From assembly GCA_002305045.1 (NCBI GenBank), contig DBPX01000009.1, positions 35,451-99,450 on the forward strand: a DNA stretch of 64,000 nucleotides, written 5' to 3'. Source of the stretch: Ruminococcus sp. UBA1409. GTDB taxonomy: Bacteria; Bacillota; Clostridia; Oscillospirales; Ruminococcaceae. The translations under genes and the position numbers were made by a program. The notes below the pieces were generated by a model. It was not told the DNA's origin and did not search any database. It was given only the letters and a program-made list of their open reading frames with translations. This document shows, piece after piece, positions 1 through 64,000 of the stretch (positions are counted from its first letter, which is position 1; the number at the start of each line of letters is the position of its first letter).

Positions 1-956
1 ACTCCCAGCAGCTTGCCGTGGCGGGCAGCCCGGCGCAGCAGGCGGCGCAGCACATAGCCCCTGCCCTCGTTGGAGGGAAGAACGCCGTCAGACGCCATGA
101 AGGTGACCGTTCTTATATGGTCGGTGATGACCCTTATTGAGACATCCTTTTTGTACTCCTTGCCGTACTCGCAGCCGGCTATCTGACAGATATGGTCCCT
201 TATCGCCTTGACGGTGTCGACATCGAATATCGAGTCCACACCCTGCATAAGAGCCGCAAGCCTCTCAAGACCCATTCCGGTGTCGATGTTTTTCTGCTGG
301 AGGGGAGTGTAGCTGCCGTCCTCATGGCGCTCAAACTGGGTGAAAACAAGGTTCCAGAACTCCATATACCTGTCGCAGTCGCAGCCGACTCCGCAGTCGG
401 GCTTGCCGCAGCCGTACTCCTTACCACGGTCGAAGTAAATCTCGGAGCAGGGTCCGCAGGGACCGTCTATTCCTGCCTCCCAGAAATTGTCCTCCTTGCC
501 CATTCGCTTGATTCTTTCCATCGGGACTCCGACCTTCTCATGCCAGATTCTTTCAGCCTCGTCGTCGTCCTGATATACGGTGACATAAAGCCTGTCCTCG
601 GGTATCTCAAGCACCTTTGTTATATACTCCCACGCCCAGGCGATTGCCTCCTCCTTGAAATAGTCGCCGAAGGAGAAGTTTCCCAGCATCTCGAAGAAGG
701 TGCCGTGCCTAGCCGTCTTGCCGACATTCTCGATGTCGTTCGTCCTGACGCACTTCTGGCAGGTCGTCATCCTGCTTCTGGGAGGGACCTCCTGCTTCGT
801 AAAATACGGCTTGAGAGGAGCCATTCCTGCGTTGATAAGAAGAAGACTCTTGTCGTTTTGGGGAATTAACGGAAAGCTCTTGTGTCTTAGGCAGCCCTTT
901 GATTCAAAGAAGGAAAGATAGCTCTCCCTCAGCTCATTGAGTCCTGTCCACTTCAT
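1..956 (-). CDS. alaS: Alanyl-tRNA synthetase, N-terminal part
   Basis: Charges tRNA-Ala with alanine in the cytoplasm. The reverse strand is open from the ATG at 956 to the window edge, giving about 318 residues of a protein that is usually near 875. The visible part is the class II catalytic core: it begins [10 protein letters not shown], and [35 protein letters not shown] and GMGLERL are all characteristic of AlaRS. The editing and C-Ala domains would lie outside the window. The gene follows a T-box leader, so it is expected to respond to uncharged tRNA-Ala. The identification is secure; only the length is limited by the window. Confidence 0.97.
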
Positions 957-1205
957 CTAATCATACCTTTCTTGGAAAAAATATAGACCCCACCCCGAAA
1001 GCATGGGGCGAGGGTCCGCTGTACCACCCAAATTCATCCCCACCGGCAAGGAGCCGGAAAGGACCTCGTTGCGGGATAACGCACCGCTGCGCCACGGTTT
1101 TCCGAGGGACTCAGGGGTAGCACCTGCCGGGATAACGCAGGCTCGCACCAGCCGCCCGCTCTCTTGAGAAATCCCCGTGCAGTCATTCCCGTCAATGTCT
1201 TTACC
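957..1205 (-). promoter_or_regulatory. T-box leader of alaS
   Basis: The transcript running from about 1205 down to alaS carries T-box landmarks. Near the 5' end (about 1165) is an AGAGAGCGGG element followed by GGTGCGAGCC. Near 1033-1016 is the T-box core GGGTGGTACAGCGGACCC. A GC-rich hairpin around CATGCTTTCGGGG then ends in a T-run (about 980-972) and acts as terminator. By family knowledge, uncharged tRNA binds a specifier codon and favours the antiterminator. A GCT alanine triplet (1121-1119) in the context GGTGCTACC is a candidate specifier; that detail is inference. Confidence 0.85.
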
Positions 1206-1211
1206 AAGGGT

Positions 1212-1240
1212 ATTATATTTGATTTTGTCCCAAAAGTCAA
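1212..1240 (-). promoter_or_regulatory. Sigma-A promoter of alaS
   Basis: On the reverse strand TTGACT (1240-1235) and TATAAT (1217-1212) are separated by exactly 17 bases. The predicted start near 1205 opens directly into the T-box leader. The -35 box lies a few bases beyond the stop codon of the upstream esterase, so alaS is transcribed separately from it. Confidence 0.85.
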
Positions 1241-1243
1241 CAG

Positions 1244-2212
1244 TTATTTTGCCTTAAATGCGGCTTTTACGAAATTATATACCACGCTGGAGATGGCAGG
1301 GTCGCCGTGGTCGGAGCCGGGAATCTCGTACCACAGATGTGCAACCGAGTTTTTGTCAAGAAGCTCGTGGTAGCTCTTGGGGAACTGGCCTACGGTGCCG
1401 TCAGAGTCGCCTGCGCCTATCATAAGAAGATACGGCATACCCTTTTCGCTCGAGAATACAAGCTCCTCCTCGGCAAACTGACCCTCGTGCTCCATCGCCC
1501 AGTCTCTGCCGGGGACAAGGCCGGGAGCGGGAGCTATAGCTCCGACATAGCCGAACAGGTCGGGATAGGTAAAGCCTATCGCTAGGGACTCCCTGCCGCC
1601 CATCGAGAAGCCAAGGACTCCTGTGTTGAGCCTCCCGGTCGCCACAGAGTAGTTTTCCTCCATGAAGGGCATGAGGTCGTTTGTGAGGTCGTTTAGGAAG
1701 TTATCGTAGGGCTTTACCGACTCGGCGTCAAAGGCGGGAGCCATGCTGGGGTCGTCCTTGGCGTACATATCGGGGAAAACAAGTATCATGCTCTTTGCCT
1801 CGCCCTTATTTATAAGGTTGCCAATTTCGACTCTTATGCCGCTGTTGCCGTCACCCAGCATCGAGTTCTGGTCTCCGAAGATGCCGTGCAGGATGTAAAG
1901 AACGGGGTATTTTTCCTTCTCGGAGTAGCCGGCAGGCAGGACGATGTTTACATTCCTGTCCATCCCGCAGGTTTCGGAGTAGTAGGTAGTCCTTACAATC
2001 TCGCCGTAGTCAACGCCCTCCTCCATGACAAGGTACTCCTCCGGGCAGAAGGTGGATATCTCAACCGTCGACATATAGCTTTTCGCCTCCTCGATATTGT
2101 CAGGCTCGTCTGCATAAGGCTCGGCGTTATCAGCGCTCTGACAGCCGGAAATAAGCATGAGTCCCGCAAGCGCAAGGGACAGGATTCCTGATTTTTTTAT
2201 TCGACCCCTCAT
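1244..2212 (-). CDS. Secreted lipoprotein esterase (alpha/beta hydrolase, esterase D / CE1-like)
   Basis: A 322-residue protein with a lipoprotein signal peptide: basic start, hydrophobic stretch and lipobox LISGC, with Cys24 as the likely lipidated residue. It should sit on the outer face of the membrane. The mature domain has an alpha/beta hydrolase layout with the oxyanion-region motif LHGIFGD, the nucleophile elbow GFSMGG (Ser) and a C-terminal SDHGD supplying His. This pattern fits the putative esterase family that includes feruloyl and acetyl-xylan esterases. A role in releasing acyl groups from plant polysaccharide would agree with the GH10 xylanase at 24.1 kb, but the substrate is inference. 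It has its own promoter. Confidence 0.8.
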   Translation of the reverse strand: MRGRIKKSGILSLALAGLMLISGCQSADNAEPYADEPDNIEEAKSYMSTVEISTFCPEEYLVMEEGVDYGEIVRTTYYSETCGMDRNVNIVLPAGYSEKEKYPVLYILHGIFGDQNSMLGDGNSGIRVEIGNLINKGEAKSMILVFPDMYAKDDPSMAPAFDAESVKPYDNFLNDLTNDLMPFMEENYSVATGRLNTGVLGFSMGGRESLAIGFTYPDLFGYVGAIAPAPGLVPGRDWAMEHEGQFAEEELVFSSEKGMPYLLMIGAGDSDGTVGQFPKSYHELLDKNSVAHLWYEIPGSDHGDPAISSVVYNFVKAAFKAK

Positions 2213-2259
2213 AGAAATAAACCTCCAGAATACTATTATTAGCCATAATCAGCACTCTA

Positions 2260-2288
2260 ATTATATCAGTAACACGCCGGCTTGTCAA
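2260..2288 (-). promoter_or_regulatory. Sigma-A promoter of the esterase gene
   Basis: Reverse-strand TTGACA (2288-2283) and TATAAT (2265-2260) with a 17-base spacer, about 50 bases before the esterase start codon. Both boxes match consensus perfectly. Confidence 0.85.
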
Positions 2289-2360
2289 TATCAGGGACGA
2301 AGCAGATAAGAATACATCAAGCTTTTGATACACAAGGTCAACCTGCCTATAAATTCGGCG

Positions 2361-2389
2361 TTGACATTTGGATGAAGCTGGTATATAAT
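2361..2389 (+). promoter_or_regulatory. Sigma-A promoter of smpB
   Basis: TTGACA (2361-2366) and TATAAT (2384-2389), spacer 17, a perfect consensus promoter. The smpB start codon lies 60 bases downstream. Confidence 0.88.
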
Positions 2390-2449
2390 ATCAGGGAGGA
2401 GGTCAGGCTCCTCATATTTTAGATTTTACAGGCTGAAAGGAGTCTAGCC

Positions 2450-2932
2450 ATGTCCTTGCAGGATAAAAAGAAGGGCTCCGGCAAGCAAATAGCCGAAAAC
2501 CGCAGTGCAAGGCATGATTATTTCGTCCTTGAGGCGTACGAGGCTGGAATTGAGCTTGTCGGGACAGAGGTGAAGTCTATCCGCCAGGGCGGAGTAAACC
2601 TTAAAGACAGCTGGTGCGAGATAGTAGGGGGAGAGATGCTGGTAAACGGTATGCACATCAGCCCCTACGAAAAGGGAAACATCTTTAACCGTGACCCAAG
2701 AAGGCAAAGGAGGCTTTTGCTTCACCGTTCTGAGATAAGAAGGCTTTATGACAAGGTAAGGCAGGAGGGGCTGACGCTTGTGCCTCTTAAGCTCTATTTC
2801 AAAGGCTCCAGGGTGAAGCTGGAGGTCGGGCTGTGCAGGGGAAAGAAGCTGTACGACAAGCGTGACGATATGGCAAAAAGGCAGTCTCAGAGGGACATCG
2901 AGCGTGCCATCAAGGAGCGCTCAAGGGAGTAG
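2450..2932 (+). CDS. smpB: SsrA-binding protein SmpB
   Basis: Binds tmRNA and carries it to stalled ribosomes for trans-translation. The 160-residue length fits the family. Typical features are [10 protein letters not shown] at the N-terminus, [13 protein letters not shown], the NLKDSW segment, HISPYE, and the basic C-terminal tail GKKLYDKRD followed by lysines and arginines that enters the mRNA channel. A good ribosome-binding site (AAAGGAG) lies 9 bases before the ATG. The tmRNA gene itself is not in this window. Confidence 0.97.
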
Positions 2933-2982
2933 CCCTGCGGTGAATAAATAAGGACTGTTAACAGTCCTGGGACAAATAATAA

Positions 2983-3014
2983 GCCGGGAAGCTTAAAACG
3001 CCTCCCGGCTTTAT
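2983..3014. terminator. Bidirectional terminator between smpB and thiN
   Basis: GCCGGGA (2983-2989) pairs with TCCCGGC (3003-3009), followed by TTTATGAATTTT; A-rich bases precede it, so it can serve both converging genes. A second perfect palindrome, GGACTGTTAACAGTCC, lies at 2952-2967. Confidence 0.75.
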
Positions 3015-3019
3015 GAATT

Positions 3020-3688
3020 TTAATGCTGCCTAAAGACCTTTATAAGGAGCAGACTGCCGCTTGTCACTAAGACCTTAGCCGTGCTGCCGGGAAGGACCTC
3101 GTTTGAGACTCCGTACTGGTAGTCGCAGGATATCCTGCCGTTCCTTACGGTGTACTTAGAGCCTGTCTCGGTGACTCCCTCAGCGTCCCCAAAGAGGCTT
3201 AAAACCGAGAAATATCCGAAGCTGTCGGGGATTTCCGCCTGCCCGGAGACTATCTCAAGCTCGGAGTAATCGTCAATGATGACGCCGTGAAGCCCCAGCC
3301 TGTCCAGCATCAGCAGCACCGAGATATTAGCTAAGGTATGGTCAAGCCTGGCTCCTGCCGCACCCAGCAGCAAAAACTCCTTGAAGCCACGCCTTATGCC
3401 CTCCTTTACAGCAAAGACGGTGTCGGTATCGTCCTTTTCGCAGGGAAGCCTTATCATCTCGCAGAGGGGATTCTCAGGCGCCGGATGGGAGTCAAAGTCG
3501 CCGACTATTAAATCGGGAGGTCTTTTAAGAATATCCTCGTGAGACAGCCCTCCGTCGCAGTAGATGAAATAATCGCCCTCTTTAAGGCCCGACAGAGCAA
3601 ACGCAGGGTTTTTAATCGGAGCGGCGCCGACTATCACACAGCGGGAACACTCCCTTGCCGCTTTATCGTTGGTGGAATCACTTTTCAT
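3020..3688 (-). CDS. thiN: Thiamine pyrophosphokinase
   Basis: Transfers pyrophosphate from ATP to thiamine, making the cofactor thiamine diphosphate. The 222-residue protein shows family landmarks: YCDGGLSH, PDLIVGDFDSHP, the acidic KDDTDT and GARLDHTLAN, followed by a beta-rich C-terminal half that binds thiamine. The start is taken as the ATG at 3688; a TTG one codon earlier is less likely. It overlaps the upstream acetyltransferase gene by 11 bases, so the two are probably translationally coupled. Confidence 0.93.
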   Translation of the reverse strand: MKSDSTNDKAARECSRCVIVGAAPIKNPAFALSGLKEGDYFIYCDGGLSHEDILKRPPDLIVGDFDSHPAPENPLCEMIRLPCEKDDTDTVFAVKEGIRRGFKEFLLLGAAGARLDHTLANISVLLMLDRLGLHGVIIDDYSELEIVSGQAEIPDSFGYFSVLSLFGDAEGVTETGSKYTVRNGRISCDYQYGVSNEVLPGSTAKVLVTSGSLLLIKVFRQH

Positions 3689-4229
3689 CAAGATACATCC
3701 TCATGCCGTAGCGCTTTTTGTACCGCTCTCCAGCCCAGGAGGTAAGAAGCAGGTCGTACTCATCGGGAGTCACCCTGCCGCCTATGCTCATGGTGTCGAA
3801 TATGACCCCGCCCTCGCTGACTAGCTCGGGCTGGTCCTCGAAGCCCAGCCTTAAATAGAAGCTGTGCCTTCTTAGCCTCTCGCTGTAGTTGTCTGCGGAG
3901 CTGTCAAGCGTCTCCCTGGAAAGAAAGAGCTTTCGTCCCTCGTATCTTTTTATAAGCTCGCTTAGCACCTTACTGCCGTAGCCCATGCCACGGCAGTCCC
4001 CGCAGATGGCGTAGTAGAAAAGATAGACAGCTGTCTCGCCCTCTACAAGGTATGCCATGCCGATAAGCCTTTCATCGTCCTTGGCGCAAAGAAGCACCGC
4101 ACGGCGCTTTTTTACTCTTGATACCAGCATCCAAAAGGGAGCCCGCTCGTTTTTAGGAAATGCTGTTTTGTAAAGTCTTTTTATAGCCCTTTGCTCGGAT
4201 TTCTGAACCGGGCTTATTGTTATTGCCAT
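3678..4229 (-). CDS. GNAT family N-acetyltransferase
   Basis: A 183-residue protein with the GNAT fold: the YYAICGDCRGMGYGSKVLSE stretch is the strand-4/helix-3 region with the R/Q-x-x-G-x-G/A acetyl-CoA loop (here RGMGYG). The substrate cannot be told. It lies in a minus-strand operon between the LOG-family gene (54 bases upstream) and thiN (11-base overlap). It is most like the small metabolite-modifying acetyltransferases common in clostridia. Confidence 0.82.
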   Translation of the reverse strand: MAITISPVQKSEQRAIKRLYKTAFPKNERAPFWMLVSRVKKRRAVLLCAKDDERLIGMAYLVEGETAVYLFYYAICGDCRGMGYGSKVLSELIKRYEGRKLFLSRETLDSSADNYSERLRRHSFYLRLGFEDQPELVSEGGVIFDTMSIGGRVTPDEYDLLLTSWAGERYKKRYGMRMYLDEK

Positions 4230-4283
4230 GATAATATTGCCTTCTTGTAATGCCTTTCGCTCGGATTTAGTGGCGGATTATCT

Positions 4284-4865
4284 TTAGCCGTTTTTGATTG
4301 AGCTGAAATAATCCGTGATTATAGGGTCGTCTACTGAGGTGACGACATCGTAAAACTCCCTTGCCTCGGGGACGGCTGCCTTGTTCTCTATCAGGCTGTC
4401 CATCAGCGCAAGGAGGCTGTCGTAGAAGCCGTCGAGATTCAAAACTACTATAGGAGCAGATATCTGCCTGAGGTACTTCAGGGTGAGTATCTGGAAGAAC
4501 TCATCCATCGTGCCTATGCCGCCAGGGGCGATAAAGAAGATGTCTGCGTGCTTTTCCATTATCATCTTACGCTCGGCCATAGTGTCCACCATGACGGTGT
4601 TGTCGCAGTCGAAAATAGGCTCGAAGCTCTTTATGAAGTGCGGGGACACGCCCATGACATAGCCGTCCTGCTCCCTGACTCCGCTGGCAGCTGCTCCCAT
4701 GCAGCCGGAGGCTCCAGCACCGAATACCAGCGAGAAGCCGTTCTGTGCGATTATAGCTCCCAGCCTCGTGATTTCATCAAGGTGCTTTTTATCAATTCTC
4801 GCCGACGCCCCTCCGTAGACGCAGGCGTAATACCTTCTTGACCTGTGCTCGCTCGATTTTTGCAT
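4284..4865 (-). CDS. LOG-family nucleotide 5'-monophosphate phosphoribohydrolase
   Basis: 193 residues of the TIGR00730/LOG family (lysine-decarboxylase-like fold). The diagnostic PGGIGTMDEFF motif near residue 115 is present with AERKMIM before it. The N-terminal part has GGASAR and FGAGASGCMG nucleotide-binding turns. Family members remove ribose phosphate from AMP or cytokinin nucleotides; in clostridia the true substrate is uncertain. First gene of a three-gene minus-strand operon with GNAT and thiN, with its own promoter at 4947-4975 and a GGGAGG ribosome-binding site. Confidence 0.88.
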   Translation of the reverse strand: MQKSSEHRSRRYYACVYGGASARIDKKHLDEITRLGAIIAQNGFSLVFGAGASGCMGAAASGVREQDGYVMGVSPHFIKSFEPIFDCDNTVMVDTMAERKMIMEKHADIFFIAPGGIGTMDEFFQILTLKYLRQISAPIVVLNLDGFYDSLLALMDSLIENKAAVPEAREFYDVVTSVDDPIITDYFSSIKNG

Positions 4866-4946
4866 AGTTTACCTCCCTGTAGTAAATACCGGCAGGACGC
4901 CGATAGCTTATTAGCTGCAAGCCCTTAGCAGAATAAGCTTTTAACT

Positions 4947-4975
4947 ATTATATACCAAAAGCGGGATGGAGTCAA
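4947..4975 (-). promoter_or_regulatory. Sigma-A promoter of the LOG/GNAT/thiN operon
   Basis: Reverse-strand TTGACT (4975-4970) and TATAAT (4952-4947) separated by 17 bases, about 80 bases upstream of the first start codon. Confidence 0.82.
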
Positions 4976-5124
4976 TACCGCAGGAACAAGCCATCGCCGG
5001 GATAAATAAGGGACGGCGGGCAAATGTAAGCTGAATATGTTCAAATTTACTATTTACATGGTAAATGCTTCGGCAAGCCCTGTACGGCTCTAAATCCGTC
5101 CGGGAGGACGGCAAAATCCCTCCC

Positions 5125-5159
5125 GAAAAAAAGGAGGAATCCCAAAGCTGCGGGATTCC
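5125..5159 (-). terminator. Rho-independent terminator downstream of the SASP gene
   Basis: On the reverse strand GGAATCCC (5159-5152) pairs with GGGATTCC (5143-5136) around an 8-base loop and is followed by a run of seven T (5132-5126). A clear intrinsic terminator. Confidence 0.8.
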
Positions 5160-5250
5160 TCGAAAGAGGAGCTTGCCTCTTTTTAGAGGCATTTACCTCA
5201 CTTGAGAGGCTATAACCTCCTTTGGGAGGCTAACCTCACTTAGCGAAAGC
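5160..5250 (-). repeat. Stacked short hairpins of about 20 bases
   Basis: This stretch between the SASP gene and its terminator consists of successive small inverted repeats built on CCTC/GAGG: GCCTCTTTTTAGAGGC, then ACCTCACTTGAGAGGC, then ACCTCCTTTGGGAGGC, then ACCTCACTTAGCG. They are spaced about 20 bases apart and look like degenerate tandem copies. They lie within the predicted 3' untranslated region of the spore protein mRNA. The rest of 4866-5267 holds a promoter and a terminator; the reading frames there look accidental. Confidence 0.6.
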
Positions 5251-5267
5251 TGTCGGCAGGCTTAGAC

Positions 5268-5456
5268 TTACCTGGCATTTCCGCTCTTGTAAGCGTCTAT
5301 CATCTTTTTTACCATCTGTCCGCCAACAGAGCCAGCCTCACGGGAGGTGAGGTCGCCGTTGTAGCCGTTCTTGAGGTTGACTCCGACCTCGTTAGCAGCC
5401 TCAATCTTGAACTGCTCGAGGGTCTGTCTGCCCTGGTCGCTGGTAATACCCTTCAT
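5268..5456 (-). CDS. Alpha/beta-type small acid-soluble spore protein
   Basis: A 62-residue protein that coats and protects DNA in dormant spores. Both family motifs are visible: KIEAANEVGVNL, which contains the germination-protease cleavage region, and LTSREAGSVGGQMVKKMI. The start is the ATG at 5456 because an AAGGAG lies just upstream; an in-frame start 18 codons earlier would add a cysteine-containing extension foreign to the family. Expression is expected in the forespore under sigma-G (family knowledge). Its presence shows that the organism belongs to a spore-forming lineage. Confidence 0.94.
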   Translation of the reverse strand: MKGITSDQGRQTLEQFKIEAANEVGVNLKNGYNGDLTSREAGSVGGQMVKKMIDAYKSGNAR

Positions 5457-5657
5457 TATAAACACTCCTTTTTGATTTTTTGTATCTATCCCACAGCTTT
5501 GGCAGTACACCGCCGTGAGAGCATCAAACCTTATAAAGCCCGAAACGGCGCTGCCGCACGGCTTAAATGAGTTTGCAATGCTATTATCTGCACTCTTTGA
5601 GCGTATATCAGTGGTAATTATTGATTTTGATATGTAACATTTTTCATTTTCACGGTA

Positions 5658-5686
5658 TTGACTGTCCGGGACTGTTGGGATATAAT
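5658..5686 (+). promoter_or_regulatory. Sigma-A promoter of the HAD gene
   Basis: TTGACT (5658-5663) and TATAAT (5681-5686) with a 17-base spacer, about 35 bases before the GTG start codon. Confidence 0.85.
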
Positions 5687-5722
5687 ATTCGCGTTAACGC
5701 TTTAAGATAAAGGAGATTTTTT

Positions 5723-6364
5723 GTGGAAAAGGCTGTTATTTTTGACCTCGACGGCACAATGTGGGACGCCTCCGAGACCGTTACCGACGCTTTTAACATC
5801 AGGCTTGCCCAGATGGGAATCCAAAGGCGGATTACCGTTGAGGAAATGATGGGTCAGATGGGCAGGACGCTCGAGGAGATAGCTTCGGTGTTTTTCGGCT
5901 CGGTAGACCCGGAAAATGCAGTAAATATAATGCGAAGCTGTACGGATTATGAAAATCAGTATATAAAAACCGCAGGCGTAAGGGTATATCCCGGGCTGGA
6001 AAGGACTCTTGAAGGTCTCAAGGAGGACGGCTGGGGAGTAATCTGCGTGTCAAACTGCCAGTCTGGGTACATAGAGTCGTTTATTGACTATCTGGGACTC
6101 GACGGCGTGTTCGACGATATCGAATGTTGGGGCAATACAGGTCTGGGCAAGGCGGAAAATATTAAGCTGGTAATACAAAGAAATCATGTTAACAAAGCAG
6201 TGTATGTCGGCGACACGATGGGCGATTACAACTCAGCCCTAGAGGCGGGAGCCGATTTCATCCACGCCGCCTACGGGTACGGGACCGTCCCCGAGGGGAC
6301 AAAAAGCATAGCCTCGCCAGAGGAGCTTTTAGGGCTTCTTAGGAGGCTTTATAGTAAAATATGA
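5723..6364 (+). CDS. HAD-superfamily phosphatase (phosphoglycolate phosphatase-like)
   Basis: A 213-residue hydrolase with all four HAD motifs: FDLDGTMWD near the N-terminus (nucleophile and acid Asp), a CVSN motif II near residue 108, a conserved Lys in the GLGKAEN region, and VGDTMGDYNSA for magnesium binding. The helical cap between motifs I and II places it among beta-phosphoglucomutase/phosphoglycolate phosphatase-like enzymes; the substrate is unknown. It starts at GTG behind a good AAAGGAG site. A single-gene transcript is likely because a promoter and a terminator enclose it. Confidence 0.85.
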   Translation: MEKAVIFDLDGTMWDASETVTDAFNIRLAQMGIQRRITVEEMMGQMGRTLEEIASVFFGSVDPENAVNIMRSCTDYENQYIKTAGVRVYPGLERTLEGLKEDGWGVICVSNCQSGYIESFIDYLGLDGVFDDIECWGNTGLGKAENIKLVIQRNHVNKAVYVGDTMGDYNSALEAGADFIHAAYGYGTVPEGTKSIASPEELLGLLRRLYSKI

Positions 6365-6392
6365 AGCTCTCTTGTGAGTGACGCAGCGAGAG

Positions 6393-6431
6393 GACGCCGT
6401 CTTGGGCATAGCCTGGGACAGCGTCTTTTTT
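6393..6431 (+). terminator. Terminator of the HAD gene
   Basis: GACGC..GTC (6393-6401) can pair with GAC.GCGTC (ending at 6425), followed by TTTTTT. It lies about 30 bases after the HAD stop codon. Confidence 0.65.
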
Positions 6432-6680
6432 GCTATGCAAAAGCATAGCAAAACTTTGAGATGCGCCATTTCCTCGCCCCTTCGGGGCAACCGGAAATGA
6501 TGCGCAAAAACTTCATGCGCCGCAGGTTTTTGTCCCTCATCGTGGTGCGCCGTGGAGCATGAAGTTTTATGCCTCAGACGGGGTAAGCCCCGCATCTTTT
6601 GCCAAAATTCAGCCCAGTCCAGACAAAAAAGCCGTAGTTAGTCCGATTTTTAGTACAGTTCGGGAAAATTTGCCTCCGGG
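6432..6680. other. Gene-free region with several inverted repeats
   Basis: No convincing gene is seen. The stretch holds a perfect palindrome TTGCTATGCAAAAGCATAGCAA near 6429-6450 and a stem-loop CGCCCCTTCGGGGC-like near 6474-6490 enclosed by ATTTCC/GGAAAT. It also has CATGAAGTTTTTG-type motifs facing each other at about 6500-6570. It separates the HAD unit from the phage-derived cluster. It could be untranslated or intergenic structured sequence; I cannot name it. Confidence 0.5.
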
Positions 6681-6683
6681 GGC

Positions 6684-6712
6684 TTGACAGACTGATTTTC
6701 TCGGTGTATTAT
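6684..6712 (+). promoter_or_regulatory. Sigma-A promoter of the phage-derived cluster
   Basis: TTGACA (6684-6689) and TATTAT (6707-6712) with a 17-base spacer. The predicted start, near 6719, abuts the LexA box. No other good promoter was found before the capsid genes, so this one probably drives the whole block. Confidence 0.82.
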
Positions 6713-6720
6713 GAATATCA

Positions 6721-6732
6721 GAACATATGTTC
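6721..6732 (+). promoter_or_regulatory. LexA (SOS) operator
   Basis: GAACATATGTTC is a perfect 12-base palindrome of the Gram-positive LexA/DinR form GAAC-N4-GTTC, followed by G as in the consensus. It starts nine bases after the -10 box, where bound LexA would block transcription. By family knowledge DNA damage would lift repression. This links the downstream packaging and lysis genes to the SOS response (inference from the site). Confidence 0.85.
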
Positions 6733-6755
6733 GAGCGATTCGGGTCGACTCGGAG

Positions 6756-6780
6756 AAAGACCGCTATTAGGTCTTTTTAT
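6756..6780 (+). terminator. Attenuator-like hairpin in the cluster leader
   Basis: AAAGACC (6756-6762) and GGTCTTT (6770-6776) form a 7-base stem with a 7-base loop, followed by TTATTT. It lies between the promoter/LexA box and the first gene. It resembles a short intrinsic terminator and might keep basal read-through low. Confidence 0.55.
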
Positions 6781-6808
6781 TTAGCTTATTTTAAGGAAAG
6801 GAAGGAAA

Positions 6809-7159
6809 ATGCCGGAAGATTACAGATGCATTAACTGCGGCATGGAGTTCTCCCAGCCCAAAAGAGTGCTGGACAATCCCTCCGGCGTCGCAGGACAGGA
6901 GGAGGGCTACAGCGTCTGCCCCTGCTGCGGCTCGGAGAGCTTTGAGAAAACCGTTTTGTGCCGTGTCTGCGGGATAAGGGCTGCCGTCAACGGTGACGAG
7001 CTGGCTCTTTGTCCTGACTGCAAAAGAGCGAGCCTAGAGCTCTTCAGGCTGATGCTAGGCTCCTATTTTTCAAGGGAGGAGGTCATGTATCTCAGCCGTG
7101 AGCTTGACGGCAGGGACCTCTGCGACGGCGTTGAATTTAGCTACGAAGGGAGGAGGTAG
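6809..7159 (+). CDS. Double zinc-ribbon protein of the phage-derived cluster
   Basis: 116 residues with four CxxC knuckles at about residues 7/10, 37/40, 51/54 and 68/71, enough for two zinc sites. The C-terminal third is helical and ends in a short acidic/basic stretch. No catalytic motif is visible. Its place as first gene after the LexA-controlled promoter, directly before the terminase genes, suggests a DNA-binding or regulatory role; this is inference. The start has a strong purine-rich ribosome-binding site. I do not recognise a named family. Confidence 0.75.
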   Translation: MPEDYRCINCGMEFSQPKRVLDNPSGVAGQEEGYSVCPCCGSESFEKTVLCRVCGIRAAVNGDELALCPDCKRASLELFRLMLGSYFSREEVMYLSRELDGRDLCDGVEFSYEGRR

Positions 7160-7160
7160 T

Positions 7161-7592
7161 ATTAATTCCGAGGATAAAAAAAGAGTTATTGACGAGTATT
7201 TACGCATAGGGACATACTCGGGGACGGCTAAAAGCCTTGGGATGTCAAGCTCGACCGTGAGAAGAATCGTCCTGGAGGCTAAAGGCGGCGAGGGCAGGGC
7301 TGAGGATGCAAAGCCAAGGACGGAGGCTCCCGCACAAAGGAGCGATATCGCTATGGAAATAATTGATAGGTGCCTAAGGCTTCTGGGAGACGAAAGAAAG
7401 CTTGAGGCTGCGACTCTGCCGCAGCTCTCCAGCGCCATATGCACGCTTATGGACAGGTTTGCCTCCGAGCCGGAGGAAAGGTCTGAATTTAGGGAGGACA
7501 GCCTGAGTCTTAGTCTTAGGGAGGCGGCAAAATACCTCTTTGAGGACCTGGGAGGATGTCAAAAGAGCGAGGAGGAGGAAAATGCTGACTGA
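7161..7592 (+). CDS. Terminase small subunit-like protein
   Basis: Recognises DNA for packaging. About 143 residues. Near the N-terminus EYLRIGTYSGTAKSLGMSSS is a helix-turn-helix typical of TerS DNA-binding domains, followed by a helical region that may oligomerise. Start choice is unusual: AGGAGG at 7151-7156 is followed four bases later by ATT in frame (I-N-S-E-D), just after the stop of the zinc-ribbon gene, and there is no nearby in-frame ATG. A GTG at 7098 would give a 61-base overlap with the preceding gene and a non-family-like leader. The gene overlaps terL by 11 bases. Confidence 0.75.
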   Translation: MNSEDKKRVIDEYLRIGTYSGTAKSLGMSSSTVRRIVLEAKGGEGRAEDAKPRTEAPAQRSDIAMEIIDRCLRLLGDERKLEAATLPQLSSAICTLMDRFASEPEERSEFREDSLSLSLREAAKYLFEDLGGCQKSEEEENAD

Positions 7593-8802
7593 AAAGCAGC
7601 TTAAAATCCTTGCCTTTTCCTATACCGACTACGACGCTATCATCTGCGACGGGGCGGTGAGGTCGGGAAAGACGAGCATTATGACCGTCTCGTTTATCGA
7701 CTGGGCGATGAGGCGCTTTGACGGCGTGAGGCTGGGCATCTGCGGGAAAACGGCTGACTCTGCGATAAAAAACATCATCCAGCCCTACCTTATTATGTCC
7801 TATCCAAGGCAGAGGTACACCCTCAAATGGAGGAGGTCTGAAAAGGTGCTGGAGGTCTCGCAGGGGAAAAGGAAAAACCTCTTTGAGGTCTTTGGCGGCA
7901 GGGACGAGTCCAGCAGTGCGCTGATTCAGGGAAGGACGCTTGGCGGTGTGTTTCTTGACGAGGTCGTCCTCATGCCGAAGAGCTTTGTCATGCAGGCAAT
8001 CGCCAGATGCTCGGTTGAGGGCGCAAGGCTGTGGTTTTGCTGCAACCCGGACAGCCCGGAGCACTGGTTCTACAAGGAGTGGATACTAAAGGCGAGGGAG
8101 AAAAACGCCCTATATCTTCACTTTGTCCTAGAGGACAATCCCTCCTTATCGGAGGCGACCCTGAGAAGATACCGCCAGGGCTACAGCGGAGTTTTCTATC
8201 AGCGGTACATCCTAGGCGAGTGGACTGCGGCGGAGGGGCTTGTCTATCAGCTTCCTGAGGACGCCGTCACCGACTACATCCCGGAGTACGGGGAGTACTA
8301 CATCTCCTGCGACTACGGCACGATGAATCCGTTTTCGATAGGTCTTTGGTGCGTCAGCGAGGGCGTCGCCTACAGGCTGAGGGAGTTTTACTACGACGGC
8401 AGAGCGTCCGGCAGGCAGCTCACCGACGAGGAATACTATGACGAGCTTAAAAGACTCGCAGCCGGATATCCCATCCGCTTTGTGGTGGTGGACCCCTCTG
8501 CGGCGTCCTTTATAACCCTGATAAAGAGGGCTGGCGAGCTGAGGGTAAAAAGAGCCAAAAACGATGTCATAAGCGGAATAAGGCTGACAGCCGGGCTTTT
8601 AAGGCAGGGGAAAATCAGGATAAATCCCTCCTGCAAGGACAGCCTCAGGGAGTTTAAGCTCTACAGGTGGGACGAAGACTCCGGCACCGACAGGGTCATA
8701 AAGGAAAACGACCACGCCATGGACGACATAAGGTACTTTGTGGCGACCGTGCTCTCCGGCAGGCAGTTTTCCTATCCCTCGCACAGGGCTGACAGCGTAT
8801 AA
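7582..8802 (+). CDS. terL: Phage terminase large subunit
   Basis: ATPase and nuclease motor that packages DNA into proheads. 406 residues from the ATG at 7582, chosen because GGAGGAGG lies directly upstream. The N-terminal ATPase has a Walker A variant GAVRSGKTS (about residues 24-32) and Walker B GGVFLDEV (about 125). The RNase H-like nuclease domain has its acidic residues in CDYGTMNP (about 242), VVDPSAA (about 300) and NDHAMDD (about 375). All active-site residues appear intact, so the motor is likely functional. Fits the Terminase_3/SPP1-like type. Confidence 0.94.
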   Translation: MLTEKQLKILAFSYTDYDAIICDGAVRSGKTSIMTVSFIDWAMRRFDGVRLGICGKTADSAIKNIIQPYLIMSYPRQRYTLKWRRSEKVLEVSQGKRKNLFEVFGGRDESSSALIQGRTLGGVFLDEVVLMPKSFVMQAIARCSVEGARLWFCCNPDSPEHWFYKEWILKAREKNALYLHFVLEDNPSLSEATLRRYRQGYSGVFYQRYILGEWTAAEGLVYQLPEDAVTDYIPEYGEYYISCDYGTMNPFSIGLWCVSEGVAYRLREFYYDGRASGRQLTDEEYYDELKRLAAGYPIRFVVVDPSAASFITLIKRAGELRVKRAKNDVISGIRLTAGLLRQGKIRINPSCKDSLREFKLYRWDEDSGTDRVIKENDHAMDDIRYFVATVLSGRQFSYPSHRADSV

Positions 8803-8825
8803 AAAATGCAAAGAAAGGAAAGGGT

Positions 8826-10133
8826 ATGAAAACTTATCAGGACATGAAAAGGGCGTTGAAGGAGGATCCAGAAAACGGGCTTTATTCCTTCATCCTAGAA
8901 AGCGTGAGGGACTACAAGCGCTCCGACGCCTACAAAACCGCTCTTGAGGCTATAGACTACTGGCGGAATCAGAATCCGACCATAACAAAGTATCAGAAGC
9001 TTTTGTACACCGTGTCGGGAGGGACGGCTCCTGACAACTACTCGGCTAACTACAAGCTGGCTACAAATGTCTACTTCCGCTTTATAACCCAGACTGTGCA
9101 GTATCTTTTGGGAAAGGGCGTCAGCTTTGACAGCCCGGACACCAAAAAAAGGCTTGGCGGCAGGGCGTTTGACAAGGCTCTTCAGACCGCTCTTACTGCG
9201 GCTCTGAACGGCGGGACGGCTTACGGCCTTTGGAACAGCGACAGGCTTGAGGTATTCGGAGCGGAGGAGTTTGTCCCGCTTTACGACGAGGAGAGCGGCT
9301 CTTTGATGGCGGGAATAAGATTTTGGCAGCTTGAAAGGGACAGACCGCTCAGGCTCTCGCTTTTCGAGGAGGACGGCTGCACAGAGCTTATAATGAAGGA
9401 TTCTGACGAGCTTCCTGCGGTGCTGAGAAAAAAGCAGCCCTACAGGAAAACAACAGCATATCTTCCCTCCGGGGAGGAGCTTTTAAGAATCGACGAGAAC
9501 TACTCAAGGCTCCCGGTCATAATCCTTCGCTCACCGAGAAAGCAGTCCTCGATAATAGGCTTTAAGAAGCTTATAGACTGCCACGACCTGATCGCCTCCG
9601 GGTATGCGAACGACATCGACGACGCCTCGCTGATATACTGGACGATATCAAACGCCGGCGGAATGGATGAAATCGACCTTGCAAAATTTGTAAAGCAGCT
9701 CAGAACAGTAAGAGCCGCCGTTGTCGAGGACGACGGAGCAAGAGCGGAGGCTCACTCAGTATCTCTGCCATACGAGAGCAGGGAGGCTATTTTAAACAGG
9801 CTGGAGTCGGATATGTATAGGGACTTCATGGTCTTAAATCCCGACACCATCCACGGAGGCACCAGCACCGCAACCGCAATAAAGGCGGCTTACGAGCCGA
9901 TGAACCTTTATTCAAACCTTCTGGAGGCGAGCGTCTCGGAGTTTATAAGCGAGCTTTTGGAGCTGCTTGACATAAGCGACAGCCCCAGCTTCACAAGGAC
10001 TACAATCGTAAATGAGCTGGAAATCGCCAACACCAAAAAGGCAAGAGTCGAAACGGCTCTTTTGCTTAAGGAGGTCTTGGGCGAGCAGAAGGTCAGGGAG
10101 CTTATAGAGGAGATAGTCGGTCAGGGGATATAG
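8826..10133 (+). CDS. Phage portal protein (SPP1 gp6-like)
   Basis: 435 residues. Forms the dodecameric ring at one capsid vertex through which DNA passes and to which the terminase docks. Family-like stretches include the YYRNxNPTI-type segment (here YWRNQNPTITKYQK) near residue 44, the ATNVYFRFITQTVQYLLGKG helix region, and NPDTIHGGTSTATAIKA near residue 340. It follows terL by 23 bases with its own AAAGGAAAGGG ribosome-binding site. It is full length for this family, with no sign of decay. Confidence 0.9.
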   Translation: MKTYQDMKRALKEDPENGLYSFILESVRDYKRSDAYKTALEAIDYWRNQNPTITKYQKLLYTVSGGTAPDNYSANYKLATNVYFRFITQTVQYLLGKGVSFDSPDTKKRLGGRAFDKALQTALTAALNGGTAYGLWNSDRLEVFGAEEFVPLYDEESGSLMAGIRFWQLERDRPLRLSLFEEDGCTELIMKDSDELPAVLRKKQPYRKTTAYLPSGEELLRIDENYSRLPVIILRSPRKQSSIIGFKKLIDCHDLIASGYANDIDDASLIYWTISNAGGMDEIDLAKFVKQLRTVRAAVVEDDGARAEAHSVSLPYESREAILNRLESDMYRDFMVLNPDTIHGGTSTATAIKAAYEPMNLYSNLLEASVSEFISELLELLDISDSPSFTRTTIVNELEIANTKKARVETALLLKEVLGEQKVRELIEEIVGQGI

Positions 10134-10175
10134 CGGCTGTCAGGGAAGTCTTTTGAATTTGAAAGGATATATAAT

Positions 10176-10754
10176 ATGTCATTAACCAGAAAAATGCTAA
10201 AGGAAATGGGCATAGGGGATATAAGCATAGAGAAGATTATAGCCGCCCATACCCAGACTCTCGAGGGGGTTGAAAAGCTCAGGGAGGACTCAAAAAGGCT
10301 CGAGGAGGCAAATTCCGAGCTTGAGAGGCTAAGAGCGCTCCTTAGTGAGGACTGGGAGGGAAAATACCGCTCGCTCAGCGAGGAGTACGAGAGCTATAAA
10401 AAGGGCGTGGAGGACGCCGCCCTCAAGGAAAAGAGGGTGAGCCTTCTTACAGGTCTTATGAGGGAATGCGGGGTTCTGGAGGAATGTATAGCTCCCATAA
10501 CCGAGATAAGCAGCCTGGAGGCAATAGGCTTCTCAGAGGACGGAGAGCCTCTTGAGGTGGAGTCTATCAAGCAGGAGATAATGTCGAAATGGGCAGCCTT
10601 TATCCCCAAAACGGTGACCGTCGGGCTGACGGTCGCCGACCCGCCCAAGGAACCGGGCGAGAAGGTCTTTACCCGTGAGGACCTAAAGAGGATGACTCCA
10701 CGGGAGATTAACCAAAACTATGATAAAATAGTCGAGGACCTAAGGCATATATAG
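10176..10754 (+). CDS. Phage capsid scaffolding protein
   Basis: 192 residues, highly charged. Residues 20-100 form a predicted long coiled coil (KLREDSKRLEEANSELERLR and similar), as in DUF4355/GP20-like scaffolds. A basic, proline-rich C-terminal part probably contacts the coat protein. Position between portal and coat genes is the classical place for a scaffold. No protease gene is visible, so the scaffold is probably released rather than cleaved (inference). Confidence 0.82.
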   Translation: MSLTRKMLKEMGIGDISIEKIIAAHTQTLEGVEKLREDSKRLEEANSELERLRALLSEDWEGKYRSLSEEYESYKKGVEDAALKEKRVSLLTGLMRECGVLEECIAPITEISSLEAIGFSEDGEPLEVESIKQEIMSKWAAFIPKTVTVGLTVADPPKEPGEKVFTREDLKRMTPREINQNYDKIVEDLRHI

Positions 10755-10787
10755 CCGTTTCGGTCCGAAAGGAAAGGATGATATTAA

Positions 10788-11621
10788 ATGGCAGTAACTA
10801 ATTTTATACCCGAGCTTTGGAGCGCAAGGCTGCTTCAGTCGCTTGAAAAAACCCATGTAGCCGCAAACCTTGTAAACCGTGACTACGAGGGTGAGATAAG
10901 ACAGCAGGGCGACACCGTGCATATAAATATGATAGGAGCTATCACCGTCCGGGACTACACCAAAGGCTCCGACATCGTAGCGCCTGAGGAGCTTAGCACC
11001 ACCGACCAGACCCTTGTCATCTCCCAGGCAAAATACTTTAACTTCCAGATTGACGATGTGGACGCCGCACAGGTAGCGGGAAGCCTGATGGACAGCGCCC
11101 TGGCAAGAAGCGCATACGCCCTTAAGGACGCTGCTGACAGCTACATTCTAAAGACTATAGCCGACGGACTTCTCACAGAAAACACCATAGGAAGCTCCGC
11201 CGCCGTCGCTCTCACCAAGGACAACATCTACGAGAACATCATCAAGCTAAGGCTTATTCTTGACAGGAACAATGTCCCCCTTGAGGGCAGAACCATCGTA
11301 ATACCTCCTGAGGCTTATGCCCTTCTTTTGCAGGACTCCAGGTTTGTCTCTGGAGACATCGGCAGCGAGGCTCTAAGAAGCGGCTACATAGGAAGCGTAG
11401 CCGGCTTTGAAATCTACGAGTCAAACAACTGCAGCAAGTCAGACTCCACCTACACCATCACCGCACAGGTGAGGTCAGCCTGCACCTACGCCGAGCAGAT
11501 AGTCGAGACCGGCGCATACCGTCCCGAAAAGAGATTTGCCGACGCCGTCAAGGGGCTTCATGTATACGGCGCAAAGGTTGTCGACCAGACCCAGATAGCA
11601 GGGCTTCTTTGTACCTTCTGA
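10788..11621 (+). CDS. Major capsid protein
   Basis: 277 residues beginning MAVTNFIPELWSARLLQSLE, typical of the P22-coat-type/HK97-fold capsid proteins of Firmicute phages. Then come QQGDTVHINMIGAITVRDY and a region with FQIDDVDAAQV characteristic of this family, and a C-terminal domain with GFEIYESNN. It directly follows the scaffold gene. The absence of frameshifts indicates selection to keep an assembling shell. Confidence 0.9.
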   Translation: MAVTNFIPELWSARLLQSLEKTHVAANLVNRDYEGEIRQQGDTVHINMIGAITVRDYTKGSDIVAPEELSTTDQTLVISQAKYFNFQIDDVDAAQVAGSLMDSALARSAYALKDAADSYILKTIADGLLTENTIGSSAAVALTKDNIYENIIKLRLILDRNNVPLEGRTIVIPPEAYALLLQDSRFVSGDIGSEALRSGYIGSVAGFEIYESNNCSKSDSTYTITAQVRSACTYAEQIVETGAYRPEKRFADAVKGLHVYGAKVVDQTQIAGLLCTF

Positions 11622-12040
11622 TGAGCGAGCTGACGATTACTAAGGTCTGCCGCCACATAAAAAACTACTTTGAAAGGGATTCGATAGAGGGGGACCTTGT
11701 CATTTCCCAGGGCACGCTCTCCTGCGGCGACAGGCTACCAGAGGGCTGCTACTACCGAATTCTGGGGAGCCTTCACAACGACGGGGTGCATCTGCACCCC
11801 GCCCAGGGGCTTACCGATGAGTCCTTTAGCGGCAGTGTGCGGATTATGGCTCCCCCGGAGGACTTTCTTAGCCTTGTTCTTGAAATCGAGGAGTATGAGG
11901 CCTCAAAAAACGGCTCGGCGGAGGGCTTTGTTTCAGAGAGCTTCGGCGGCTACTCCTATAAAAAAGCGACAAGCGGCGGCAGACCTCTTGGCTGGCGACA
12001 GATTTTTAAGAGCAGACTGGACGATTTTAGAAAAATTTAG
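11621..12040 (+). CDS. Head-tail connector-like protein
   Basis: 139 residues starting with MSELTITKVCRHIKNYF, a helical N-terminus resembling gp6/gp15-type adaptor proteins that bind below the portal. The ATG at 11621 overlaps the capsid stop codon (TGATG), so the two genes are coupled; the TTG 12 bases upstream is less likely. By position it should be the first head-completion protein. Confidence 0.68.
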   Translation: MSELTITKVCRHIKNYFERDSIEGDLVISQGTLSCGDRLPEGCYYRILGSLHNDGVHLHPAQGLTDESFSGSVRIMAPPEDFLSLVLEIEEYEASKNGSAEGFVSESFGGYSYKKATSGGRPLGWRQIFKSRLDDFRKI

Positions 12041-12052
12041 GAGGGATGGCTT

Positions 12053-12406
12053 TTGCTGTACGAAAGGGTTATGGAGAGCTGCAGGCTGATAAGGCAGTCG
12101 GTGTCTTTAGACGCTGACGGCAACAGGGTCATTGTAAAGGAGCAGCCGGTTGACATCATGGCGGCGTTTTCGGAGGACGGAACAAGAACGGCAGAGACGG
12201 CGGGAGGAGTCTGCGAGGTAATAAGCTACACCGTTACCCTTTTAGAGGAGTACGGGGCGGCTCCCGGGGACATAATCCTTCGTGAAAACAATCAGGAGCT
12301 TAGACTTACGGGGGCGGCGGAGCGTCCGCCCTCGTTCAGCGGGATAAGCTTCAGGCAGTACAAGGGGGAGGCTTGGGAATATGAGCATGGAACAGTCAAT
12401 GCATGA
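12053..12406 (+). CDS. Head-closure-like phage protein
   Basis: 117 residues; starts at TTG behind AGGAGGG. The sequence is beta-rich (RLIRQSVSLDADGNRVIV, ISYTVTLLEEYG) and resembles small stopper/head-closure proteins in length and position, but no decisive motif is seen. It overlaps the following gene by 26 bases. Function is inferred from gene order. Confidence 0.6.
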   Translation: MLYERVMESCRLIRQSVSLDADGNRVIVKEQPVDIMAAFSEDGTRTAETAGGVCEVISYTVTLLEEYGAAPGDIILRENNQELRLTGAAERPPSFSGISFRQYKGEAWEYEHGTVNA

Positions 12407-13139
12407 GTTTTTCTGTCAGTTCGGCGTTCCCGCCTTAAAGGAAGGCTCGGTGAGCCTTGGAGGGCTTCGTCCCGAGCTTCCGTATTTAACCTATTCCGAT
12501 GTCTCGGTGCTAAAGACCGGCGGACAGCAGAAAATAACCGTCAATGTTTATTACAGAGACGACACGGACTGGCGGTCTCCCGGGGAGTTCGAGGAGCTTG
12601 CAGGGATTTTCATACCGATGGAGGGGACCTACTGCTATTACGACTCCGGGACGGTATATATTGCAAGAGGGGACAGCTTTTTAAGCCATGCCAGCCCCTC
12701 GGGGACACGCTCCGACCCGTCCTTGAGGACGGTAAGAATGGAGCTTCTGGCGGAGGCTGTAAATCAGACCGAGACGATAGTATTTGGCTCAGGCTCAAGC
12801 TCGGTATCGTTTCCCGCCGGGACTAAGATTATCCCGAAATACACCCTTGACGGCTCCAGGTCAAAAACGCTGAGCGGAAGGATTGTCGTAGACTACACCG
12901 GCGTAAGAAGGGAGCTTGAGGTGAAAACCGGCTGGGTCAGGCTTGACGACGCCGAGGACCTTGTAAGCCTGGTAGCATCGTCGCCAAGGATGCTGGTGAG
13001 GTGCCCTATGCTCTTTGGGCTGATGGGAGCTAAGTATTACTTAGTGGACCCTCCCAAAATCACCCAGAGCCGCTTCTGCCCGTTTTCCCAGTATCAGTAT
13101 GTAAGGCTGACCATATCGGCGATTGAAAGCGAGGTGTGA
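12381..13139 (+). CDS. Putative tail-completion/adaptor protein, two-domain
   Basis: 252 residues. The first 110 or so (HEFFCQFGVPALKEG, PYLTYSDVSV, ITVNVYYRDD) resemble tail-terminator proteins of siphophages, which are normally about this length on their own. The second half (VFGSGSSSVSFPAGTKI onward) is a beta-rich domain that is not part of that family, so the gene looks like a fusion. It is followed immediately by the 480-residue gene. A role in capping the portal or attaching a short tail is inference. Confidence 0.5.
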   Translation: MSMEQSMHEFFCQFGVPALKEGSVSLGGLRPELPYLTYSDVSVLKTGGQQKITVNVYYRDDTDWRSPGEFEELAGIFIPMEGTYCYYDSGTVYIARGDSFLSHASPSGTRSDPSLRTVRMELLAEAVNQTETIVFGSGSSSVSFPAGTKIIPKYTLDGSRSKTLSGRIVVDYTGVRRELEVKTGWVRLDDAEDLVSLVASSPRMLVRCPMLFGLMGAKYYLVDPPKITQSRFCPFSQYQYVRLTISAIESEV

Positions 13140-13142
13140 GAA

Positions 13143-14585
13143 TTGGACAGCAGCATAAGCTACGACCCGGAGCTAAGGGTAAGAGAGGTCGGAGCCAGAA
13201 TTGTGATAAGCTCACGGGCGTATGAGCTTCGGCAGGCGTCGACAGCCAGCTTTTCGGACAGCTCGGCGTTCAGCCAGGACTCGCAGGCGTCGGCGCTTCT
13301 CGACGGGGACAAAAGCAGTGCGGCGGCTACGGTAAGCTCCCCGGCAGGAGCTACCATACAGATAAGGTGCGGCTCGATGTACTACTCGGACGGAGTTGGA
13401 ATCTGCCTTCTTTCCTCCGGCGAGCTTCCTATAGGGATATCGGTTGGCTTTATCTATTCGGACGGTCAGAAAACGGTAGTAGCTGACCTTTCTGGATACA
13501 GCTCGGTGTCCGAGCTGCAGGATGGCGTGATATTTGTAAAAAAGCCGGACAGAAGCCTTGAGCCGACCGGCTTTGATATTTACATTTCAGGAAGCGGGGC
13601 TGTCATAAGCGAGATACTTTTATCCACCACCCCGGAGGAGGGAATAGTCTTTGAAGCCGGCGACATATCCTCCTTGAGCATATGGGAGGGCGCCGATATC
13701 ACCGGGCTTACTCTAAGCTCAAGGAAGCTGGAGGTCATACTTCCCTCTGTCTGCGCCCCGAGAATCAAGGGGAGCGTCTTTGGGAGCCTTGTTTCAGCAT
13801 GGATTTCGGTGAACGGAAGCTACTATCATGCGGGGGACTTCTACGTCGACAGCTTTTCAAACGAGGGCAGTATCTCACGGCTTAAGGCGAGCGACCAGGT
13901 GACAAGGATGGCAAGGTATGAAACCGGCCTTTATGTAAACTCGCCGGTTAGCCTCTCCCTTCTGCTTGAAAATCCCACGGGAGCCGTCGCTGGGCTTAGC
14001 TTTATGAGCAACAGCTACTCTCTGGGAGCGCTTGTCCAGCCGAGGATGCTGGAGGGCATAGACACCCAGAAAAGATGCGTTTTGAAGCTTGCCCAGGCGG
14101 CAAGGCTGTCGTCTTGCTGGGTGGACAGAAAGGGCAGAGTCAATATAATTAGCCTTGTCAACAGGTTCTTGACGGAGGGAAGCACAGCCTCCCTTACCGT
14201 CACCCACAACCAGATAACCGGGATAGTCAGCGACAGCTATACTCCTGCATACACGATGGCTAGGCTGTATGAAAAGAGCACAAGCTCGTCTGCACTGTCC
14301 GCCTCGGGGGTGTACAGACCGGGAGAGTATGCACAGTCCCTGATTAACGACTTCACCGCCTCCTCCGAGAATAAGACAATAAGCGACAATTTACTGCTCG
14401 GTATGAATCTCAGGCACAGGCTCAAAATCGAGACTAGATTCGACCCGAGGCTTGAAATAGGCGATATTATTGAGCTTGAGAGGCTGGAGGACAGATCAAG
14501 GCATGAGAGCTTTATTTTCGTCGGTCAGAGCATCGTCCTAAAGGACGGACGGCTGTCCTCGGTTATCGAGCTGGTCGGCGAGTAG
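13143..14585 (+). CDS. Putative phage tail/adsorption protein, serine-rich
   Basis: 480 residues starting at TTG three bases after the previous stop. Residues 1-120 are rich in Ser/Ala; the middle is beta-rich; the last 60 residues (RFDPRLEIGDIIELE and FVGQSIVLKDG) resemble the C-terminal part of tail hub/XkdQ-like proteins. It is the largest protein of the cluster. It is far too short and lacks the helical repeats for a tape measure. It may form the distal tip of a very short tail or a receptor-binding structure; this is inference. Confidence 0.5.
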   Translation: MDSSISYDPELRVREVGARIVISSRAYELRQASTASFSDSSAFSQDSQASALLDGDKSSAAATVSSPAGATIQIRCGSMYYSDGVGICLLSSGELPIGISVGFIYSDGQKTVVADLSGYSSVSELQDGVIFVKKPDRSLEPTGFDIYISGSGAVISEILLSTTPEEGIVFEAGDISSLSIWEGADITGLTLSSRKLEVILPSVCAPRIKGSVFGSLVSAWISVNGSYYHAGDFYVDSFSNEGSISRLKASDQVTRMARYETGLYVNSPVSLSLLLENPTGAVAGLSFMSNSYSLGALVQPRMLEGIDTQKRCVLKLAQAARLSSCWVDRKGRVNIISLVNRFLTEGSTASLTVTHNQITGIVSDSYTPAYTMARLYEKSTSSSALSASGVYRPGEYAQSLINDFTASSENKTISDNLLLGMNLRHRLKIETRFDPRLEIGDIIELERLEDRSRHESFIFVGQSIVLKDGRLSSVIELVGE

Positions 14586-14620
14586 ACTGATTAGAATCAG
14601 ATTGGAGGCTTGATATATAG

Positions 14621-15265
14621 ATGACAGGATTGCTGGGAATTGACATTTCAAAACATCAAAAGGCGGGAGAGGTGGATTTTTCTGAGCTTAAGGCGCTTGG
14701 CTACGAATTTGTCATGCTAAGAGCGGGGTACGGAATGTATCCCGGTCAGGAGGACTCCGCCTTTTCAAGCCATTACAAGGCAGCACGGCAGGCGGGACTG
14801 GAGGTGGGAGCCTACCACTACAGCTACGCCAAAAGCGAGTCAGAGGCTAAAAGGGAGGCGGAGTGCTTTCTTGGCTGGATAAGGGACAAAAGGCTTAGCT
14901 ACCCGGTGGCGTTTGACATCGAGGACGGCAGTCAGAAAAAGCTTGGAAAAAGCCTTTGCACCGACATAGCCCTTAGCTTTATGGAGAGGGTGGAGTCTGC
15001 GGGGTATTACACTATGCTCTACAGCTATGCAAATTTCATTAAAAACTGTCTGGATATGAGTAGACTCAGGCATTTTGATGTCTGGCTGGCGTGCTACACC
15101 TCGGAGAAAAGAAGGGATGAGCTTTATACGCATCCCGTGCTGGGAATCTGGCAGTATTCCTCCTCTGTGATACTGCCCTCGGTCTATAAATCCAGGCTCG
15201 ACCACAACATCTCCTACAAGGACTATGCTAAAATCATAAAAAATGCAGGACTTAACAATCTCTAG
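14621..15265 (+). CDS. GH25 lysozyme (endolysin)
   Basis: 214 residues. Cleaves the beta-1,4 bond between MurNAc and GlcNAc in peptidoglycan. Family GH25 features: GIDISKHQKAGEVDF at the start, the YEFVMLRAGYG strand, GAYHYSYA, and the catalytic acidic pair in VAFDIEDG; then WQYSSS near the C-terminus. There is no signal peptide and no separate wall-binding domain, so release would depend on the adjacent holin. The location after the structural genes is typical of a lysis cassette. Confidence 0.92.
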   Translation: MTGLLGIDISKHQKAGEVDFSELKALGYEFVMLRAGYGMYPGQEDSAFSSHYKAARQAGLEVGAYHYSYAKSESEAKREAECFLGWIRDKRLSYPVAFDIEDGSQKKLGKSLCTDIALSFMERVESAGYYTMLYSYANFIKNCLDMSRLRHFDVWLACYTSEKRRDELYTHPVLGIWQYSSSVILPSVYKSRLDHNISYKDYAKIIKNAGLNNL

Positions 15266-15283
15266 GCAAAGGGAGGGATAGCG

Positions 15284-15655
15284 TTGGAGCTGTTCAGGGA
15301 GTTTATTTCAGAGTATGGCAGTACGATTTTGTACGCCGTGGTAACTGCGGCGGCAGGATATCTAGGAGTCGTCGTCAAGAGGCTGTACACAAGAATCATC
15401 AACGACAGGACTAAGCAGGACCTTGCAAAAACGGTAGTCTCTGCTGTCGAGCAGATATACAAGGACCTTCACGGAGAGGAGAAGCTCAAAAAGGCTGTCG
15501 AGGCGCTTTCAGAGATGCTCGGGGACAGAGGAATAAATATCACCGAGCTTGAGCTTAGGATGCTTATAGAGTCTGCGGTTGCGGAGTTCAACAGGGCGTT
15601 TAAAAGCGGCAGCGAGGAGGAAGCCGGTAAGAGCGGCTTGGCGGCTGTCTCCTAA
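15284..15655 (+). CDS. Phage holin, LLH-type
   Basis: 123 residues starting at TTG. One N-terminal transmembrane segment (about 12-31, ILYAVVTAAAGYLGVVV) is followed by a charged helical region ending in GINITELELRMLIESAV, typical of LLH-family holins encoded next to endolysins. It should make membrane lesions that let the GH25 enzyme reach the wall. With the lysozyme gene 18 bases upstream, it completes the lysis cassette. Confidence 0.85.
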   Translation: MELFREFISEYGSTILYAVVTAAAGYLGVVVKRLYTRIINDRTKQDLAKTVVSAVEQIYKDLHGEEKLKKAVEALSEMLGDRGINITELELRMLIESAVAEFNRAFKSGSEEEAGKSGLAAVS

Positions 15656-15774
15656 GCGAGCTTACAGGTCCTTTGCACGAATTTTAGCTAACCGTGATAT
15701 AAACGCCTCCTAGGGTACGGTATAATTATATCAGGTCGGCAGGGTCAGCCGTAAAAAATGAGGAGGCGCAGAAT

Positions 15775-15936
15775 ATGTACAAAACAGTAGTAATAGAGTA
15801 TTCACCCAGGGCTGAGGACATGGCTAAAAGAATTGAGGAAAGGGCTAACGAGCTTTATAAAGAGGGCTTTTTGCTTGTTACGGTAACCGTTACCGGCTCT
15901 GCAAGGGCTGTAATGGTGCTAAAGAGCGTAGATTAG
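15775..15936 (+). CDS. Small protein of 53 residues, unknown
   Basis: Read directly from the sequence: ATG at 15775 behind GAGGAGG, stop at 15934-15936. The protein MYKTVVIEYSPRAEDMAKRI... has a beta-alpha-beta-beta layout and ends in MVLKSVD, resembling DUF4177-type small proteins. It lies 120 bases after the holin; a TATAAT at 15721-15726 lacks a clear -35 box. Whether it belongs to the phage-derived cluster or to the host is uncertain. Confidence 0.6.
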   Translation: MYKTVVIEYSPRAEDMAKRIEERANELYKEGFLLVTVTVTGSARAVMVLKSVD

Positions 15937-15941
15937 CTGTA

Positions 15942-16097
15942 ATGGACTCAAACAAAATCAGCGCCGCTTTGTATGGAATAACCGCCGTGCTTTTTGTAAT
16001 CTGTGCCGCCGTCGGGGACAGCCCCGCCTTTTACGGAGTTGCGGCCGCCTTTGCGGCTCTAGCGGCGGCGCAGGCGGCAAATTGCAAAAAAGGGTGA
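15942..16097 (+). CDS. Small two-helix membrane protein of 51 residues
   Basis: ATG at 15942, six bases after the previous stop; ends KKG before TGA at 16095. Two hydrophobic stretches (about 8-22 and 27-44), the second alanine-rich, are joined by a short GDSP turn, a hairpin-like layout reminiscent of very small holins or membrane peptides. No family recognised. The ribosome-binding site is weak, so it may depend on translational coupling. Confidence 0.5.
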   Translation: MDSNKISAALYGITAVLFVICAAVGDSPAFYGVAAAFAALAAAQAANCKKG

Positions 16098-16121
16098 TAG
16101 AGCTACAAGACTCTATCACCC
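16092..16121 (+). terminator. Strong hairpin closing the cluster
   Basis: GGGTGATAGAG (16092-16102) pairs perfectly with CTCTATCACCC (16111-16121) around an 8-base loop. There is no long T-run, so it may be a processing or pausing hairpin rather than a classic terminator. It overlaps the end of the 51-residue gene. Confidence 0.55.
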
Positions 16122-16224
16122 CTCAGGGCTGCTCTTTGGAGCTCCCAGCGAGAGCTTTCAGGCGTATATAAAGCGTGGGGCTTGGGCGTTTTCCAAAAAA
16201 AACAGGATTTTTTTAAAAAAGCAC

Positions 16225-16253
16225 TTGACAAACCCATTGCGTTGTTGTATAAT
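16225..16253 (+). promoter_or_regulatory. Promoter of tRNA-Thr
   Basis: TTGACA (16225-16230) and TATAAT (16248-16253), spacer 17, perfect consensus, 34 bases before the mature tRNA. Confidence 0.88.
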
Positions 16254-16287
16254 AGCAAGCGTTGTACGGCTTGCGTACATGGATGGT

Positions 16288-16363
<76 letters not shown>

Positions 16364-16403
16364 TTATTTTTTTGCCGTGAGACTCTAAGACTGCCTCGAC
16401 AAA

Positions 16404-16425
16404 AAGCCCTCGGGCTTATTTTTTT
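16404..16425 (+). terminator. Terminator after tRNA-Thr
   Basis: AAGCCC (16404-16409) and GGGCTT (16412-16417) form a stem followed by A and seven T. Confidence 0.75.
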
Positions 16426-16468
16426 ACCAATTTTAGGGTTTTGACGGCTGATTTTCACCCTCCGGCTT

Positions 16469-17710
16469 TTAAGAATCGGAATCCTCAAGACCGTCGGGGA
16501 GGGCGTCCTCACCGCTGTCAGCCGAGCCTATGCTGACTCCCGGCATGGAGTAGTAGCTGTTGTCGGTAGGCATATTCTTCCTGCGGAGCCTTGTCTCGAC
16601 TATCGAGTTGATGGTGTCAAATATGACGGCGAAGAGAGGCACTCCTATTATCATTCCGACAACTCCGAACAGTCCTCCGCATATCAGTATCGCAAACAGC
16701 ACCCAGAAGGAGGAAAGCCCTATTTTGTTTCCTAGAATCTTAGGCTCTATCACATTGGCGTCCAGCTGCTGCAAAGCTATTATGAATAGTATAAACCATA
16801 TCACCTTGCCGGGGTCGGCTATAAGCACCAGAACGGCGGAGGGTATCGCTCCGATAAACGGACCGAAAACCGGGATTATGTTTGTCGTTCCGATGATAAT
16901 CGCTATAAGCATGGCATACGGCATCTTGAATATCATCATAAACAGCCCGCAGAGGAGTCCTATGAGCAAGGAGTCCAATATCTTGCCGTAGATGAAGCTG
17001 AGGAAGGCGTGGTTTGTGTTGGAGGTAATTGAAAAGATGCTGTGATAGGTCTTTTCCGAGAACAAGGCCACGATTATCCTTTTAGCCTGAGCCTGTAAAA
17101 GCTCCTTGCTGAAAAGAAAGTATATCGCCAGGATGAAGCCGAAGAAGAAGTTTTTAACCGAGTTTGCAAAGTCCAAAACCGATGTCAAAAGGTTTCTTAG
17201 CTGCGGCACGAGTCCGTTTATCAGCTGACCCAGGTTTCTTGTCAGCTCATCCAGCTGGTTTGTGACGACATTTGCAATGCTCGGGTTGTCGTCAAGGATT
17301 TTAACTATCCAGCTCTCCGCCTGAGGAAGAGCCTCGTTCATAAGACCGTCATAGATTCCCGGGATGTTTGAAATCAGCTCTGGGATTACTGAAAGAATTA
17401 TCGCCGCAATAGCCGCTATGAATATCACCGAGGCGCAGACTACCCCAATTGCCCTGGCGACACGGGGTGCGGGTCTTTTTTTAAACACCCTGCGGTTTAA
17501 AAAGCCCTCCGTCTTTTTCATAATCGGGTTCATGATAAAGGCTATCACCATTCCCCAGATTACCGGCGAGAATATGTGGGAGATGCTTGACACCAGCGAC
17601 TTGACGATGTCCCACTGGAAAATCACCACGATGATAACAAGCGTCAGCATCACAAAGGCGAAGCAGTATTTGAAAATCTTATTGTATTTTTTGTCGTTAA
17701 AAACCTTCAT
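16469..17710 (-). CDS. AI-2E family transporter (YtvI/PerM-like permease)
   Basis: 413 residues, integral membrane protein with about eight transmembrane segments: two near the N-terminus (residues 12-60), one at about 80-105, then a large central loop, then a C-terminal cluster from about 190 on. The family signature is seen in ANVIEPKILGNKIGLSSFWV and GVVGMIIGVPLFAVI. Family members export autoinducer-2 or act as sodium/proton antiporters or sporulation channels; the role here is open. The C-terminus is acidic and serine-rich. It is a single minus-strand gene divergent from pcrA. Confidence 0.88.
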   Translation of the reverse strand: MKVFNDKKYNKIFKYCFAFVMLTLVIIVVIFQWDIVKSLVSSISHIFSPVIWGMVIAFIMNPIMKKTEGFLNRRVFKKRPAPRVARAIGVVCASVIFIAAIAAIILSVIPELISNIPGIYDGLMNEALPQAESWIVKILDDNPSIANVVTNQLDELTRNLGQLINGLVPQLRNLLTSVLDFANSVKNFFFGFILAIYFLFSKELLQAQAKRIIVALFSEKTYHSIFSITSNTNHAFLSFIYGKILDSLLIGLLCGLFMMIFKMPYAMLIAIIIGTTNIIPVFGPFIGAIPSAVLVLIADPGKVIWFILFIIALQQLDANVIEPKILGNKIGLSSFWVLFAILICGGLFGVVGMIIGVPLFAVIFDTINSIVETRLRRKNMPTDNSYYSMPGVSIGSADSGEDALPDGLEDSDS

Positions 17711-18137
17711 CCCGGCATCCTTTCGTATCTATCAAGCAGGATTATTGGCTGTTTTATGAAGCTGTATGCCGCTCCTGGCTGGATTATGATTATAATTATG
17801 AACATAAAAACAGTATACACCATAAATATGCAGTATGTAAAGACTTTTAATATATATTTAATCTCGATTTTGGAATAAATTTAATCTTGGATTTCTATTT
17901 TCTTTTGGACCTCTTTGTGATATAATAAAGCTTAACTGATTTGCGCTTGAGATTTATTAGGGAGCCTTTGCCTTTTGGACGAAGTCGCCGCAAGCGGCAA
18001 AACGCAAGACTCCCGGCTTGATAAGCCCTTAGGAACGGCTATGAAAAGCATTTTCGGTCAACGGCAGAAAATCTGGGCTAGATAAGCTCCTTGACCTTTA
18101 CCGCTCGGGCGGAGACTAATACAATCCGGAGGATGGC
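17711..18137 (+). other. Divergent promoter region and long leader of pcrA
   Basis: A gene-free stretch. On the plus strand an extended -10 element TGATATAAT (about 17920-17928) would start a leader of about 190 bases. The leader contains the perfect hairpin GCCGCAAGCGGC (near 17988-17999), an enclosing GGGAG/CTCCC pair, and a second complementary pair around AAGCCC/GGGCT. It ends in GGAGG before the pcrA ATG. No known riboswitch pattern was matched. The left part, AT-rich, presumably holds the promoter of the minus-strand permease gene. Confidence 0.45.
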
Positions 18138-20489
18138 ATGACAGAAAAAGAATACAGCAGGATAAAGGCTCTGTGCCTTGACAGATATTTTTGCAGACTC
18201 AATCCAGTGCAGAGGGAGGCTGTCTACACGATAAACGGGCCCCTTTTGATTCTGGCTGGAGCTGGAAGCGGAAAGACCACGGTCCTAGTCAACCGTGTCG
18301 CTAATATGGTATACTTCGGGAACGCCTACAGCGACAACACCGGCTATGACAGTCTCGCCGACGGGGACGAGGCCTTCCTAAGAGCATACGCCTCGCAGGA
18401 GTCCGACGACAGCGACAGGCTGAGGTCGATAATAGCCAGAGACTGCGTAAAGCCCTGGAACATCCTTGCCATAACCTTTACTAACAAGGCGGCAGGGGAG
18501 CTAAGGGAGAGGCTTGACAGAATGCTTCAGGGAGCCGCACAGGGGATAGTTGCGGCGACCTTCCACTCGGCCTGCGTGAGGATTCTTAGAAGGGAGATTT
18601 CCGTTCTTGGCTACACCGGCAGCTTCACGATATACGACACCGACGATTCCGTAAGGCTGATAAAGGACTGCATGAAGGAGCTTAACATCTCCGATAAAAT
18701 GCTGCCGCCAAGGTCGGTGCTATCAGAAATATCCTCGGCAAAGGAGTCAAGCTGTGGCGTTGACGAGTACGCAAGGCTCTCGGCTGACGATTATAGAAGG
18801 CAGCTGATAGCAAAAATCTACAGCCTGTATCAGAAAAGGCTTTTTGAGTCCAACTCGGTGGATTTTGACGACATCATACTGCTTACCGTCAGGCTGTTCG
18901 AGGAAAACCCTGATATCCTCCAGCACTACAGAAGGCTCTATAAATACATACTCGTAGACGAGTATCAGGACACCAACACGATTCAGTACAGGCTCTGTTC
19001 GCTTCTTAGCTCGGAAAACGGCAACATCTGCGTGGTAGGAGACGACGACCAGAGCATCTACAAGTTCAGGGGAGCCACCATCGAGAACATCCTCAGCTTT
19101 GAAAAAAGGTACAAAAACGCCGTGGTGATAAGGCTAGAGCAAAACTACAGGTCCACCCAGAACATCCTTACAAGCGCAAACGAGGTCATTAAAAACAACC
19201 GTGGCAGAAAGGGAAAGAGGCTCTGGACAGACCTAGGAGACGGCGAGAGGGTGACGGTTTTCAGCGCTGAGGACGAGCGCTCCGAGGCTAGGATGGTGGT
19301 AGAGCGGATTCTTGAGTCGGTAAGGTCGGGCGGCAGGTATTCCGACAACGCCGTTTTATACAGGATGAACGCCCAGTCAAACGCCATAGAGCAGGCTCTG
19401 ATAGCGGGAGGAGTCTCGGCTTACAGAGTCTACGGCGGCGTCAAGTTCTACGACCGCAAGGAGGTAAAGGACATCATCGCCTATCTCTCGGTCATAAACA
19501 ACGGCTCCGACTCGGTAAGGCTGAAAAGGATTATAAACGAGCCTAAAAGAGGGATAGGTCAGCAGAGCGTCGAGCTTCTTGAGAGAATATCCCAGAGCTT
19601 AGGAGAATCCATGCTTGAGGTCATGAGAACGAGCGCAGAGCTTCCGATGCTTCAAAGGGCGTCGTCAAGGATGACAGAGTTTTACAGCATGATAGAGGCT
19701 CTCAGGGAAAAGAGCGAGCTTTTGCCGCTTCCCGAGCTTTTAGACGAGCTTCTTGAGGACAGCGGATACCTAGATATGCTCAAATCCCAGGGCGACGAGG
19801 GCAGCCAGAGGCTTGAAAACATAAACGAGCTTAAATCCACGATGGCAAAATACGCAGAGAACGAGTCAGAGCCGAGCCTTTCGGGCTTTTTGGAGGAGAT
19901 ATCGCTCTACACCGACATCGACGAGATGAACCCTGAGGACGACGCCGTCTCGCTGATGACAATACACTCCGCAAAGGGACTTGAGTTTAACAATGTCTTT
20001 GTCGTGGGGATGGAGGAAAACATCTTCCCAAGCTCAAGGAGCCTGTCCGAGGCGGACATCGAGGAGGAAAGAAGGCTTTGCTATGTGGCGATAACCAGGG
20101 CAAGAAGAAGGCTCACTCTGTCCCATGCCGGAAAAAGGATGCTGTTCGGAAACACCTCCTTTAACCCTCCCTCAAGATTTTTGGGCGAGCTTCCAAGGGA
20201 GTGCATAACAAAAGCGGGGGAGGAGCCGGCTGTAAGGAGCAGGGAGGCCTCCTCGAGCGGCTCCGGCACGGCTGGCTTCAGGGCTGCAATGAGCGGCCTT
20301 AAGGACAAACGGGTCAGCCAGCAGACGCAGGAGTTTTCCGTCGGCGAGAGGGTCGGGCATAACATCTTCGGCGAGGGAACCGTTCTTTCCGTCATGAAGA
20401 TGTCCGGCGATTTGCTTCTTGAGATAGCCTTCGACAGGATAGGCACTAAAAGGATAATGGCGAACTTTGCAAGGCTTAAAAAGCTTTGA
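18138..20489 (+). CDS. pcrA: ATP-dependent DNA helicase PcrA/UvrD
   Basis: 783 residues. A 3'-5' superfamily 1A helicase acting in nucleotide excision repair, replication-fork maintenance and removal of RecA. Motifs in order: LNPVQREAV (Q motif), Walker A GAGSGKTT (about residue 41), ITFTNKAAGELRERL (Ia), VDEYQDTN (II), GDDDQSIYKFRGA (III), QNYRST (IV), TIHSAKGLEF (V), YVAITRARRRL (VI). The C-terminal GERVGHNIFGEGTVLSV is the RNA-polymerase-interacting domain typical of PcrA. No LexA box was found upstream. It is followed by the DUF4364 gene 24 bases on. Confidence 0.96.
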   Translation: MTEKEYSRIKALCLDRYFCRLNPVQREAVYTINGPLLILAGAGSGKTTVLVNRVANMVYFGNAYSDNTGYDSLADGDEAFLRAYASQESDDSDRLRSIIARDCVKPWNILAITFTNKAAGELRERLDRMLQGAAQGIVAATFHSACVRILRREISVLGYTGSFTIYDTDDSVRLIKDCMKELNISDKMLPPRSVLSEISSAKESSCGVDEYARLSADDYRRQLIAKIYSLYQKRLFESNSVDFDDIILLTVRLFEENPDILQHYRRLYKYILVDEYQDTNTIQYRLCSLLSSENGNICVVGDDDQSIYKFRGATIENILSFEKRYKNAVVIRLEQNYRSTQNILTSANEVIKNNRGRKGKRLWTDLGDGERVTVFSAEDERSEARMVVERILESVRSGGRYSDNAVLYRMNAQSNAIEQALIAGGVSAYRVYGGVKFYDRKEVKDIIAYLSVINNGSDSVRLKRIINEPKRGIGQQSVELLERISQSLGESMLEVMRTSAELPMLQRASSRMTEFYSMIEALREKSELLPLPELLDELLEDSGYLDMLKSQGDEGSQRLENINELKSTMAKYAENESEPSLSGFLEEISLYTDIDEMNPEDDAVSLMTIHSAKGLEFNNVFVVGMEENIFPSSRSLSEADIEEERRLCYVAITRARRRLTLSHAGKRMLFGNTSFNPPSRFLGELPRECITKAGEEPAVRSREASSSGSGTAGFRAAMSGLKDKRVSQQTQEFSVGERVGHNIFGEGTVLSVMKMSGDLLLEIAFDRIGTKRIMANFARLKKL

Positions 20490-20513
20490 CGGATGAATTA
20501 AGGGGGAAATCGG

Positions 20514-21104
20514 ATGGCAAGAAACAGCTGGTATTTTGAGCCGGGCATACATATTGACGACAGGTACGAGGCTAAGATTTTAATAGCATATTTTCTCTGG
20601 CAGATGGCAATGCCGGTGACAAGGGCGCAGCTTGACGAGATTTTCACGCTTGACGGCTCTGTGAACTACTTTCTTTACTCAGAGGCTGTAGAGCAGATGA
20701 TAGAGTCCGGGCTGATAGTGGTTGAAAACCGGGACGGCAAGGAGGTCTACATCCTCACCGAGAGGGCGAAGCACGGTGCAAACGACTTCAAGCGGATGGT
20801 GCCAAAAAGCACAAGGGACAGGATTTTGTCCACCGGGATGAAGTTCTTTGCCAAGCTTAAAAACGACAACGATGTCAAGCTCAGCGTCGAGAAGGAGAGC
20901 ATCGGCTACACCGTCTCCTGCCGCTGTACCGAGGGCGAGCTTGTCCTGATGGAGCTAAAGCTCTTTGCCCTTGACGAGGACCAGGCGAATGTCCTAAAGC
21001 AGAAGATAGAGAAAAATCCTGCGGCGTTTTACTCCAAGGTAATAGATTACGCCGTTGACAACGAGGACTACAATCCAAATCCCAAGGAGGTAAACGACCT
21101 TTGA
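20514..21104 (+). CDS. DUF4364 family protein
   Basis: 196 residues. The N-terminal half (YEAKILIAYFLWQMAMPVTR, then ESGLIVVENRDGKEVYILTE) has the layout of a winged helix-turn-helix, followed by a beta-rich second domain. DUF4364 proteins are common in clostridia and are thought to be transcriptional regulators, with unknown target. It is downstream of pcrA and its stop codon overlaps the next gene's start by four bases, so the three genes probably form one operon. Confidence 0.85.
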   Translation: MARNSWYFEPGIHIDDRYEAKILIAYFLWQMAMPVTRAQLDEIFTLDGSVNYFLYSEAVEQMIESGLIVVENRDGKEVYILTERAKHGANDFKRMVPKSTRDRILSTGMKFFAKLKNDNDVKLSVEKESIGYTVSCRCTEGELVLMELKLFALDEDQANVLKQKIEKNPAAFYSKVIDYAVDNEDYNPNPKEVNDL

Positions 21105-21697
21105 GCAGTATAAGCTTTTTTGCGCTGGTTTCGAGGATGAAGTATATAAACCGCTGGGGGCTTATGAGAAACAGCCGTCAGGAGAATATCGCCGAGCATA
21201 CTCTGGAGACGGCGTATCTCACCCATTTGCTCTGCGAGCTTAGAAATCTCTCCGGCGAGACGGTGGTGGACACCGAAAGAGCGGTCATGCTGGCGCTTTA
21301 CCACGACCTCCCCGAGATAATTACCGGGGACCTTCCTACCCCTGTGAAATACTCCTCCAAGGGACTTTTGGACGCCTACAGGGAGTCCGAAAGAGCCGCC
21401 GTGAGGACGCTTATAGGCTCTCTGCCCGATTACCTCGCTCCACGCTACGAGGGATATCTTGAGCCTGAGCCTACAGAGGATACCGTCGAGCTGCTAAAAA
21501 TAGTAAAGGCTGCCGACAAGCTGTCTGCGCTGATAAAGTGCATAGAGGAAAGAAGGTCAGGCAACACCGATTTTTCCCAGGCGGAGAGGCAGACTCTGGA
21601 AAGCCTTAAAGCCATGGGAATGAGCGAGGTCGAGCTTTTCCTCAGGGATTATCTTCCCGCCTACGAGATGACCCTTGACGAGCAGACCAGGGTCTGA
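21101..21697 (+). CDS. HD-domain 5'-deoxynucleotidase (YfbR-like)
   Basis: 198 residues starting at TTG that overlaps the previous stop, behind AAGGAGG. Hydrolyses deoxyribonucleoside 5'-monophosphates, helping to balance nucleotide pools. The HD signature is complete: NIAEHTLE (first His), LALYHDLPEIITGDLPTPVK (His-Asp pair and GD), and KAADKLSAL (distal Asp). RWGLMRN near the N-terminus is typical of YfbR. Placement beside pcrA suits nucleotide or repair metabolism. Confidence 0.9.
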   Translation: MSSISFFALVSRMKYINRWGLMRNSRQENIAEHTLETAYLTHLLCELRNLSGETVVDTERAVMLALYHDLPEIITGDLPTPVKYSSKGLLDAYRESERAAVRTLIGSLPDYLAPRYEGYLEPEPTEDTVELLKIVKAADKLSALIKCIEERRSGNTDFSQAERQTLESLKAMGMSEVELFLRDYLPAYEMTLDEQTRV

Positions 21698-21718
21698 ACG
21701 GTTTTTTTAAATTACTTA

Positions 21719-21747
21719 TTGATTTTTTAATTAAAATGCTATATCAT
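21719..21747 (+). promoter_or_regulatory. Possible promoter of the CDF transporter gene
   Basis: TTGATT (21719-21724) and TATCAT (21742-21747), spacer 17, in an AT-rich gap before the transporter gene. Each box has two mismatches to consensus or fewer. Confidence 0.5.
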
Positions 21748-21759
21748 TATATGTGATGT

Positions 21760-22932
21760 GTGAGGGTGAATGTTTTGATAGAACGCCTTTTGGTAAAGGA
21801 CTATAAAAACACCGGCGACCCGCAGGTGAGGGCGAGATACGGAACTGCGGCTGGGCTGTTCGGAATAGCCACGAATCTTATTCTTTTCGCTCTGAAGCTG
21901 ACTATAGGACTGCTCTCGGGAAGCATAACCATAGTGGCGGAGGCTGTCAACAACCTTTCTGACGCCGCCTCCTCGGTGCTTACTATGATAGGCTTCAGGC
22001 TCTCAAACCGCCCTGCCGACAAGGACCACCCCTTCGGCCACGCAAGGTATGAGCAGATAACGGCGTTCATAGTTGCGCTTTTCGTCCTGTCGATAGGAGT
22101 GCTCTTTGCAAAAAGCTCTGTCGACAAGATAATATCCCCTGGGGAGCTTACGATCAGCCCGGCGACCATAGCCGTGCTTGTTGCGGCGGTGATAATAAAG
22201 CTTTGGCAGATGCTGACCTATAGGAGGATGGCAGGGCTTATAGACTCCATGGCTCTTAGAGCCACCGCCATGGACTCAAGAAACGACGCCATATCCACGC
22301 TGTCCGTGCTTTTCAGCATGGTGCTTATGAAGCTCTTTGATGTGAATTTAGACGGCTATGTCGGGCTTTTGGTATCGGTATTCGTGATAATCTCCGCTAT
22401 AGGGATGGTGAGGTCCTCGCTGGGACCGATGCTTGGAGAGCCTCCCACCAAGGAGCAGGTCGACGCCATATGCTCCCTTATAGACGGCAACGAGGACATT
22501 CTAGGCAGGCACGACCTCATAATCCACAGCTACGGAGCGGGAGCGGCGTTTGCCTCCATACATATAGAGTTTGACGCTAAAAAGGACATCATAAAAATCC
22601 ACGACCTTGTCGACAACATAGAAAGGGAGGCGTACTCCAAGCTGGGGATTTCGCTCACCGTTCACATGGACCCTGTGGATGTCTCAAATCCCCTCAGGCA
22701 TAAGCTCTACGAGCTGACGGCGGCGGGGCTTAATAAATTTGACCCGGAGCTAAGATTCCACGATTTTAGGCTGGTTGACGGTCCTACCCACACAAATGTG
22801 CTGTTTGACATTGTGGAGCCGTTCGGCAAAAGCTACGACCTAGATAAGCTAAGAGAGCTATTGTCAAAGGAGTTTTCCTCGGTCGATGGCAGGTTTTATT
22901 TTGTAATTAATGTAGATAAGAAGCTGGATTAG
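21760..22932 (+). CDS. Cation diffusion facilitator family transporter
   Basis: 390 residues (start ambiguous: GTG 21760, GTG 21766 or TTG 21775; the GAGGG at 21762-21766 favours the TTG). Exports divalent metals such as Zn, Mn or Fe in exchange for protons. Six membrane segments lie within residues 30-220. Metal-binding signatures are EAVNNLSDAASS and KDHPFGHARYEQ in segments II and region around 85, and DSRNDAIST in segment V. The C-terminal cytoplasmic metallochaperone-like domain is present. The metal cannot be predicted safely. Confidence 0.92.
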   Translation: MRVNVLIERLLVKDYKNTGDPQVRARYGTAAGLFGIATNLILFALKLTIGLLSGSITIVAEAVNNLSDAASSVLTMIGFRLSNRPADKDHPFGHARYEQITAFIVALFVLSIGVLFAKSSVDKIISPGELTISPATIAVLVAAVIIKLWQMLTYRRMAGLIDSMALRATAMDSRNDAISTLSVLFSMVLMKLFDVNLDGYVGLLVSVFVIISAIGMVRSSLGPMLGEPPTKEQVDAICSLIDGNEDILGRHDLIIHSYGAGAAFASIHIEFDAKKDIIKIHDLVDNIEREAYSKLGISLTVHMDPVDVSNPLRHKLYELTAAGLNKFDPELRFHDFRLVDGPTHTNVLFDIVEPFGKSYDLDKLRELLSKEFSSVDGRFYFVINVDKKLD

Positions 22933-22948
22933 TCCGGGAGGTATTTCG

Positions 22949-24094
22949 ATGAGAGGACAAAGGGCTATAAAACGGGGGACGGTCATTTTAATAGCCGGCT
23001 TCGCCTTCTTTGCAGCTTTAAATATTTTGGCGAGGCTGAGCACTCAGTTTTCCGACTTTTATGTCGGGAAGATATATCCCGTGATATCAACTCCCTTTAT
23101 CTTTTTGTCGGGGCTTCTTCCCTTTTCGCTGGGGGAGCTTATGATTGCCTTGGCGGTTGCGGCGTTTTTTCTCGGAATCCCCGCTCTTGTTCTGTTTCTC
23201 GTATTAAAAAGACGCTCGGCAGGGCTTAGAAAAAGGGTGCTTCTTAAACTTTCCAAAACCGTTTTATGGATAGCTCTTTACATCTTTGCCACTGAGACCC
23301 TTGGCTGCTTCATAATGTATCAGTGCTCCACCTTTTCTGACAGATACCTTCCCGCCTCAGAGCACACAAACGAACTTCTTCTTGACACCCTAGGAGCGGT
23401 TGCAAAAAGGCTTGGCGAGCTGTCGGATGAATTTGAAAGGGACGGAGAGGGCTACATAGTCCTAAAGACGCAGGATTACATCGAGGACTGCAAGACAGCC
23501 ATGAGCCAGCTTGCCGGCGAGTACCTGATGCTGTCAGGCTATTATCCTAGTCCCAAGCCGATAATTTCCTCCTACTTTATGTCTCAGCAGGGGATAATAG
23601 GGTTATACATACCCTTTGCCTTCGAGGCGACCTATAACAGGGACACTCAGGATATCTCAAAGCCCTGCACCCTCTGCCACGAGCTTTCCCATCTCAAGGG
23701 AGTCATACAGGAGGACGAGGCGAGCTTCGTTGCGATTTTAGCCTGCACCCGCTCAGAAAACACGGCTCTTAGGTACAGCGCATATCTTGACGCCTTTTAT
23801 TACCTCTACTCAAACGCCTCCGAGCTTTTGGGAACGGAGTACGAGCCTATGCTGAGAGAGGCTGTGTCAGAGGTCCCGGATGTGGTCTGGGAGAAGGACC
23901 TTTACTCCTACCGGGCTGACTACTGGGAGACCAACAGCGACAAGGAGATAATCCCCACCGAGACGGTTCAGGCGGTCTCCGAGGCGCTGACAGACGCTAT
24001 GCTGAAGTCGAACGATGTCGAGGAGGGTATACTCATCTACTACCGTGTGACCGAGCTTCTTATGGATTATTATGCTTTGAATCAAAGCATTTAA
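22949..24094 (+). CDS. DUF3810 family membrane metalloprotease-like protein
   Basis: 381 residues. Three hydrophobic segments (about 10-28, 55-87, 103-123) anchor the N-terminus; the rest should be extracytoplasmic. CHELSHLKG near residue 243 fits the zinc-protease pattern HExxH (with Leu in place of one x), followed by QEDEASF whose Glu may be a third ligand. DUF3810 proteins of Clostridia have this architecture; the substrate is unknown. The gene follows the CDF transporter by 16 bases and precedes the xylanase by 25 bases, so they may be cotranscribed. Confidence 0.85.
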   Translation: MRGQRAIKRGTVILIAGFAFFAALNILARLSTQFSDFYVGKIYPVISTPFIFLSGLLPFSLGELMIALAVAAFFLGIPALVLFLVLKRRSAGLRKRVLLKLSKTVLWIALYIFATETLGCFIMYQCSTFSDRYLPASEHTNELLLDTLGAVAKRLGELSDEFERDGEGYIVLKTQDYIEDCKTAMSQLAGEYLMLSGYYPSPKPIISSYFMSQQGIIGLYIPFAFEATYNRDTQDISKPCTLCHELSHLKGVIQEDEASFVAILACTRSENTALRYSAYLDAFYYLYSNASELLGTEYEPMLREAVSEVPDVVWEKDLYSYRADYWETNSDKEIIPTETVQAVSEALTDAMLKSNDVEEGILIYYRVTELLMDYYALNQSI

Positions 24095-24119
24095 TTTTAA
24101 AAGGAAAAGAGGATCTGAT

Positions 24120-25259
24120 ATGAAAGTCAAAAATTCGCTAAGACTGCTGGCGGCAGTGACCTCGCTTGCTATGCTTGTCTCCTGCGGCGAAAGCCGTCCC
24201 GAGTATGCATATGACGCCGAGACGCCCTCCCTTTACGAGGCGTATTCCGATTATTTCCATATCGGAGCGGCTATAAACTCCTGGGACCTCACCGACCAGA
24301 CAAGCGACAGGTTTAACCTCCTTGTCAAGCACTACGACACCTTTGTCATGGAGAACGAGACCAAGCCCGACCAGATTCACCCCACCGAGGACACCTACAA
24401 CTTCGGTCCGACCGACGCCTTTGTCGAGTTCGGCGAGGCAAACGGCAAGATACTCCGTGGGCATACGCTAGTATGGCACAGCCAGTGCCCGCAGTGGTTC
24501 TTTGAGGACAACGGTCAGGAGGCGTCAGCAGACCTTTTAGTCCAGAGGATGAAGGACCACATCACCACGATAGTCTCGAGATACAAGGGCAGGATAGACA
24601 CCTGGGATGTCTGCAACGAGGTGCTTGACGGTGGCGGAATGCGCTTTTCCGACTGGATTAAGATAGTCGGCGACTACGACGGGGACGGCGATAAGTACGA
24701 CTTTATCGAGATAGCCTTCGAGACCGCAAGGGAGGCTGACCCCGACGCCAGGCTGATAATCAACGACTACAGCCTTGAAAGCGACTCCAACAAGGCGATA
24801 AAGATGTACAGCATGGTCAAGTCTATGCTTGAGGAGGGCGTCCCGGTCGACGGCGTGGGACTCCAGATGCATGTGGGAATCGATATGGATGTCGAGGCGG
24901 CAAGAGAGAATATCAAGATTCTGGCAAGGCTCAAGGAGATAAACCCCGACTTCGTGATTGAGGTCACCGAGCTGGATATGTCCTGCTATTCCTGGAACGA
25001 CAGCTCCACCGAGATAAACTTCAGCAAGATAGAGGACGATTTCAACGCCAAGTATGTCGAGCTGTTTGAGATGTTCATAGACCTCGCCGAGGAGGGGCTT
25101 CTTGACTCGGTTGTGTTCTGGGGCTTCAACGACGGCGACACCTGGCTCAACGGCTACCCGGTAGAGGGCAGGACAAACTATCCATTCCTTATGGACGCCG
25201 AGTATAGGCTCAAGTCCGCCTTCTGGGAGGTCGTCGAGCTTCCCGGAAAGAAAAGCTGA
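24120..25259 (+). CDS. GH10 endo-1,4-beta-xylanase, lipoprotein
   Basis: 379 residues. Hydrolyses internal beta-1,4-xylosidic bonds of xylan. Residues 1-22 form a lipoprotein signal (LAMLVSC, Cys lipidated). The GH10 barrel has MENETKPDQIHP, LRGHTLVWHSQCP, the acid/base Glu in WDVCNEVLDG (about residue 166), QMHVG, and the nucleophile Glu in IEVTELDMS (about 283), and WGFNDGDTWL near the end. All catalytic residues are intact. There are no extra carbohydrate-binding modules, so it would act at the cell surface. Fits a fibre-degrading gut bacterium. Confidence 0.95.
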   Translation: MKVKNSLRLLAAVTSLAMLVSCGESRPEYAYDAETPSLYEAYSDYFHIGAAINSWDLTDQTSDRFNLLVKHYDTFVMENETKPDQIHPTEDTYNFGPTDAFVEFGEANGKILRGHTLVWHSQCPQWFFEDNGQEASADLLVQRMKDHITTIVSRYKGRIDTWDVCNEVLDGGGMRFSDWIKIVGDYDGDGDKYDFIEIAFETAREADPDARLIINDYSLESDSNKAIKMYSMVKSMLEEGVPVDGVGLQMHVGIDMDVEAARENIKILARLKEINPDFVIEVTELDMSCYSWNDSSTEINFSKIEDDFNAKYVELFEMFIDLAEEGLLDSVVFWGFNDGDTWLNGYPVEGRTNYPFLMDAEYRLKSAFWEVVELPGKKS

Positions 25260-25325
25260 GCCGTGGCTGGGTTAATTATATTATATTAAAGACGCCTTGA
25301 ATACTGTTTAATATTTTAATATCAC

Positions 25326-25362
25326 GGAGGAGACGGCGGCGTCCGTCCCCTCCTGGTTTTTC
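25326..25362 (+). terminator. Terminator after the xylanase gene
   Basis: GGAGGAGACGG pairs with the CCGTCCCCTCC region around a short GC-rich loop and is followed by TGGTTTTTCC. It separates the xylanase unit from the first PADTG protein gene. Confidence 0.65.
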
Positions 25363-25443
25363 CCTGCAAATAGTTAAAACCACGCTTTTTTTGCGGATTG
25401 TCGGGTCTTATAAGACTTACATTGATTATTTTTACAAAATCTA

Positions 25444-25472
25444 TTGACTTTTAATTTTCTGAGTGCTACAAT
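25444..25472 (+). promoter_or_regulatory. Promoter of the first PADTG-tailed protein gene
   Basis: TTGACT (25444-25449) and TACAAT (25467-25472) with a 17-base spacer, upstream of a TAGGAGGAAAAC ribosome-binding site. Confidence 0.8.
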
Positions 25473-25513
25473 GAATTTGGCGAATTTTTTATTATTTTTA
25501 GGAGGAAAACAAA

Positions 25514-26230
25514 ATGAAGAAAATCGTATCAATCGCAATCGCACTCTGCCTTGTATTTTCTCTCGGGCTGACTGCCTTTGCCGCAGAGGTTGTCTACTCT
25601 GAGGATTTTCCGTTCTGGGATGCCGGTAACTGGACCGAGAGCGACATGGCCGATGAGGATGGCAACTTCTTCGAGCTTCTAAACAATGAGAACGCCTACC
25701 TTGTTATCACCAGAAGCGTTGAGACTCACATCGAGTTCAGCGAAACCGAGTGGGAGAAGTTCAACATTCTCGATTCCTGGTGGAGCGGAGTTTATCCCAA
25801 CCCTGTAGACGAGGCATGCCAGTGGATTCAGCTCGGAACCGCAGGTCACACCTCCGAGGATGAGGCTTCTATTCTTGTAGACTGCGTTTACGACGACGGC
25901 ATCACCATCAAGTGGCCCGGCAAGCCTATCTATGATCTTCTTGCCGCTGCTGACGCTCTTGGCAAGGGTAAGCCCCACATCATCTGCAACGAGGGTGCAG
26001 GCGAGGGCATCTACAAGATTACCAATGTTTCCATAGTTATCGAGGATGAGCCGATAGTTGCAGAGGACACCACAACCGAGGCTCCTGCCGAGGATACCAC
26101 TCCTGCTGAGGACGCCCCCGCTGCTGTAGAGGACACCGCAACCTCTGCTCCTGCTGACACCGGCATAGCCCTGGCTCTCGTTCCCATGGCTATCGCTGCT
26201 GCCGCAGTTGTAGTAAGCAAGAGAAGATAA
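25514..26230 (+). CDS. Secreted surface protein with PADTG C-terminal anchor (1 of 3)
   Basis: 238 residues. Signal peptide at 1-24 ending AFAA. The mature domain (about 25-178) is beta-rich and aromatic, with a sequence ending YKITNVSIVIEDE reminiscent of carbohydrate-binding sandwich domains, though no family is certain. A low-complexity linker of Ala/Glu/Asp/Thr/Pro follows. The last 26 residues are PADTG, then a hydrophobic stretch, then KRR, which has the architecture of a sortase sorting signal with an atypical motif. Codons are unusually uniform (GCT/GCC, ACC), suggesting high expression. Confidence 0.75.
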   Translation: MKKIVSIAIALCLVFSLGLTAFAAEVVYSEDFPFWDAGNWTESDMADEDGNFFELLNNENAYLVITRSVETHIEFSETEWEKFNILDSWWSGVYPNPVDEACQWIQLGTAGHTSEDEASILVDCVYDDGITIKWPGKPIYDLLAAADALGKGKPHIICNEGAGEGIYKITNVSIVIEDEPIVAEDTTTEAPAEDTTPAEDAPAAVEDTATSAPADTGIALALVPMAIAAAAVVVSKRR

Positions 26231-26283
26231 TCTGCCGCAGGCTTATTTCAAGGTATTATTTTCATTACTTACCTTTCTTAGAA

Positions 26284-26314
26284 GACGGCACCGTCCCGGC
26301 GGTGCTGTCTTTCT
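26284..26314 (+). terminator. Terminator after PADTG protein 1
   Basis: GACGGCACC (26284-26292) pairs with GGTGCTGTC (26301-26309), followed by TTTCTTTCT. Confidence 0.78.
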
Positions 26315-26363
26315 TTCTGTCTGCCCCATATAGCCGAATTTGTGTTTTGTGCATATTTTTATA

Positions 26364-26392
26364 TTGACAAAGCCGGCGGATGCTGTTATAAT
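26364..26392 (+). promoter_or_regulatory. Promoter of PADTG proteins 2 and 3
   Basis: TTGACA (26364-26369) and TATAAT (26387-26392), spacer 17, perfect consensus. Proteins 2 and 3 probably share this transcript. Confidence 0.85.
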
Positions 26393-26456
26393 ATCTAGTG
26401 TCAGAATCGGGCTGATTATGCCTGATTTTCCTGTACAATATTTGGAGGTGGAAAAA

Positions 26457-27125
26457 GTGAAGAAAATTATCGCAATAGCAGTGTCTGTCGTTATGGTGCT
26501 TGCGGCTTCCGTTTGCGTATTCGCCGAGGAGGAGCTTTACTCCATGACAACGACTCAGGGTCAGTATCAGGAAAGCCTTCCTATTCCCGGACCGATAGTA
26601 ATGCAGGAGGCATACTCCAGAATCGCTACTAACTGGGTTGGCGGCGGCTCCGAGTTCAACGCCATTCTCAACGCTATCAACACTCCTGATTCTACGCTCA
26701 TCATAACCTACACTGGAACCATCAACCAGTTTGTCATCCAGAGCGAGAACGGCTCTACCGACTCCGCTATCGACATCACTCCTGTTGAGGTTGACGGCAA
26801 GAATGTTGCCACCATCCCCTGTGCCGACATCATCGCCGCAATGCCTGTAGCTACCTCCGGCAGCTTTGGCAGCTGGGCGAATGTTGCGCTCATCTTTGAC
26901 GGCGATGTAACCCTCGAGAGCTTCAGAATTGTAACAGGCGCAGAGGCTCCTGCCGAGGATACCGCCCCCGCAGAGGACACCACCCCTGCAGATGACACCA
27001 CCCCCGCAGAGGACACTCCTCCCGCTGACGATGCTGCATCAGCACCTGCCGATACCGGGATAGCCCTCGCCCTTGTTCCCATGGCAATAGCGGCTCTTGC
27101 CGTTGTAGCAAATAAAAAAAGTTAA
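26457..27125 (+). CDS. Secreted surface protein with PADTG C-terminal anchor (2 of 3)
   Basis: 222 residues, started at GTG 26457 because GGAGGTG precedes it and a proper signal peptide (KKIIAIAVSVVMVLAASV) then follows; a longer in-frame start would add about 39 non-signal residues. The mature beta-rich domain (about 25-165) ends NVALIFDGDVTLESFRIV, a pattern seen in carbohydrate-binding-like sandwiches. The linker is a repeat of PAEDT/PADDT units. The tail is PADTG, then hydrophobic, then NKKS. It is a paralogue in architecture of the flanking genes, with a different ligand domain. Confidence 0.75.
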   Translation: MKKIIAIAVSVVMVLAASVCVFAEEELYSMTTTQGQYQESLPIPGPIVMQEAYSRIATNWVGGGSEFNAILNAINTPDSTLIITYTGTINQFVIQSENGSTDSAIDITPVEVDGKNVATIPCADIIAAMPVATSGSFGSWANVALIFDGDVTLESFRIVTGAEAPAEDTAPAEDTTPADDTTPAEDTPPADDAASAPADTGIALALVPMAIAALAVVANKKS

Positions 27126-27149
27126 ACTTATCTCTGGGAGGAAAGAACA

Positions 27150-27911
27150 ATGAAAAGAATCTTTGCAATTGCTGTTGCTGCTCTGATGCTTGTTGCGGCT
27201 CTCACCGTGAATGTGTTTGCACTCAAGGACACAGCCTCGATCACCGTTCAGATTTTTGCACAGCCGAACAGTGACTGGTCATGGCACTCTGCTGCCTTCA
27301 CCGCTGCAATTCCCCTTGGCGGGACTGCTACCATCATGACAGACGACCCGTTCGTATTTGACGGACTCAGCTCGTCTGCACCCATCACCTTTGGAACTCA
27401 GATTGGTGACGATACTATCGAGAACGACGGCGAGTCCACCACCATCACCTTCAGCTACACTGATATAGTTATCACTGCTGACGGCTATGATGATTTCGTA
27501 ATTCCCGGCGAAACTGTAACCGCCAGCCTTAGCGCAACCCAGGAGGACTGGGGTCTTGCAGGAAACAGCACTTCTATCATCTTTGACCTTTCTGCAGCTA
27601 CCGGAAGCTCCGACCCTGTTGAGCATGCTAAGTATCTCGATGCATTCACCAGTGCAACCTATGACATTACCTACCTCGCATACAACGGTGTAATGGCTGA
27701 CGGAACTCCCTACACCGAGGGCGCATCAGCCGACGCTCCTGCCGAGGACACCGCTGATGACACCGCTCCCGCAGAGGACATCACTCCCGTAGAGGACACT
27801 ACTACTGCTGAGGACACCACAACCCCCGCTCCTGCTGACACCGGCATAGCTCTGGCTCTCGTTCCTATGGCTATCGCTGCTGCCGCAGTTGTAGTAAGCA
27901 AGAGAAGGTAA
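27150..27911 (+). CDS. Secreted surface protein with PADTG C-terminal anchor (3 of 3)
   Basis: 253 residues. Signal peptide (MKRIFAIAVAALMLVAALTV...FA). The mature domain of about 180 residues is beta-rich with many Thr and no cysteine. It contains two PSxWxW-like aromatic positions near its start (NSDWSWHS) and a C-terminal block EHAKYLDAFTSATYDITYLA. Acidic Thr/Pro linker, then the same PADTG tail as protein 1 (identical over the last 26 residues). It lies 24 bases after gene 2. Surface display is inferred from the tail. Confidence 0.75.
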   Translation: MKRIFAIAVAALMLVAALTVNVFALKDTASITVQIFAQPNSDWSWHSAAFTAAIPLGGTATIMTDDPFVFDGLSSSAPITFGTQIGDDTIENDGESTTITFSYTDIVITADGYDDFVIPGETVTASLSATQEDWGLAGNSTSIIFDLSAATGSSDPVEHAKYLDAFTSATYDITYLAYNGVMADGTPYTEGASADAPAEDTADDTAPAEDITPVEDTTTAEDTTTPAPADTGIALALVPMAIAAAAVVVSKRR

Positions 27912-27958
27912 TTTCAGCCTCATCTGACGGATAACCGGCTTAACGCCAGAATCCCGAC

Positions 27959-28006
27959 CGGCAAATCGGCACTATCCCGCCAGGGCGTGTCGGTTTGCCG
28001 TTTTTT
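27959..28006 (+). terminator. Terminator of the PADTG protein operon
   Basis: CGGCAAATCGGCAC (27959-27972) pairs with GTGTCGGTTTGCCG (27987-28000) with two G-T or mismatch positions, followed by TTTTTT. The following stretch to 28274 holds no gene I can support. Confidence 0.85.
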
Positions 28007-28274
28007 GCTGCAAAATATCCTGAAAAACCGACTAATCCTAAAAATCCAAGAGCCTGAGCTGTCCTGTATCCGATAGAATTAGCTTGCAGCTGCTTTTAAC
28101 ATTTCACCCCTCCCGGCTTACAGCTCAGAATAGATTCAGCTTGGCTGACGGCGTCCGCAGAGGCGCAAAGCGGTCATATTTCAAGACCCTCGGCTATAGA
28201 TTTAAAAAGGACATCCACCTGTCCTGCGGCAAAGCCCTCGGGACGGAAAATATAAATTAAAAGGAGAGATTTTT

Positions 28275-29564
28275 ATGGGACTTATCAAAGCAGTAATCGG
28301 AGCGGTTGGCTCCTCGCTCGCCGACACCTGGAAGGAGTATTTCGTCTGTGATTCGATGGACGACGAGATACTCGCCGTAAAGGGGAAAAAGGTGGTCTCG
28401 GGCAGGTCGTCGAACACCCGTGGCAGTGACAACATAATTACAAACGGCTCTGGAGTCGTCGTTGCGGACGGCCAGTGCATGATGATTATAGACAACGGCA
28501 AGGTTGTTGAAATCTGTGCCGAGCCGGGACGGTTCACCTATGACTCCTCCTCGGAGCCCAGCATCTTCACCGGCAGCCTGGGAGACGGCATTCTCGACAC
28601 TCTTAAAACCATCGGCAGGAGGATAACCTACGGCGGCGACACCGGCAGCGACCAGAGGGTATACTACTTCAACACCAAAGAAATCATGGACAATAAATTC
28701 GGCACGGCAAGCCCCGTCCCGTTCAGGGTGGTGGACTCTAACATCGGCCTTGACATAGATGTTTCCTTGAGGTGCAACGGAGTCTATTCCTACAAAATCG
28801 CCGACCCGCTCAAATTCTATGCGAATGTCTGCGGAAACTTCACCGGCGAGTTCCAAAGAAGCGAGATAGCCTCCCAGCTAAAGACCGAGCTTGTGAGCGC
28901 CCTTCAGCCGGCATTCGGCAGGCTCTCAGAGCTGGAAATCCGTCCTAATCAGGTGGTCACGCACACCGCCGAGCTTGAAAAGGCTCTTAGCGAGCTTCTG
29001 ACCGAGAAGTGGACAAGGGCGAGGGGAATCGAGCTTGTAAGCATATCCCTAGGCTCTATAACCCTCCCCGACGAGGATGCCAAGCTCATAAGAAATGCCC
29101 AGCAGGCGGCAATTATGAGAGACCCGTCCATGGCTGCGGCTCAGCTTGCGGGAGCGCAGGCAGACGCCATGAGAAAGGCTGCCGAAAATTCCGCCGGAGC
29201 TATGACCGGCTTTATGGGGATGGGAATGGCTATGAATCAGGGCGGAGCGAGCGTCGAGGGGCTTTTTGCCATGGCGGACAAAAAGCAAAGCAAGGCAAAA
29301 TCCGAGGGCTGGAAATGCGTCTGCGGAAGCATGGCGACAGGCAACTTCTGCCCGGAGTGCGGCAGGAAAAGGTCTGACGGCTGGGTATGCTCCTGCGGCA
29401 CGGCGAACAAGGGCAATTTCTGCACCAGCTGCGGCTCAAAGCGTCCCGCAGGCGAGCCTCTTTACCGCTGTGACAAGTGCGGCTGGGAGCCCGACGACCC
29501 CAAGAATCCTCCCAAGTTCTGTCCCGAATGCGGCGACAGGTTTGACGACTCGGATATTAAATGA
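28275..29564 (+). CDS. SPFH-domain protein with C-terminal zinc ribbons (YdjI-like)
   Basis: 429 residues. The N-terminal two thirds are an SPFH/Band-7 domain of the virion-core-protein type (GLIKAVIGAVGSSLADTWKE; NTRGSDNIITNGSGVVVADG), which assembles on the membrane face. A Ala/Met-rich region links to three C-terminal zinc ribbons with CxxC or CxC pairs (CVCG...CPECG, CSCG...CTSCG, CDKCG...CPECG). Matches Bacillus subtilis YdjI in layout. It is the first gene of an operon with TFIIB-type zinc ribbon and TPM-domain genes. The next start codon overlaps its stop (ATGA). Confidence 0.88.
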   Translation: MGLIKAVIGAVGSSLADTWKEYFVCDSMDDEILAVKGKKVVSGRSSNTRGSDNIITNGSGVVVADGQCMMIIDNGKVVEICAEPGRFTYDSSSEPSIFTGSLGDGILDTLKTIGRRITYGGDTGSDQRVYYFNTKEIMDNKFGTASPVPFRVVDSNIGLDIDVSLRCNGVYSYKIADPLKFYANVCGNFTGEFQRSEIASQLKTELVSALQPAFGRLSELEIRPNQVVTHTAELEKALSELLTEKWTRARGIELVSISLGSITLPDEDAKLIRNAQQAAIMRDPSMAAAQLAGAQADAMRKAAENSAGAMTGFMGMGMAMNQGGASVEGLFAMADKKQSKAKSEGWKCVCGSMATGNFCPECGRKRSDGWVCSCGTANKGNFCTSCGSKRPAGEPLYRCDKCGWEPDDPKNPPKFCPECGDRFDDSDIK

Positions 29565-30637
29565 TGTCCGGGCTTATAGAGTTTAAGTGCCCCGAATGCG
29601 GCGCCCCGATAAGCTTTGACAGCGAGGCTCAGAGCCTAAAATGCCCCTACTGCGACTCCGAGATTAACCCCGCCAGCGCCGACGAGCTTAAAGAGGCTGA
29701 GCAAAAGTTCGAGGGCGAGCCCTCCGGCGAGGAGTGGGCAGGCTTTGAGGGCGGCACGCTCGAGGAGGGGAGGCTTGTAAGCTTCGTATGCGGCTCCTGC
29801 GGCGGCGAGATAATAGCCGACGAGAACACGGCGGCGTCGGTCTGCCCCTTTTGCGACAGCCCGGTGGTTATGTCTGGCAGGGTCTCTGGAGTATACAAGC
29901 CAGACCTCGTCATCCCGTTCAAGCTAGACAAGCAGGCGGCTAAGGAGCGCTACAAAAGGCATGTCTCGGGCAAGCTGTTTTTGCCCAAGGAGTTCAAGGC
30001 GGAAGGTCATATCGACGAGATAAAGGGCATATATGTCCCGTTTTGGCTCTTCGGTGCGGACGCAGACGCCGCCGTCAGCTTCAGGGCGACAAAGCAGCGC
30101 ATCTGGAGCGACTCGGATTATAACTATCGTGAGACTCTTCACTACTCCGTCTACAGGTCGGCAAGCCTTAGCTTTGAGAATGTCCCGGTTGACGGCTCCA
30201 GAAGCATCAGCGACAGCGTTATGGAGTCGATAGAGCCGTTTGACTTCACCCAGGCGGTCGACTTCAACGAGGCATATCTGTCCGGCTTTTTGGCGGATAA
30301 GTACGATGTGCTGTCAGAGGACTGCTTTGGAAGGGCGAGCGACAGGATGAGGACCTCCTGTATAAGGGAGGTAGAAAACACCGTCACCGGCTACAGCACC
30401 CGCACTGCCAGCTCAGAGAAGATATCCCTGAAAAACACAAGCATCAGGTACGCTCTTTTGCCGGTATGGTTTCTTGGGACCAGCTGGAACGGCAAGAGAT
30501 ACACCTTTGCCATGAACGGGCAGACCGGAAGATTCGTAGGCGACCTTCCCATGGACAAAAAGCAGGCGGCTAAGTGGACGGCTTTGTTCTGGCTGGCAAG
30601 CTTTGTCCCTGCGTTTTTGATACTTCTGTTTCTTTGA
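29561..30637 (+). CDS. TFIIB-type zinc-ribbon membrane protein (YdjG-like)
   Basis: 358 residues. Two zinc ribbons at the N-terminus (CPECG/CPYCD and CGSCG/CPFCD), then a central domain (KGIYVPFWLFGADADAAVSF) and one C-terminal membrane helix (LFWLASFVPAFLILLFL). This matches YdjG in the B. subtilis ydjFGHI operon. Family knowledge places such proteins in envelope-stress response with the PspA homologue YdjF and the SPFH protein. Translational coupling to the upstream gene is evident. No PspA gene is adjacent here. Confidence 0.83.
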   Translation: MMSGLIEFKCPECGAPISFDSEAQSLKCPYCDSEINPASADELKEAEQKFEGEPSGEEWAGFEGGTLEEGRLVSFVCGSCGGEIIADENTAASVCPFCDSPVVMSGRVSGVYKPDLVIPFKLDKQAAKERYKRHVSGKLFLPKEFKAEGHIDEIKGIYVPFWLFGADADAAVSFRATKQRIWSDSDYNYRETLHYSVYRSASLSFENVPVDGSRSISDSVMESIEPFDFTQAVDFNEAYLSGFLADKYDVLSEDCFGRASDRMRTSCIREVENTVTGYSTRTASSEKISLKNTSIRYALLPVWFLGTSWNGKRYTFAMNGQTGRFVGDLPMDKKQAAKWTALFWLASFVPAFLILLFL

Positions 30638-30640
30638 GGT

Positions 30641-31516
30641 ATGAGTATGAACAGGCTTAAAAAAACCCTCGCCGCACTTTTGACGCTTGCGCTTGCGATA
30701 TCGCTTGCCCTGCCTGCCGCCGCTTCAGACGGCTACGGGGAGGATACCTACTACCGTTTTGTTTACGACTACTCGGGAATGCTCTCAGACGACGAGGCTG
30801 AGGATATCGAGTCCAGGCTCAAGGAGGTAAGCGAGGAAAATTCCTTTTGGGCGGTATTTCACACCTCGCATGACCTGGAAACCGACATAGTGACCTACTG
30901 CGAGAGCTTTATTGACTCTCACTTTGGCTACACCGAGAACACAGACTGCATCCTTCTGTGCGTCGACACCGAGCAAAGGCAGCTCCAGGTCTATATCTGC
31001 GGAAGCCTTATGTACGAATTTTCGGACGACGACATCGACCTGATATATGAGTCGGTCGTTTCTGAGCTGTCAGACGACAGCTACTATTCTGCCGCTCTCA
31101 TCTTTTCGTCCCTGACGAAAAGGCTGATAGCCGAAAACAGGGAGCAGGACAGCGACGGTATCTACCGGCAGGATGAGGATTACGAGGTTATCTACTCCGG
31201 GGATATGGAAACAGACCTGCTGGGAGGAATCCCAGGAAGGATGGCGATAGCTGCGATTTTCGGGCTGATTGTATCCGCAATCCTGAGGGCTTATTTTAAA
31301 TCCGAGCTGAAAAGCGTCGGAGTACAGTCAGGTGCAGCCGGCTACCTAAAGGACGGCTCCTTTAATCTCAGGGACCAAAGGGACATCTTCCTTTACCGCA
31401 GACTTTCAAAAACCGCAAGACCGAAGGAAAGCTCCTCCGGCAGAGGCTCAGGCGGCACAACCATCCACCGCTCCCCCTCCGGGCGCTCATACTCGGGAAG
31501 AGGCGGAAGATTTTAG
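30641..31516 (+). CDS. TPM-domain membrane protein (YdjH-like)
   Basis: 291 residues. N-terminal signal peptide (to about residue 28), then a TPM domain with YDYSGMLSDDEAEDIESRL and the acidic CILLCVDTEQRQLQVY, a transmembrane helix near 193-213, and a basic, Ser/Gly-rich tail ending SYSGRGGRF. Third gene of the operon, 3 bases after the previous stop. Fits YdjH, the partner of YdjG and YdjI. Confidence 0.83.
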   Translation: MSMNRLKKTLAALLTLALAISLALPAAASDGYGEDTYYRFVYDYSGMLSDDEAEDIESRLKEVSEENSFWAVFHTSHDLETDIVTYCESFIDSHFGYTENTDCILLCVDTEQRQLQVYICGSLMYEFSDDDIDLIYESVVSELSDDSYYSAALIFSSLTKRLIAENREQDSDGIYRQDEDYEVIYSGDMETDLLGGIPGRMAIAAIFGLIVSAILRAYFKSELKSVGVQSGAAGYLKDGSFNLRDQRDIFLYRRLSKTARPKESSSGRGSGGTTIHRSPSGRSYSGRGGRF

Positions 31517-31630
31517 TATTATTTTCAATAAAATTTCACCAAAGTCCGCAGACCCTCCAAAAAGGCTATGCGGATTTTGTCTATAAAAAAAGATGACTCC
31601 CGATACTTTAAAGGGAGCCTTTCTCTCCAC

Positions 31631-31659
31631 TTGACAACACTTTTTATAAGTGATATATT
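31631..31659 (+). promoter_or_regulatory. Promoter of asnS
   Basis: TTGACA (31631-31636) and TATATT (31654-31659) with a 17-base spacer; a TGA precedes the -10 box. The leader to the start codon is only about 60 bases, too short for a T-box. Confidence 0.8.
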
Positions 31660-31723
31660 ATCAATTAGCCCAGCCGGAGGGCTTTTCCGGCTTGAAAGAT
31701 TTAAGAAGAAAGGTTTGTTTCAG

Positions 31724-33115
31724 ATGTCCAAGTTTAGTATCGATCAGATTTACAAAAGCGTAAAGGGTCTTATTCCAATACAAGACCTTTGCGACGGCGC
31801 AGAGATTACCCTTGAGGGCTGGATAAGAACAAATCGCTCTAATAATAATATCGGCTTTATCTCGCTTAACGACGGCTCCTGCTTTAGCTGCTGCCAGATT
31901 GTCTACGAGAACGGCAGGCTTTCTAATTACGACGATATCTCAAGACTGCTTACGGGCTGCTCGCTTAGAGTCACCGGCAGGCTTGTGATAACCCCCGGGG
32001 CAAAGCAGCCCTTTGAGCTTAACGCCTCAGAGGCTGAGGTTTTGGGTCAGTGCGACGCTAGCTATCCTCTGCAGAAAAAGAGGCATTCTTTAGAGTTTTT
32101 GAGGGAGATTCCGCATCTTAGACCGAGAACAAATACCTTCATGGCTGTATTTAAGATACGCTCTGTCGTCTCACAGGCAATACACGAGTTCTTCAGGCAA
32201 AACGGCTTTGCATATATCCACACTCCCATCATAACAGGAAACGACGCCGAGGGCGCCGGGGAGACCTTCACCGTCACGATTAGGGATGACGGCTGCTATC
32301 AGGAGGACTTCTTCAAGCGTCACGCCTGCCTTACGGTGTCGGGTCAGCTTCATGTGGAGCCGTTTGCGCTTGCAATGGGCAAGGTCTACACCTTCGGACC
32401 GACCTTCAGGGCGGAGAACTCCAACACGCCGTATCACGCCTGCGAATTCTGGATGATAGAGCCGGAGATGGCGTTCTGCGACCTCAAGGGAAACATGGCT
32501 GTTATGGAGGCTATGCTGAAGTTTGTCATAAGAGAGCTTCTTGATAGCTGTCAGGACGAGCTTAAGTTCCTAAACGACTTCGTTGCCGAAAAGCACGACC
32601 TTATAGAGAAGCTCAACAGGGTCGTCAGCACCGATTTCAGGGTCATAACCTATACCGAGGCGGTCGACTATCTCAAAAACGCCGATGTCAAGTTTGAAAA
32701 CCCGGTTGAGTGGGGCATGGACTTCTTCAAGGAGCACGAGATGTATATCTGCGAGCAGGTTGCAAAGGGTCCTGTGTTCCTTATCGACATTCCCAAGGAC
32801 ATCAAGGCGTTTTACATGAAGCTCAATCCCGACGGCAAGACGGTTGCTGCCTGCGATCTTCTTGTTCCCGGAGTCGGAGAGCTTATCGGCGGCTCCCAGC
32901 GTGAGGAGAACTATGAGCTTCTTGAAAAGAGGATGGAGGAGCTTGGAATCGAGAAGGAGGGTCTTGAGTGGTACCTCGACCTAAGAAGATACGGCGGAGT
33001 GGTGCACTCTGGCTTCGGTCTCGGACTTGAGAGGCTTCTTATGTATGTAACCGGGGTGGCAAATATCAGGGATGTTCTTCCCTACGCCAGAACTCCCGGC
33101 AACCTAAGATTCTAG
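31724..33115 (+). CDS. asnS: Asparaginyl-tRNA synthetase
   Basis: 463 residues from the ATG at 31724, chosen because it gives the usual family length; the upstream in-frame ATG lies before the promoter. Charges tRNA-Asn. The N-terminal OB fold binds the anticodon (GWIRTNRSNNNIGFISLNDG). The class II core has motif 2 FRAENSNTPYHACEFWMIEP and motif 3 GFGLGLERLLMYVTG. ENSNT with H rather than aspartate-type residues distinguishes AsnRS from AspRS. It has its own promoter and no T-box. Confidence 0.96.
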   Translation: MSKFSIDQIYKSVKGLIPIQDLCDGAEITLEGWIRTNRSNNNIGFISLNDGSCFSCCQIVYENGRLSNYDDISRLLTGCSLRVTGRLVITPGAKQPFELNASEAEVLGQCDASYPLQKKRHSLEFLREIPHLRPRTNTFMAVFKIRSVVSQAIHEFFRQNGFAYIHTPIITGNDAEGAGETFTVTIRDDGCYQEDFFKRHACLTVSGQLHVEPFALAMGKVYTFGPTFRAENSNTPYHACEFWMIEPEMAFCDLKGNMAVMEAMLKFVIRELLDSCQDELKFLNDFVAEKHDLIEKLNRVVSTDFRVITYTEAVDYLKNADVKFENPVEWGMDFFKEHEMYICEQVAKGPVFLIDIPKDIKAFYMKLNPDGKTVAACDLLVPGVGELIGGSQREENYELLEKRMEELGIEKEGLEWYLDLRRYGGVVHSGFGLGLERLLMYVTGVANIRDVLPYARTPGNLRF

Positions 33116-33171
33116 TCTTGACTGTTTAATATTAATCCTAGTGAATAACTATTCAAGCGGGGCATATTTTG

Positions 33172-34026
33172 ATGAACGACAGATTTTCCGATTACGAGCT
33201 GGCAGAGAACCTGCAATTAGACGAGGAAAGAGCGCTTTACGGCAGGAACAGGCTTATTGTCAGAGGGTGCCGCTTTGACGGTCCTGCGGACGGCGAGAGC
33301 GCACTCAAGGAATGTTCTGACATCGTCTGCCGGAAGAGCTATTTTAACCTCAGGTATCCGTTCTGGCATGACAGCCGCCTTGAGATATCCGACTGCGAGA
33401 TGACTGAGCTGTGCCGAGCCGCACTCTGGTACTCTAGCGACATAAAAATAAGCGGGACCCGGCTTCACGGCATCAAGGCGCTGAGGGAGTGCTCCAGGGT
33501 CGAAATAACCGACTGCGATATCCTGTCGCCGGAGTTCGGATGGTTTTCAAGCGACATCACGATAGAAAATACAACCGCCGCCAGCGAGTATTTCATGCTG
33601 AAGGCGAGCGGTCTCAGGGTAAAAAGCCTTAGCTTTACCGGGAAGTATTCCTTCCAGTATATCAAGGACTCGGTTTTTGAGGACTGCACCTTCATGACTA
33701 AGGACGCCTTCTGGCACAGCAGCAATGTCCTTGTCAAAAACAGCGTGGTAAACGGCGAGTACCTTGCCTGGTACTCCGACGGGCTGACCCTCGAAAACTG
33801 CCTCATTACAGGCACTCAGCCGCTTTGCTACTGCAGCAATCTGAGGCTTATCAACTGCCGGACCTCGGGCTGTGACCTTTCCTTTGAGAAATCCGAGGTC
33901 GACGCCGAGATATCCGGGGAGATTATAAGCATCAAGAATCCCGCCTCGGGTGTTATAAGGGCGTCAGGCTGTCAGGAAATCATCCGTGACGACCCCAAAA
34001 GCCGATGCGAGATTATAATAGGCTAA
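33172..34026 (+). CDS. DUF3737 family beta-helix protein
   Basis: 284 residues. Many short repeats of the form 'x-I-x-D/N-C-x' (for example LEISDCEM, VEITDCDI, VFEDCTF, LTLENCLI, LRLINC) indicate a right-handed parallel beta-helix like pectate-lyase folds. Family DUF3737 is widespread in gut Firmicutes; no enzymatic role is known. No signal peptide, so cytoplasmic. A TTG immediately before the ATG is an alternative start. A perfect stem-loop follows. Confidence 0.85.
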   Translation: MNDRFSDYELAENLQLDEERALYGRNRLIVRGCRFDGPADGESALKECSDIVCRKSYFNLRYPFWHDSRLEISDCEMTELCRAALWYSSDIKISGTRLHGIKALRECSRVEITDCDILSPEFGWFSSDITIENTTAASEYFMLKASGLRVKSLSFTGKYSFQYIKDSVFEDCTFMTKDAFWHSSNVLVKNSVVNGEYLAWYSDGLTLENCLITGTQPLCYCSNLRLINCRTSGCDLSFEKSEVDAEISGEIISIKNPASGVIRASGCQEIIRDDPKSRCEIIIG

Positions 34027-34054
34027 CCGTGGCGAAGCTTTTTAGCCAGACACT

Positions 34055-34084
34055 GCCGACGCTGTTTTTCCGGCGTCGGCCTTT
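34055..34084 (+). terminator. Terminator after the DUF3737 gene
   Basis: GCCGACGC (34055-34062) pairs with GCGTCGGC (34073-34080), followed by CTTTTAG. Confidence 0.75.
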
Positions 34085-34138
34085 TAGTGTAAAAATGCAC
34101 AAATCGACAGGACAACTGCCGTAATATTTCGTTGCTTT

Positions 34139-34159
34139 TAAAATGCATATTTTTTCATT
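34139..34159. promoter_or_regulatory. Possible ARG box 1
   Basis: AAATGCATATTTTTTCATTT near 34141-34159 resembles an ARG box (TGCAT...TTCA inverted halves). Lies upstream of the -35 element of argC, where ArgR could bind cooperatively with the second box. Confidence 0.45.
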
Positions 34160-34164
34160 TGGTA

Positions 34165-34193
34165 TTGAATATCCAAAGCACATATGGTATACT
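34165..34193 (+). promoter_or_regulatory. Promoter of the argCJBD operon
   Basis: TTGAAT (34165-34170) and TATACT (34188-34193), spacer 17. Confidence 0.78.
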
Positions 34194-34224
34194 CAAATGG
34201 TATTGCAGGAGTCAAGATTTATAT

Positions 34225-34244
34225 TTATGCATTTTTATGAATAA
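34225..34244. promoter_or_regulatory. ARG box 2 (ArgR operator)
   Basis: TTATGCATTTTTATGAATAA is a near-perfect inverted repeat matching the ArgR/AhrC consensus (ATTCAT...ATGAAT type halves). It lies about 30 bases after the -10 box and 26 bases before argC, a normal site for arginine-dependent repression. Confidence 0.7.
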
Positions 34245-34269
34245 AACCTGCAAGCTCGGGAGGCTTAAT

Positions 34270-35202
34270 ATGAAAAGAGTATTTATCGACGGAAGCGCAG
34301 GGACGACCGGCCTGCAGATATACAGCCGTCTTTCAAAGAGGGATGACATAGAGCTTCTTACGCTTCCTGAGAGCGAAAGAAAGAGCGTCAGCGCAAGAAA
34401 AAGGCTTTTAAACTCCTGCGACATCGCATTTCTTTGCCTGCCGGACAAGGCGGCAGTCGAGGCTGTGGAGCTGGTAGAAAACCCTGAGGTCGTGATTATA
34501 GACGCCTCCACCGCTCACAGGACGGCTCCCGGCTGGGTGTACGGCTTCCCGGAGCTGTCAGAGGAGCAGGGCGAGCTTATCGCCGGCTCTAAGAGAATAG
34601 CCAATCCCGGCTGTCATGCCAGCGGCTTCATTGCGCTTGTAAGCCCACTTATAAGGGACGGGCTTCTTGACAGGGACGCTATGCTTAGCTGCTTTTCCCT
34701 CACCGGCTACAGCGGCGGAGGCAAGAGCATGATACATGAGTACGAGGGGGAGGACGGCTCCAGCCTTCACGCTCCCAGGATGTACGGACTCACCCAGAAT
34801 CACAAGCATCTTAACGAGATGAGAAAAATATGCGGACTGGAAAGCTATCCTGTATTCTGTCCGGTCGTCTGCGATTTTTACAGCGGTATGCAGGTGACGG
34901 TGCCGCTTCACTCCTCCCAGCTTGCCGGCAAAGCCTCGATTGAGGATATAATAAAGTGCTACAGGTCGGCGTATGACCGTGACCCTGTCATTAAGTACGC
35001 CGAGCTTACCGACCACGGAGGAATGATATCCGCCTCCTCGATGTCTGGAAGGGACGGTATGCTTGTAGCTGTATACGGAAATGAGGACAGGATTATTCTC
35101 GCCTCCTCCTACGACAACCTGGGAAAGGGAGCCTCGGGGGCGGCGATTGAGAATATGAACATAGCCTTGGGTCTTGACAGGGACTACGGACTTTTTGTTT
35201 AG
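34270..35202 (+). CDS. argC: N-acetyl-gamma-glutamyl-phosphate reductase (short form)
   Basis: 310 residues starting at ATG 34270 behind GGGAGG. Third step of arginine synthesis: reduces N-acetylglutamyl-phosphate to the semialdehyde with NADPH. GSAGTTGLQIYSRL is the nucleotide-binding start, and NPGCHASGFIAL carries the catalytic Cys. The length and the GTTG start fit the less common ArgC subtype (TIGR01851). First gene of argC-argJ-argB-argD. Confidence 0.93.
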   Translation: MKRVFIDGSAGTTGLQIYSRLSKRDDIELLTLPESERKSVSARKRLLNSCDIAFLCLPDKAAVEAVELVENPEVVIIDASTAHRTAPGWVYGFPELSEEQGELIAGSKRIANPGCHASGFIALVSPLIRDGLLDRDAMLSCFSLTGYSGGGKSMIHEYEGEDGSSLHAPRMYGLTQNHKHLNEMRKICGLESYPVFCPVVCDFYSGMQVTVPLHSSQLAGKASIEDIIKCYRSAYDRDPVIKYAELTDHGGMISASSMSGRDGMLVAVYGNEDRIILASSYDNLGKGASGAAIENMNIALGLDRDYGLFV

Positions 35203-35225
35203 ATTAACTTGAAAGGAAAATAGAG

Positions 35226-36446
35226 ATGAGCGACATAAGGATAATCGGCGGGGGAGTCTGCGCCGCTAGGGGCTTCTTGGCTAACGGAATCCACTGCGGG
35301 ATACGGAAAAACAAGCTAAAAAGGGACCTTTCCCTGATATACAGCACAGCTCCTGCCAGTGCGGCGGCGGTATACACCACAAATCTTGTAAAGGGTGCGC
35401 CGCTTATAGTCACAAAGGAGAATCTATCCAACGGCAGGGCGCAGGCGATTATCTGCAACAGCGGCAACGCCAACACCTGCAACTCGGACGGAGTAGAGGT
35501 TGCAAGGCTTATGTGCGGGCTGTGCGGAGAGGGTCTTGGAATCTCTGGGGAGGATGTAGTAGTCGCCTCCACCGGGGTTATAGGTCAGCCGCTGGATATA
35601 GAGCCTATCAAAAACGGGCTTCCCGAGCTTATAGCCGGTCTGGGAGACAACAGCTCCGCCGCCGCCGAGGGCATAATGACCACCGACACCGAGCAAAAGG
35701 AGATAGCCGTCAGCTTTGAGATAGACGGCGTCGAGTGCAGGCTGGGCGGAATAGCCAAAGGCTCCGGGATGATTCACCCCGACATGGCTACCATGCTCGT
35801 CTTTTTGACGACCGACTGTGCGATTTCCTCCGAGCTTCTGAAAAAGGCTCTCTCGACCGATATAAGAAGCAGCTTTAACATGGTTAGCGTCGACGGCGAC
35901 ACCTCTACGAACGACATGGTTGCAATCCTTGCAAACGGCGAGGCGGAAAACAAAATGATAGCCTCCGAGGGCGAGGCGTTTTCAGAGTTCATGAGGGCGC
36001 TTAACACCGTCACCGTATATCTTTGCAGGAGGATAGCCGGGGACGGCGAGGGAGCCACCAAGCTGATAGAATGCAGGGTGTCCGGCGCTCAGACGGAGGA
36101 AACAGCCAAAACCGTCGCCAAGGCGGTAATATGCTCCTCGCTCACCAAGGCAGCCATGTTCGGGGCTGACGCCAACTGGGGCAGGGTGCTCTGTGCGATA
36201 GGCTACAGCAAGGCTGATGTAGATGTTTCAAGGGTGGACCTCTCGTTTGAGTCAAGGGCGGGAAGCGTTCCCGTCTGCAAAAACGGCTCCGGGATAGAGT
36301 TTTCCGAGGAGCTTGCAAAGAAAATCCTTCTCGAAAAGGAGATTGTAATTGATATAGACCTAAATATGGGTGACAAGACAGCGACCGCATGGGGCTGCGA
36401 CCTCACCTACGATTATGTTAAAATAAACGGAGACTACAGGACCTGA
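35226..36446 (+). CDS. argJ: Bifunctional ornithine acetyltransferase / N-acetylglutamate synthase
   Basis: 406 residues. Recycles the acetyl group between acetylornithine and glutamate, so a separate ArgE is not required. The self-cleavage site is intact: KGSGMIHPDMATMLVFLTTD, with the Thr of ATML as nucleophile. ICNSGNANTCN and GADANWGRVL near the C-terminal half are also typical. Lies 23 bases after argC. Whether it can also make acetylglutamate from acetyl-CoA cannot be told. Confidence 0.96.
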   Translation: MSDIRIIGGGVCAARGFLANGIHCGIRKNKLKRDLSLIYSTAPASAAAVYTTNLVKGAPLIVTKENLSNGRAQAIICNSGNANTCNSDGVEVARLMCGLCGEGLGISGEDVVVASTGVIGQPLDIEPIKNGLPELIAGLGDNSSAAAEGIMTTDTEQKEIAVSFEIDGVECRLGGIAKGSGMIHPDMATMLVFLTTDCAISSELLKKALSTDIRSSFNMVSVDGDTSTNDMVAILANGEAENKMIASEGEAFSEFMRALNTVTVYLCRRIAGDGEGATKLIECRVSGAQTEETAKTVAKAVICSSLTKAAMFGADANWGRVLCAIGYSKADVDVSRVDLSFESRAGSVPVCKNGSGIEFSEELAKKILLEKEIVIDIDLNMGDKTATAWGCDLTYDYVKINGDYRT

Positions 36447-36547
36447 CAATAAGGGGCTTAAGGCCCGGGAGCATTTCCATGGAGTCTTTTGAGCCGCAAG
36501 GAGGCTTTTAAGAGATTATGGACTATCACAGGAAAGGACAGTACGAT

Positions 36548-37402
36548 ATGAAAACACCCAATGCCGACAGGGCGAGGATACTGGTTCACGCACTCCCCTA
36601 CATCAAGGCGTACAGCGGTAAGATAGTGGTTGTAAAATACGGCGGCAACGCCATGATAAACGACAAGCTAAAGGATTCGGTAATGAAGGATGTCGTCCTT
36701 CTCAATCTCATAGGAGTCAAGGTCGTTTTGGTACACGGAGGCGGACCCGAGATAACCGATATGCTTAAAAGGGTCGGGAAGGAGAGCGTCTTTGTGGACG
36801 GTCTTAGGGTAACCGATAAGGAGACCGTCGAGATTGTCCAGATGGTCCTTGCCGGCAAGATTAATAAGAGCCTTGTAAATCTTATAGAGTGCTGCGGAGG
36901 CAAGGCGGTGGGTCTATCTGGTCTTGACTGCCACATGATAAAGGCTTGCGTCAAGGACGAAAGGCTTGGCTATGTCGGAAAAATAACCGAGGTCGACCCC
37001 TCGCTTATTTTGGATATTCTGGACAAGGGCTATATCCCGGTTGTCTCGACGATAGGCTGTGACGACAGCGGGAATGTCTACAACATCAACGCAGACACAG
37101 CCGCCGCAAGGATAGCGGGAGCGCTCAAGGCGGAAAGCCTCATTTCACTCACCGACATAAGCGGTATCCTGGCGGATAAAAACGACCCAGACAGCCTAAT
37201 ATCCAAAATATCCGTCGAGGAGACCAAGGAGCTAATCGAAAGGGGAGTCATCTCTGACGGCATGATTCCCAAGGTCGAGTGCTGCACCGATGCCATAAGA
37301 GACGGCGTCAAAAAGGTGTTCATAGTCGACGGCAGGGTCTCCCATTCTATTCTGATAGAGACTCTTACCGACGAGGGAATAGGGACCATGTTCGAGGGCT
37401 GA
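36548..37402 (+). CDS. argB: Acetylglutamate kinase
   Basis: 284 residues from the ATG at 36548 (an in-frame ATG at 36518 behind AAGGAGG would add ten residues; both are possible). Phosphorylates N-acetylglutamate with ATP. Amino-acid-kinase motifs: VVKYGGNAM near the N-terminus, VHGGGPEI, VTDKETVEIVQMVLAG, and NINADTAAARIAGALKA with the catalytic Asp region. It lies between argJ and argD, and the whole set makes ornithine. Confidence 0.95.
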   Translation: MKTPNADRARILVHALPYIKAYSGKIVVVKYGGNAMINDKLKDSVMKDVVLLNLIGVKVVLVHGGGPEITDMLKRVGKESVFVDGLRVTDKETVEIVQMVLAGKINKSLVNLIECCGGKAVGLSGLDCHMIKACVKDERLGYVGKITEVDPSLILDILDKGYIPVVSTIGCDDSGNVYNINADTAAARIAGALKAESLISLTDISGILADKNDPDSLISKISVEETKELIERGVISDGMIPKVECCTDAIRDGVKKVFIVDGRVSHSILIETLTDEGIGTMFEG

Positions 37403-37434
37403 CCCGGCTGGTTTAATTTATAAGGGAGATTTTT

Positions 37435-38595
37435 ATGAATGTTTTTGAGCTAGACAGGACCTATGTGGCAAACACCTACAGCCGCTTCCCTATAAATATA
37501 GTAAACGGCGAAGGCTCGCTGGTGTGGGACGATTCCGGGAAGGAATATATCGACCTCGGCACGGGAATAGGCGTCAACATCTTCGGCTACAGCGATAAGG
37601 AGTGGCTTGCGGCTGTCACCGACCAGCTTTCAAGATTCCAGCACACCTCCAATCTTTACTACTCAAGACCCTGTGCGGAGCTTGCCGGTCTGCTCTGCTC
37701 AAGGACGGGGCTTAAAAAGGCGTTCTTCTCCAATTCCGGGGCGGAGGCAAACGAGACCGCCATCAAGGCAGCAAGAAAGTATGCGGCTGACAGAAAGGGC
37801 AGCGACTGCTATACCATCCTGACGCTCAAAAACAGCTTCCACGGGAGGACGCTTACCACCCTCGCCGCAACCGGGCAGGAGGTCTTTCACAGCTACTTCC
37901 AGCCCCTTACTCCCGGCTTTGTACATATAGAGCCTACCGTCTCGGAGCTAAGGAGCGCACTTTGCGAAAACAAGGTCGCCGCCGTCATGGTGGAGATAAT
38001 AAGGGGAGAGGGCGGAGTGCTGCCGCTTCCTGAGGATTTCGTCAAAGAGCTTTACAGGCTTTCAAGGGAGCAGGACTTTATTCTGATAGCTGACGAGGTC
38101 CAGACCGGCAACGGACGCACCGGCAGCCTCTACGGCTACATGAACTACGGCATCCAGCCCGACATCGTAACCACCGCAAAGGGAATCGGAGGTGGTCTGC
38201 CGATAGGAGTCACCCTCCTGGGCGAGAGGGTGGAGGATGTATTCACCCCCGGTCTTAACGGCTCCACCTTCGGAGGAAACCCCGTCTCATGTGCGGGAGC
38301 AATAAATATAGTCTCGAGAATAGACGACAGCCTCCTTGCGGGGGTCAGGAAAAAGTCGGAATATATCTTTTCGAGGCTTAATGAGCTTCCCAGCGTAAAA
38401 AGCGTCTGCGGAATGGGTCTCATGATAGGAATAGAGTCCGAGCTTGACGCCAAGCAGGCTGCCCTTAGTTGCCTTGAGCGTGGCGTGCTCGTATTAACGG
38501 CAAAGAACAAGATAAGGCTTCTTCCCGCCCTAAACATTCCCGACGGTCAGCTGGAAAGGGCTGTCGATACCCTTATATCTGTGCTGAAGGGGTGA
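37435..38595 (+). CDS. argD: Acetylornithine aminotransferase
   Basis: 386 residues. PLP-dependent enzyme converting N-acetylglutamate semialdehyde to N-acetylornithine. Class III transaminase landmarks: FSNSGAEANETAIK, the DEVQTGNGRTG site, and the PLP lysine in TTAKGIGGGLP near residue 247. The operon ends here with a strong terminator. argF, argG and argH are not in this window. Confidence 0.96.
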   Translation: MNVFELDRTYVANTYSRFPINIVNGEGSLVWDDSGKEYIDLGTGIGVNIFGYSDKEWLAAVTDQLSRFQHTSNLYYSRPCAELAGLLCSRTGLKKAFFSNSGAEANETAIKAARKYAADRKGSDCYTILTLKNSFHGRTLTTLAATGQEVFHSYFQPLTPGFVHIEPTVSELRSALCENKVAAVMVEIIRGEGGVLPLPEDFVKELYRLSREQDFILIADEVQTGNGRTGSLYGYMNYGIQPDIVTTAKGIGGGLPIGVTLLGERVEDVFTPGLNGSTFGGNPVSCAGAINIVSRIDDSLLAGVRKKSEYIFSRLNELPSVKSVCGMGLMIGIESELDAKQAALSCLERGVLVLTAKNKIRLLPALNIPDGQLERAVDTLISVLKG

Positions 38596-38640
38596 TTTGC
38601 CCCAGGGAATTGGGACGGAAATGACTGTTCTTGATAACTA

Positions 38641-38670
38641 AAGCCCCCGCCGACCGGCGGGGGCTTTTCA
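38641..38670. terminator. Bidirectional terminator after argD
   Basis: AAGCCCCCGCC (38641-38651) pairs perfectly with GGCGGGGGCTT (38657-38667). T residues follow and A residues precede, so it serves argD and the convergent AraC-family gene. Confidence 0.88.
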
Positions 38671-38698
38671 TGCCTTTACGCTTATAATGACGATATTA

Positions 38699-39586
38699 TC
38701 AGCTGTCCCCCTTATCCTCCTGGGACTTCTTGGCAGCCTCACGCTCCTCCCTGATTAGCTGCCTTTCAGCGTAGAGGAGCCGGTATTCCGCCGGGGAGAC
38801 ATTCTCCTGCCGCTTAAATACCGAGCAGAAGTAGCTGCAATCGTTGTAGCCCACCGCCTTGGAGATGTCGCTTATAGAGAGCGAGGTGTCAAGCAGCAGG
38901 TTTTTCGCCTCGTAGAGCCTCTTTTTTGTCAGATGCTCGAACGGGCGCATATTCATGCACTCTCTGAAGATCCTGCAAATGTACTGCGGGGAGAGGTTGA
39001 CTATCCTGGACAGGTCGTTGAGCGAGATGTCCTGCGAGTAGTTTTTGTCGAAGTAGTCGATTATCACCTTAAGCTGCTCCATCCTGTGGTTTTCCCTGGG
39101 TGACGCCGGGCAGGATATCAGCCTGTTCAGCTCGACAAGGAAGGAGTAAAGATTGGAGGAATTGGAGTAGCCGGAGTTGATGTTTGGGGAGTGAATGGTT
39201 TTGAGCATCCTCTCCCAGAGCTTTTCAAGATTCATCATGTCGCAGGACTTAAAGACGAGCGGGCGGTCAAGACCGAGGCTCTTTAGTATAAGCTCAGAGC
39301 AGCTTCCCGAGAAGGTTATCCAGTGGGTTTCCCAGGAGCCGCCGTCCTGACAGCCGTAGTCGTGAGGATAGTAGGCGGGGATGAAGAAGCCGCTTCCCTT
39401 GGGGATTTTATGCTTCACGCCGTCAATGGTGAGAACTCCCTCGCCTCTGGCTGTGTATATGACATGGTTGTAGACATGGCCGGTAGGTCTGCTGCAACGC
39501 CGCTCAGGGTCGGTAGCTCCAACTCCCGTGATGTAAAGCGGGAGCTTGACCTCGTCTCCTAACAGTGCAAAATAAAATTCCTGCAT
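38699..39586 (-). CDS. AraC-family transcriptional regulator
   Basis: 295 residues. N-terminal cupin-like sensing domain (about 10-130, with GEGVLTIDGVKHKIPKGSGF) and two C-terminal helix-turn-helix units (about 175-275: ISLNDLSRIVNLSPQYICRIF and LSISDISKAVGYNDCSYFC). The final YRLLYAER tail is typical. Such proteins in clostridia usually respond to a sugar or plant oligosaccharide. No transport or glycoside hydrolase gene is directly adjacent, so the target is unknown. Confidence 0.9.
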   Translation of the reverse strand: MQEFYFALLGDEVKLPLYITGVGATDPERRCSRPTGHVYNHVIYTARGEGVLTIDGVKHKIPKGSGFFIPAYYPHDYGCQDGGSWETHWITFSGSCSELILKSLGLDRPLVFKSCDMMNLEKLWERMLKTIHSPNINSGYSNSSNLYSFLVELNRLISCPASPRENHRMEQLKVIIDYFDKNYSQDISLNDLSRIVNLSPQYICRIFRECMNMRPFEHLTKKRLYEAKNLLLDTSLSISDISKAVGYNDCSYFCSVFKRQENVSPAEYRLLYAERQLIREEREAAKKSQEDKGDS

Positions 39587-39691
39587 AGCTTCTTCCTCCA
39601 GGCTCCGGCTGCTTGCCGGATGGGTTTAATAAAATCACATGAAAGTAATTTTATAATACCACTATATGAAACTGCTGTCAAGCCCTGATTT

Positions 39692-41599
39692 TCACTCCGA
39701 AAGCTCCAGCCATTCGTCGCTGAGCCTGCTCAGCAGCTCCTTTTTGTCCTCCAGCTCAAGGCACAGCTCGGACATTTTCTGATAGCTCCTCGAGCTGTCC
39801 GGCTGGCAGATTTCCTCCTCAATGGCCTTGATATCCTCCTCCAGCCCGGAAATTTTAGCCTCCAGCTCATAAAGCCTCTGCCGCTTTTTGGCGTCCTCGG
39901 CACGCTGGCTTTTGGTGCGGTACTGCTTTTTCTGAGGCTCAAAAGACCTTTTTTCCTCCTTTTTCGAGTCGCTAAGCTCCCTTGCGGCAAGGTAATCGTC
40001 AAAGCTGCCCTTATACTCCCGGCTGACACCGTCCTTAATCTCTATGATTTTAGTCGCCAGCTTGTTTAAAAGATACCTGTCGTGGGAGACAAGGATTACC
40101 GTCCCGGTGTACTCGGTGAGGGCGTCCTCCAACACCTCCTTGGTCGAGATGTCGAGGTGGTTTGTAGGCTCGTCGAGTATAAGGACATTTCCCCGGCGAA
40201 GCATTAAAAGTGCGAAGCTGAGCTTTGTTTTCTCCCCTCCGCTCAGCACTCCTATCGGCTTGTAGACGCTCTCTCCGCTTAAAAGCACCCGCCCCAGAAG
40301 GCTTCTTAGGCTTTGGTCGGTCATTGCGGGATATCTTCTGTGAAGCTCCTCGATGACGGTTAGGGACGGGTCTAGCTGCTCGTTTTTCTGGTCGAAGTAG
40401 GCAATCTTAGTATTTTCAGCCCAGAATCTTTTTCCTTTGCGGCAGGGAATGAGTCCCTGGATGGCTTTGAGCACCGTAGACTTTCCGGCGCCGTTAGGAC
40501 CTATTATGCAGACCCTCTCGCCCCTTCTTACAGACAGGGAGAAGCTATCAAGGATAACCGTCCTGCCGCCGTCCGGGGAGATTTCAAGACCGCTCGCCTC
40601 AAAGACCTCCTTGGGCGGCTCGATGTCGTACTCCAGGCTGATTTTCGCCGGCTTATGATAGACAAACGGCTTGTCCTGGGCGTTTTCTAATATCCTGTCT
40701 AGCATATGCTGCTTTGACTTTGCCGCCTTTGCGCTCGTTGCGCTGGCACGGTTCTTGTCGATAAAGAACTGAAGCTCCTTTATTTTAGCCTGCTCCGCCT
40801 TGTAGAGCTTCTCAGCCCTTGCGGTCTGCGCCCTCTTCTCGCTGACAAACTTGGTGTAGTTTCCGGGATAGGAGCTAAGCCTGCCGTATTCAAGCTCGCA
40901 GATTCTGGTGGCGATTTTATCAAGAAAATACCTGTTGTGGGAGACAGTGAGTATAGCTCCCTTGTAGCCAAGAAGGTAATCCTCCAGCCACTGCATGGTG
41001 TCAAGGTCCAAATGGTTTGTCGGCTCGTCGAGGATAAGAAGATTTGGAGCCTCCAAAAGGAGCTTCGACAGGGCAAGCCTTGTCCTCTCTCCTCCTGAAA
41101 GGGAGTTTACCGAGCGCTTGGCGTCGACCCCTGAAAAGCCCATTCCGTTGAGGACCGTTTTAATTTTGACATCTATAAGATATCCGTCGTTTGCCTCGAA
41201 GTGAGCCTTCAGCCTGTCATACTCAGCCTCGGCACGGCTTAGCTCCTCCCCGGAAAGAGCGCCAAGCTCAGCCTCGATTTGGGTCATTCTTTCCTTCTCG
41301 GCGTCAAGAGCCGAAAAAGGGAGCCTTAGCTCATCTGCAATCGAGCGCTCGGAGGACAGCCCGACTCCCTGCTCCAAATAGCCTATTCTCGCCGTGCCTG
41401 AGATATTAAGCTCTCCAGAGCCGTCCGGCGCCCTGTCGTAGGGGACTCTCCCGGTGATTATGGACAAAAGGGTGGTCTTGCCGGAGCCGTTGACCCCGAC
41501 AAGCCCTATTCTCTCGCCCTCGTTTATATTCAGGCTGATGCCGCCAAGAATCGGCTCGCCGTTGTAGTATTTGTAAATGTTATCAATTGACAGCAGCAT
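39692..41599 (-). CDS. ABC-F family ATPase
   Basis: 635 residues. Two ABC domains without membrane segments: Walker A GVNGSGKTT and GPNGAGKST, signatures LSGGERTRL and LSGGEKTKL, Walker B LLILDEPTNHLD and VLILDEPTNHLD. A helical linker lies between them (about 240-310, rich in Lys/Ala: the P-site tRNA interaction motif region). The last 90 residues form a coiled coil as in Uup/YfmR-type proteins. These act on ribosomes in translation, some giving antibiotic resistance; this one cannot be assigned to a resistance type. Confidence 0.93.
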   Translation of the reverse strand: MLLSIDNIYKYYNGEPILGGISLNINEGERIGLVGVNGSGKTTLLSIITGRVPYDRAPDGSGELNISGTARIGYLEQGVGLSSERSIADELRLPFSALDAEKERMTQIEAELGALSGEELSRAEAEYDRLKAHFEANDGYLIDVKIKTVLNGMGFSGVDAKRSVNSLSGGERTRLALSKLLLEAPNLLILDEPTNHLDLDTMQWLEDYLLGYKGAILTVSHNRYFLDKIATRICELEYGRLSSYPGNYTKFVSEKRAQTARAEKLYKAEQAKIKELQFFIDKNRASATSAKAAKSKQHMLDRILENAQDKPFVYHKPAKISLEYDIEPPKEVFEASGLEISPDGGRTVILDSFSLSVRRGERVCIIGPNGAGKSTVLKAIQGLIPCRKGKRFWAENTKIAYFDQKNEQLDPSLTVIEELHRRYPAMTDQSLRSLLGRVLLSGESVYKPIGVLSGGEKTKLSFALLMLRRGNVLILDEPTNHLDISTKEVLEDALTEYTGTVILVSHDRYLLNKLATKIIEIKDGVSREYKGSFDDYLAARELSDSKKEEKRSFEPQKKQYRTKSQRAEDAKKRQRLYELEAKISGLEEDIKAIEEEICQPDSSRSYQKMSELCLELEDKKELLSRLSDEWLELSE

Positions 41600-41812
41600 A
41601 AAACTTGCTCCTACGGTTTTTTTACAATTCTATCATGACATAAAGCCGGTGTCAATGGGTCGGCGCAGAGTATGCCGCCTGCGATATTTTATCTATATTT
41701 CACAATCTCCACTTTATTTTCATTGTTTTAGCTTTTTTTATATGTTAAAATATTATAAGAGTTAGGACTATAATTTATGAGCTTGCGTCTATCTGCGGGA
41801 GGATTTCGTAGG

Positions 41813-42526
41813 ATGGAAAAAATACAGCATTTTATCGAGTTTGACGGTGTTTCAAAGATATACGACATGGGCGAGGTCAAGATAAACGCTCTTAGGGACG
41901 CCAGCTTCACCATCGAAAAGGGGGAGCTTTGCGTCATATTAGGGCCGTCGGGAGCCGGAAAGACCACGCTTTTAAACATCCTAGGAGGGATGGACAGCCT
42001 GAGCCAGGGCAGGGTGCTCATAGACGGTCAGGACATCTCCGGCTTTTCAAGAAAGAGGCTGACGGCGTACAGAAGATTCGATGTCGGCTTTGTATTTCAG
42101 TTTTACAACCTGATTCAGAATCTCACTGCCCTTGAAAATGTCGAGATGGCGACTCAGATATGCCGTGAGCCTCTTGACCCTGTCAGGACGCTGGAGCGTG
42201 TCGGCTTGAAGGACAGGGCGGGAAACTTCCCGGCTCAGCTTTCCGGCGGAGAGCAGCAAAGGGTCTCTATAGCTAGGGCGCTTGCAAAGAATCCAAAGCT
42301 TCTTTTGTGCGACGAGCCTACGGGTGCGCTTGATTATGTCACCGGCAAGCAGGTGCTGAAGCTTTTGCAGGACACCTGCCGTGAGACCGGGATGACGGTT
42401 GTGATAATTACCCACAACTCCGCCCTTGCGGACATGGCGGACAGGGTTATAAGCGTCCGCAACGGTCAGATAGCCGGCATAAATGAAAACCCCTCTCCGC
42501 TGCCGGTGGAGGAAATAGAGTGGTGA
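41813..42526 (+). CDS. ABC transporter ATP-binding protein (LolD/MacB type)
   Basis: 237 residues from the ATG at 41813, preceded by GGGAGGATTT. Energises the FtsX-type permease encoded four bases downstream. Walker [11 protein letters not shown]-loop [17 protein letters not shown], signature [15 protein letters not shown], Walker [12 protein letters not shown], and the H-loop [13 protein letters not shown]. The family exports peptides or lipoproteins or works in cell-wall remodelling; in Gram-positives it is often linked to peptide antibiotic resistance. Confidence 0.93.
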
Positions 42527-42530
42527 TTAG

Positions 42531-45500
42531 ATGCTTTTAAAATCAACCGTCAGGACTATACTTAAATCCATGGGCAGGTTTTTGGCTATCATGTCCATTA
42601 TTGCGCTGGGAGTCGGATTTTTCTCGGGACTGAGCGTCACCGAGGAGTCGATGGTCAAAACCGCCGGGGAGTATATCAGCGAGCTGGGTCTTTATGACTA
42701 CAGGCTTTTAAGCACCCTCGGCTTCACCGACGAGGATGTAAAAAGCGTAGCCGGGCTTTCGGGAGTGAAGGCGGCGTACGGCTCGGTGAGCGCAGATTTT
42801 CTTGCCAGCGACCCCTTAGGGTCCTCCCCGGTGCTTCACAGCCACACGATTCTTGACGGCACCAACGGTCTGGACCTTGTGAGCGGACGGCTCCCCGAGG
42901 CTCCGAACGAGTGCGTGATAGACTCCCTCTACGCAGGGGACGACGCCATAGGCGAGGTGATAGCCCTGTCCGAGGAAAACTCAGAGGACACCTTGGAGCT
43001 TTTTGCCTATGACGAGTATGTCATCGTGGGAAGGGTCAACGCCAGCGAGTATTTAAACTATGAGCGTGGAAGCACCTCGATAGGCTCGGGAAGCGTCTCG
43101 GGCTTTATATACCTCCCGATAGAGGGCTACAGCGTGGATTATTATACCGAGATATACCTAAGCCTTGATATCTCGGCGGATATATACTCCTTGGAGTACG
43201 AGAACGCCGTCGACAGCCTAAGGGAGGAGCTTGAAGAGCTGACCGAGGAGCTTGCCGACAGAAGATACACCGGGCTTCTTGAGGACGGAAGAAGGGAAAT
43301 CGCAGATGCCGAGCAGGAGCTTTCAGACGGCGAGAGCGAGCTGGAGTCCGCTAAGGCGGAGCTTTCGGACGCAAGAAGCGAATACGAGAGCGCAAGACTT
43401 GAAGCCCTTTCGGAGCTTGAGGAGGCAAAAACCGAGCTTGAATCTGCAAGAGCGGAGCTTGATGAGGGGTGGGAGAAGCTTTCAAGGCTTGAAAACGACC
43501 CCATAGACGAGCTTGAGGAGGTCTCTCGGGCTATAAGCGAGGCAAGAGCCGAGCTTGAGGAGGGCGAAAGAGCCTACAGCGAGGGCGTTTTGCAGCTCGA
43601 GGAGGCAAGAGCGGAGCTTGATAAAAGCCTCGAGGAGGCAAAAAACGAGCTTATTCTTGCTCAGGAGGAGCTTGACAGCGGCAAAAGTGAGCTTGAAAGC
43701 AAGACGGAGTCGGCGTCCCTTGGGCTTTACTCCGGCTGGAAGCAGCTTGAAGCCGCAAAAACCGAGCTTCAGGACGCCAGGGCTCAGCTGGAAGCGCTCA
43801 AAGCCAGTCCCGGAGCGCAGTATCCCCCTCTTAGCGAGATGATAGCCGCCTATGAAAGGGAGATAGCCAAGGGCGAGAGCGAGCTTGAAGCGGCAATTTC
43901 TAGCTACGAGATGTCAAGGAGCTATTATTTTAGCTCGATGGAGGAGGCTTCCAGGCAGATAGAGGAAAACCAAAAGAAAATAGACTCCGGCTGGGAGGAG
44001 TACGAGGCGGGAAGGCTTGAAGCCCTTTCGGAGCTTGAGGAGGCAAAAACCGAGCTTGACTCTGCAAGAGCGGAGCTTGATGAGGGCTGGGAGGAGCTTT
44101 CAAGGCTTGAAAACGACCCCATAGGCGAGCTTGAGGAGGTATCTCGGGCTATAAGCGAGGCAAGAGCCGAGCTTGAGGATGGCGAAAGAAGCTACTCTCA
44201 GGGGCTTTTAGACTACGAGGAGGCTCAAAAAAGGGTGGACGACGAGCTTTCAAGCGCAGAAATGGAGCTTTCAGACGCTGAAAGAGAGCTTGAGTCTGCC
44301 AGCGCCGAGCTTATTGACGCCAAGGAAAAAATAGCCAGTGCCAACGAGGAACTTTCCGAGCTGGAGGAGCCGTCGGTCTTTGTCCTTGACAGAAACGCAA
44401 ACATAGGCTATGCCAGCCTTGAAAACGATACTGCGGTGGTCTCGGGCGTTGCCAAGGTGTTCCCAGCGTTCTTCTTTTTAGTCGCCATGCTCGTATGCAT
44501 TACCACTATGACCAGGATGGTGAGCGAAAAGAGGACGGAAAACGGCATACTCAAGGCTCTTGGCTACAGCGGCGGAGCAATTGCGGCGCAGTTTCTGATA
44601 TACGCCGGGAGCGCCTCGGCGGTCGGCTGCATAGCCGGCTTTATGATAGGCTCCAGATTCCTGCCCATGACCATCTGGGAGGTGTACAGGATAATGTATC
44701 TTGTCAACCGTCCGGCTGAGTATGTCCTCGACTGGGGACTTTTTGGGATCTGCACCTCGCTATATCTGGTTCTTGCCCTGGGAGCGACTTGGCTTGTCTG
44801 CCGCAGAGACCTTAACGAAAACGCCGCCTCGCTGATGCGTCCCAAGGCTCCCGTCGCCGGAAAGAGGACTATAATCGAGCGAATAGGCTTTATCTGGAAA
44901 AGACTCAAATTCCTGCACAAGATATCAATAAGGAACATCCTAAGATATAAAAAGCGTATGCTCATGATGATAATAGGAATCGGAGGCTGTACTGCGCTTT
45001 TAATTGCCGGCTTCGGCATACGGGACAGCGTCCAGCCGATAGTCGACTACCAGTTCGACGAGATAACCCTCTACGACGCTCAGGTGACTCTGCTTGACGG
45101 CACCAACGCCGAGGAGCTTACTAGGCTTTCTGTCTGGGACGAGGTAAAAAGCTACTCCTTTGTGAGAAGCGAGAGCCGTGACCTTGTTCTTCCGGGAGAC
45201 GATGAGCCTCTTGCAGACACAGACCTCGTGGTATTTTCAGAGCCTCTTACCTCGCTTGTTGACCTTCACAGCGGCAAGGAGGCTGTAGACTGGCCAGAGC
45301 GGGGAGAGGCGGTGATAAACTACCGGCTCTCACGGGAGTACGGGATTAAAGCGGGGGACGCAATACTCCTAAGAGCTTCCGACATGGACTCGATTCAGGT
45401 CACGGTGAGCGGAGTGTACGACAACTATATGTCCGACTGCATATATATAAGCAGCGAAACCTATGAGAATAGCTGCAAGGAGTCCCCTGAGATGAACACG

Positions 45501-46031
45501 GCGTATATCATTTTCAACGAGGACTCCGATGAAAGCCGTGCCGCAGCGTCGTTGCTCTCAAGCAAGCAGGTCGCCGCCGTCACCTTAAGCAGCGATATGC
45601 GTACCAGAGTCAAAAATATGCTGGAAAACCTCAACTATATCGTATTTATAGTTTTGGTATGTGCAGGAGCGCTGGCGTTCATAGTGGTTTATAACCTTAC
45701 AAACATCACCATCACCGAGCGTACAAGGGAGATAGCAACTCTAAAGGTGCTGGGATTTTATCAAAATGAGCAGGATTCCTATGTTTTCAGGGAGAATATC
45801 CTGCTGACGGGCATTTCTGCGCTCTGCGGAATACCTATGGGAATTGCTCTTTTAAACTATGTCATGGCGCAGGTCAAGATAAGCAATATGTACTTCGGGT
45901 GCAGACTCTCGCCGCTCAGCTATATCCTGTCAATCGTGGTAACCTTCCTCTTTACGATAATAGTAGACGGGGTGCTTATGCTCAGAACTAGGAGAATAAA
46001 CATGGCTGAGGCTATGAAGGCTATAGAGTAA
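42531..46031 (+). CDS. FtsX-family ABC permease with a long coiled coil
   Basis: 1166 residues. One N-terminal transmembrane helix (about 17-35), an extracellular MacB-like region (about 40-230), then about 370 residues of almost pure coiled coil (LEEAKTELESARAEL type heptads), then three transmembrane helices with the first FtsX domain (about 640-770), a second extracellular region and the last FtsX domain (about 1030-1166). Residues about 285-355 and 490-560 are a direct duplication with over 85% identity by eye. It acts with the ATPase encoded upstream. Function likely involves extracytoplasmic mechanotransmission (inference). Confidence 0.9.
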   Translation: MLLKSTVRTILKSMGRFLAIMSIIALGVGFFSGLSVTEESMVKTAGEYISELGLYDYRLLSTLGFTDEDVKSVAGLSGVKAAYGSVSADFLASDPLGSSPVLHSHTILDGTNGLDLVSGRLPEAPNECVIDSLYAGDDAIGEVIALSEENSEDTLELFAYDEYVIVGRVNASEYLNYERGSTSIGSGSVSGFIYLPIEGYSVDYYTEIYLSLDISADIYSLEYENAVDSLREELEELTEELADRRYTGLLEDGRREIADAEQELSDGESELESAKAELSDARSEYESARLEALSELEEAKTELESARAELDEGWEKLSRLENDPIDELEEVSRAISEARAELEEGERAYSEGVLQLEEARAELDKSLEEAKNELILAQEELDSGKSELESKTESASLGLYSGWKQLEAAKTELQDARAQLEALKASPGAQYPPLSEMIAAYEREIAKGESELEAAISSYEMSRSYYFSSMEEASRQIEENQKKIDSGWEEYEAGRLEALSELEEAKTELDSARAELDEGWEELSRLENDPIGELEEVSRAISEARAELEDGERSYSQGLLDYEEAQKRVDDELSSAEMELSDAERELESASAELIDAKEKIASANEELSELEEPSVFVLDRNANIGYASLENDTAVVSGVAKVFPAFFFLVAMLVCITTMTRMVSEKRTENGILKALGYSGGAIAAQFLIYAGSASAVGCIAGFMIGSRFLPMTIWEVYRIMYLVNRPAEYVLDWGLFGICTSLYLVLALGATWLVCRRDLNENAASLMRPKAPVAGKRTIIERIGFIWKRLKFLHKISIRNILRYKKRMLMMIIGIGGCTALLIAGFGIRDSVQPIVDYQFDEITLYDAQVTLLDGTNAEELTRLSVWDEVKSYSFVRSESRDLVLPGDDEPLADTDLVVFSEPLTSLVDLHSGKEAVDWPERGEAVINYRLSREYGIKAGDAILLRASDMDSIQVTVSGVYDNYMSDCIYISSETYENSCKESPEMNTAYIIFNEDSDESRAAASLLSSKQVAAVTLSSDMRTRVKNMLENLNYIVFIVLVCAGALAFIVVYNLTNITITERTREIATLKVLGFYQNEQDSYVFRENILLTGISALCGIPMGIALLNYVMAQVKISNMYFGCRLSPLSYILSIVVTFLFTIIVDGVLMLRTRRINMAEAMKAIE
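43398..44220 (+). repeat. Internal direct repeat in the permease coiled coil
   Basis: Two near-identical blocks of about 205 bases start at 43398 and 44016 (offset 618 = 206 codons). Each encodes EALSELEEAKTEL, SARAELDEGW, LSRLENDPI, ELEEVSRAISEARAEL and ERxYSxGxL. The high nucleotide identity points to a recent duplication within the gene. Confidence 0.85.
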
Positions 46032-46145
46032 GGAAGCTCTGATGCTACCGAGGTGCAGGCAGGCGGGAGAACGCTTTTGCCGTGGCAATACGCCCCCGGC
46101 GTTATACTGCGGCGGACGATAAATTCCCCGGGAAATAAATTAAGT

Positions 46146-46180
46146 CGTCAGACGGCGAGCGGCTGTCTGACGCTTTTTTT
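46146..46180 (+). terminator. Terminator after the ABC permease gene
   Basis: CGTCAGAC (46146-46153) pairs with GTCTGACG (46165-46172), followed by CTTTTTTT. The surrounding gap 46032-46691 holds this terminator, an AT-rich stretch, and the promoter and leader of the next gene. Confidence 0.82.
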
Positions 46181-46457
46181 CGGACAGGCTTTCATTATGC
46201 TTGGCGGCAAGGCTTTACTGGCTTGTGCTTGTGACGACGGATTAAAAGCCCGGAAAAAGGAGGCCGCATAGATTTAGCGCAGTATCACTATAAATCAAAG
46301 TAAAGCTGTTCTAAAGAGCAAAAAATTAATGGATTTAAGCATATAAAATTACATAATATCCACAAACAAACCAGTAAAATCAGCATTTTGAACAGTTTTA
46401 TTGATAATTTTTAGAGAAAATAAACCTCAAACGGGTAGTATATTTTCCTTGGCTGCC

Positions 46458-46486
46458 TTGACATTTTCGCTTATATGTGATAGACT
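46458..46486 (+). promoter_or_regulatory. Promoter of the polysaccharide locus
   Basis: TTGACA (46458-46463) and TAGACT (46481-46486) with a 17-base spacer and a TGTGA just before the -10 box. The transcript would begin with a leader of about 200 bases containing CGGCGGCTTATC (about 46608-46619) and GATAAGC..GCCG (about 46647-46662), which can pair around a GAGAC-containing hairpin. No riboswitch class recognised. Confidence 0.65.
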
Positions 46487-46691
46487 GACGGCATACTGAT
46501 GTTAGAAACTTACATAATCTAGCTTGAGCTTTTTCGGAATACCCGGCTTAGGCGTCCGGACAGATGCAGGGCGGAGTGCAGGACCGCCCGTTTAGAGCAT
46601 ATCGTCCCGGCGGCTTATCAGCAGGAGACCTCGGCTCCCCGTCAGGATAAGCTTTGCCGTCTCGAGTGCTTTTTAATTCTGTAGATTAACA

Positions 46692-47429
46692 ATGGGAGTG
46701 CAGGATAGTATGGTTAGCAAGACCGATACCGGCGTTGAAGTCGATGAAAAGGCTAAGGACAAAAAAGCGTCAACCTCCGGCAGAAGGGCGACTATAGATA
46801 AGAATAAAAATCTAAAGGAACATAGGGCGTATTGGGCTTTGAGAAGATTTCAGGATGTTTTCTTCTCCCTGATTGCCCTTATTGTGCTTTCTCCGATTAT
46901 GCTGATAGTAGCTCTAGCTATAGTAATAGACAGCCCGGGAGCGAGTCCGATTTTCAGTCAGCAGAGAGTCGGAAGAAACCAAAAGAACTTTAAGCTCTAC
47001 AAATTCAGGTCGATGTGCCCCGACGCCGAGTCCAAGCTGGAAGGGCTTATGGACAAAAACGAGATGGACGGTCCCGTCTTTAAGATAAAGGACGACCCAA
47101 GAATCACAAGAGTCGGACGCTTCATAAGAAAGACCAGCATAGACGAGCTTCCTCAGCTAATTAATATATTAAAGGGTGACATGAGCATCGTCGGACCGAG
47201 ACCGGCTCTTCCCAGAGAGGTGGAGCAGTACGGCGAGTACGAGCTTCAGCGGCTCTATGTGACCCCCGGTCTCACCTGCTTCTGGCAGGCTTCGCCGCAC
47301 CGCAATAGCCTTACATTTGACGAGTGGATGGACCTCGACATTATGTACATAGAAAAGCGCAGCTTCATAACCGACTGGAAAATCATCTTCATGACGGTCG
47401 GCGCCGTCCTATCGGGTCAGGGCGAGTGA
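46692..47429 (+). CDS. Initiating sugar-phosphate transferase (WcaJ/RfbP-type)
   Basis: 245 residues (a second ATG at 46710, with AGGA before it, may be the real start). Attaches the first sugar phosphate to undecaprenyl phosphate. Domains: basic N-terminus, one membrane helix (about 55-80, FFSLIALIVLSPIMLIVALAIVI), then the catalytic bacterial-sugar-transferase domain with KLYKFRSM, DDPRITRVGRFIRKTSIDEL and GDMSIVGPRPALPREVE. It is the short, single-helix type. It begins the surface polysaccharide locus; its base composition still resembles the left part of the window. Confidence 0.92.
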   Translation: MGVQDSMVSKTDTGVEVDEKAKDKKASTSGRRATIDKNKNLKEHRAYWALRRFQDVFFSLIALIVLSPIMLIVALAIVIDSPGASPIFSQQRVGRNQKNFKLYKFRSMCPDAESKLEGLMDKNEMDGPVFKIKDDPRITRVGRFIRKTSIDELPQLINILKGDMSIVGPRPALPREVEQYGEYELQRLYVTPGLTCFWQASPHRNSLTFDEWMDLDIMYIEKRSFITDWKIIFMTVGAVLSGQGE

Positions 47430-48325
47430 GTTCCTCCGGGACGGTCCTCTGGGACAGCGGAGCTGCAAAGCGCCAAGAGCAGGACTTTGCACCCCTCCTG
47501 CCGGCTGGGTTTCGTTTCCACCCGTGTCCCGCACCTCCCCAATCGCAAGACAGAATGCCTCATTACCCATTTGGTGAGGCGTTTTGGCTTTTGTAAGACT
47601 CTCGCTTTGCAGACCCTCCCGTTCGGCAGCAGTAACTACTGCGCTAAAATCTCTCCGGCTGTTGTTATGTTTTATGCAGCCCTCCATAATTGGACAAATC
47701 GTCGTCCAAACCGCCCAAAATGAGCAAATTCGATTGCAAAACTCCGAAAACCGTGCTATAATTGCCATGAAGATATCTGCAAGCTCACAGCGTGGCGCTT
47801 CGCAGCCCCCAATACCCGCCACGGCATTTATCGCAACACTTTCGGCACCCTGCCTCATCGCCGCCATACACTATTGTATATGTATGTATGCGGCGGCGGT
47901 CTGTCTCACCTGCGACTCCAGCCTGATTTCATCAGCCCCGACCGGCTCATACGGATGGTTATAGCCTCCGGCATATTTTGGAATTTATGATAATAATCGA
48001 ACCACCACGGGACTGAAGGGGTAATGGTTTAGCGAAGGGGGTAGTGGGGTAGGAATGGAGTATGGCAGGAAAAATGCAGCAATAAAAAGAGAAAATGGGC
48101 AATTGGAGAAAGTATATATCTATATGTCAGAGAAGGCTAGAGTCGGGTAGGTAGCAATAGGTTCTCTTGTGATTATCGTGAACGATGAGGTACTTAGATG
48201 ATTAAACTGAAGATTTATTTTGGAGAAGAGGAACTGTAAATGTCATGTAGATTATCGTGTTTATGTAGACGAAGCGTATTAAATTTGATTCATCTTGTTG
48301 AAACCACCGAAAGGTTGGTGGCGTA
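47430..48325. other. Junction region without a supported gene
   Basis: About 0.9 kb. The left part (to about 47960) is GC-richer and contains overlapping reading frames on both strands, including a 152-codon minus-strand frame, but none has a ribosome-binding site plus recognisable protein. A stem GCCTCA/TGAGGC with T-run lies at 47557-47588. Near 47867-47912 an imperfect inverted repeat CGCCGCC...GGCGGCG surrounds TATGTATG. From about 47990 the sequence becomes A/T- and G-rich with little C, marking the edge of the probably acquired block. Confidence 0.5.
47557..47588 (+). terminator. Possible terminator in the junction
   Basis: GCCTCA (47557-47562) pairs with TGAGGC (47575-47580); an inner ACC/GGT can extend the stem; followed by GTTTTGG. 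Confidence 0.55.
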
Positions 48326-49357
48326 ATGCATAGGGTTGAATCATTGAAAATTGATTCAGGCTGTATAAGACAAGTTGCTCAAACTCTTATGGAAAATCAA
48401 GTTTCAGGAAAGATTCTCTATGTTTCTGACCCGGTAGTGGACAGTCTATATGGTGCGTTAGTTAAAAATCAAATAAGAGATATAGGACGGCTTAAAGAGG
48501 AATATGTTGACTGTAATACAATTAACTATGCTATGTCCATTGCGGAGCGTGTTATAGCAACTGATGTTAACTGTATTGTCGGTATGGGTGGGGGAAAAGT
48601 TTTAGATGTGTGTAAATATGCATCTTATATATCAAAAGTGCCTTTTCTTTCAATACCGACTACAGCGGCAAATGACGGATTGGCGTCACCAGTTGCTGTA
48701 CTAAAGCGACAAGATGATAAACCGAAGAGCCTTGGTTGTAAGATGGCTTCCATGATTTTGATAGATATTGAGGTTATAGCAAATGGTCCGAAACAGCTTA
48801 TAAAAGCTGGAATTGGAGACACAATTTCAAATTATATGGCTCTGAAAGATTGGGAATTAGCATGTAGGAGAGGCCAAGATATTATGAATGGTTACGCATA
48901 TCTAATGTCCCGCAGCTCTTTAGACGCACTTATGAAGACACAGTTTGACTGCATTACTCCAGAGTTTGTAGAGGTTCTCGTTAATTCTCTGGTGTTATCT
49001 GGAATTGCGATGGACTTTGCTGGAAGCAGTAGGCCTGTCAGTGGCTCTGAACATCTTTTTAGTCATGCGTTGGACTATTATAGCAAAAAAAAGAATCTGC
49101 ATGGAATTCAGACAGCACTTGGTACAGTAGCAGTTCTTAGGTTGATTGGAGAGGATACTAAATCTGTTGTTGAATACTTGAAACGGTTTGAAGTTGATGT
49201 TAATCCGAATCATTTAGGTATTGATGAAGATACATTTATTGAATGTTTTCAAAAGGCTACATTGATGCGAACAAATAGGTACACATATCTCCACGAAATT
49301 GATTTGTGTACAGATAGATTAAGAAATGTTTACAACTGGCTCACTGTTGAGTTGTGA
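48326..49357 (+). CDS. Gtp1-like glycerol dehydrogenase/reductase (glycerol-1-phosphate dehydrogenase family)
   Basis: 343 residues of the iron-dependent alcohol dehydrogenase/AraM fold. GMGGGKVLDVCK binds the nucleotide; IPTTAANDGLASPVA, and the metal ligands within GIGDTISN, SGSEHLFSH and HGIQTALG are visible. In Streptococcus pneumoniae 23F a homologous three-gene set (Gtp1 reductase, Gtp2 cytidylyltransferase, Gtp3 phosphotransferase) makes CDP-2-glycerol for capsule. The two genes that follow match that pattern. Alternatively it may act as a glycerol-1-phosphate dehydrogenase. AT-rich codons contrast with the left part of the window. Confidence 0.8.
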   Translation: MHRVESLKIDSGCIRQVAQTLMENQVSGKILYVSDPVVDSLYGALVKNQIRDIGRLKEEYVDCNTINYAMSIAERVIATDVNCIVGMGGGKVLDVCKYASYISKVPFLSIPTTAANDGLASPVAVLKRQDDKPKSLGCKMASMILIDIEVIANGPKQLIKAGIGDTISNYMALKDWELACRRGQDIMNGYAYLMSRSSLDALMKTQFDCITPEFVEVLVNSLVLSGIAMDFAGSSRPVSGSEHLFSHALDYYSKKKNLHGIQTALGTVAVLRLIGEDTKSVVEYLKRFEVDVNPNHLGIDEDTFIECFQKATLMRTNRYTYLHEIDLCTDRLRNVYNWLTVEL

Positions 49358-49375
49358 ATGAAAGGAGATATTGAT

Positions 49376-50083
49376 ATGAAGGCACTTATTCTTGCTGCTG
49401 GTCTTGGAACTAGACTCGCACCTATAACTAACGACAAACCGAAGTCTTTGGTTCCTGTAAACGGAACACCAATCATCATAAAGCAGATAGACAATCTTCT
49501 TAAAAACGGTATTGCAGATATTACTGTAATATCGGGATACAAATCAGAGATTCTGGAAAAAGAGGTACATAAGCCTTACCCTGACATTCACATTGTTGAG
49601 AGCGTTAACTATGCGACAACCAATAATATGTATTCAGCATATCTTGGGAGAAATGCGATGGCAGGCAATGATTTTCTTATGATGAATGCTGATGTATTTT
49701 ACGATGCCACTGTAATTGAGGCCTTGCTCCAGTGCAAGTCAGAAAACGCTGTTGTAGTGGATATTGGAACCTACATGGAAGAGTCCATGAAGGTAGTTGA
49801 AAAAGACGGCCGGCTTGTGAAGATTTCAAAAGAAATTACAAAAGATGAAGCACTTGGAGCGTCTATAGATGTATATAAGTTCTCTGTAGGGGGAGGGGCT
49901 GCATTTTTCAAAAAATGCGCTGAGTACATTGAGGACAAAAATAAATTAAAATTATGGAGTGAAGTTGCTCTGAATGATATTTTTAAAGAAGTAGTATTTC
50001 ATGCCTGCCCACTTAAGGGAAAATGGCTTGAGATAGACAATCACGATGATTTAGCAGCAGCTGAGAGATTATTTTCGGAGTGA
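49376..50083 (+). CDS. Gtp2-like nucleotidyltransferase (CDP-glycerol formation)
   Basis: 235 residues from the ATG at 49376, chosen because AAAGGAGATATTGAT precedes it. A sugar-phosphate nucleotidyltransferase: ILAAGLGTRLAPITNDKPKSLVPV is the signature loop with Arg and Lys for the nucleotide, and MMNADVFYD carries the metal Asp. In the light of its neighbours it probably transfers CMP from CTP to a glycerol phosphate. Ends with EIDNHDDL typical of the family. The HAD gene follows 12 bases on. Confidence 0.78.
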   Translation: MKALILAAGLGTRLAPITNDKPKSLVPVNGTPIIIKQIDNLLKNGIADITVISGYKSEILEKEVHKPYPDIHIVESVNYATTNNMYSAYLGRNAMAGNDFLMMNADVFYDATVIEALLQCKSENAVVVDIGTYMEESMKVVEKDGRLVKISKEITKDEALGASIDVYKFSVGGGAAFFKKCAEYIEDKNKLKLWSEVALNDIFKEVVFHACPLKGKWLEIDNHDDLAAAERLFSE

Positions 50084-50095
50084 CGGAGGGCATGT

Positions 50096-50917
50096 ATGGT
50101 GACAGTAGACTACTTTGGAAAAGAGGCTGATTTAAGCAATAAAAAGTTATGGTTATTTGATATGGATGGAACAATTTACAAAGAAGATCAATTATTTGAT
50201 GGAACCTTGATGCTTCTTAATCACATTGTGGATTATGGGGGACGATATGTTTTTATAACAAATAATTCATCGAAATCAGTTTACGATTATATTAAAAAAT
50301 TAACTCTGCTCGGAATTAAAGCTGATAAGGATAATTTTTTTACATCCACTCAGGCAACAATACTTTATCTAAAAAAGGTCTTCCCTAAAGCCAAAGTGTA
50401 TTGCCAAGGGACAAAGAGCTTTATATCTGAGCTAATCGAATCGGGAATAAATGTGACGGAAAGTGTGGAAATAGTTGATGTGGTGTTAGTTGGCTTTGAT
50501 ACCGAGTTGACAGGTCAAAAGATAAGAAATACTTGTGAAATTCTGAGTAAACAGGATGTTATATTTTTGGCAACAAACCCAGACATTGTTTGCCCAGTAA
50601 AATTCGGATTTATACCGGATTGCGGGAGCATTTGTCAAATGATAGAAAATGCAACCAAGAAAAAGCCAATATATATAGGAAAGCCAGAGCCAACGATGGT
50701 AAATATAATTAGAAATAAATTTGGAGTTGAAAGAACGAATACCGCTGTTGTAGGTGATCGATTGTACACTGATATTGCTACCGGGTTAAATGCAGATGTC
50801 ACAGCAATCTGCGTCCTTACAGGTGAGGCAACAATTGAGGAAATAGAAAACAGTAAAATAAAACCAACATTCACATTTGGAAGCGTTAAGGATATTTACA
50901 GATTGCTCTGTGACTGA
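50096..50917 (+). CDS. Gtp3-like HAD-IIA protein
   Basis: 273 residues of the NagD-like HAD-IIA subfamily: FDMDGTIYKED (motif I), FITNNSS (motif II), GKPEPTM (motif III Lys) and VGDRLYTDI (motif IV). HAD proteins of this type are glycerol phosphate or nucleotide phosphatases; the pneumococcal counterpart is reported as a glycerol-2-phosphotransferase. As the last of three consecutive genes it probably supplies or selects the glycerol phosphate isomer. AT-rich codons, same block as its neighbours. Confidence 0.78.
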   Translation: MVTVDYFGKEADLSNKKLWLFDMDGTIYKEDQLFDGTLMLLNHIVDYGGRYVFITNNSSKSVYDYIKKLTLLGIKADKDNFFTSTQATILYLKKVFPKAKVYCQGTKSFISELIESGINVTESVEIVDVVLVGFDTELTGQKIRNTCEILSKQDVIFLATNPDIVCPVKFGFIPDCGSICQMIENATKKKPIYIGKPEPTMVNIIRNKFGVERTNTAVVGDRLYTDIATGLNADVTAICVLTGEATIEEIENSKIKPTFTFGSVKDIYRLLCD

Positions 50918-51137
50918 AAGGCACTCGGGGTTATGTAGAACAGCTTGCTTTACATACAGTAGTAGCGATGAAATGGCAAAAGACTTTGGACAACATGGGA
51001 TAATAGTCCTGTCAGTATGCAAGGTAAAAAAGCACTAGAAGTAGTGAAGGAGCATCGTAGTTTGAACAGGAAAATGCTTAAAATAGGTAGAAAGGTTAAG
51101 AATTGTTGAGATTGATTATTTAGAATAGGGTATTAAA

Positions 51138-52448
51138 ATGAATATCATCTTACTTTCCGGCGGAAGCGGCAAGCGCTTATGGCCGCTTTCCAACGATGTC
51201 AGAAGCAAGCAGTTTATCAAGCTGTTTATGGATGAGTCTGGCAATTATGAGTCTATGGTACAGCGTGTATATCGCCAAATCACCACGGTGGATCCTGAAG
51301 CAAAAATCACCATTGCGACCAGCAAAAGTCAGGCAAGTGCCATCAAGAATCAGCTTGGTGAAAAAGCCTCAATCTGTGTAGAGCCGTGTCGCCGTGATAC
51401 ATTCCCTGCTATTGCTCTGGCGGCAACATATCTTCATGATGAGTTGGGTGTGAGCGCAGAAGAGGCAGTGGTAGTCTGCCCAGTTGATCCTTATGTAGAT
51501 AACTCTTACTACGAGGCAGTAAAGACTTTGCAGGAGTTGGCAGAGCGGGGAGAAGCAAACCTCACACTAATGGGTATTGAGCCGACGGTGCCGAGTGAGA
51601 AGTATGGCTACATCATCCCAGAGAGTGTTGATAGTGTCAGTAAGGTCAAGGAGTTTAAGGAAAAGCCGGACAAGGAAGCTGCAAAGAAGTATCTGGCGCA
51701 GAAGGCTCTTTGGAACGCCGGCATCTTCGCATTCAAGCTAGGGTATCTGCTGAATAAAGCTCACAGCATGATTGACTTTGATGATTACCGCGACCTTTTC
51801 AACAAATACGACACACTCACGAAGATCAGCTTTGACTACGCGGTGGTTGAGAAAGAATCAAGTATTCAGGTCCTCCGCTACAGCGGTGACTGGAAAGATG
51901 TCGGCACATGGAACATGATGGCAGAGGTCATGGCAGATAAGACTAAGGGCAGAGCTACCCTAGATGAGACTTGTGTGAACACGAATGTAGTCAATGAGCT
52001 GAATATCCCTATCCTTTGCATGGGCTGTAAGGATCTTATTGTCGCCGCCAGTGGCGATGGAATACTGATTTCCGACAAGCAACGCAGCGGCAAGATGAAG
52101 CCTTATGTCGAGAAGATTGAGACAGAAGCAAGGTATGCTGAGAAGTCCTGGGGTATATACACAGTCATCGATGTTCAGCCGGGTTCGATGACCGTCAAGG
52201 TTTCTATGAAGGCCGGTCAGCATATGACCTATCATATGCACAACTACCGGGAAGAGGTTTGGACAGTGGTAGCCGGTAAGGGCAAAGCAATCGTAGACGG
52301 TATGGAGCAAATTCTTCGTACTGGCGATGTCATCAAAATATCCGCTGGATGTAAGCATACGGTTGAGGCGATTACAGATCTGGATATTGTTGAGGTTCAG
52401 CTCGGAGAAGAGATCAGCGTTAGCGATAAGATTAAGTACTGTCTGTAA
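51138..52448 (+). CDS. manC: Mannose-1-phosphate guanylyltransferase / mannose-6-phosphate isomerase
   Basis: 436 residues. The N-terminal domain makes GDP-mannose: LLSGGSGKRLWPLSNDVRSK is the pyrophosphorylase signature and VCPVDPYV the metal-binding stretch, with FKEKPD at about 175. The C-terminal cupin (about 330-436, VKVSMKAGQHMTYHMHNYREE) corresponds to the phosphomannose isomerase half. GDP-mannose would be a donor for the polysaccharide. Codon use is less AT-rich than in the genes just upstream, so it may have a separate origin. No promoter of note in the 220-base gap before it. Confidence 0.92.
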   Translation: MNIILLSGGSGKRLWPLSNDVRSKQFIKLFMDESGNYESMVQRVYRQITTVDPEAKITIATSKSQASAIKNQLGEKASICVEPCRRDTFPAIALAATYLHDELGVSAEEAVVVCPVDPYVDNSYYEAVKTLQELAERGEANLTLMGIEPTVPSEKYGYIIPESVDSVSKVKEFKEKPDKEAAKKYLAQKALWNAGIFAFKLGYLLNKAHSMIDFDDYRDLFNKYDTLTKISFDYAVVEKESSIQVLRYSGDWKDVGTWNMMAEVMADKTKGRATLDETCVNTNVVNELNIPILCMGCKDLIVAASGDGILISDKQRSGKMKPYVEKIETEARYAEKSWGIYTVIDVQPGSMTVKVSMKAGQHMTYHMHNYREEVWTVVAGKGKAIVDGMEQILRTGDVIKISAGCKHTVEAITDLDIVEVQLGEEISVSDKIKYCL

Positions 52449-52590
52449 TAAGAAATAACAGATGAGTATGCTGAAAATATCCATACAGGACGCATGTTAT
52501 AAAGCATAGAACTAAAAAAGCATTTTTGGATAGACAGCTCTGAACGGCGGTCGATGTGTAAAATTAGAGACATAAGAGGGGATTTGAAGT

Positions 52591-53595
52591 ATGAACTACA
52601 TAATCTTTGGCGGCTCAGGCTTTATAGGAACGCATCTGATTCACCTTCTGAAAAACGAGTGGGTGAAGCCGGGAGATAAGATATTTGATCTTGACATCGT
52701 GATGCCGGGTGAAGAAGGCGTTGTACCAGGTGTTGTCGAGAAGAACGAGGGCGTGGAGTATATTCGGCTCGATGTGCGAAAGCCAATTGAGTTTGACTTT
52801 ACCCAGACTGCTGAGGATGTGATTTTCAATCTGGCGGCTGTGCACCGTACTCCAGGACATGCTGATTATGAGTATTTTGAGACAAATATTTATGGGGCAG
52901 AGAATGTTACTGCATTTGCTGAGAAGCACAGCATCAATAAGATTCTCTTCACAAGCTCAATTGCTCCTTATGGTGCTGCTGAAGAACTGAAGGAAGAAAC
53001 GACTCTACCCACCCCCAATACGCCCTATGGTATCAGTAAGCTGGTAGCAGAAAAGATTCATCAGTTGTGGCAGGTCAAAGACGCCAAGAGAGAGCTTACT
53101 ATAGTCCGCCCCGGTATTGTGTATGGCAAGGGCGAGCATGGAAATATGACCCGACTTTATAAAGGAATGAAGGGACATTATTTCATGTATACAGGTCGCA
53201 AGGATACGATTAAAGCCTGTATTTATGTAAAAGAGCTGGTTCGGTTCTTCAAGTATCGCATGATGGACAACTCCTTCCCAGGTACGGACATCTTCAACTG
53301 TACCTTTGAGCCTGCCTATAACATCGAGCAGATTTGCGAGACGATGAAAAAGGCAACAGGGTTGAAGTACAAAATCCCGCTGATTCCTGGCGGGCTTCTT
53401 ATGACAGCGGCGACTATTCTGGGACCCATTGGAGGTAAGAAGGTCGGTATTCATCCTGCTCGGGTAAAGAAGCTGATGGTAAGCACGAACATCTGCGGCA
53501 AGAAGCTGGCGGCTTGTGGTTATAAATTCCACTACAGCTTTGAGGATACATTCAAGGATTGGTTTGAAGATTGTGATGGGCAGGGGTTGTTCTAA
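52591..53595 (+). CDS. NAD-dependent sugar epimerase/dehydratase (extended SDR)
   Basis: 334 residues. Rossmann start FGGSGFIGTHL, NLAAVHRTPG, and the catalytic YGISK pair; a C-terminal part with DTFKDWFED. The exact nucleotide sugar is not evident: it may be a 4-epimerase or oxidoreductase acting on a sugar nucleotide. It is 143 bases after manC and 26 before the cytidylyltransferase gene, within the polysaccharide locus. Confidence 0.8.
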   Translation: MNYIIFGGSGFIGTHLIHLLKNEWVKPGDKIFDLDIVMPGEEGVVPGVVEKNEGVEYIRLDVRKPIEFDFTQTAEDVIFNLAAVHRTPGHADYEYFETNIYGAENVTAFAEKHSINKILFTSSIAPYGAAEELKEETTLPTPNTPYGISKLVAEKIHQLWQVKDAKRELTIVRPGIVYGKGEHGNMTRLYKGMKGHYFMYTGRKDTIKACIYVKELVRFFKYRMMDNSFPGTDIFNCTFEPAYNIEQICETMKKATGLKYKIPLIPGGLLMTAATILGPIGGKKVGIHPARVKKLMVSTNICGKKLAACGYKFHYSFEDTFKDWFEDCDGQGLF

Positions 53596-53620
53596 AGTTA
53601 ATGGGAAGTGATGGAAAATT

Positions 53621-54403
53621 ATGAAAACAGTAATTCTTGCCGGCGGCTTCGGAACCAGAATCTCTGAAGAGTCCGCATTTAAACCAAAGCCGATGATAGA
53701 AATAGGTGGTATGCCGATTTTGTGGCATATTATGAAGACCTATGCTGCGCATGGGTTCAATGAATTTGTTATCTGTGCCGGCTATAAGCAGCATGTGATT
53801 AAGGAGTGGTTTGCAGACTATTTCCTGCATACTTCAGATATTACTTTTGACTACACTAATGGCAATAATGAAATGATTGTTCATAACAAGCACGCTGAGC
53901 CCTGGAGGGTTACCGTTGTGGATACAGGACTTAATACGCAGACTGGCGGGCGCATCAAACGGATTAAAGACTACATAGGCTATGAGCCTTTCATGATGAC
54001 ATATGGCGATGCTGTGGGTGATATTAATGTCCGGGAGCTAGTCGAGTATCATAAGTCACACAGCTGTGTTGGAACAATATCTGTTTATAACTTTGGACAG
54101 AGTAAAGGCGTCCTTGATGTTGGTAAAGATGGATATGTAAATGCGTTTCGTGAGAAATCTGACTTGGACGGAGATCTTATTAACATAGGCTTTATGGTGT
54201 TCCAGCCAGAGATTTTTGATTGTATAGATGGTGACACCACTGTATTTGAGAAAGAGCCGCTTAATAGGCTGGTTGCTGGACATCAGCTCAAATACTACAC
54301 ACACAAGGGATTCTGGCAGTGCATGGATACCCTTCGGGAGAAGCAGAAGCTAGAATCACTGTGGGAATCTGGGAATGCACCCTGGAAAGTGTGGGAAGAC
54401 TAA
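53621..54403 (+). CDS. rfbF: Glucose-1-phosphate cytidylyltransferase
   Basis: 260 residues. Joins CTP and glucose-1-phosphate to CDP-glucose. Signatures: LAGGFGTRISEES, KPMIEIGGMPILWHIMK, MTYGDAVGDIN with metal Asp, and GFWQCMDTLREK at the C-terminus, which is specific to RfbF. The stop codon overlaps the start of the next gene (TAATG), so the two steps are translated together. Confidence 0.95.
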   Translation: MKTVILAGGFGTRISEESAFKPKPMIEIGGMPILWHIMKTYAAHGFNEFVICAGYKQHVIKEWFADYFLHTSDITFDYTNGNNEMIVHNKHAEPWRVTVVDTGLNTQTGGRIKRIKDYIGYEPFMMTYGDAVGDINVRELVEYHKSHSCVGTISVYNFGQSKGVLDVGKDGYVNAFREKSDLDGDLINIGFMVFQPEIFDCIDGDTTVFEKEPLNRLVAGHQLKYYTHKGFWQCMDTLREKQKLESLWESGNAPWKVWED

Positions 54404-55461
54404 TGAATTTCGATTTGAGCTTTTATAAAGGAAGGAAAGTATTTGTCACCGGTCACACGGGCTTTAAAGGCTCTTGGCTCTGTAAGATGCTTGCGAATGC
54501 TGGCGCAATTGTGACGGGCTATTCTTTGGATCCGCCAACAAACCCGTCCCTGTTTGAGATAGCCGGGATTGAGCAGGATGTTCATTCTGTCATAGGTGAT
54601 ATTCGTGACTATCCTGCGCTGAAGGCGGCGTTTGATAATGCACAGCCTGAGATAGTTCTTCATCTGGCGGCACAGCCCATAGTTCGTGACAGCTACAAGG
54701 ACCCTGCTTATACATATGAAACAAATGTCATGGGAACTGTGAACATTCTGGAATGCGTCCGCAGCAGCTGCGTAAGGTCCTTCCTGAATGTGACTACGGA
54801 CAAGGTATATCTAAACAAGGAATGGGCATGGGGATACAGAGAGAATGAGGAATTGGATGGGTATGACCCTTATTCTAACTCCAAGTCCTGCTCGGAGCTG
54901 GTGACGCATAGCTACAAGAACAGCTTCTTTGCGGATGGACATGTCGCCATTTCTACCGCCAGGGCTGGCAATGTTATCGGCGGCGGCGACTTTGCCAACG
55001 ACCGCATCATTCCTGACTGCATTCGTGCGGCTATGAAGCATGAGGACATCATAGTACGCAATCCGTTCTCCACTCGACCCTATCAGCATGTTCTGGAGCC
55101 GCTGTATGCGTACTTGATGATTGCGGCAACGCAATATGAGGATGGAAAATACGCAGGGTATTACAATGTTGGTCCAGACGATGTTGACTGCTTCCAGACC
55201 GGCGCACTGGTTGATTTGTTCGTCAGCAAATGGGGAGATGGAATGAAGTGGGTAAATCGCTATGACGGCGGTCCCCATGAAGCGAACTTCCTGAAGCTGG
55301 ACTGCTCCAAGCTGAAGGCGACCTTCGGCTGGAAGCCCCACTGGAATCTGGATACCGCCATTGAGATGGTAGTGGAGTGGAGCAAGTGCTGGGCTGACGG
55401 CGGCGATGTCCGGGCTTGTATGGATAGAGAGATTGAGGCTTTTCTGAAAGACGGGGAATAA
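54403..55461 (+). CDS. rfbG: CDP-glucose 4,6-dehydratase
   Basis: 352 residues from the ATG at 54403. Converts CDP-glucose into CDP-4-keto-6-deoxyglucose. SDR features: VTGHTGFKGSWLCKML, HLAAQPIVRDSYKDPAYTYETN, the TTDKVYLNKEW loop and YSNSK (catalytic Tyr and Lys). Directly coupled to rfbF. No rfbH (3-dehydratase) is found in the window, so 3,6-dideoxyhexoses are probably not made here. Confidence 0.95.
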   Translation: MNFDLSFYKGRKVFVTGHTGFKGSWLCKMLANAGAIVTGYSLDPPTNPSLFEIAGIEQDVHSVIGDIRDYPALKAAFDNAQPEIVLHLAAQPIVRDSYKDPAYTYETNVMGTVNILECVRSSCVRSFLNVTTDKVYLNKEWAWGYRENEELDGYDPYSNSKSCSELVTHSYKNSFFADGHVAISTARAGNVIGGGDFANDRIIPDCIRAAMKHEDIIVRNPFSTRPYQHVLEPLYAYLMIAATQYEDGKYAGYYNVGPDDVDCFQTGALVDLFVSKWGDGMKWVNRYDGGPHEANFLKLDCSKLKATFGWKPHWNLDTAIEMVVEWSKCWADGGDVRACMDREIEAFLKDGE

Positions 55462-55463
55462 AG

Positions 55464-56375
55464 ATGGAATATGTAATCGTAACAGGGGCAAATGGCTTTA
55501 TTGGCAAGACTCTGGTCAATGCACTGCTTGAGAAGGGCTATCATGTGGTGGCGCTGGATATTCGGTTTGATGATGTGCTGGCGAATGACAGCCGTGTCAC
55601 CTGTGTCAATGTAATGAATAAGGAGGTTGCGGCTCTGGCGGACAAAATTCCGCATCAGGAGTATCGTTGCTTCTTCCATCTGGCATGGGCTGGCACTTCC
55701 GGCCCCGCCCGGGCGGACTATGAAGTACAGTTGAACAATGTCAAGCTGACCTGTGATTACATTAAGATGTGCAGTGAAATTGGCTGTAAACGGGTGGTGT
55801 ATGCTTCCAGCATCAACGAGATGGAGACTTATGAGTATCTCCAGTCCGACGATATTGAGCCTACCGGCGGCTACATCTATGGTACGGGTAAGCTGGCGGC
55901 ACACCTGATGGGAGAGACTGTTGCTAAGCTTAATGGCATCGAGTTCATACCTGTTATTATTACTAACATCTACGGCGTGGGAGAAAAGTCCGCAAGGATG
56001 ATCTATACCTCAATTAACAAGTTGATACATAAGGAGCACTGCTCATTTACATCAGGTTATCAGACCTATGATTTCATCTATATCACAGACGCTATTAACT
56101 CCATAATTTCTGTGGCAGAAAAGGGCAAGGCATTTAATCGCTATTATATTGGCAGCGGAGAGCCAAAGCCTCTTCGTGAGTTCCTGCTGGAGATGCGGGA
56201 TATTGTCGACCCCGAGGCAGAGCTTGGTTTAGGAGACATTCCGTTTAAGGGCGTTGATATTTCCTATGACCAGTTTGATTTGAAGAAGGTTGAACGGGAT
56301 ACGGGATATAAAAATGAGGTTTCCTTTGCTGAGGGCATCCGAATGACAGCGGAGTACATCAGGAAAGAAATATGA
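55464..56375 (+). CDS. NAD-dependent epimerase/reductase of the CDP-sugar pathway
   Basis: 303 residues, two bases after rfbG. Extended SDR with TGANGFIGKTLVNALL, FHLAWAGTSGPARADYE, ASSINEME and the catalytic YGTGK. The FHLAWAG stretch is seen in reductases that act on 4-keto sugar nucleotides. It probably reduces the CDP-4-keto-6-deoxy sugar after epimerisation, giving a CDP-6-deoxyhexose. The stereochemistry cannot be read from the sequence. Confidence 0.78.
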   Translation: MEYVIVTGANGFIGKTLVNALLEKGYHVVALDIRFDDVLANDSRVTCVNVMNKEVAALADKIPHQEYRCFFHLAWAGTSGPARADYEVQLNNVKLTCDYIKMCSEIGCKRVVYASSINEMETYEYLQSDDIEPTGGYIYGTGKLAAHLMGETVAKLNGIEFIPVIITNIYGVGEKSARMIYTSINKLIHKEHCSFTSGYQTYDFIYITDAINSIISVAEKGKAFNRYYIGSGEPKPLREFLLEMRDIVDPEAELGLGDIPFKGVDISYDQFDLKKVERDTGYKNEVSFAEGIRMTAEYIRKEI

Positions 56376-56899
56376 TTAAGAAAATAATATCTTATTTGCA
56401 TATGCGTCTTGACCCGATTGGCTATGCACGAAAGATCGGTGTAAAAATCGGCTCCGGCTGTCGTATTGGTATTGCAAACTGGGGCTCTGAACCTTATCTG
56501 ATTTCAATAGGCGACGAAGTGCTGCTCTCCAGCCAAGTGACATTTATCAATCATGATGGTGCAACCTGGGCTTTTAGAAACAGGCCGGAATATAAAGGAG
56601 TAGCGAAGTTCGGACAGATTAAGATTGGAAACAGATGCTTTGTCGGCTGGGGTGCGATTTTACTGCCAGGCGCAGAGATGGGAGACAACAGTGTTCTCGC
56701 TGCTGGTGCGGTATTATCGAAGAAAATACCTTCCGGGGAAATCTGGGGGGGTGTTCCTGCGAAGCGTATTATGACTGTGGATGAGTTTGCGGAAAAGTGC
56801 AAGCAGGGAGACGGTAATATTTATATCGGATCTGGAAACAAACGTGAAATATTAGAAAAGTATTTTTCTGAGGAGAAGCATAATGATACAGAAATTTGA
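56372..56899 (+). CDS. Hexapeptide-repeat acyltransferase
   Basis: 175 residues. A left-handed beta-helix acetyltransferase: GVKIGSGCRIGIA, GDEVLLSSQVTFINHDGATW, KIGNRCFVGWGAILLPGAEMGDNSVLAAGAVLSKKIPSGEI and the GVPAKRIM end, resembling WbbJ/CatB type enzymes. Probably acetylates a sugar of the polymer. It overlaps the upstream gene by four bases and the downstream by 17. Confidence 0.88.
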   Translation: MIKKIISYLHMRLDPIGYARKIGVKIGSGCRIGIANWGSEPYLISIGDEVLLSSQVTFINHDGATWAFRNRPEYKGVAKFGQIKIGNRCFVGWGAILLPGAEMGDNSVLAAGAVLSKKIPSGEIWGGVPAKRIMTVDEFAEKCKQGDGNIYIGSGNKREILEKYFSEEKHNDTEI

Positions 56900-57446
56900 C
56901 TTTCAGGAGCTTGACTTAAAGGGCGCCTATCTCATCAAGCCCTTTTACGCTACTGACAACCGTGGTGGTCTTATCAAGGATTACAATGTGGATACTTTTA
57001 AGGCCAACGGCATCGACCATGACCTTAAAGAGGTGTTCTATACCATTTCTAAACGAGGAGTTATTAGGGCCACCCACTTCCAGCTGGTAAAGCAGCAGCC
57101 CAAGCTGGTGCGGTGCATTTCCGGCTATGTTTATGATGTCATCGTTGACCTGCGTTCGGATTCACCCACCTTTGGTCAGTGGTGTGGCTTCCACCTGACG
57201 GGAGAGAATACCAATATGCTGCTGGTTCCAAAGTTCTTTGGCCACGGTTATCTGGTGATTGAGGACTCCGTTGTCAGCTATAAATGTGCCGAGGTTTTCT
57301 ATGGCGAGGGCGATTCAGGAATAATGTACAATGACCCGGACATCGGCATCGAATGGCCCTTTGAGATGATCGGTGGGAAAGAGAATCTGATTATCAGTGA
57401 GAAGGATTTGAACTTGATGAGTTTTCAGGACTATACGAAGCTGTAA
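56883..57446 (+). CDS. RmlC-type 3,5-epimerase for a CDP-4-keto-6-deoxy sugar
   Basis: 187 residues. RmlC cupin with the catalytic His in RATHFQL, KLVRCISGYVYDVIVDLRSDSP, FGHGYLV and NDPDIGIEWPF. Enzymes of this fold epimerise carbon 3 and/or 5 of 4-keto-6-deoxy nucleotide sugars. Next to rfbFG the substrate is most likely CDP-4-keto-6-deoxyglucose rather than the dTDP compound (inference; no rmlA, rmlB or rmlD is in this window). Confidence 0.85.
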   Translation: MIQKFDFQELDLKGAYLIKPFYATDNRGGLIKDYNVDTFKANGIDHDLKEVFYTISKRGVIRATHFQLVKQQPKLVRCISGYVYDVIVDLRSDSPTFGQWCGFHLTGENTNMLLVPKFFGHGYLVIEDSVVSYKCAEVFYGEGDSGIMYNDPDIGIEWPFEMIGGKENLIISEKDLNLMSFQDYTKL

Positions 57447-57462
57447 ATAAGGGGATATCAGG

Positions 57463-58476
57463 ATGGACATTGTATACTCATCCAGTGATAGCTATTGCGA
57501 AATTGCAGGTATTTCCATGCTGTCTTTGCTGGAACATAATAGAAGTGTGAAAGAACTCAACCTGTATTTAATAGACAATAGTATTTCCGAGCAGAATAAG
57601 CAGCGGTTGGAGAGTATGATTGCTGAATTTGGCAGATCTCTGACCTATTTGTCGCATCCTGACATTGAAAAGCGTTCTGCCACAGAAATCAATGTTGGTC
57701 GGTGGAATATCAGCACATTTTATCGTCTCTTTCTGCCCTCAATGCTTCCAGAGACAGTAAAAAGAGTCCTGTTTATCGATTGTGATACACTGGTCATGCA
57801 GGATTTGACGCCTCTTTGGGAAATGGATATGGGGGATAAGTGGCTCTATGGTGTGGATGATTGCCGGAGTGCCGCATATCGTACAAATCTGGGATTGCAG
57901 CCCGAGGATAATTATATTAACAATGGTGTCCTTCTCATAGATTTGGAAGCATGGCGTGAACACAATGTTGAAGATATGTTTCTGCAGTATATCTGTGAAA
58001 ACCATGGCGATATTACTTTTGTCGATCAGGGCGTTCAGAATGGAGTTCTCAGTAAGATTAAAAAGTCTGGTATTCTGCACCCAAAGTACAATTGCATGAC
58101 CGTGTTTTTTGCTTTTGATTATAAAAACCTGATAAAGCTTCGTAAACCTCCGATTCCGGGAGATCCTGCAGAGTATAGGGAAGCGGTAGAGAATCCGGCG
58201 ATTGTACATTTTCAGTCTTGCTTTCGGCTGAGTATCCGTCCATGGGTGGTCGGGTGTAAACATCCTTATGCAAAGACTTATCTGGAGTATAAGGCAAAGA
58301 GTCCTTGGAAGGATGAGCCGATGAAGCCTGATGACCGGACGGTGCCTCAGAGGTTGTTGAGCTTTGGTACCAGTATTATGCCGGAAGGATTGATGGTATC
58401 GTGCATTTCTTTTATTCACACAAGGATTTATCCGATTGCAAGGAATTTGAGACAGGCAATAAATGGAAAGAAGTGA
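57463..58476 (+). CDS. Glycosyltransferase family 8
   Basis: 337 residues. GT8 signature: FIDCDTLVMQDLTPLW with the metal-binding DxD, NNGVLLIDLEAWR and FVDQGVQNGVL. Members transfer galactose or glucose with retention of configuration onto surface polysaccharide or lipid-linked oligosaccharide. The last 70 residues contain positively charged and amphipathic stretches for membrane association. Codons are strongly AT-biased. Confidence 0.92.
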   Translation: MDIVYSSSDSYCEIAGISMLSLLEHNRSVKELNLYLIDNSISEQNKQRLESMIAEFGRSLTYLSHPDIEKRSATEINVGRWNISTFYRLFLPSMLPETVKRVLFIDCDTLVMQDLTPLWEMDMGDKWLYGVDDCRSAAYRTNLGLQPEDNYINNGVLLIDLEAWREHNVEDMFLQYICENHGDITFVDQGVQNGVLSKIKKSGILHPKYNCMTVFFAFDYKNLIKLRKPPIPGDPAEYREAVENPAIVHFQSCFRLSIRPWVVGCKHPYAKTYLEYKAKSPWKDEPMKPDDRTVPQRLLSFGTSIMPEGLMVSCISFIHTRIYPIARNLRQAINGKK

Positions 58477-59566
58477 GCAAATGAGCCCGATGTGCGTTGT
58501 CTTTTCTGATGCATTTGCTTTCGCAAGCTATTCGAAACTAAAAGAATTGAATCTTGATAATGAGCTGTATAAGTTAACCCCAGGTATTGCATATAGCTCC
58601 AATTTGCATTATCAGATTTTCCAGGGTAAAAGTCCAGATGATTTGAGTGTATTCACAGATTTTGCCTATGATATGTGCTCGCAAGTAATAAAAAGTGGAA
58701 AACTGGCACATTTTTTGGACACAGCTCGGCCGATAAATGATCTGTATCGATTCGTTTATAGAAAAATAACGAAAAGGTCAGATAATATTCCCTTCAGCGA
58801 AAGAAAGGCTTTTTTGCATAAGGGATCATATTTATTTATGCAGCATGGTGAATGCGTGGTTTTCGGCCGTCAATGTGAAAAAGCATATGAAGCAACCGTG
58901 GAACAATCATTCCAAAAGGCGGAAGAATTTCTGAAGGATGGTGCGCAGAATATTGTGGTTGTCCTGGAAGAACTGGACCGCCAGGGGCATGTGGTTGGTT
59001 GCAGCGGGAGGGAATACATGATGGTTGCCGATCTGATTGTCAGAAAGGCAGAAAGGCTGTTTGGGCAATTTTTAGAAAAATATCCCCATGGAACATATAT
59101 GCTGATCTCCGACCATGGAATGGCTGATGTGCATACGGGTGTAAATATTACGGACTATATTTACCGAATTTGTGGTCTGCCTGGCAAAGACTACTTTTTC
59201 TTTAATGATTCTGTGTATCTGAGATTTTGGTCTCGGGATATGGAAAAGCTAGAACGCATACGAATTGCAATGGATAAGTGTGAATATCTTGTCTATTTGG
59301 ATGATGATTTGCGGCAGGAGTATGGAGCAGCTGATAAGCAGTTTGGAGATTTGCTATATCGACTGAAGCAGGGATATGTATTTGATCCTAGCTGCTTTGG
59401 AATCACAGGCCGTGCAATCTGTGCGGGAATGCATGGTTATATGGAGCACACAGATGAAGCGTCTGGGATTGTGGTGACAAATATGAAGTTGGGTGAGAAC
59501 AGAGAGATCGGAGCAAATATTGTCTATAGGGGTATAATGCGTTATTTGGAGAATAACAATGTTTGA
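58463..59566 (+). CDS. Alkaline-phosphatase-superfamily phosphodiesterase-like protein
   Basis: 367 residues, overlapping the previous gene by 14 bases. FSDAFAF (first metal Asp), PGIAYSSNLHYQIFQGKSPD (Ser nucleophile region), LEELDRQGHVVG and LISDHGMADVHTG (metal-binding Asp-His) follow the order of type I phosphodiesterase/nucleotide pyrophosphatase (PF01663). No signal peptide or membrane helix, so cytoplasmic. In a polysaccharide locus a role in transferring or hydrolysing glycerol phosphate or another phosphodiester is plausible but unproven. An ATG at 58481 is an alternative start. Confidence 0.75.
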   Translation: MERSEQMSPMCVVFSDAFAFASYSKLKELNLDNELYKLTPGIAYSSNLHYQIFQGKSPDDLSVFTDFAYDMCSQVIKSGKLAHFLDTARPINDLYRFVYRKITKRSDNIPFSERKAFLHKGSYLFMQHGECVVFGRQCEKAYEATVEQSFQKAEEFLKDGAQNIVVVLEELDRQGHVVGCSGREYMMVADLIVRKAERLFGQFLEKYPHGTYMLISDHGMADVHTGVNITDYIYRICGLPGKDYFFFNDSVYLRFWSRDMEKLERIRIAMDKCEYLVYLDDDLRQEYGAADKQFGDLLYRLKQGYVFDPSCFGITGRAICAGMHGYMEHTDEASGIVVTNMKLGENREIGANIVYRGIMRYLENNNV

Positions 59567-60842
59567 TTGGACGGTTGGTACTTTTTGGCTTTTACTAATT
59601 GAGATTGCAATAGCAATTGCTTTTCGAAGATATGCGACGCAATTCTTTGAGAAATCAGACATCAAAGAAGTAGACAAGCTGTTTTTGGCAGCAACTGTTG
59701 TCAGATTAATATGGTATTTGTTATATTTTACTTTTATTGCTGATTTATATCCATTCATGATAACAGATGACTTCAATTATCACTATAGGGCAGATGCGGC
59801 GAGTTCATTTTTATCTGTTGGAAGGAATAATTATCAGACTTTTTTAAATTTCCTGTACTATTATTTTGGCTCATCATCTTTTAATGGAAGAACCGTAAAT
59901 CTTCTCGCATCAATTTTGTGTGTCTATCCGATTGCATTCATTGAAAGGACAATCAATTCTCATAGGACTGAATTTACAGCAACAAAAATGTATTGCTTTT
60001 TCCCATTTATGGTTTCAATCTGCGCCTTTGAAATCAAGGATGTCTTATCAATGTTGTTCTTTGCAACAACATGTATGATTATGCTGTACATGCAACGCAA
60101 TAGCTCTATGAAGACAATTATATCTTTTTTGCTGTTTTGTTTATTATCTGAACTGACACGGAGTGGAATGGGTCTTCTTGTTTTAGGAATATATAGTTAT
60201 TCAGTAGTTTATAAGAAATTAGGAGGATCAAGTCGTAATAAAGTAAAGAAAACATTTGCCCTCTCATTTTTGATGATCATTGTATTGATATCAGTAGCTG
60301 TATTAATGTCAATGGAATACTATCAAGATACGATTTCACTATTAGAACAGTATTCTGCGGGCAGAGACAAATCAACTAGACCAGGTTCCATGTTTGATTT
60401 TCTTACAATAGATAGTGTAAATGAATTGTGGAAGGTACCACTAGATCTCGCATTTTATATCATGCTTCCAAATTCATCTGAACATGTTGGACGGTTCATG
60501 CTTGATTTTGGAGTTTACTATCGATTCTTTGATATGCCAATTTCATTATTAGGTGTGTACTGGATGATTCGAAATTGCAAGAAATTTGGATTTTATTCGC
60601 TGTGCGTGATTGTCCCATATATATATTTGGCGTGCTTTCAAATCATTACTTTTAGAGAGGTTATTTTTTTAGTGCCTTTACTCTATATATTTGCCATTAA
60701 TTACCTGTATCCCGACCCCATCGGAAGGAAAAGCGCTATGCTTAAGGTGCGATTTGGACGATTTAACGAGGATTATAGAATAGCATTACTAGTGGGATTG
60801 TACCTTCTTTGGGGATGTTTTATACTTCTAAGAGTTAGATAA
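59559..60842 (+). CDS. Multispanning membrane protein, possible polysaccharide polymerase (Wzy-like)
   Basis: 427 residues with about ten hydrophobic segments, several with bulky Phe/Tyr, and a long loop between residues about 255 and 300. No strong sequence signature, as is usual for O-antigen/capsule polymerases. It overlaps the phosphodiesterase-like gene by 8 bases and lies inside the glycosyltransferase block. The Wzy assignment is by position and topology. Confidence 0.62.
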   Translation: MFDWTVGTFWLLLIEIAIAIAFRRYATQFFEKSDIKEVDKLFLAATVVRLIWYLLYFTFIADLYPFMITDDFNYHYRADAASSFLSVGRNNYQTFLNFLYYYFGSSSFNGRTVNLLASILCVYPIAFIERTINSHRTEFTATKMYCFFPFMVSICAFEIKDVLSMLFFATTCMIMLYMQRNSSMKTIISFLLFCLLSELTRSGMGLLVLGIYSYSVVYKKLGGSSRNKVKKTFALSFLMIIVLISVAVLMSMEYYQDTISLLEQYSAGRDKSTRPGSMFDFLTIDSVNELWKVPLDLAFYIMLPNSSEHVGRFMLDFGVYYRFFDMPISLLGVYWMIRNCKKFGFYSLCVIVPYIYLACFQIITFREVIFLVPLLYIFAINYLYPDPIGRKSAMLKVRFGRFNEDYRIALLVGLYLLWGCFILLRVR

Positions 60843-60856
60843 GGGGAGACACTAAG

Positions 60857-61404
60857 ATGATTGGTTCGTATCAGGAATACAAAGAATATATTGAAGCAGA
60901 TAGAAGGGCACTATTTATGGAAAGGAGCAGACCGGGTCCACTTGATGATATTTGGAAATGGACAATACTACTTAGGAAAACTGAGTACTATAAAAACTGT
61001 AAACACAAGGATGTCGTTGGCAAAATAATATATGTAATACTTCGGTGGCGGTTTCATAGAAAAAGTGTTCGACTAGGTTTCTCTATTCCACTAAACACTT
61101 GTGGTAAAGGGTTGTCCCTTGTGCACTATGGTTCTGTAGCGATTAATCCAAAGTCTAAAATTGGCGAGAGATGCAGAATATACAGTGATGTGGTAATCGG
61201 TGCAAAAAATCCGGGGGGGGTGCACCTATTATTGGCAATGATGTTATGATTGGTGCTGGGGCCAAGGTATTGGGAGAAATTTGTATTGCCGAAGGTGTTG
61301 TGATTGGTGCAAATTCAGTAGTAATTCATTCTGTAGATACCATCGGCGCTATGGTTGCTGGAATTCCTGCTAAAGTTATTTGTGCGGAAACGGGGAATGG
61401 ATAA
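60857..61404 (+). pseudogene. Serine-acetyltransferase-like gene split at a G8 tract
   Basis: The frame opened at 60857 behind AGGGGAG encodes a CysE-like N-terminal region and the beginning of a hexapeptide repeat (GKGLSLVHYGSVAINPKSKIG, VVIGAKNPGG), then stops at 61249 (131 codons). In the +1 frame the sequence continues GGAPIIGNDVMIGAGAKVLG ... GIPAKVIC to TAA at 61402-61404, completing the beta-helix. One additional G in the run of eight G at 61213-61220 would restore a 182-residue enzyme. The next start codon overlaps the restored stop. Phase variation is likely if the reading is correct; otherwise a read error. Confidence 0.8.
61213..61220. repeat. Poly-G tract (G8)
   Basis: Run of eight G within the hexapeptide region of the acetyltransferase. 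Such homopolymers slip by one base during replication and turn surface genes on and off. Confidence 0.8.
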
Positions 61405-62477
61405 TGAGAATGGCGTTTGACTGTCGGGAACTGACAAGAGACAAGCTTATCAGTCTTGGCTTAATCTTAGAAGTTATACTTGAAAAAAGCCCTTATGATG
61501 ACTTGATTCTCTTGTCGGATATTCCGCTGGACCAGAAATATCTGGTTCGCTCTTTTAGAAATTTTTATCATGGCAGAAAGAACAATGGCGGTCTCGATTC
61601 GATTCGGTATCATTTGTGGATGAAGCGATTTCTGGAAAAAAATCCGGTTGATGTGCTGTATCAGGTGAATCAGTATTCACCCTTGAAAATCAAGGGGGTA
61701 AAAATAATATCACAGATTCCTGATATTTATACCCTCTCAGGTATCCAGAAATATTCTAAAAAATATATCATGGAATACAAATTCTTTATCAGGAGAACAA
61801 TTCGTAATTCTGCGTTGATAGAGACGGTTTCGAATTTCAGTAAGCGTGAAATTATGAAGCAGTTTCCAAATGCTAAGAATATTTCCGTAAACTACAATGG
61901 AATCTTTGCTCCTGAAGATTATTCCTTTGCTTCAGATCCTATTGTTGATGGCAAGTACTTTCTGATGATGGGACGGATGAACTACTGGAAGGGAACTGTT
62001 CATGTTCTGGAAATGTTCAGCAAGTATTTTACAAATACTGAGTATAAGCTTGTACTTGCCGGTATAGCGGAAGATCCCGATGTCGAGCGTATAGTGAAGG
62101 AATACAGTGAAAAGTATTCAAACATTATTTTTATGGGATATATTACCAATGAGGTGCGGGAAAATCTATATCACTTTGCACAGATGCTTCTTTATGCGTC
62201 TCGGTACGACGGCTTTGGTATGCCGCCTTTGGAGGCTGCACTTCGTGGGACAAAGTGCTTGATGAATGACATCCCAGTTTTGCGTGAGGTTACCAAAAAC
62301 GCTGGCTATTACATCGACTATTATGCCGACGATAAAGCTGTAGCAGACAAAATCATGGAGGTCATGGCAGATGACAATCAGGTCACAAAGAAAATGGAAG
62401 CTATTGCCCGTTCGTATACTGTAAATCGTTTTGTTCGGCAAATTTACGACGAGGCTGAAGAATTAAGTAAGAAATGA
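61404..62477 (+). CDS. Glycosyltransferase family 4
   Basis: 357 residues from ATG 61404, which overlaps the restored stop of the acetyltransferase. GT-B fold with GRMNYWKGTVHVLEMF (donor-domain start), and SRYDGFGMPPLEAALRG, the E-x7-E region typical of GT4. It should be a cytoplasmic, membrane-associated enzyme adding one sugar of the repeat unit; the donor might be GDP-mannose (speculative). Confidence 0.9.
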   Translation: MRMAFDCRELTRDKLISLGLILEVILEKSPYDDLILLSDIPLDQKYLVRSFRNFYHGRKNNGGLDSIRYHLWMKRFLEKNPVDVLYQVNQYSPLKIKGVKIISQIPDIYTLSGIQKYSKKYIMEYKFFIRRTIRNSALIETVSNFSKREIMKQFPNAKNISVNYNGIFAPEDYSFASDPIVDGKYFLMMGRMNYWKGTVHVLEMFSKYFTNTEYKLVLAGIAEDPDVERIVKEYSEKYSNIIFMGYITNEVRENLYHFAQMLLYASRYDGFGMPPLEAALRGTKCLMNDIPVLREVTKNAGYYIDYYADDKAVADKIMEVMADDNQVTKKMEAIARSYTVNRFVRQIYDEAEELSKK

Positions 62478-62491
62478 AATAGGGTAGAAAA

Positions 62492-63637
62492 ATGAGTAGG
62501 GTTTTATTCGTTATAGCATCATTTGTGAATTTCTCGGGTGCGGAAGCTACATTAGTGGAATATTTAAATCGCTCAACAGACGATAATTATATCATGGTGA
62601 TTGGAACAAACGAGGACAATTGTTTACAGCTATCTTCTATAGTTCCTAAAGAGCGTTTTTTCTTTTGGAATTATACAAAATACAGAAATACAAGTTTAAC
62701 AAGGTTTTTCCTGATGCCTGTAGAAGCCCTTCGGGTCAAAAGCGCCTATTTCAAAAGTGACGCAAAAAAGTGGGTTGATAGTCTCAACATAGATGCGGTT
62801 TATCTCAATAACACATTGGAAAACGCATTGTTTCATGGAATGTTTGAGCAATACCCTATTATTTCTCACATTCATGATATGGTTTTGCATCTGAGGCCAG
62901 CATGGGGAAGGGGCGGAGCAAAAGCCTGTCGCAAATCTGCTGCTGTCTTGACGCCCTCTGTTGCCGCAGCTCGGGAACTGGCAGAATGCGGGGTTCCAAA
63001 GGAAAAGATACATGTTGTTTATAATGGCTTGGATTTCAAAACTAGACCGTATCATTGTAACCTTGATTCTGGCGTACTGACTATTGGATTTATAGGCGGT
63101 ATTTCCCTGCGAAAAGGGTTTGATATTCTTGTTCAGGCAGTAAACCAGCTTAACAGTAAAAAAGAGGAGCTTAATATCGCTGAAGTTCGAATGATGATTG
63201 TTACAAATAGCGATGAGGATGATTATTCCAGAAAATGCATGAGTGAATTTTCGCAGGAAATCGTTGTAGAGCTTCACAGAAAAGTAAACCATCAAGTTAT
63301 CTCAGAGTTGTACGAAAAAATAGATATTCTTCTTGTACCGAGTCGAAATGATCCTGCACCATTGGTAGTTGCAGAAGGTATTTCTATGGGATGCTGTGTG
63401 ATTGGTAGCCAATGTGACGGAATTCCGGAAATGCTTTGGTCAAATGAGCTAATATGTAAGAAAGATAGTGCTGAAGATATTGTCCGTTGTATTAATGTCT
63501 GGTTGGGAAAAACTAGAGATGAACAAAAAGCAATTATTGAGAAGTGTCAGATCTTTGTTCGGGAAAGGTTCAGTTCAGAGAGGAAGTGTACGACTATACA
63601 AAAGCTAATTAGGGATGTGGTTTTGGGTGAACAGTAA
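62492..63637 (+). CDS. Glycosyltransferase family 4
   Basis: 381 residues. N-terminal acceptor domain begins RVLFVIASFVNFSGAEATLVEYL; the GT4 donor domain has FIGGISLRKGFDILVQAV and VPSRNDPAPLVVAEGISMG. Near the middle, HIHDMVLHLRP resembles the segment that lines the active site. A separate sugar addition from the neighbour is expected. 14 bases after the previous gene. Confidence 0.9.
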   Translation: MSRVLFVIASFVNFSGAEATLVEYLNRSTDDNYIMVIGTNEDNCLQLSSIVPKERFFFWNYTKYRNTSLTRFFLMPVEALRVKSAYFKSDAKKWVDSLNIDAVYLNNTLENALFHGMFEQYPIISHIHDMVLHLRPAWGRGGAKACRKSAAVLTPSVAAARELAECGVPKEKIHVVYNGLDFKTRPYHCNLDSGVLTIGFIGGISLRKGFDILVQAVNQLNSKKEELNIAEVRMMIVTNSDEDDYSRKCMSEFSQEIVVELHRKVNHQVISELYEKIDILLVPSRNDPAPLVVAEGISMGCCVIGSQCDGIPEMLWSNELICKKDSAEDIVRCINVWLGKTRDEQKAIIEKCQIFVRERFSSERKCTTIQKLIRDVVLGEQ

Positions 63638-64000
63638 TTTGCACGACAGGTCTGATAGCAATCGGATTATTGATTATATAACAGAAAGTGTGAGGGAAGC
63701 GTTAGTCATCCACCCAGAAGTCTATGCAGCAATATTGATGGGGAGCTGTTCTCGGGGAGAAGAAAGCTATTATTTGGATGATGCTGGTGTATTGCAGCTT
63801 CTAAGTGATTATGAATTTACAGTAGTAACGAATACAAATAGTATTCCAGAAGCAGCGAATAAGGATTTAATAGAGTTAAATCGAAAGTTAAAAGAAGAAA
63901 TAGTATCACCTTTCTTTAATTTGGAGTGGAATTTCGTTTGGAAGAAAAAACTTCCTCTAATGGATAAACGGTTTATCAATTTTGAGATGTCTGAAGCGAA
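63615..64000 (+). CDS. Nucleotidyltransferase-like protein, 5' part
   Basis: Open to the window end (about 128 codons). Start is ATG at 63615 or GTG at 63627, overlapping the previous gene. MGSCSRGEESYYLDD is close to the nucleotidyltransferase GSxxRGE motif, followed by an acidic region with a DD and YEFTVV, as in DNA-polymerase-beta-type nucleotidyltransferases. In this locus it may modify a sugar, but the family cannot be fixed from a fragment. Confidence 0.6.
   Translation, partial: MWFWVNSNLHDRSDSNRIIDYITESVREALVIHPEVYAAILMGSCSRGEESYYLDDAGVLQLLSDYEFTVVTNTNSIPEAANKDLIELNRKLKEEIVSPFFNLEWNFVWKKKLPLMDKRFINFEMSEA

Follow-up and report, generated by a model that had tools for sequence, protein, structure and literature searches.

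Is a short run of phage-type packaging and lysis genes in a Ruminococcus chromosome a prophage on its way out, or equipment that the host keeps? The question arises from a locus in the window, as we call the whole stretch of 64,000 nucleotides analyzed here, which belongs to a 1.74-Mb draft genome with a completeness of 88.5%. The cluster is real, and its appearance is not that of a prophage in decay. Judging from its genes, the selection seen in relatives and predicted protein folds, it is probably a domesticated element resembling gene transfer agents (GTAs) that descended from a siphophage and has a tail of almost zero length.

Gene content and genomic site

Profile searches of the window revealed a run of genes of about 9 kb on the plus strand (6809 to 15655), extending from a zinc-ribbon gene through a holin gene; all cluster genes lie on this strand, and their coordinates are those of the first-pass annotation. 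In the list and throughout, class A denotes the genus genomes that encode the window's type of coat protein (16 of 31, window included) and class B the other 15, none of which encodes it.

6684–6733, plus strand: promoter TTGACA-17-TATTAT and LexA-type box AGAACATATGTTCG (promoter scan; box kept in class A)
6809–7159, plus strand: zinc-ribbon protein, accessory (weak Pfam matches)
7098–7592, plus strand: probable small terminase (TerS) with N-terminal HTH (weak HTH matches; alignment with 14 relatives; start codon uncertain)
7540–8802, plus strand: large terminase (TerL) with Walker and nuclease motifs (profiles, motifs; start codon uncertain)
8826–10133, plus strand: portal protein, SPP1 type (profile matches)
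10176–10754, plus strand: capsid scaffold (weak Pfam match; homologue in Dulem virus 33)
10788–11621, plus strand: major coat protein (profile matches)
11609–12040, plus strand: head-tail connector (profile match; relatives; comparison with Dulem virus 33)
12053–12406, plus strand: probable head-closure protein (weak match, 2e-4, to the G011 homologue)
12381–13139, plus strand: g252, tail-terminator-like ring (residues 1–129) fused to a baseplate/Dit-like tube ring (130–252) (relatives, predicted fold)
13143–14585, plus strand: g480, tail hub (gp27/gp44/Tal fold) with an insert (predicted fold)
14621–15265, plus strand: GH25 lysozyme, endolysin (Pfam)
15284–15655, plus strand: holin, superfamily 6 (LLH) (profile matches)
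15775–16097, plus strand: two small ORFs with no assigned function, cluster membership doubtful (ORF list)

The profile matches agreed with the first annotation of TerL, portal, scaffold (weakly), coat, connector, GH25 lysozyme and holin in one orientation. TerL matched phrog_2 (1.1e-50), the portal an SPP1-type Pfam family (6.2e-28), the coat phrog_267 (1.8e-78), GH25 and the holin their families (8.5e-33 and 7.1e-19), and a 143-aa ORF a head protein (4.7e-5), while the matches of TerS to an HTH (0.004) and of the scaffold (2.9e-4) were both under the Pfam cut-off. The catalytic residues of TerL had been called intact, and the Walker and nuclease motifs that we looked for were all present. 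The G011 homologue of the head-closure protein is itself a weak head-closure match, and the family matches the head closure of Dulem virus 33. Among the loci of relatives compared, the zinc-ribbon gene had a relative only in G021, and the ORFs at 15775–16097 matched nothing among the plus-strand ORFs of the class A loci or in Pfam.

An integrase, phage replication genes and a tape measure, all reported as missing, were not found either. No tape-measure-like ORF occurred among the cluster ORFs, and neither an integrase nor a phage replication gene was detected among 10 flanking ORFs searched against Pfam (two of them gave no match) or, by reading ORFs, in the rest of the window; the flanking matches were to acetyltransferase, SLOG/LDC, SASP, HAD, AI-2E, UvrD/PcrA, DUF4364 and YfbR families. 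Direct repeats of 14–26 nt are present in 5600–17800 and none brackets the cluster, a search that shorter or poorer repeats could escape. The GC content of the cluster is 0.528 versus 0.486 outside it, and values of 0.51–0.53 are common within the window. The locus thus lacks the integrase, replication genes and attachment repeats (of at least 14 nt) of an active temperate prophage and, as in a GTA, combines structural and packaging genes with the absence of integrase and replication genes.

The cluster adjoins a tRNA-Thr gene and an AI-2E/pcrA pair. The suggestion that relatives might share this very site, between the HAD gene and tRNA-Thr, was not borne out: their clusters lie downstream of tRNA-Ser(GGA), which was found upstream of the cluster in all 14 class A relatives having upstream sequence (about 8 kb away in G021). 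A tRNA-Thr lies near the AI-2E locus in every class A relative fetched except G023 (13 of 14) and in none of the class B loci fetched. We also compared the AI-2E locus of 29 other genomes (flanks of up to 1.5 kb), where neither the HAD gene nor the zinc-ribbon or holin gene of the window had a match, and a gene read as metK occupies the place of the window's cluster in G011. Since the sites of the window and its relatives differ, there has been movement of the element, or of the DNA around it, in one lineage or more. An empty site with attachment repeats had been named as the mark of an ordinary prophage remnant; the window's site is indeed without the cluster in relatives, but the cluster stands elsewhere in each class A relative and no attachment repeat was found. 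As to the other mark, many inactivating mutations in relatives, one gene appears split, the connector gene of G021 (two overlapping frames at L261 3038–3477, reflecting inactivation or an assembly error). Contigs also break inside or right next to terL or the start of the portal gene in three assemblies, G021 (L031/L261), G001 (L045/L262) and G012 (L039).

Conservation, promoter control and selection

TerL of the window's type was found in all 31 genus genomes examined, as a fragment in G020. In fourteen of the 15 class B genomes there is a compact cluster of a different make, about 7 kb long, whose portal, coat and tip genes are not those of class A; the fifteenth, G020, was too fragmentary for a cluster call. 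Class B TerL occurs as one close copy per genome, 51–57% identical to that of the window; the class B cluster contains no long tape-measure-like ORF, and genes matching the GH25 lysozyme or holin of the window are not in line with it. The genus sample includes at least six metagenome assemblies, a feature that we count against the GTA reading.

At the level of the order, a coat match (E up to 1e-20) was detected in 93 of 394 evenly drawn genomes, the best hit outside the genus being 57% identical. Of 20 order-wide coat loci, the four from f20, a different family of the order (L330, L331, L332 and L334), form compact clusters; these combine genes for TerL, portal and scaffold and a coat of the same family with different neck genes. 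The L330 coat belongs to phrog_267, its portal to another family (phrog_156), and it also has a weak head-tail adaptor match; L332 carries CGAACATTTGTTCG 3.9 kb upstream of the coat. Our guess is that these four are clusters of the FpGTA I type (see below). Another of the 20 loci, L315, contains an ORF of 1323 aa, possibly a tape measure. Two class A genomes, G024 and G029, harbor a prophage with two extra coat genes, 50–53% identical to the window's coat and preceded by a scaffold fragment (L263 1750–14625 and L264 2309–12568). By profiles, the L263 prophage encodes, in order, its own TerL, portal, protease, HK97-type coat (phrog_10), the two extra coats (phrog_267), major tail protein and tape measure, and the L264 prophage resembles it by reading; such a prophage may capture the particle or interfere with it.

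The promoter of the cluster (TTGACA-17-TATTAT, 6684–6712) is sigma-70-like, although the scan gave 7 promoter-like sites versus 5.9 in shuffles. Downstream of it, at 6720–6733, lies the LexA-type box. A perfect GAAC-N4-GTTC precedes the operon in all 15 class A loci having upstream sequence, 434–970 bases upstream of the terL start; G012 was left out of this count because its contig ends inside terL. The box is the sole perfect site in each fetched class A locus, except for two loci with a tandem pair. In the 14 class B loci of the genus, the 1.5 kb preceding terL contained no perfect site (one locus offered 0.6 kb only); two had one beyond that distance, and in the relative G035 a perfect site lies 574 bases upstream of terL. 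The window's genome contains six perfect GAAC-N4-GTTC places versus 153 for the reversed pattern, and three of the six have the sequence GAACATATGTTC. This genome encodes LexA (Pfam match above cut-off), and GAACATTTGTTT, with one mismatch to the box, stands just upstream of the gene preceding lexA, read as murC. With a box at its promoter and a LexA-encoding genome, the operon appears from sequence to belong to a LexA regulon. Another perfect GAACATATGTTC in this genome (L270 1501) is flanked by a DUF896 gene and an ORF of 110 aa, and the sequence around it resembles a promoter; in Bacillus, genes of the DUF896 family are linked to the SOS response.

Selection was assessed as median dN/dS over pairs of an 11-species clade of relatives, to which the window does not belong, using only pairs with dS of 0.05–1.2 (55 pairs possible). 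All 11 cluster genes tested had medians between 0.046 and 0.228. For terL, the median was 0.047 (40 of 55 pairs), compared with 0.048 for pcrA (17 pairs), and those of portal (0.070, 42 pairs) and coat (0.133, 49 pairs) likewise indicated purifying selection in this clade, as had been suggested at the outset. Medians were 0.067 for the hub (7 pairs), 0.077 for GH25 (23 pairs) and 0.224 for the scaffold, with single pairs up to 0.73; for these six cluster genes, 7 to 52 of the 55 pairs were counted. Of the six genes tested in this clade for head and packaging proteins, terL and portal were under the strongest constraint.

A tree of five cluster proteins shared six of 13 splits with the pcrA tree (mean 0.11 and maximum 4 in 5000 label shuffles), and the class B trees shared five of 10 (13 genomes). 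The seven other splits conflict, with support at deep nodes: the cluster tree joins G023 to G011/G012/G021 (93), the pcrA tree G000 to the same three (99). Descent has therefore been mainly, not strictly, vertical. Single-gene trees place class A and class B on opposite sides of one branch (support of 100 and 96 for TerL), while the pcrA branch parting their hosts has a support of only 64 and the window's pcrA branch is long, so that recombination or another history is possible. Together, these results suggest conservation in the host lineage with mostly vertical descent and purifying selection, as in a GTA, notwithstanding some deep tree conflict and with dN/dS taken from the 11-species clade. 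The view of an intact phage-derived packaging and lysis cluster that is host-kept and SOS-linked gained from TerL in 31 of 31 genomes, the box in 15 of 15 loci and the shared tree splits.

These data bear directly on the idea of a defective prophage remnant heading to loss. Most phage genes are missing, the site is not common to relatives and the G021 connector is split, all of which a remnant would explain. Such a remnant would hardly show dN/dS medians of 0.046–0.228 across 11 genes, a version of the cluster in all 31 genus members, a conserved promoter box and an in-frame fusion kept in 11 species, and we regard this explanation as extremely unlikely.

A neck and tail tip without a tube

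The first-pass annotation had listed the baseplate among the missing parts, which predicted folds contradict. The predicted fold of g480 is that of a gp27/gp44 hub, with an insert (about residues 26–165) that is poorly modeled in parts. In the g252 model, the second half resembles a baseplate ring or Dit N-domain and the first half a terminator-like ring. Neither protein had a match in Pfam or PHROGs. In four relatives, the terminator-like and baseplate/Dit-like genes are separate, with a tail-tube gene between them; the tube gene is absent from the window and from the 11-species clade, each of which carries a different fusion, and the in-frame fusion is maintained across the 11 species. The 249-aa protein of class B corresponds to two genes that stand separate in G035, and the 249- and 311-aa class B proteins gave no profile match to the class A neck or hub. 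These observations give about an even chance to a fuller scenario, in which a siphophage tail collapsed to zero length by deletion of the tube and fusion of the terminator or head-closure ring to the baseplate ring, yielding a host-owned, SOS-switched DNA-transfer particle; there would be two such fusions in class A and a parallel gene fusion in class B, whose tip proteins lack sequence kinship to them, with every species of the genus keeping one of the two machines.

The packaging genes may have changed as well. In the alignment of 15 genomes (G012 excluded), TerS lacks the N-terminal HTH in 10, which may reflect a loss of packaging-site recognition as in GTAs; the window is not among these 10, and the HTH is kept in G019, of the same clade as HTH-less ones, and in G000, G011, G021 and G023.

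On the GTA-like reading, DNA damage would cause LexA to leave the box at 6720, and the single operon would be transcribed. Coat and scaffold would form a small head on the portal, and TerS and TerL would load it with DNA; as no phage genome remains at the locus, the cargo would be host DNA. Connector, head-closure protein and g252 would then close the neck, the two rings of g252 representing the first and last ring of a siphophage tail in one chain. Hub g480 would sit directly on g252, giving a tail of nearly zero length. Lysis of the cell by holin and GH25 lysozyme would release the particles; these would probably bind kin via g480 and deliver DNA. Delivery is the least certain of these steps, and the absent tube makes injection of DNA uncertain. 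Against the GTA reading we also count the tree conflict, the unshared locus, the HTH kept in the window's TerS and the split connector of G021.

A capsid-forming satellite (cf-PICI-like), with its own heads and a helper phage's tails, would likewise have head genes without tube or tape measure, and the prophage of two relatives does carry coat genes of the same family. A satellite of this kind has an integrase beside its head genes, and the flanking ORFs tested include none. The cluster has its own hub, SOS-type box and lysis genes, each genus member has one close TerL, and tree splits are shared; in addition, the terminator-ring fusion in the predicted g252 fold would offer the tail of a helper no obvious face to dock onto. 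We consider such a satellite very unlikely.

Killing tails normally keep their tube. The loss of the tube here thus counts against a PBSX-like particle, for which SOS-made heads would kill competitors, or lysis itself would be selected, with DNA not delivered. The box kept in 15 of 15 loci, the retained lysis gene (GH25 dN/dS of 0.077) and the shrunken tail would all fit it, and the same alternative is raised in the discussion of FpGTA in the available part of PMC12946183. It accounts poorly for the strongest constraint, among the six head and packaging genes, falling on TerL and portal, and for a TerS that dropped its HTH and not the whole gene. We judge this possibility unlikely, and prefer the GTA-like reading.

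Relation to known systems

RcGTA- and CcGTA-type GTAs consist of domesticated head, terminase and tail genes under host control, as would be the case here. The nearest phage is Dulem virus 33 (PP511792), a temperate siphophage whose TerL is 61% identical to the window's and which has homologues of portal, scaffold, connector, closure, terminator and tube in an order identical to class A. It differs in its 40-kb size and in having an integrase, replication genes and a tape measure, and its coat and tail tip gave no match to those of class A.

The cluster had been taken for no described system, which needs qualification since the accessible part of PMC12946183 describes a system of this kind, the FpGTA of Faecalibacterium, by our analysis the nearest published case. 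It is called there the first GTA found in the human gut microbiome (PMC12946183, 2026), with 40-nm heads holding about 9 kb of DNA, two operons (separated by about 125 kb in one strain), a podovirus-like designation and operon I in 12 of 12 Faecalibacterium genomes. As in the window, FpGTA I and II are compact sets from gut Clostridia that lack an integrase and replication genes and encode TerS, TerL, portal, scaffold and coat, and FpGTA includes holin and endolysin and shows no visible tail. According to the same portion of the paper, FpGTA TerS has no obvious DNA-binding domain, resembling in this respect 10 of 15 class A genomes and not the window; GTAs are likely SOS-inducible, and that portion names no LexA box for FpGTA. 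Compared by description only, the window's cluster has a single operon, a siphophage-type head and neck and a LexA-type box, whereas the two operons and podovirus-like neck of FpGTA were not found in it. Other gut taxa, several in number, are also reported there to package DNA in a GTA-like way, among them Ruminococcus callidus with 4.6-kb fragments, and the paper, as far as available, names operons for Faecalibacterium only (PMC12946183). We noted class B-like gene runs in the Ruminococcus genomes L138 (Ruminococcus flavefaciens Y1), L116, L117, L128 and L129; these could give rise to short host fragments of the sort reported from R. callidus.

GTAs are known from few lineages. The locus adds a defined single-operon GTA candidate with a conserved LexA-type box and a phage relative, and the living intermediates suggest how a host may trim a siphophage, by removing the TerS HTH, removing the tube and fusing neck and tip. 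Two questions become testable with it: which loci produce the host-DNA particles of gut viromes, and whether DNA can still be delivered by a particle that lacks the tail tube.
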